Below are positions 1-19,097 of a DNA stretch of 19,097 nt, piece after piece. The stretch is from Methanobacteriota archaeon (GTDB lineage Archaea; Thermoplasmatota; Poseidoniia; Poseidoniales; Thalassarchaeaceae): assembly GCA_002712645.1 (NCBI GenBank), contig PAUH01000042.1:21733-40829 (forward strand). Direction: 5' to 3'. Made by a program: the position numbers and the translations under genes. Position 1 is the first letter of the stretch; each line of letters opens with the position of its first letter. The notes below the pieces were generated by a model. The model did no database searches, was not told where the DNA came from, and worked only from the letters and a program-made list of their open reading frames with translations.

Positions 1-3000
1 CATTCACAGTTTGCACAATACTCTGGTATCCGTGGACCAAACACCATCATCAACCTCGCCTGTGCTTCTGCTACAGCAGCATTCGGTGTTGCAGAGGATT
101 GGCTGAACGCTGACCGAGTTGACCGGGTAGTTATCATCTCTGCAGATGATGTCACTGGCGACGATCTGTGGGAATGGATTGGCGGTGGCTTCGCTGCATC
201 AGGTGCAGCAGCAACGAACAATGTAGTGGAAGAAACGGCTTTGCCATTCGACCGCCGTCGCAATGGTCTGATTCTTGGGATGGGCGCAGCAGCGTTTGTC
301 GTTGAACGAAATTCAGAGGCATCAGAACGTGGTGTGCAGCCAATCGCTGAATTGCTCGGGGCTACAACAGCGAATTCCGCCTTCCATGGTACGCGCCTTG
401 ATGTCGAACACGTGGCTGAAACCGTGGACAATTTCGTAACTGAGATGGAAGAACGTTGGCACCTTGATCGCCATGAAATCGCACCTGATACGGTGTTCTT
501 CTCGCACGAAACCTACACTCCTGCCCGCGGAGGTTCTGCTCAATCTGAAGTACGAGCCTTACGAGACACATTCAAGCACAGCACAAACAAACTTGTCATT
601 GCGAACACGAAAGGATTCACCGGCCATCCAATGGCGGTAGGGATCGAAGATGCCAGTATGTTCCATGGCATGAAAACCGGACGTATTCCTCCGATTGCCA
701 ACCACAAAGAAACCGACCCTGAATTGGGCGATCTTAACCTTTCGACCGGTGGAGAATATCCAAATCTGAAGTATGGTTTGAGGTTTGCAGCGGGCTTTGG
801 CTCGCAAATGGCTCTCTCCCTCGTGCGCCGATGGCCTATTACTGGAGAGCGTATTGATGGTGCGAAATTCCTGGCTTGGAACCGTAAACTTGCAGGTACA
901 CAAGACGTGGTCATGCGCTTGCTTGACCAGAAACTTGTGGCCTATGTTGATGGTGAAGACAACTTGCACGGGGGCGTTCAAGGCGAGCCTTGGCCGATCA
1001 CGGCACCGTTTGAAGGCAAGCCTTCGCTCGTGCCTGAGCCGGCCGTAGCGCCGGTGCCAGAAGCGCCAGCCCCGCCAGCGCCTAAGCCAACTCCAATCGC
1101 ACCTCCAGCAGCGCCTTCACCGCCTGCAGGCCAAGCCCAGGGTGATGTTGTCAGTGCCGTAATCGATGTGGTCGTCAAGCACACAGGATACCCTGCAGAC
1201 TTTGTAGAACTTGATCAAGACTTGGAAGGAGAACTCGGTATTGATACGGTCAAGCAGGCTGAAATCATGGCCGATATACGTGAACAATTTAGTTTGCCAG
1301 TGGACGAGGAATTTGTTCTCGCTGACTATCCAACATTGAATCATATGATTGGGTATATTCAACGAATGACAGGTGGTAAGGCGCCAGCGCCTGCCCCTTC
1401 ACCAGTGGCCATAGAGGATCCAATCCAACCCGCACCCGCACCCGAACCAGCTCCTGCTGCTCCTGCACCGGCTGCAACAGCAATGGCTCCGACAGGTCTT
1501 GTCGACGACGATGCCTTGAACGCCACGGTTGTTGAAGTGGTGGTCAAGCATACCGGTTATCCTGCTGACTTCATTGAACTTGACCAAGACCTCGAAGGAG
1601 AACTGGGTATTGACACTGTCAAGCAAGCCGAAATTATGGCAGACATCCGAGAACAGTTCAGTTTACCTCTTGATGAAGATTTCATTCTTTCAGATTATCC
1701 AACATTGAACCACATGATTGGCTACATCCAACGGATGCAGGGCGGTGCTGTACAGCCGGCAACCAAGGTGCCAAAGCCCGCGCCATCAGTTGTTCAGAGT
1801 GAACCCGTGGCACCTGCACAGGCGCCACCAGCGCCATCTACGCCATTGGCATCGAACAGCGATGTGAACGCACAACTCGTTGAAATTGTTGTCAAACATA
1901 CGGGCTATCCTGCTGATTTCATTGAAATGGACCAAGACCTTGAGGGCGAATTGGGCATTGATACGGTCAAACAGGCTGAAATCATGGGCGATGTACGGGA
2001 TGCCTTTTCTCTTCCTTTGGATGAAGATTTTGTTCTTTCCGATCACCCGACACTGAACCACTTTACAGCCTACATTCTGAAGATGAAAGGCGGTGAAGCC
2101 CCGACAGAAACAGCGATGCCAACGGTTGAAACCACACCAACACCAACCCCAACTCACTCTTCGAACGAAACAACTCACCCAACCCGCCGTTGGCAAATTG
2201 AAGTCGAAGCAGCAGAAGGCCAAGGCTCGCCGCTTTCTCTCGCCGGTACCGCAGTTGTCACCGATGATGGCTGGGGCATCGCAGAAGCGTTCTGTCAGCG
2301 TCTTGAGGCCGATGGTATGGAGGCCATACGAATTGGCTTTGAGAGCAACATCCGCGACATGTCAATTCAGCACGAAGGGAAACGCACAGTCTACCGAGCA
2401 GATCCCGGTAACCCCGAGCATGTGGCAGCGGTGTGTGAAGCATTGAACGAACACAACATCACTGCACTCTTCCACATGGCACCGCTCAAGCTTGCAAGTG
2501 CCTCATGGGCTGAAGACGCAACACCATCGACCCAGATAGCACTGGCTGCCCAGGGATACTTTGCCTTGCTCAAAGGATTGGATGCTAAATTTGCTGCACT
2601 CGAATCGGGTGTTGTTGCCTCAGTCACGGCACTTGATGGCCGCCATGGCAACATCGGTGAGCGATTTAATTCGGTTCAGTGTGCCGCATCAGGTGTCACC
2701 AAATCTTACGCCTTTGAGCAACCGCATGTTCGATGCCGTGCCCTTGACCTTCATCCAGAATTAATTTTGGAGCCTGCTGATGCGGCGAGGATCATCCATG
2801 ACGATGTGTTCGCTCTTGCCGGTGAGGTCGAAATCGGTCTTGATCGAGATGGTCGTCGTTGGACTCTTGTGGCGTTCGCCGAGGACCTTGTCGATGAGAA
2901 GCACCCGCTCACATCAGATGACACTTGGCTTGTGTCTGGTGGCGGTTCAGGTGTCACAGCGGCGTCGATTATTGGCGTAGCGACCGCGTCACCTGATGCC

Positions 3001-4803
3001 GGAGCGCACTTTGCATTGCTTGGCCGGTCTCACCTCATAGAACAAACAGAAGCATGGGTTGATTGGACTGATGCAGAACTTGAATCTGAACGTATGGCGC
3101 TACGAGAGCGGATGGCTGCTGCGAGCGAAACTGGTAAAGTAACCATCGTTGAATGGAACAGTGAATGGCAGAGATTTACCAGGAGCAGGGATGTCTATCT
3201 CACCCTCTCCAGCATCACATCAACAGGCAATACAGCGTCATACCATCCAGTGGATGTGATGGATTATGATGGCATGGTTACGGTTGGTGCTTCCTTGGAG
3301 CGTGTGATCACTGGACTTGTCCATGGTGCTGGTTTGGAAGATTCCAAACTTGTGGGCCAGAAAGACTCCTCCGTTTTCGACAAGGTGGTTCGAGTCAAAG
3401 TTGACGGTTGGCGATGCATGCTTGCAGCGTGCAATGCCTCTGGAGCGGACCTGCCTACGTTTGCTGCTTGTTTCACAAGTGTCGCTGGTCGGTTTGGTAA
3501 TGGTGGCCAAACAGATTATGCTGCAGCAAACAGCGTGCTTGATGCAGAAATGGCCCGGCTCACCGCATCAGGTGTTTGCCGAGCCGTCGCTATTGGCTGG
3601 ACTGGCTGGCGTGATGTTGGGATGGCTACCCGAGGTTCAATTGAAGCTGTTTTTGCAGCAGCTGGAATTGATACACTTTCGGTTGAACAAGGCGTAGAGA
3701 TTTTCGTCGGTGAAGCGCTTGCTGGTGGAAAACGCCGTGTGATTGGCTGTGGTTCTCTGGGGGCAATGGATCGTTTCGATTCCTTTAGAGAAGCCCCTCT
3801 CCGCCTTCCAGCAGAGATGGCAGCGGTGATTGCAGACCCCGAGCGTTTCCCGTTCGTTGACAAAGTCCTCTCATTTGAGGAGGGGCAGTCCTTGCTTACC
3901 CAAGCGACCCTCTCTGCTGCGGATCACCCGTTCCTTGTCGATCATGCCATCGAAGGCGTCCCTTATCACCCCGGAGTCATGGCGCTCGAGATGTTTGCAG
4001 AATCCGCTCTATTGCTGCGTCCGTCGACGTGCTTAGCAGGATTCGAATCTGTTGAGTTCGGCCTGCCTGTGAAATTGCTTAAGGGCGCGATGACCGTACG
4101 GATTCATGCAGAATATGAGCGTACTGAAGGTGAGGTCACTTGGATTTCATGCCGACTCGTGTCTGATTTATCAAACTCAAAGGGCGAAATCTTTGGGGAA
4201 CGAGAACACCACAAGGCGCTGGTTCGTTTGGTTGAGAAATGCGATGATATCTGTCCATTCCTTGAGCAGGAAGTGCACGCCTTGCCCGATCTTGGCATTC
4301 CTGCTCCCGGTGAAGTCATGGAAGAGCCATCGTTCATTTATCGACGTTATTTCCACGGACCTCGTTTCCAATCACATGGTGGTGTGCTTCGTGGCGTTGG
4401 GGACGATTCGATGCCAGGTGCGGATGGGATTGCGTTGATGCGACATCAGTTGCCGCAGTCCGATCAATTTGCCCATGAAGCAACCGGCGACTCAGTCTTG
4501 CTTGAAGCTCTTCCAATGCTCATCGAAGCAGGTTTCCAAAACGCTGGACTTGTCGCGATGGAAACTGAAGGTTTCTCTTCACTCCCAGTCGGTATCGAAT
4601 GGTCATCGATGTTGAGGGTGCCTGAACGTGATGAGCAACTTCGAATGCGCAGCCTTCGGGTTGCAGTTGAAGAGGCGGGCGTCACGGTCCACGATGTTGT
4701 GATTGTTGGCGATGATGATGCTCCGGTGCTTGCTCTCAAGGGCTTACGTCTGAAGGGAATGGCTCCAGTCTCGGCAGAAGATTCGTTCACGCTCGATCGT
4801 TGA
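1..4803 (+). CDS. Polyketide/PUFA-synthase-like multidomain protein (KS-ACP-ACP-ACP-KR-DH), 5'-partial
   Basis: Frame 1 is open from base 1, so the start lies upstream; 1600 codons are visible. Counting from base 1: a ketosynthase with nucleophile C21 in an ACASA motif, H169 in a divergent HETYTP (usual HGTGTP) and H209 in a TGH motif; a Pro/Ala-rich linker; three carrier domains (about 383-457, 505-580, 622-697) separated by more Pro/Ala linkers; a two-part ketoreductase with NADPH loop SGGGSGVT (979-986) and K1133, S1160 and Y1173 in an S-x12-Y pattern; and a double-hotdog dehydratase with H1315 in HxxxGxxxxP and a probable D1497. Pfa-type synthases elongate, reduce and dehydrate acyl chains on tandem carriers, and PfaA is KS-AT-ACPn-KR(-DH). 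Here no AT lies between KS and carriers, so malonyl loading must come from upstream or in trans. The phosphopantetheinyl transferase gene follows directly. Product (fatty acid or polyketide) is unknown. Confidence 0.9.
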   Translation, partial: HSQFAQYSGIRGPNTIINLACASATAAFGVAEDWLNADRVDRVVIISADDVTGDDLWEWIGGGFAASGAAATNNVVEETALPFDRRRNGLILGMGAAAFVVERNSEASERGVQPIAELLGATTANSAFHGTRLDVEHVAETVDNFVTEMEERWHLDRHEIAPDTVFFSHETYTPARGGSAQSEVRALRDTFKHSTNKLVIANTKGFTGHPMAVGIEDASMFHGMKTGRIPPIANHKETDPELGDLNLSTGGEYPNLKYGLRFAAGFGSQMALSLVRRWPITGERIDGAKFLAWNRKLAGTQDVVMRLLDQKLVAYVDGEDNLHGGVQGEPWPITAPFEGKPSLVPEPAVAPVPEAPAPPAPKPTPIAPPAAPSPPAGQAQGDVVSAVIDVVVKHTGYPADFVELDQDLEGELGIDTVKQAEIMADIREQFSLPVDEEFVLADYPTLNHMIGYIQRMTGGKAPAPAPSPVAIEDPIQPAPAPEPAPAAPAPAATAMAPTGLVDDDALNATVVEVVVKHTGYPADFIELDQDLEGELGIDTVKQAEIMADIREQFSLPLDEDFILSDYPTLNHMIGYIQRMQGGAVQPATKVPKPAPSVVQSEPVAPAQAPPAPSTPLASNSDVNAQLVEIVVKHTGYPADFIEMDQDLEGELGIDTVKQAEIMGDVRDAFSLPLDEDFVLSDHPTLNHFTAYILKMKGGEAPTETAMPTVETTPTPTPTHSSNETTHPTRRWQIEVEAAEGQGSPLSLAGTAVVTDDGWGIAEAFCQRLEADGMEAIRIGFESNIRDMSIQHEGKRTVYRADPGNPEHVAAVCEALNEHNITALFHMAPLKLASASWAEDATPSTQIALAAQGYFALLKGLDAKFAALESGVVASVTALDGRHGNIGERFNSVQCAASGVTKSYAFEQPHVRCRALDLHPELILEPADAARIIHDDVFALAGEVEIGLDRDGRRWTLVAFAEDLVDEKHPLTSDDTWLVSGGGSGVTAASIIGVATASPDAGAHFALLGRSHLIEQTEAWVDWTDAELESERMALRERMAAASETGKVTIVEWNSEWQRFTRSRDVYLTLSSITSTGNTASYHPVDVMDYDGMVTVGASLERVITGLVHGAGLEDSKLVGQKDSSVFDKVVRVKVDGWRCMLAACNASGADLPTFAACFTSVAGRFGNGGQTDYAAANSVLDAEMARLTASGVCRAVAIGWTGWRDVGMATRGSIEAVFAAAGIDTLSVEQGVEIFVGEALAGGKRRVIGCGSLGAMDRFDSFREAPLRLPAEMAAVIADPERFPFVDKVLSFEEGQSLLTQATLSAADHPFLVDHAIEGVPYHPGVMALEMFAESALLLRPSTCLAGFESVEFGLPVKLLKGAMTVRIHAEYERTEGEVTWISCRLVSDLSNSKGEIFGEREHHKALVRLVEKCDDICPFLEQEVHALPDLGIPAPGEVMEEPSFIYRRYFHGPRFQSHGGVLRGVGDDSMPGADGIALMRHQLPQSDQFAHEATGDSVLLEALPMLIEAGFQNAGLVAMETEGFSSLPVGIEWSSMLRVPERDEQLRMRSLRVAVEEAGVTVHDVVIVGDDDAPVLALKGLRLKGMAPVSAEDSFTLDR
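1147..2091 (+). repeat. Three tandem acyl-carrier domains with Thr at the phosphopantetheine position
   Basis: Three near-identical blocks share HTGYPADF, DQDLEGELGIDTVKQAEIM, FSLP and PTLNH motifs, separated by Pro/Ala-rich linkers. The residue that normally carries 4'-phosphopantetheine (Ser in GxDS) is Thr in each: codons ACG at 1246-1248, ACT at 1615-1617 and ACG at 1963-1965. The blocks differ at many synonymous positions, so the duplication is old or under protein-level selection. Tandem carriers are typical of PUFA synthases, where they raise throughput. Confidence 0.88.
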
Positions 4804-4814
4804 AGGTGGTTTGG

Positions 4815-5570
4815 ATGTCGGTGGAAGTGCTTCACCCGCCGGGTGTAGAACGGCCACGGATGCTCATCGTTCGCACACAAGTGCATGCACGCTCCATCGA
4901 AGAAGTTCACTTGGCAAACGCCGATGAAGTGGCGACATTTGCCACCAAGAAACGTCATGAAGAACATCTAACGGGGCGATGGTTGTTGCAATGCGCCCTT
5001 GAGCAATGGGGTATTGACAGTGTTGATTTGATGATCAGTCGCACCGAACAAAGGGCGCCGTATTTGCATTACATCCCCGGTCTATGGAAGAACACCCCGC
5101 TCCCATCGTTGAGCATTGGCCATGCTTCTGGTTGGGCTTATGTCGCATTGATAGAACATGGATGGCGCATTGGCATTGATGCCGAACCCTCAGCGAGGGG
5201 TCTCCAATCGAATGCGTTTGATCTGATGTGCAAGGGCGAAGAATTGCTCACCTTGCGCCAATCGCCTGAACATGCAATCGAACTTTGGGTTTGCAAGGAA
5301 GCCGTGCAAAAAACACTGGGTATGGGCATGCACCTCAACCCACGAGAAATTGTAATTCCAATTGGAGTCGCAAATACAATAATCTCAATTGAAAAATCAA
5401 AAATCCAATTGGTAAATTGGCAATATCAAGGCACTTGTATTGCTGTTGCATTCCACCAAGGGATACTTGACATCACAACGCCTGAAGATCGCCTGCTCGA
5501 AGCGACCAGGTCTGCGATGCAGGATGGAGATTGGGGGGTTGGTTGCAAAACCACCTCAGGCCGAGTGTGA
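4815..5570 (+). CDS. Sfp-type 4'-phosphopantetheinyl transferase
   Basis: Transfers 4'-phosphopantetheine from CoA to carrier-protein domains, converting apo to holo form. The 251-residue protein shows the family's marks: GRWLLQ near the N-terminus, SIGHASG (H103), the Mg-binding RIGIDAEP (D122, E124) and WVCKEAVQKTLGMG (W158, K161, E162). I chose ATG 4815 because AAGGTGG (4803-4809) precedes it at a good distance; TTG 4800, which overlaps the synthase stop, is the alternative. Its place directly behind the synthase makes the three carrier domains its likely substrates, as with PfaE. The gene ends flush against the convergent gene on the other strand (0 bp between stop codons). An AT-rich patch with two CCAATTGG palindromes lies inside the coding region at about 5350-5430, unlike its surroundings. 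Confidence 0.87.
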   Translation: MSVEVLHPPGVERPRMLIVRTQVHARSIEEVHLANADEVATFATKKRHEEHLTGRWLLQCALEQWGIDSVDLMISRTEQRAPYLHYIPGLWKNTPLPSLSIGHASGWAYVALIEHGWRIGIDAEPSARGLQSNAFDLMCKGEELLTLRQSPEHAIELWVCKEAVQKTLGMGMHLNPREIVIPIGVANTIISIEKSKIQLVNWQYQGTCIAVAFHQGILDITTPEDRLLEATRSAMQDGDWGVGCKTTSGRV

Positions 5571-6092
5571 TTACTTCCAGAACATGTAGGACTCTCGGCT
5601 GGACTCCCATGGCAGGCCGACTGCAATACCGAGTTCTGTGAGAATCACGTAGTTGAACAGGAGGTAGAGAAGGTAGGATACTGTAATGACCAGCAATGAG
5701 GTGTTGATGACCTTACGTCGTTCTCGCTTCACTTGATCCAGTGTGCAGATGCCTTGATTACGGAAATAGAACACAAGTCCACAAACAACACAAAGAAGCG
5801 CTAACAACAGCATTGTACCGCGGAACCAACCGAATCCATCTTCGCCCCAGTACAACGTATCGGATAAAGCCGCTCCAGTTGAAACAGTTGCCAGGCCAAA
5901 CATAACCATAACTACGGATGGCAGGCAACACATCGATGCAACAAGTGTTGAACCCGCTACATATTTCCACAGAGATCGCAGAGGGTTCTGTTCTTCTGAA
6001 ACCCCATCATCGTCTATCTCTGCCACAGTCTTCACGCCTCGTATCACTTTTTTAATTCGTGTGTCAAGCCTCGTCGGATTTGTCATCGACAC
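5571..6092 (-). CDS. Three-helix membrane protein, MerT-like (tentative)
   Basis: 173 residues if started at GTG 6092; ATG 6086 (two codons in) is equally plausible. Three hydrophobic segments are visible at about 44-70, 92-110 and 131-152, after a charged, probably cytosolic N-terminus. The first helix contains ASMCCLPSVVMVMFGL, with adjacent C55-C56 and P58, and a further Cys (C116) lies in the loop between helices 2 and 3. Vicinal Cys in helix 1 plus a Cys in the following loop is the pattern of MerT-family metal transporters, so a metal- or thiol-related membrane function is possible; I would not call it a mercury transporter without a profile match. The start overlaps the end of the upstream minus-strand gene by 29 bp, so the two are probably co-transcribed and translationally coupled. 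Confidence 0.72.
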   Translation of the reverse strand: MSMTNPTRLDTRIKKVIRGVKTVAEIDDDGVSEEQNPLRSLWKYVAGSTLVASMCCLPSVVMVMFGLATVSTGAALSDTLYWGEDGFGWFRGTMLLLALLCVVCGLVFYFRNQGICTLDQVKRERRKVINTSLLVITVSYLLYLLFNYVILTELGIAVGLPWESSRESYMFWK

Positions 6093-6507
6093 TGTCCCAG
6101 AAATTCTCGGACTGTTCTACGTCGATCTTCTTAGTTTTTGATCTCTGCTCAGCAGGGGATTCCGAATTGAAATAATTGACGGCATCGTTGGCAGATAGAG
6201 GCTTATCCGCAACATCTGAACTCCAGTCGGTGAGCGTTTTTCGAGCTTTTACGCTGTTTGGAAAGAGGGCTGCTCGAAGTGAGGTAAATCCAAAATATTG
6301 TACCGCAAGACCGGCTAATAGGAACGGAATACAAAAACAGATCATGAAAATCGACATAAAAACATCGCCAATACCCAAGGCTTCTGGCAAGATGAGAAGA
6401 GGAGTCAGAGTGAATGGCATGCCAAAACAAATCATGAATATTCCAAAGAATCCAGCGCCGAAGCGTTGTCCAGCCGAAAACTCAAGCACTGTATCCGACT
6501 CATTCAT
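6064..6507 (-). CDS. Small two-helix membrane protein, unknown function
   Basis: I do not recognise this 147-residue protein. It has two hydrophobic segments (about 16-40, GFFGIFMICFGMPFTLTPLL, and about 47-72) joined by a short loop, then a hydrophilic, acidic, lysine-containing tail of about 75 residues. The two helices contain the similar strings FMICFGMPF and FMICFCIPF, which suggests an internal duplication of one helix. It is the first gene of a two-gene minus-strand unit, overlapping the MerT-like gene by 29 bp, and has a TATA-like element about 24 bases before its ATG. It is divergent from the heat-shock cluster. Confidence 0.7.
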   Translation of the reverse strand: MNESDTVLEFSAGQRFGAGFFGIFMICFGMPFTLTPLLILPEALGIGDVFMSIFMICFCIPFLLAGLAVQYFGFTSLRAALFPNSVKARKTLTDWSSDVADKPLSANDAVNYFNSESPAEQRSKTKKIDVEQSENFWDSVDDKSDEA

Positions 6508-6525
6508 TGCACTGGCTACACTCCT

Positions 6526-6536
6526 GAATTATACAA
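6526..6536 (-). promoter_or_regulatory. TATA box for the minus-strand membrane-protein pair
   Basis: On the minus strand the sequence reads TTGTATAATTC, centred about 24 bases before the ATG at 6507. This spacing would put the transcript start at or near the ATG, meaning a leaderless mRNA, and no Shine-Dalgarno sequence is evident there. Confidence 0.45.
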
Positions 6537-6596
6537 GAGTTTGGCCTCCGTTCATCCTTTCGGTGAGTATTTGAGCCATCACCGGATTTGGAGACC

Positions 6597-6606
6597 TTCA
6601 TATAGG
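6597..6606 (+). promoter_or_regulatory. TATA-like element for the heat-shock cluster
   Basis: TTCATATAGG lies about 55 bases before the small heat-shock ATG. With the usual archaeal spacing transcription would begin near 6628, leaving a leader of about 30 bases that contains the ribosome-binding site GAGGTGG (6646-6652). This gene therefore looks leadered, unlike the divergent gene. Confidence 0.4.
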
Positions 6607-6659
6607 GTGACTCAATCCCCACTACATAACCGATGGTTCAGTAGTGAGGTGGCGAGTGC

Positions 6660-7352
6660 ATGACAAATGGGGAAGATTGGGAAGAAAAACTGATTGAACA
6701 ACTTGTGGAAATGTTCCGTAACATGGGCATGCACATGGACAAAGAACAGATTCGTGGAATGATGGAGCAATTCCGATCACAATTCGAGAACATGGGCCTC
6801 GATGCAGAAAAAATCGCAAAAGGTGATGTGAACTTCAACTTTGATTTGTCCCAACTGGCCAAAATGTTTCAATCTGGAAAATCCATGGAAGACATTCTCA
6901 GCAATCTAGGCATGGACATCCAAGTTGATGCCAGCCCAGTTGAAATCAAAGCACCAGAAGTCAAAGAATCACTCGATGATGTCATCAACATCCCAGCAAA
7001 CGATGTCTATCTTGACGGCTGGAATATGGCAGTGACCGTTGATTTCACCCTTCGTGGTGACGTCGAGGAGAGCGAACTCGAACTCGAACTCGTGCGCAAA
7101 GGAAACCGAATTTCAGTCATCAAAGACACAAAGCCGGCCCCTTTGGCTCAAATTGAACTGCCTCACCCCTGCGAAGACCTGGTCGATTGGTCGTTGAATA
7201 ACGGCATCCTCGACATCACTCTCAAACTCACGCCACAAGGCTCCGCCGTTGAACATGACGACGAGACCATTGAGGCACCAGACGTCAGCATCGATGTAGG
7301 TGATTCTAACGATGATGACGATGAGGACGACGGTGGTATCCCCATCTTTTGA
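6660..7352 (+). CDS. Divergent Hsp20/alpha-crystallin-type small heat-shock protein
   Basis: The 230-residue protein has a Met-rich amphipathic helical N-terminal region (about 1-85), a beta-rich segment (about 112-190) ending in LNNGILDITLKL, which resembles the NGVLxIxLPK closing strand of alpha-crystallin domains, an acidic Asp-rich stretch, and a C-terminal GIPIF containing an I-x-I motif of the kind that docks between small heat-shock protein dimers. These proteins hold unfolded clients in the cytosol for refolding by DnaK or chaperonins. ATG 6660 has a good site, GAGGTGG at 6646-6652. The gene ends 20 bp before dnaK, so the two are probably one operon. The domain call is from pattern, and the sequence is far from typical Hsp20. 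Confidence 0.68.
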   Translation: MTNGEDWEEKLIEQLVEMFRNMGMHMDKEQIRGMMEQFRSQFENMGLDAEKIAKGDVNFNFDLSQLAKMFQSGKSMEDILSNLGMDIQVDASPVEIKAPEVKESLDDVINIPANDVYLDGWNMAVTVDFTLRGDVEESELELELVRKGNRISVIKDTKPAPLAQIELPHPCEDLVDWSLNNGILDITLKLTPQGSAVEHDDETIEAPDVSIDVGDSNDDDDEDDGGIPIF

Positions 7353-7372
7353 AAACATAAGGAAGTGAAAAA

Positions 7373-9265
7373 ATGAGCAAAGTAATTGGAATTGACCTAG
7401 GAACAACAAACAGCTGCGTAGCAACGATCGAAAACGGAGAACCCGTCGTCATTGCGAACGCAGAAGGCGCACGAACAACCCCATCTGTAGTGGCGTTTGC
7501 CAAAGACGGAAGCGAACGGATGATTGGCGTGACCGCCAAGCGACAAGCCGTGACCAACACAGACCGAACAATGATGTCAGTCAAGCGGCACATGGGTACA
7601 GATTGGAAAACAAATGTCGATGGCACAGACTACACGCCTCAAGAAATTTCAGCGTTTATTCTACAGAAGTTGAAAGCAGATGCAGAAGCGTACCTGGGTC
7701 ACGAAATTAAGGAAGCAGTGATTACATGCCCTGCTTACTTCACCGATGCACAGCGAACGGCAACAAAAGATGCCGGGCGCATTGCAGGATTGGAAGTGCT
7801 CCGAATCATCAACGAACCAACAGCAGCAGCGCTTGCTTACGGCGTCGATAAGGGTGAAGATCAAACCATTCTCGTTTACGATTTGGGAGGAGGTACCTTT
7901 GACGTTTCAGTTTTGGAAATTTACCAAGTCGATGGCCAGCCTCAAATTGAAGTGAAGGCCACAGCAGGGAATAACAAACTTGGTGGCGATGATTTCGACG
8001 ACCAAGTCATCGATTGGATGATTGCTGAGTTCAAGCGCGACACTGGCATTGACTTGAGCAAGGACGCCCAGGCAATGTCTCGGCTGAAGGAAGCGGCAGA
8101 AAAGGCAAAAATCGAACTTTCAGGCACGCAACAAACCCAAATCAACCTCCCGTTCATCACCATGCGTGATGGCCAACCTGAACACATGGACATGACCTTG
8201 AGCCGTGCTAAATTTGAAGATCTGATTTCGAAGCTCATCGAGGCAACAATGGGTCCAACCCGACAAGCCATGAAAGACGCTGGTATCAAGAAAGGCGACG
8301 TGGACAAGGTCATCCTTGTTGGCGGGTCTACCCGTGTTCCAGCCGTCCAAGAAGCCGTCGAGAAAGAAGCAGGAAAAGCCCCGTACAAGGGGATCAATCC
8401 TGATGAAGCAGTTGCTATGGGCGCTGCACTTCAGGCAGGAATCATCTCAGGTGACGAAGGCGTTTCTGACATTCTTCTGCTCGACGTCACCCCGTTGACG
8501 CTGGGCATAGAAACCCTCGGCGGTGTGATGACCTCGATGATTGAACGCAACACGACGATTCCGGCTCGACGCTCAGAGATTTATTCCACAGCATCAGATA
8601 ATCAGCCAGCCGTGACCATCCACGTGCTGCAAGGTGAGCGCAACTTCGCAAAAGACAACGTGACGCTTGGCGAATTTACGCTGATGGGTATTCCAGCCGC
8701 TCCACGTGGCACCCCACAAATCGAAGTGACTTTCGACATCGATGCGAATGGCATCGTCAACGTGAGCGCTAAGGACATGGGCACAGGAAAGGAACAATCG
8801 GTGAAGATTGAAGCACAAACCTCCCTCTCTGAAGATGAAATCCAAGCCAAGATTGCAGAAGCCGAGAAGTTCGCAGAAGAAGATCAACTCCGTAAGGCCA
8901 AGGTCGAACTACGAAACATGGCAGACCAAGTGGTCTACCAAACCCGGCGAACACTCGATGAATCTGCAGACAAACTCGATGATTCAGAAACCGACCCTGT
9001 CAAGGCGCATCTCGACGAACTCGAAAAAATGGTCCAAGACGAAGACGGCAAGCCGTTGGACATCGATGCCATCGATGACGCAGCAATTCAAGCCAAGGTC
9101 AAGGAAGTCGAGGAAGCCATGCACGGTGTTTCCGCAAAACTCTACGAAGCTGCAGCAGCAGAAATGGCTGAACAGGACGGCTCTGGCGACGATGGCGACA
9201 TCAACGTTGGTGGCGACGACGTGGTCGATGCCGACTTCGAAGTGGTCGAAGACGACGAAGATTGA
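7373..9265 (+). CDS. dnaK: Chaperone DnaK (Hsp70)
   Basis: An ATP-dependent Hsp70 chaperone of normal length (630 residues), cytosolic. Visible motifs: GIDLGTTNS (6-14), [23 protein letters not shown] (169-179), GGSTRVP, the interdomain linker region [11 protein letters not shown], the substrate-binding [17 protein letters not shown] stretch, a helical lid and an acidic tail ([12 protein letters not shown]). It lacks the insertion that Gram-negative Hsp70s carry near residue 80 (the stretch reads [10 protein letters not shown]), so it belongs to the shorter form found in Gram-positive bacteria and many archaea; archaeal dnaK is generally regarded as acquired from bacteria. A site, AAGGAAGTGA, precedes ATG 7373. 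Its usual partners grpE and dnaJ are not next to it; instead it sits between a small heat-shock gene and a chaperonin gene. Confidence 0.98.
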
Positions 9266-9276
9266 GCAGACTGCTA

Positions 9277-9293
9277 TCTTGACCACGTCAAGA
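9277..9293 (+). promoter_or_regulatory. Perfect inverted repeat between dnaK and the chaperonin gene
   Basis: TCTTGAC-CAC-GTCAAGA, a 7-bp perfect dyad with a 3-base centre, in a 63-bp spacer. It could be a regulator-binding site upstream of the chaperonin gene or an RNA hairpin processing or ending the dnaK transcript. There is no T-run after it, so an intrinsic terminator is less likely. Confidence 0.35.
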
Positions 9294-9328
9294 GTTGACC
9301 TTATGGCGAGAAGTCGAGTGGGTGTGCT

Positions 9329-10921
9329 ATGAGCGATGTTCCAATCCTGAAAGACACCGACCGGTCAACCGGTCGTGGTGCGCTTCAGAAGAACATTCAA
9401 GCAGCACTGGCATTGGCTGGAGCAGTACGCTCAACACTTGGCCCCCGGGGTCTCGATAAACTTCTGATCGATGATGACGGCAGGACCATGGTCACCAATG
9501 ACGGCGTAACAGTCCTTGAATCGGCCAAGGTCGAACACCCTGTGGCTCGAATGATCATTAACGCATCTTCGGTCCAAGACAAAATTGCCAGAGATGGTAC
9601 AACCTCAACGGTACTGCTCAGCGCAGAAATGTTGCAGAATGCTTGGCATCTTGTGACTCAAGGCGTTCATCCTGCGATCATCGCACGAGGTTTTCGTATG
9701 GCTGAAGAACATGCAAGGTCGGCATTGAGCGAACTTTCCTTCCCATCTGATCGTTCTCATCAACTCTTGGCAACAAAGACCTGTTTGACAGGAAAAGGGC
9801 ATGAGAGCATGCAGACATTGCTTGCCCAACTTGCCCTGGACGCTGCAGAAGCCATCTTGATGAAGACCCCACGAGGGCCGCATGCAGATCCAACCCGGGT
9901 CAAAATATTGCCACAGTCTGGAGGCACCATCGGTGAGAGCAAGCTTGTCACCGGTTTGGTTTTGGCAAAAAACCGAATTCATAATGATATGCCGCGTCAC
10001 ATCAAAGGTGGCAAGATTTTGCTCATTGATGGGGGCATAGAACGAAGGGCAATGATGGGAAGTGTCAAACTCAACGTGACTTCAACAGGGGTTCTTGATG
10101 CCTTTAGAACCAAAGAAACAGAATTGCTTCAAGAGCAAGTGGAGCATCTGAAATCCCTTGGCGTCGACTTGTTGGCGTGTAAGGAGGGCATTGACGACGA
10201 TGTTCGTATGATGCTGACGAAAGCGGGGATTAAGGCCTTCAGGCGTGTTGCTCGCTCAGATCTTGATTTGCTTGCTCGTGGTTGTGGTGCGACGCTGGTT
10301 CATGACGTCAAGCGAGCCTCCTCTTCGGATCTTGGTGCGTTTATCTCAAGCAAGAATGAAACTTGGGGAAGCACCGTTCATTGGATTTTAGAAACTGAAG
10401 AGGGCGGAGCGACCTTCATCGCTCGAGGCAGCACGGAAGCAGTTCTTGGTGAAGTGGAACGATGTTTTGCTGATGCCCTTGGCGTCGCATGCCAACTCGT
10501 CGAAGACGCACGCCTCGTGGCGGGCGGTGGAGCGACACAGGTGGCCCTTGCTCGAAGGCTACGGCGCTATGCGGAATCGATACCCGGTCGTGAACAGTTG
10601 GGCATCGAAGCCTTTGCAGACGCATTGGAAGTGATTCCAAGGGTTTTGGCAGAAAACGCTGGCTTAGATCCCATTGATACACTCCTCAACCTCGTAGCGG
10701 CTCAGTCCAATGCTTCTGAATCGACTTCGGATCACATCGGTCTTGATGTCATAGAACGGCAACCTCGAAACATGCTTGAGCAAGGTGTCATCGAACCTCT
10801 GCTCATTATCGATCAAGGCATCACAGGAGCCACCGAAGCCGCAATTTCTGTTCTGAGAATTGACGATGTGCTTTGGGCGAAGCAAGACCCTGCGATGGCG
10901 GAAGTTCCAGAAATGGAATAA
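9329..10921 (+). CDS. ths: Divergent group II chaperonin (thermosome subunit)
   Basis: A cytosolic ring-forming ATP-driven chaperonin subunit of normal length (530 residues). Family motifs: LGPRGLDKLL (37-46), VTNDGVTVL (55-63), KEGIDDDV and FRRVARSDLDLLARGCGA in the apical region, DAL in the position of the second catalytic Asp, VAGGGATQ, and IPRVLAENAGLDP. Two departures stand out: the ATP motif usually read as GDGTT is RDGTT (R88, D89), and the C-terminus ends in AMAEVPEME rather than a Gly/Met-rich tail. The first Asp is kept, so hydrolysis may be intact. It follows dnaK by 63 bp in the same direction. It may be a specialised paralogue, with a canonical subunit elsewhere. Confidence 0.93.
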   Translation: MSDVPILKDTDRSTGRGALQKNIQAALALAGAVRSTLGPRGLDKLLIDDDGRTMVTNDGVTVLESAKVEHPVARMIINASSVQDKIARDGTTSTVLLSAEMLQNAWHLVTQGVHPAIIARGFRMAEEHARSALSELSFPSDRSHQLLATKTCLTGKGHESMQTLLAQLALDAAEAILMKTPRGPHADPTRVKILPQSGGTIGESKLVTGLVLAKNRIHNDMPRHIKGGKILLIDGGIERRAMMGSVKLNVTSTGVLDAFRTKETELLQEQVEHLKSLGVDLLACKEGIDDDVRMMLTKAGIKAFRRVARSDLDLLARGCGATLVHDVKRASSSDLGAFISSKNETWGSTVHWILETEEGGATFIARGSTEAVLGEVERCFADALGVACQLVEDARLVAGGGATQVALARRLRRYAESIPGREQLGIEAFADALEVIPRVLAENAGLDPIDTLLNLVAAQSNASESTSDHIGLDVIERQPRNMLEQGVIEPLLIIDQGITGATEAAISVLRIDDVLWAKQDPAMAEVPEME

Positions 10922-10942
10922 CCCTTCAAATCGTAAGATTGG

Positions 10943-10949
10943 TTTTTTT
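10943..10949 (+). terminator. T-run, probable terminator of the chaperone cluster
   Basis: A run of seven T lies 22 bases after the chaperonin stop codon. Archaeal RNA polymerase commonly stops at such runs without a hairpin. It separates the chaperone cluster from the next gene's own promoter. Confidence 0.4.
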
Positions 10950-10960
10950 CATAGGATGGT

Positions 10961-10977
10961 CATTCAAATAGGGGTGA
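10961..10977 (+). promoter_or_regulatory. Weak TATA-like element and GGGGTGA site for the HMG-CoA synthase gene
   Basis: CATTCAAATA is centred about 28 bases before ATG 10994, fitting a leaderless start, but GGGGTGA (10971-10977) 17 bases before the ATG could instead act as a distant ribosome-binding site. The two readings exclude each other. Confidence 0.3.
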
Positions 10978-10993
10978 ATGAGACCTTTTACTG

Positions 10994-12565
10994 ATGGGAA
11001 CCGAAGGTCAAGCCTGTGTGGGCATCGACGACATTGCAATTCACTTTCCTCGTTTGTACATGGATATGAGGGATTTTGCTGAGTTGCGAGGAGCAGATTT
11101 TGGCAAATTGAACAAAGGCCTCGGTCTTGAAGCCATGGCCATTCCAGACGTCCACGAAGACACTGCGACCATGGGCGCTATGGCGGTCATGCAGATTATT
11201 GATCGAAACGGCTTGGACCCTAACACCATCGGCCGAATGTACCTTGGAACAGAATCGGCTCTTGATGGTGCTAAACCTACAGCGACGTACATTGTCGATA
11301 TGCTCACTCAACGGTATGAGGAACGCTATGGCTCAGAATGCTTCAGAAATTGCGATGTCGTCGATATGACTTTCGCTTGCATTGGTGCTGTTGATGCACT
11401 TCACACCACATTGGACTGGGTTGCTCGTTCAACAGAACATGATGAAAGGGTCGGAATTGTGATTTTCTCTGACAACGCAAAGTACGCTTTGGAATCATCT
11501 GGCGAATACACGCAAGGTGCGGGCGGCGGTGCGTTGTTAATTCGCAGAAACCCACGCCTCCTCGAAATCCCAGATTGCATTGGCGTTTCTACCACTCCAG
11601 TTCATGACTTCTTCAAACCACGTCGCGAAGTGACCCTTCGTTCGGTCATTTCCAATGTCTTGCAATTGGCACAAGAAACCGGTCAGACGGTCAAGAAAGG
11701 CCTTGTTGACCGAATGATTCGCCACCTTCCAGAATCGACCGTGCGAAAGCTCGGTATCTTTTCACATGGTGAAACCAGTGTAAGTGTTCACAGGGATGAT
11801 CCGATTTTCGATGGCCAATTTTCGAACCGATGTTACCAATCTGCAGTTCGTCAAGCCTTCCATAATTTTGCTGAGAAAGCCGAGCGCCAGGGTCGTTATA
11901 CCCATGGTGAAGATGAGCGTATGACGGAGCAGTGGTCACGTATCATCATGCATTTACCCTATGCGTTCCAGGCAAAGCGAATGTTCCCCGATATCTTCCG
12001 CCACGACCGAGAAGAGACTGAAATGTGGGCCGCAGTCGCCGAACAAATCGGTCCAATGCCCGCTTTCCACGATTCTGATGACCCACAAATCATTGAGATT
12101 TGGGAGAAAGCCATGGACGGCTATCGAAGGGCCATCTCGAAAACCCCAGAATACATTGAATTCCATCAGAGCAGGATCGAAAAAGGTCAGCGAGCAAGCA
12201 GCCTCATTGGCAATCAATACACAGGTTCCATTTTCCTAGCACTTATGTCGACGTTTGAATCCGACCTCGAAGAAAACTGCAACCTCGACAATACCTTGTT
12301 TGGCCTCTGTGGTTATGGCTCGGGTGCTAAGGCAAAGGTGTTTGAGGGCAAGGTCAGTCCACGCTGGAGAGAAGTTGTCTCCCGATGGCATCTTTTCGAA
12401 CGACTTGCTGGACGTATGGCCATCGATCACGTGACCTACGAGAACCTCCACAAAGGCCTCCAAGACGAAAGCGTTGTCACGCCCCAGGGTGAATTTGCTC
12501 TGGTTGAAATTGGTGACGAAGGCGTGGACGAAGGTGCTCGACGCTATCGGTGGATTGGCGCTTAG
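10994..12565 (+). CDS. mvaS: Hydroxymethylglutaryl-CoA synthase, bacterial/eukaryotic-type, long form
   Basis: Condenses acetyl-CoA with acetoacetyl-CoA to HMG-CoA, the second step of the mevalonate route to isoprenoid lipids. Catalytic residues are visible: E87 in LGTES, C129 in MTFACIGAVDAL and H320 in MHLPYAFQ. Later motifs DPIFDGQFSNRCY and GNQYTGSIFLAL match the bacterial/eukaryotic branch. Most archaeal enzymes are shorter, about 350 residues, so this 523-residue protein was probably acquired. Compared with the human enzyme as I recall it, there is an extra stretch of about 50 residues between DFFKP (206-210) and DPIFDGQ (269-275). A role in polyketide beta-branching, where HMG-CoA-synthase homologues also act, is possible given the synthase in this window, but the gene lies 5 kb away in another transcription unit, so the mevalonate role is more likely. 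Confidence 0.93.
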   Translation: MGTEGQACVGIDDIAIHFPRLYMDMRDFAELRGADFGKLNKGLGLEAMAIPDVHEDTATMGAMAVMQIIDRNGLDPNTIGRMYLGTESALDGAKPTATYIVDMLTQRYEERYGSECFRNCDVVDMTFACIGAVDALHTTLDWVARSTEHDERVGIVIFSDNAKYALESSGEYTQGAGGGALLIRRNPRLLEIPDCIGVSTTPVHDFFKPRREVTLRSVISNVLQLAQETGQTVKKGLVDRMIRHLPESTVRKLGIFSHGETSVSVHRDDPIFDGQFSNRCYQSAVRQAFHNFAEKAERQGRYTHGEDERMTEQWSRIIMHLPYAFQAKRMFPDIFRHDREETEMWAAVAEQIGPMPAFHDSDDPQIIEIWEKAMDGYRRAISKTPEYIEFHQSRIEKGQRASSLIGNQYTGSIFLALMSTFESDLEENCNLDNTLFGLCGYGSGAKAKVFEGKVSPRWREVVSRWHLFERLAGRMAIDHVTYENLHKGLQDESVVTPQGEFALVEIGDEGVDEGARRYRWIGA

Positions 12566-12567
12566 AT

Positions 12568-13620
12568 TTAGAAGTCAAGCACGACCTTTCCGCATTCACC
12601 TTGGATGGCGAGTTCGACGGCCTCGGGAAATTCATCAATGCTCATTCGGTGCGTAAGCACCCGTTCAACATCGATGGCTCCACGCTCAAGCAGCTCATGC
12701 ATGGTATCCCATGTTGACCACATCTTCCGTCCGTTGATGCCTTTGAGGTGAAGATAACGGAACACAACATCGTTCATCGGAACCTCTGGTGTTGGATTTC
12801 CATACACTGAAAGCACATTGACATAGCCACCCATCCGGGTGCTGTGAATGGTGTTCGCCAGTGCTTGTGGAGAGCCAGAAAATTCACAAGAATTGTCAAC
12901 ACCACGGCCTTCTGTGGCATTGAGGATCTCTTGCACGACGTCGTGTTCTTTACCCAACACAAGGTCCGCTCCCAACTGAATGGCCAAATCCATTCGGTAC
13001 GTGTTGTCCCAATCAACGGCGATGACCATTTTTGCGCCCATTGCCTTGGCTGCATTCACGGCAAACAAGCCAATTGGACCAAGTCCATGAATCGCGACAC
13101 TCGCGCCTTCTACAGGTCCTCCTGTGAGGGTGTGTATGGCGTTTCCGAGAGGATCTTGAATTGATGCATGACCCGGGTCAAGGCCAGAGGGTATGGTTCG
13201 AGCATTGACGGCAGGAGCGACAAAATATGGTCCGAACGCTCCATTCGTGTGGACGCCAAAAATCGAACCGTTTTCGCAAATGTGAGCGTTTCCTTCATCG
13301 CACCTCGGGCATGCCCAGCAGGCAAAATGGCATTCAATGGCAACAAAATCACCGATTGCAGGTTTGATGACATCTTCCCCAACAGCAACAACCTCGCCGC
13401 AAGTTTCGTGTCCTGTAATGGTGCCAAGTGGTACGTTGTCTCGGCTCCATTGGTCCCATTTCCAGATGTGAATATCGGTGCCGCAAACTGATGTCGAGTG
13501 AGTTTTGACCAACACTTCTCCAGGCCCCGGCGATGGAACAGGGTGTTCCTCTTTGGTGAAGCCTCCCTGCTCGTCGAGGGTTTTTGTCCACGCCATCATG
13601 GTCTTCGGAATGGTCTCCAT
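12568..13620 (-). CDS. tdh: L-threonine 3-dehydrogenase (zinc-dependent, MDR family)
   Basis: Oxidises threonine to 2-amino-3-ketobutyrate with NAD, opening threonine catabolism to glycine and acetyl-CoA. Motifs: catalytic zinc ligands C46 (SVCGTDIHIW) and H71-E72 (GHE), structural zinc Cys at 101, 104, 107 and 115 (C-x2-C-x2-C-x7-C), Rossmann GLGPIG (179-184) with D203 ending the second strand, which favours NAD, and GINGRKMWSTW, close to the KGIYGREMFETW region of bacterial Tdh. Length fits (350). ATG 13620 follows GAGGGAG closely; the internal Met pair at residues 8-9 aligns better with the E. coli start, so the true protein may be 7-8 residues shorter. It is convergent with mvaS (2 bp between stops) and divergent from pyrG. 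No kbl gene is adjacent. Related sugar or alcohol dehydrogenase activity cannot be excluded. Confidence 0.9.
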   Translation of the reverse strand: METIPKTMMAWTKTLDEQGGFTKEEHPVPSPGPGEVLVKTHSTSVCGTDIHIWKWDQWSRDNVPLGTITGHETCGEVVAVGEDVIKPAIGDFVAIECHFACWACPRCDEGNAHICENGSIFGVHTNGAFGPYFVAPAVNARTIPSGLDPGHASIQDPLGNAIHTLTGGPVEGASVAIHGLGPIGLFAVNAAKAMGAKMVIAVDWDNTYRMDLAIQLGADLVLGKEHDVVQEILNATEGRGVDNSCEFSGSPQALANTIHSTRMGGYVNVLSVYGNPTPEVPMNDVVFRYLHLKGINGRKMWSTWDTMHELLERGAIDVERVLTHRMSIDEFPEAVELAIQGECGKVVLDF

Positions 13621-13750
13621 GGTCTCCCTCTTCTTGGTGTTCAGCGAACCTACCTATTCATTCTTCGCTCATCGCGGAGTGGAAGAATCACTCGAAGGTT
13701 GAGGTATGTTGATGTAGTAGGCGCGACGGCCTAAAAGCCCGTTGATGTGC
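13621..13750. promoter_or_regulatory. Divergent promoter region between tdh and pyrG
   Basis: A 130-bp spacer that must hold start signals for both genes. For tdh, TGAATAGG on the minus strand (13653-13660) is a weak TATA candidate upstream of GAGGGAG. For pyrG I see no convincing TATA box at the leaderless distance from 13751; TATG at 13705-13708 is the nearest AT-rich stretch. No repeat of the downstream family occurs here. Confidence 0.35.
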
Positions 13751-15382
13751 ATGAAGTACGTTGTTGTTAGCGGGGGCGTCCTGTCCGGATTGGGCAAAGG
13801 AGTAACTGCAAGCAGCATCGGCGTTTTACTCAAAAGCGCTGGCCTGAGAGTCACTTCAATCAAAATTGACCCCTATCTCAACAGTGATGCTGGAACAATG
13901 TCGCCGTTCGAACATGGCGAAGTTTTCGTTTTGGATGATGGTGGCGAAGTTGACTTGGACCTTGGCAACTATGAGCGTTTCCTCGACATCAACCTCAGAA
14001 AAAACAACAACCTCACCACGGGAAAAATCTACTCAAAGGTCATTGAGGCTGAACGCCGAGGGGATTACCTTGGCAAAACAGTGCAGGTGATTCCTCATGT
14101 CACCGATGCCGTACAAGAATGGATCGAAGATGTAGCACACCAACCTGCAGATGGTAGTGATGAAATCCCCGACGCCTGTATCATTGAACTCGGCGGCACA
14201 GTTGGCGACATTGAGTCTTCGCCGTACATTGAGGCACTTCGGCAATTCCAATTCAGGGTTGGAAGGGAGAACGTGACCTTTGTTCATGTGTCATTGGTGC
14301 CTGTGATGGGTCCAGTGGGTGAACAAAAAACCAAGCCCACACAACATACGGTCAAGGAACTTCGCGGGCTTGGTATTACTCCAGACATTCTCGTGTGCCG
14401 TTCCAGTGCACCACTTACAGTCGAAACCCGGGAAAAACTTGCAGCCTTCTGCCATGTATCTCCACAAGCGGTGATGTCCACCCACGATGTTCCAAACATC
14501 TACCACGTGCCATTGATGCTTCAAGAACAAGGCCTCTGCGATATTCTCGGTGTTGATTGCCATGCCACTGATTTGCTCAAGGATTGGAAAACCATGGCCT
14601 ACCACCTCGATACCTTGACTGAAGCCGTGCACATTGCTATGGTTGGAAAGTACACCGACCTTTCAGATGCCTATCTTTCAGTCATCAAGAGTCTACAGCA
14701 TGCAGCCATGGCAGTTGATCGTAAACTCATCATCGACTGGATTGAAGCAAGCCATCTTGAATCTGATTGGAAGAACGAAGAAGAACAAGCATCCGCTTGG
14801 TCGATGCTCAAGAAGGCAGATGGCGTGCTGGTTCCAGGTGGCTTTGGTGATCGAGGCGTTGAAGGTAAAATTGCAGCAGCGCACTATGCGCGTACCACTC
14901 AAACCCCTTACCTTGGCATCTGCCTCGGGCTTCAGGTGGCAACGATTGAATTCTGTCGAAATGTGTTAGGACTTGAGGGAGCCAACTCCACCGAGTTTGA
15001 TGAAAACCCGTCAACTGCGGCGGTCATTTTCATGCCAGAAATTTCGAAAACACATCTTGGCGGCACCATGCGATTGGGAACCAGGCCAACACTTTGGCAG
15101 GTTGATGAATGTAAGATTCGAACCTTGTACGGTGATGGCGATGCAGTCGACGAACGTCATCGACATCGTTACGAAGTCAATCCAGATTTGATTGAACGCA
15201 TCGAAGCAGAAGGCTTGGTATTTGTCGGTAAGGATGAAACTGGCCAGAGGTGTGAAATTTTTGAGCTCAACGATCATCCATACTATGTCGGTGTTCAATA
15301 CCATCCCGAGTTCAAGAGTCGGCCAGGTCGACCAAGCCCGCCCTTCTTGGGATTGCTCAAGGATTCAACAGGGCAGCTCTGA
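13751..15382 (+). CDS. pyrG: CTP synthase (glutamine-hydrolysing)
   Basis: Makes CTP from UTP, ATP and glutamine; cytosolic, the last step of pyrimidine nucleotide synthesis. The N-terminal amidoligase domain starts [18 protein letters not shown] with its P-loop, and carries [34 protein letters not shown] and the [10 protein letters not shown] motif. The C-terminal class I glutaminase has LVPGGFG, nucleophile C391 in LGICLG, and H518/E520 in YHPEF. Length is 543 residues, normal for the family. I chose ATG 13751 because bacterial and archaeal PyrG proteins usually begin with this MKY sequence; in-frame TTG 13742 and ATG 13745 would add two or three residues. It is the last clearly housekeeping gene before the AT-rich, repeat-bearing region. 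Confidence 0.97.
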
Positions 15383-15386
15383 GCAA

Positions 15387-15466
15387 ACCGTAGTGTCTGA
15401 CAAGACCCACTGCAAGCCCTTTGTTTTGCCAATACCTGAGCAATGGGTATTCGGACACACCCTTTG
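15387..15466 (-). repeat. 80-bp intergenic repeat, copy A (inverted)
   Basis: On the minus strand it starts CAAAGGG, passes through a hairpin of AATACC-N9-GGTATT, then a second CAAAGGG followed by CTTGCAGTGG, and ends ..CTACGGT. By eye it matches copy B at about 69 of 80 positions, 58 of the first 61. It begins 5 bp after the pyrG stop and ends just before the promoter of the Cys-rich mini-gene. It lies in the opposite orientation to copies B and C. Confidence 0.9.
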
Positions 15467-15473
15467 TGTTCAA

Positions 15474-15485
15474 GGTATAAATACC
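15474..15485 (+). promoter_or_regulatory. Strong TATA box of the Cys-rich mini-gene
   Basis: GGTATAAATACC contains a consensus archaeal TATA box (TATAAATA, 15476-15483) centred about 27 bases before ATG 15506, the expected distance for a leaderless transcript starting at the ATG. It is the best promoter in the window and supports the reality of the small gene behind it. It directly follows repeat copy A. Confidence 0.65.
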
Positions 15486-15505
15486 TGTAATGACAATTAG
15501 TTAGT

Positions 15506-15667
15506 ATGCCAGCACAACCAGGTGACTACAATTATTGCAATGATTGTGGAGAAATGTCAGATGAAGAGATGAAGGAATTCCCTATTGAGGAATGCGGAGT
15601 CTGCTTGAAACTCGTGTGTAGTAGATGCACACATTCGAATTGCGGGCCCCTCGAAATGTTTGACTAG
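15506..15667 (+). CDS. Cys-rich mini-protein, probable zinc-binding (53 residues)
   Basis: A 53-residue protein starting MPAQPGDYNYCNDCGEMSDE and ending LEMFD. Seven Cys are arranged as C11-x2-C14, C30-x2-C33, C38-x2-C41 and C46, with H43 nearby, which would suit two zinc sites of the zinc-ribbon or small RING-like kind. Pairing of four CxxC-like units in so short a chain is hard to explain by chance, and a consensus TATA box lies 27 bases before the ATG. No transmembrane segment or signal peptide is seen, so it is probably cytosolic. Such mini-proteins in archaea often bind nucleic acid or partner proteins, but its role is unknown. It is isolated between repeat copies. Confidence 0.72.
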   Translation: MPAQPGDYNYCNDCGEMSDEEMKEFPIEECGVCLKLVCSRCTHSNCGPLEMFD

Positions 15668-15689
15668 ACATTGATTAGGAATTGCGTTT

Positions 15690-15767
15690 CAGAGGGGGCC
15701 CCTTTGCCAATACGCATTGGCAAACGGTACCCTTTGCTTACCCATCAGAGCAGAGGGGGGACCTTTG
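15690..15767 (-). repeat. Variant repeat element E: CAAAGGG units around a 9-bp hairpin
   Basis: Between the convergent ends of the mini-gene and the repeat-protein gene. It contains CAGAGGGGGCCCCTTTG (15690-15706) and CAGAGGGGGGACCTTTG (15751-15767), two 17-mers of the same design, and between them a perfect 9-bp hairpin TTTGCCAAT-ACGC-ATTGGCAAA (15703-15724). On the minus strand, CAAAGGG occurs at 15730-15736 and 15700-15706 with the hairpin between, the same plan as the 80-bp repeat but with a different stem sequence. It could double as a bidirectional terminator. Confidence 0.7.
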
Positions 15768-15772
15768 CAAAA

Positions 15773-17008
15773 TTATTTACGGCGATATTTCTTTACAGCA
15801 AGCACTGTTGAGATGATGAACCCCAGTATAGCAAGCCCAACTTTAACCCTCATTTCCCAATCGATTGGGATTTCACAACCAACTGAATCGACTGATTCAC
15901 CATCATCCGAATTAGAACAGTCATCATATGCATCGATAATTCCGTCTCCGTCCGAATCTAGAATTTCTGCTTCTACACATCCAACTTCATTTGGTATTCC
16001 TGCAGGACTATTTTTGCAAAGATCAGGATTATTTCCTCCGAGATTATCTCCATAACCATCACCATCCGAATCAAACCACTGAGTGGAATCTTGAGGGAAT
16101 TTATCACCGTTAGTACCCGATGGATTATCTCCATAACCATCGCCGTCAGAATCAGTCCATTGGGTAGAATCTTGGGGGAATAAATCGGGGTTGTTTCCGG
16201 AGGCATTATCTCCATACCCATCACCATCAGAGTCAAACCATTGAGTGGAATCTTGTGGGAGTTTGTCACCGTTAGTACCCGATGGGTTATCTCCATAACC
16301 ATCGCCATCAGAATCAGCCCACTGGGTAGAATCCTGAGGATATAAATCGGGATTATTTCCGGAGGCGTTATCTCCATAACCATCGCCGTCCGAGTCTAAA
16401 TGCTGGGTTTGGTCATTATCAAAATCATCTACACTATCTTCATACCCATCGCCGTCAGAATCTACTGAAGTCGTGGTTGGAGAAATTACTTCCCATTGAG
16501 ATGCTGCATTTTTCCAATTTGTATCATTATCAATGAATCCTGAACCATTGTATTCCATAGAATATTCATTCAGCCATTCGAAGACAAATACTAATTCCCA
16601 TTCCTCTACATCAGAATTCATATCACATTCGTCATCATTTGCCAAATCATCATCTCTGCACTGAATTGTAAATGTTATCAGTGACGAATCGTCTGGAATA
16701 TTGATTGAAAGATTCCAATCATTACCAAGCGTGTATGTGTCGGCCCAAACCTCACTGTCATAACAGTCAACGCGCTCTTGGTCAGCATCGACACATACCC
16801 TGAACCATATGTCAGGTGCGCCATTCGAAGAATCCCATTCTTCTGATTCAGAGGTGTTGAACTGATGGAGTTTCAACATTAATGTGGCATCTACGTCGTC
16901 CCGATGATCATATTCGTCATCATACCCATCGCCATCGGTGTCCTGAGCACCAGCAGAAGATAATAAAATTATTACAGACAAAAGTGAGACGAGTTTGACA
17001 CTTCTCAT
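15773..17008 (-). CDS. Secreted, membrane-anchored thrombospondin-type-3-like calcium-binding repeat protein
   Basis: 411 residues: signal peptide (1-21, MRSVKLVSLLSVIILLSSAGA), one DTDGDGYDDE motif, an unrecognised beta-rich region (about 40-180) containing several Cys, a set of Asp-rich DSDGDGYGDN repeats (183-370), and a C-terminal helix (about 387-405) followed by KKYRRK, which anchors the protein with its bulk outside. DxDxDGxxD loops bind calcium and form stiff rods in thrombospondin type 3 domains, so the repeats probably act as a stalk presenting the N-terminal domain at the cell surface. Its own TATA box lies 27 bases upstream of ATG 17008. The gene is AT-rich in its unique parts and is bounded by repeat elements on both sides. 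Likely roles are adhesion, particle attachment or defence; the sequence does not decide. Confidence 0.9.
   Translation of the reverse strand: MRSVKLVSLLSVIILLSSAGAQDTDGDGYDDEYDHRDDVDATLMLKLHQFNTSESEEWDSSNGAPDIWFRVCVDADQERVDCYDSEVWADTYTLGNDWNLSINIPDDSSLITFTIQCRDDDLANDDECDMNSDVEEWELVFVFEWLNEYSMEYNGSGFIDNDTNWKNAASQWEVISPTTTSVDSDGDGYEDSVDDFDNDQTQHLDSDGDGYGDNASGNNPDLYPQDSTQWADSDGDGYGDNPSGTNGDKLPQDSTQWFDSDGDGYGDNASGNNPDLFPQDSTQWTDSDGDGYGDNPSGTNGDKFPQDSTQWFDSDGDGYGDNLGGNNPDLCKNSPAGIPNEVGCVEAEILDSDGDGIIDAYDDCSNSDDGESVDSVGCEIPIDWEMRVKVGLAILGFIISTVLAVKKYRRK
15992..16396 (-). repeat. Five tandem 81-bp (27-residue) units with a 162-bp two-unit period
   Basis: Residues 205-339 are five 27-residue units. 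Units alternate between DSDGDGYGDNASGNNPDL and DSDGDGYGDNPSGTNGDK, each followed by a PQDSTQW tail, so units 1 and 3 resemble each other, as do 2 and 4: a higher-order repeat from duplicating pairs. The fifth unit is degenerate (LGGNNPDLCKNSPAG). DNA similarity is high, so the unit number may vary between strains. Confidence 0.9.
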
Positions 17009-17030
17009 ACTTTGGCTGTGAATATGCTTC

Positions 17031-17040
17031 TATTAAAAAG
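17031..17040 (-). promoter_or_regulatory. TATA box of the repeat-protein gene
   Basis: CTTTTTAATA on the minus strand, centred about 27 bases before ATG 17008 with no ribosome-binding site between, which fits a leaderless transcript. Confidence 0.5.
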
Positions 17041-17093
17041 GTCATGCGGCATAATTCCTAACTCAAGAATATACCAATCGATTCGGATAAACG

Positions 17094-17173
17094 CAAAGGG
17101 TGTATCCGAATACCCATTGCTCAGGTATTTGCAAATCAAAGGGCTTGCAGTGGGCCGATACAGAGGCTACCGT
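17094..17173 (+). repeat. 80-bp intergenic repeat, copy B
   Basis: CAAAGGG at 17094-17100 and again at 17137-17143, 43 bp apart, with the AATACC-N9-GGTATT hairpin between, then CTTGCAGTGGG and CAGAGGCTACC. It also holds a palindrome, ATTTGCAAAT, not seen in copies A and C. It lies upstream of the repeat-protein gene and 2 bp from the stop codon of the small membrane-protein gene. It is inverted relative to copy A, about 1.6 kb away. Confidence 0.92.
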
Positions 17174-17175
17174 TG

Positions 17176-17316
17176 TTATGGTCCAAAAAGGATCTCCAAA
17201 GCAGATTTTATCCATCCCTTTCTAATAGCGATAATTATCGCCAATATTAGAAACAAACCATAACATAAATCCCACATAATTTCATCTAAAAGAATGGATT
17301 GTAAGAACAATTCCAT
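17176..17316 (-). CDS. One-helix mini membrane protein (46 residues)
   Basis: Starts MELFLQSILLDEIMWDLCYG, continues into a strongly hydrophobic helix (about 18-32) and ends in a positively charged KGWIKSALEILFGP segment. One helix followed by Arg/Lys fits an N-out, C-in small membrane protein, and the C-terminal part could form an amphipathic helix on the inner face. An in-frame extension to 17364 would run into repeat copy C, so ATG 17316 is preferred. A weak TATA-like GGATATGCC lies about 35 bases upstream inside copy C. It fits exactly between copies B and C. No recognised family; it could be a toxin-like or regulatory mini-protein, or a chance reading frame. Confidence 0.42.
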   Translation of the reverse strand: MELFLQSILLDEIMWDLCYGLFLILAIIIAIRKGWIKSALEILFGP

Positions 17317-17340
17317 GACATAATCCTTTTCGGATAGGTT

Positions 17341-17420
17341 CAGAGGGCATATCCCAATACCCATTGCTCAGGTATTGACAAATCAAAGGGCTTGCAGTGG
17401 ACCTTGTCAGACGCTACCCT
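17341..17420 (+). repeat. 80-bp intergenic repeat, copy C
   Basis: Starts CAGAGGG, where A and B have CAAAGGG, has the identical hairpin core and CAAAGGG at 17384-17390 with the same 43-bp spacing, and ends CTTGTCAGACGCTACCCT, a tail closer to copy A than to B. By eye it matches B at about 67 of 80 positions, in the same orientation. Confidence 0.92.
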
Positions 17421-17437
17421 ATGTATGGCCTGTGATA

Positions 17438-17454
17438 CAGAGGGCCCACCTTTG
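17438..17454 (+). repeat. 17-bp CAGAGGG-ACCTTTG motif
   Basis: CAGAGGGCCCACCTTTG matches the two 17-mers in element E at both ends and in length, differing only in the middle bases. It stands 17 bp after copy C and 47 bp before the next ATG. Confidence 0.7.
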
Positions 17455-17482
17455 AAAACGACTTACGATAAACCAATAAATC

Positions 17483-17490
17483 AAGGTGAT
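17483..17490 (+). promoter_or_regulatory. Consensus ribosome-binding site (AAGGTGAT)
   Basis: AAGGTGAT is fully complementary to the 3' end typical of archaeal 16S rRNA, 11 bases before ATG 17502. Unlike its neighbours, this gene is therefore translated from a leadered transcript. AACCAATAAA just upstream (17471-17480) may be a TATA-like element only if transcription starts very near the site. Confidence 0.5.
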
Positions 17491-17501
17491 ATAGGTTTGG
17501 C

Positions 17502-17831
17502 ATGGCTTTCGGTTTTCCCGCATATCACCAAGAAAAAATAGATTTAACAATACCTCGGAATAAGATTTTTTCATTCCTTGAACCAATTATTGGCTCCTTC
17601 TCTTGGAGTATACTCGAATCCACGGAAAACCAGATGTTAGTTCGGACAAAAGATAGATTGTTGTCTGAGCATATAGAATATGTTAGAATCACTATTTTGC
17701 CTTCTGGTTCTATTCAGGTCCGAAGTGAATGTGAGTACTTTCTAACGTGTTTCGACTGGGGTAGAAACAAAAAAAATGTGCGTAAACTTCAATCGGCAAT
17801 TCATGGAATATTATCACAAATGCGCGAATAA
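17502..17831 (+). CDS. Conserved-looking small cytosolic protein, unknown function
   Basis: 109 residues with no signal peptide or membrane helix. The arrangement is beta-rich: an N-terminal YHQEKIDLTIPRNKIFSFLEP segment, a GSFSWSILESTENQMLVRTKD strand pair, an ITILPSGSIQVRSECE strand pair, then CFDWGRNKKNVRKLQSAIHGI at the C-terminus. The last pattern, S-x-S/C followed by DWGxNKxNVxxF and a closing helix, reminds me of uncharacterised small proteins in Bacteroidetes, so transfer from bacteria is possible, but I cannot name a family. A consensus ribosome-binding site precedes ATG 17502. Repeat elements flank it on both sides, and the repeat downstream begins at its stop codon. Confidence 0.75.
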   Translation: MAFGFPAYHQEKIDLTIPRNKIFSFLEPIIGSFSWSILESTENQMLVRTKDRLLSEHIEYVRITILPSGSIQVRSECEYFLTCFDWGRNKKNVRKLQSAIHGILSQMRE

Positions 17832-17907
17832 GAGGGTTCATTCGAAACCCCTTTGCATTTTATTACCCGATACAAAGGGGATTCAGTGGGACGATACAGA
17901 TGCTCCC
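17831..17907 (+). repeat. Degenerate repeat copy D
   Basis: The last 35 bp (17873-17907) match the tail of copy B at about 29 positions: CAAAGGG, CAGTGGG, CGATACAGA, GCTCCC. The front differs: CCCCTTTG (17848-17855) and CAAAGGGG (17873-17880) form an 8-bp stem with a 17-base loop instead of the usual hairpin. It lies between two convergent genes and begins at the stop codon of the upstream one. Confidence 0.75.
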
Positions 17908-17930
17908 CTCTCGAAACCGTATTTATTCAA

Positions 17931-19097
17931 TTATCTCGTGACTTGGACATTGTAATCAGCGATTCCAACAATGCTCAAGTTGCCATCCGCATCACGGTCC
18001 ACCACAATTGTCAACAAGTATTCAGAGAACAGCGGAGTCGTATTTGGGCCTGGAAGCCATGTCATGATGATGCACTCTGTAGACTCAATGAACGTACCAT
18101 CATAACCCCAACCTGCGGAGTTGTAAATTCGATCTTGTGACAATACAGATTCAGTCATTGGGGAAGAAATATTCGCAGAATCCCCACCATTATTCGGATG
18201 AAAAACCCAGTCAAATGCAGAATTTGGATCGATGCGGTGCATATATTCAATCCCAGTCCAGTGACTTTGCGCTAAATCCAATCTTGAAGCATTTTCAAGT
18301 TCGATTGTTCCCAATGTATTGGTGAAGTTTTCAAAGAAAGCCTCAGTTAAATTTGCTTTATCGTAAGTGGCATTGCTGTTTACTGCATGGACATCATCGG
18401 CTAGCATACCATGCCATGCAGAGTAATTCTTTGTGATCATTGCTTGAGTGAAATTATCAAAAAATTCTCCTGCATTTTCTTGTGTAATGTTTAGGCTCTC
18501 GTAATAGGCATAAATATCAAAATCAGGATAATAATTGGTGTACCAATCTATGTCGAGGCCTTTGTATACCCCTTCGCAACCATGCGCAATCGGCATTTTT
18601 GTTGTACCAAGGTAGAAATTAGTACGGTCAAAGAAACAACCATTGGCAATCACTTCCCACACATCATTGGTTGTTAGATCTCGATCCAATGCGGCCAATT
18701 CAGTCAAATTCTCATCAGCATATAGTTCAACATAAGCAACTCCTAAACCCTCAATGTTGTCTGTTGAAATTCCATAACTGTAAATTTGTCCGCCGTTTCG
18801 TTCCTCTTTTAATTCCTTCACAAAATACGATTTATGATATCCCCCATCTTGATCATTGTAGTAAATTGTAAACTGATTTCCTTCGAGAAAATGGCCCCAA
18901 CTACCTGCGACAGTATAATTGACACTAACCAGACTTCCATTGTGAACATTGAACAAAGATAACACATTCGCACAGTATTCATCGTCATACGGACACCTCG
19001 GAAATTCAATACCTCCTCGAATGGTTGAGGTGTGATCAAGGTGTTCTGTCAAAACATGATTACACATTGGGCTTGCATGTTCGTAACTCCCATTTTC
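17931..19097 (-). CDS. Secreted sequon-rich protein with a possible NTF2-like region, 5'-partial
   Basis: The frame is open to the window edge (first visible residues ENGSYEHASP), so the start is missing; 388 residues are visible and end NVQVTR. The chain is acidic and contains 14 N-x-S/T sequons (for example NYT, NLT, NIT, NFT), suggesting an N-glycosylated extracellular protein; a signal peptide would be in the missing part. The segment ENAGEFFDNFTQAMITKNY followed by MLADDVHAVNSNATYDK, with a late DRDADGNLSIVGIADY strand, resembles the SnoaL/NTF2-like cone fold, in which a helix precedes a curved sheet. No catalytic residues can be assigned. GC content is low (20 of 60 bases at 18301-18360), like the rest of the region. 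Confidence 0.82.
   Translation of the reverse strand, partial: ENGSYEHASPMCNHVLTEHLDHTSTIRGGIEFPRCPYDDEYCANVLSLFNVHNGSLVSVNYTVAGSWGHFLEGNQFTIYYNDQDGGYHKSYFVKELKEERNGGQIYSYGISTDNIEGLGVAYVELYADENLTELAALDRDLTTNDVWEVIANGCFFDRTNFYLGTTKMPIAHGCEGVYKGLDIDWYTNYYPDFDIYAYYESLNITQENAGEFFDNFTQAMITKNYSAWHGMLADDVHAVNSNATYDKANLTEAFFENFTNTLGTIELENASRLDLAQSHWTGIEYMHRIDPNSAFDWVFHPNNGGDSANISSPMTESVLSQDRIYNSAGWGYDGTFIESTECIIMTWLPGPNTTPLFSEYLLTIVVDRDADGNLSIVGIADYNVQVTR

What the first reader, a model, noticed from the sequence alone, without database searches (positions are those of the whole stretch)
15387..17907. CAAAGGG repeat family in every spacer of the accessory region, forming a one-gene-one-repeat layout
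All five spacers downstream of pyrG carry a member (A, E, B, C plus a 17-mer, D), and I see none in the spacers upstream. I located nine exact CAAAGGG heptamers (both strands) within about 2.5 kb of this region; chance expectation at equal base use is about 0.3. Genes between repeats are small, unrelated, on both strands, and each seems to have its own promoter. The repeats occur in convergent, divergent and tandem spacers, so a terminator role alone does not explain them. This resembles a gene-cassette array or a recombination hotspot with repeats as exchange sites. I know of no described archaeal system with these features.
Basis: partly seen in the sequence, partly recalled or inferred. Interest (0 to 1): 0.8.

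Follow-up and report, generated by a model that had tools for sequence, protein, structure and literature searches.

The report
Archaeal gene cassettes with serine recombinase
In common ocean archaea, small accessory genes sit in DNA cassettes that end in a shared repeat of about 100 bases; related strains carry the same cassettes in different places with breaks at one two-letter point of the repeat, and a small recombination enzyme that could move them lies beside copies of the repeat.

Summary
The repeat is real and not confined to this window: a Poseidoniales-wide family (187 of 291 genomes, 21 of 22 genera). It behaves as a site-specific recombination site. Among 8074 copy pairs, 26 share only upstream DNA, 5 only downstream, 1 both; in 16 of the 26, homology ends 0-6 nt after the T of a GC-TA core, in 9 earlier, in 1 later. 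A 107-aa-gene cassette sits in four genomes in different surroundings with boundaries at this core. No integron integrase passes its cut-off (0 of 62) and no Y1 transposase was found (0 of 62). A 262-aa serine recombinase subfamily has a repeat before its start codon, always divergent, in 11 of 12 testable loci, against 0 of 16 for less similar recombinases. Repeat plus recombinase is itself a mobile 1-kb unit. Best reading: a gene-cassette system that works like an integron but uses an unrelated serine recombinase and unrelated sites. Activity is inferred from comparison, not shown; most genomes with sites lack a detected recombinase. The window carries four cassettes behind pyrG, the first inverted.

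The parts
13742..15382 (+). pyrG, the chromosomal gene behind which the cassettes sit
   Evidence: 546-aa ORF; homologs in 55 of 60 genomes, 95% identical in G037
15391..15729 (-). cassette 1 (inverted, 339 bp), from TA core 15391 to TA core 15728
   Evidence: cores located; the DNA beside its right end is shared with G062 (L042) up to GACACTAC, then differs
15378..15467 (-). right-end site A (conserved part as called; the core TA is 15391-15392)
   Evidence: profile match E 2e-22
15506..15667 (+). 53-aa ORF rich in cysteine, cargo of cassette 1
   Evidence: ORF; no Pfam match
   Evidence: (D5, I12)
15728..17169 (+). cassette 2 (1442 bp)
   Evidence: cores; 87% match over 1114 nt in G068 (L039), whose further flank differs
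15773..17008 (-). 411-aa protein with DSDGDGYGDN-type repeats, cargo of cassette 2
   Evidence: 81-nt repeats (D1); no Pfam match
17072..17184 (+). right-end site E; core TA 17168-17169
   Evidence: profile match E 1.5e-29
17168..17416 (+). cassette 3 (249 bp)
   Evidence: cores; no relative noticed in the loci fetched
17176..17316 (-). 46-aa hydrophobic ORF, possible cargo of cassette 3
   Evidence: inside an ORF; no Pfam match; its reality as a gene is not shown
17319..17431 (+). right-end site B; core TA 17415-17416
   Evidence: profile match E 1.3e-27
17415..17905 (+). cassette 4 (491 bp); its right core reads TC, not TA (17904-17905)
   Evidence: no relative noticed in the loci fetched
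17502..17831 (+). 109-aa ORF, cargo of cassette 4
   Evidence: only a match below cut-off in Pfam
17829..17918 (+). right-end site D
   Evidence: profile match E 2.2e-18

Best explanation
The repeats are the right-end recombination sites of mobile gene cassettes. A cassette runs from one TA core to the next: a left end beginning TA-S-S-S, a small gene in either orientation, and the right end of about 100 nt, which carries several CAAAGGG-like boxes in both orientations and finishes in GC-TA. A small serine recombinase (262 aa: resolvase-type catalytic domain plus the start of the large-serine-recombinase DNA-binding domain) most likely binds these boxes, cuts at the TA, and excises and re-inserts cassettes behind existing sites or at chromosomal TA sequences next to a CAAAGGG-like box, such as just behind pyrG. 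TA reads the same on both strands, so either orientation is possible, which gives the left-left and right-right junctions seen. The recombinase gene with its own site is itself mobile and would act in trans in genomes that lack it. Shown by sequence: the site family, one-sided sharing, breaks at the core, cassette relocation, linkage to the recombinase. Inferred: binding, cutting, a circular intermediate, action in trans.
For: Order-wide site family. One-sided sharing: 26 upstream only, 5 downstream only, 1 both, of 8074 pairs; homology ends 0-6 nt after the T of the core in 16 of the 26, in 9 of 11 groups of related copies (grouping mine). One cassette in four genomes and settings with both boundaries at the core. 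AH-273-O19 and G103 shared to CACTGCCTA, then different. Serine recombinase subfamily: divergent site 60-598 nt before the start in 11 of 12 testable loci, 0 of 16 in less similar recombinases. Site plus gene is the only long shared block between L243 and L244 (1072 bp, 91%) and between L249 and L250 (1033 bp, 88%). Resolvase domain and large-serine-recombinase fold. A 2-bp core is typical of serine recombinases (established knowledge). Left-left and right-right junctions sharing one TA.
Against: Sites far outnumber recombinases: members at least 55% identical to the query lie in 12 of 317 genomes among the loci fetched, sites in 187 of 291. G037, one contig and 96% complete, has 6 sites and no PF00239 hit. 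The window contig pieces read show no recombinase identified by me. Nine of 26 upstream pairs lose homology inside the repeat, several near -43, and one runs 14 nt past the core; the 5 downstream-only pairs do not place the break cleanly. One recombinase of the subfamily (L242) has no detectable site. The far end of the recombinase unit lies in its last codons and is not always next to TA. Mixed orientation of neighbours. No activity was measured.
Confidence: 0.72

Rival explanations
1. The sites are real exchange points, but another enzyme moves the cassettes, such as the Xer-like tyrosine recombinase found in every genome tested or an unrecognised nuclease; the serine recombinase unit only uses the same sites.
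For: PF00589 hits in 18 of 18 genomes tested, 14 of them with a single hit. Most genomes with sites lack a detected serine recombinase of the subfamily.
Against: The Xer-like gene is equally present in genus g1, of which four genomes are listed without a site. A 2-bp core with no longer shared overlap is unlike the 6-8 bp overlap of tyrosine recombinases acting on duplex DNA (established knowledge). The serine subfamily is linked to the sites in 11 of 12 testable loci.
Confidence: 0.12
2. The repeat is a passive dispersed intergenic element (like REP or a small non-coding RNA), and homologous recombination or gene loss around it makes the one-sided sharing.
For: Sites are intergenic (3 of 98 hit midpoints inside ORFs of at least 100 aa). 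Nine of 26 shared blocks end inside the repeat, as homologous exchange would give.
Against: In 16 of 26 pairs homology ends within 6 nt of one dinucleotide; cassette left ends also start at a TA; the recombinase linkage; pairing in a hand-placed two-helix structure does not exceed shuffles and Rfam has no match.
Confidence: 0.09
3. A canonical integron: attC sites and cassettes moved by IntI acting on folded single strands.
For: Same logic: gene-plus-site units, crossover near the right end of the site, recombinase gene divergent from an adjacent site. RNAalifold finds one six-pair helix, three pairs of which have at least one two-sided change.
Against: TIGR02249 over its cut-off in 0 of 62 genomes. 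The core is GC-TA-SS, not the GTT triplet of attC (recalled). Pairing of a two-helix structure equals shuffles. The linked enzyme is a serine recombinase.
Confidence: 0.03
4. Non-autonomous transposons (MITE-like or IS200/IS605-like palindromic elements) carrying passenger genes.
For: Dyads at both ends; relatives in unrelated settings.
Against: Y1_Tnp in 0 of 62 genomes of the genus. I saw no terminal inverted repeats when reading the ends. Pfam scans of 219 proteins near sites gave one resolvase and no transposase among the families shown, the best 25 per set.
Confidence: 0.04

Closest known systems
Integrons, including archaeal integrons (PMC9668308, passages read)
   Same: Cassettes of one small gene plus a recombination site; crossover near the right end of the site; recombinase gene divergent from a neighbouring site; many clusters without a recombinase
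   Different: Serine instead of tyrosine recombinase; GC-TA core and multi-box site instead of attC; mixed cassette orientation; recombinase unit itself mobile; the words Thermoplasmat, Poseidon and Marine Group do not occur in the main text searched
Staphylococcal cassette chromosome (CcrA/B/C)
   Same: Serine recombinase, insertion behind a housekeeping gene, elements with and without the recombinase (the last two recalled)
   Different: Ccr models match only partly and far below cut-off (84.5 of 900 bits at best for CcrB among the five proteins scanned); units here are 0.25-1.4 kb in the window with one gene each
Large serine integrases (TP901-1, Bxb1)
   Same: Resolvase-type domain and start of the PF07508 domain; nearest solved sequence TP901-1 and nearest fold Bxb1
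   Different: Only 262 aa; the PF07508 match stops about half way and no zinc-ribbon family was reported
IS607-type serine transposases
   Same: Serine recombinase in a small mobile unit
   Different: NF033518 at 24-29 bits against a cut-off of 110 in four of five proteins
Charybdis elements (PMC12324425, outline and passages read)
   Same: Mobile DNA integrating in the same archaeal order
   Different: Circular elements of about 4.6 kb with about 10 genes, several next to tRNA genes

Membership tests
Integron | Integron integrase IntI | tested here: not met
   TIGR02249 over cut-off in 0 of 62 genomes of the genus; weaker matches in 57 are Xer-like
Integron | attC site with conserved GTT crossover triplet and folded-strand structure | tested here: not met
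   Core is GC-TA-SS (TA and the S after it are required by the pattern used); no pairing above shuffles. No formal attC model was run
Integron | Arrays of gene-plus-site units | tested here: met
   L076: four same-direction sites with one gene per interval; window: four cassettes, first inverted
Integron | Recombinase gene next to a primary site | tested here: inconclusive
   Site before the recombinase start, divergent, in 11 of 12 testable loci, but of a serine enzyme, and the unit itself is mobile
Serine recombinase (PF00239) | Resolvase catalytic domain with the YxRVS motif | tested here: met
   PF00239 at 106-111 bits in the three subfamily members scanned; Y16, R18, V19 invariant and S20 nearly so in 43 sequences
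Large serine recombinase | Full recombinase and zinc-ribbon domains after the catalytic domain | tested here: not met
   PF07508 matched over about half its length, no zinc-ribbon family reported, 262 aa
SCC (Ccr) | CcrA, CcrB or CcrC recombinase | tested here: not met
   Best 84.5 bits against a cut-off of 900
IS607 | IS607 serine transposase | tested here: not met
   24-29 bits against a cut-off of 110
IS200/IS605 or REP-associated elements | Y1 transposase in the genomes | tested here: not met
   PF01797 in 0 of 62 genomes of the genus
Serine-recombinase gene-cassette system (proposed here) | Recombinase catalyses exchange at the TA of the site | not testable with these tools
   Needs a recombination assay

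The most novel reading that the evidence does not exclude
Poseidoniales have an independently evolved equivalent of the integron: a mini serine recombinase with its own adjacent site, mobilising one-gene cassettes that share a multi-box right end of about 100 bp and a palindromic TA core, in trans and in either orientation, across genera of abundant ocean archaea.
Probability: 0.65. Interest if true: 0.92.

Novelty: new variant of a known kind. Interest (0 to 1): 0.82.

Why it matters
If true, gene-cassette shuffling has arisen more than once, with an unrelated recombinase chemistry and unrelated sites. It would give a concrete, testable route for accessory-gene exchange in marine archaea that are widespread and uncultured, and may help explain why their assemblies break at such places: 26 of the 150 sites listed start within 500 bases of a contig start (hand count; my own rough estimate from contig numbers is about 5). 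A 262-aa recombinase with defined sites could also be useful as a laboratory tool.

Tried and rejected
Rfam scan: no match. Searching the MAG's own genus was misleading: copies only in the window's contig, because the contig belongs to the other family. A two-heptamer pattern search of the MAG gave one hit on another contig that I did not pursue. Folded RNA or single-strand DNA: dyads look good by eye, but pairing equals shuffles, although RNAalifold reports one weak helix. Integron integrase, Xer and Y1 transposase as the enzyme. Clustering and Pfam scans of genes near sites gave no recurring transposase; one resolvase hit led onward. A viral-contig pattern hit (L265) matched only the 20 bases of the pattern and looks like chance. 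Viral contigs gave 3 distant recombinases, 33% identity or less. Phage and plasmid collections: listed hits at 36% or less (the tally also counts one phage record in the 60-80% band that I did not open, and the search hit its limit). My first automatic core finders misplaced some cores, so counts use, which does not assume the core. Laxer blastn criteria list 20 pairs sharing both sides, 18 of them two copies in one locus. Within-element box similarity exceeds shuffles (0 of 2000), but copies are related, so little weight. PADLOC was run on one of two protein sets, and many of those proteins are chromosomal neighbours, so no conclusion about defence cargo. The structure model (pLDDT 78.5, pTM 0.47) supports the fold class only.
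Full report
WHAT WAS CLAIMED AND CHECKED. This holds. Nine exact heptamers lie between 15417 and 17879, and 12 in the window against 2.9 expected (0 of 200 shuffles). Repeat finding gives the long copies A, E and B at 80-87%. Profile search places sites at 15378-15467 (-), 17072-17184 (+), 17319-17431 (+) and 17829-17918 (+). Copy C is not a full copy; it is two short left ends meeting head to head at a TA (15728).

WHOSE DNA IT IS. The MAG holding the window (86.7% complete, 6.3% contaminated) has three pyrG genes. The window's is 95% identical to that of G037, a single-contig genome of another family of the order; the other two score like those of the MAG's own genus. The window contig is probably misbinned. 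BLAST with site E finds only the window's own contig among 11 genomes of the MAG's genus, but copies in 40 of 62 genomes of G037's genus. A covariance model (R1, 39 copies) finds sites in 55 of 62 genomes of that genus (E at most 0.01, up to 17 per genome) and in 187 of 291 of the order (E at most 0.001; 21 of 22 genera). Named records with the recombinase described below are Poseidonia, Candidatus Poseidonia alphae and other Poseidoniales, among them AH-273-O19, whose record lacks the MAG label and whose name has the style of a single-cell genome (style recalled).

ANATOMY. Aligned copies show a TTCGGATA...TATCCGAA dyad around a CARAGGG box, then CCCATTG, CAAAGGG, GCAGTGGG, a variable stretch, and GC-TA. 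In 96 sites picked by a pattern that requires TA and a following C or G, the base before TA is C in 91, and C or G fill the second and third places after TA in 91 and 94. Hit midpoints fall inside ORFs of at least 100 aa in 3 of 98 cases, although 84% of bases in those loci are coding. Beyond the TA a short left end begins, often with a GGGCCC-like palindrome. Left-left and right-right junctions sharing one TA occur.

SITE-SPECIFIC EXCHANGE. Flanks of 144 distinct copies showed pairs sharing one side only. A test that does not use the core scored 8074 pairs of copies from different loci: 26 share only the upstream side, 5 only the downstream side, 1 both (the same place in G100 and G109); pairs with intermediate scores are not counted. 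In 16 of the 26, local homology ends 0-6 nt after the T of the core; one runs 14 nt past; nine end earlier inside the repeat. By my grouping these are 11 sets of related copies, and 9 contain a pair ending at the core. The five downstream-only pairs do not place the break as cleanly: in three the shared block runs 20-27 nt back into the conserved boxes, in two it starts 2 nt after the T in one partner and about 33 nt away in the other. Examples: G109 and G100 are identical over 1200 nt upstream and through the site to GGCTACC, then unrelated (L161/L155); AH-273-O19 and G103 are nearly identical to CACTGCCTA, then unrelated. The window's site A matches G062 (L042) to GACACTAC, after which the window goes into pyrG.

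A MOVING CASSETTE. A unit of about 430 bp with a 107-aa gene sits in G100, G103, G109 and G110 in four settings. The alignment is shared from TACCC at the left, preceded by four different sequences, to the core at the right (CGCTA twice, CGTTA, CGCGA). Its right part is 98.7% identical over 154 nt between G103 (genus g12) and G038 (g13), whereas the window and G038 share 75% over 1201 nt of pyrG-side DNA. In the window, cores at 15391, 15728, 17168, 17415 and a degenerate one at 17904 (TC) mark four cassettes of 339, 1442, 249 and 491 bp, the first inverted. Cassettes 1 and 2 have relatives in G062 and G068 with other neighbours; for E and L039 the homology ends 12 nt before the core. I saw none for 3 and 4 in the loci fetched. 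pyrG is followed by a site in G038 too (L012), and in G048 the contig stops at CAAAGGGTA just behind the pyrG stop codon (L024).

THE ENZYME. IntI is over its cut-off in 0 of 62 genomes and the Y1 transposase in 0 of 62. PF00589 hits in 18 of 18 genomes tested, four of them with a second, weaker hit, and as strongly in genus g1, of which four genomes are listed without a site. PF00239 hits in 6 of 18 genomes included loci beside repeats. An order-wide search with six members (A6) returned 28 of 317 genomes at E at most 1e-30; 30 loci were fetched and five further matches were not. Fourteen loci from 12 genomes hold a protein at least 55% identical to the query. Twelve have enough upstream DNA, and 11 of these have a site 60-598 nt before the start codon, always on the opposite strand. 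Untestable are L218 and L228; the miss is L242. The other 16 loci, below 50% identity, have none. Two pairs of recombinase loci share only site plus gene as a long block (1072 bp at 91%, L243/L244; 1033 bp at 88%, L249/L250, besides short repeat matches). The protein is a resolvase-type domain with the start of PF07508, nearest in sequence to TP901-1 and in fold to Bxb1 integrase. A protein search gives 1011 relatives among 1400 candidates; most of the 120 listed are on contigs of a few kilobases.

MECHANISM. Serine recombinases exchange strands at a 2-bp core (established knowledge), which fits the TA. I infer that the enzyme binds the CAAAGGG-like boxes, excises a cassette between two cores as a circle, and re-inserts it at another site or at a chromosomal TA next to a CAAAGGG-like sequence. 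The palindromic core would explain both orientations. Shown: breaks, relocation, linkage. Inferred: binding, catalysis, circle, action in trans.

WHAT SPEAKS AGAINST IT. Sites greatly outnumber recombinases; G037 has 6 sites but no PF00239 hit. Some exchanges end inside the repeat. The far end of the recombinase unit is inside its last codons and only sometimes next to TA. Neighbour orientation is mixed (20 same, 16 opposite within 4 kb; 10 of 14 same under 1 kb, one of the four opposite pairs overlapping), unlike textbook integron arrays. These loci were fetched because they hold sites, so clustering was not measured without bias.

COMPARISON WITH PRINT. Full-text searches of the held library listed no paper that I could recognise as describing such a system. 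I read passages of PMC9668308 and the outline and passages of PMC12324425; the other papers I saw only as listings. It works like an integron but fails integron membership on integrase and core, and fails the Ccr, IS607 and Y1 tests. I file it as a new variant of the site-specific gene-cassette kind, not as a member of a named family.

Noticed in passing
window as a whole (G000:C7): The MAG is mixed: three pyrG genes, the window's one from the other family of the order.
   Followed up: partly
window 16022-16426: The 411-aa protein carries 81-nt tandem repeats encoding DSDGDGYGDN-type motifs, possibly calcium-binding.
   Followed up: no
window 1-4803: A 1600-aa open frame with three repeated carrier-protein-like stretches (TVKQAEIMAD), looking like a polyunsaturated-fatty-acid-type synthase piece; the naming is from recall.
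   Followed up: no
L012, L024 and window 15383-15392: Three genera have a site or a CAAAGGGTA end just behind pyrG, so the pyrG 3' end may be a preferred target.
   Followed up: partly
L064:1481, L162:7301, L174:6785, L062:576: Some pairs lose homology about 43 nt before the core, between the second and third box: a second exchange point or gene conversion.
   Followed up: no
L206, L207, L208, L210: A second serine recombinase subfamily (MADHIATRKSTFTSAS) in the same order has no such site beside it; its role is unknown.
   Followed up: partly
L148, L161, L249 (sequences around CACTGCCTA): A diverged right-end subtype (GGGTGTTCAGTC...GTACACTGCCTA) recurs, often facing a normal right end across one TA.
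   Followed up: partly
L088-L095: Xer-like tyrosine recombinases of about 360-400 aa, in two recurring neighbourhoods among the eight loci read.
   Followed up: no
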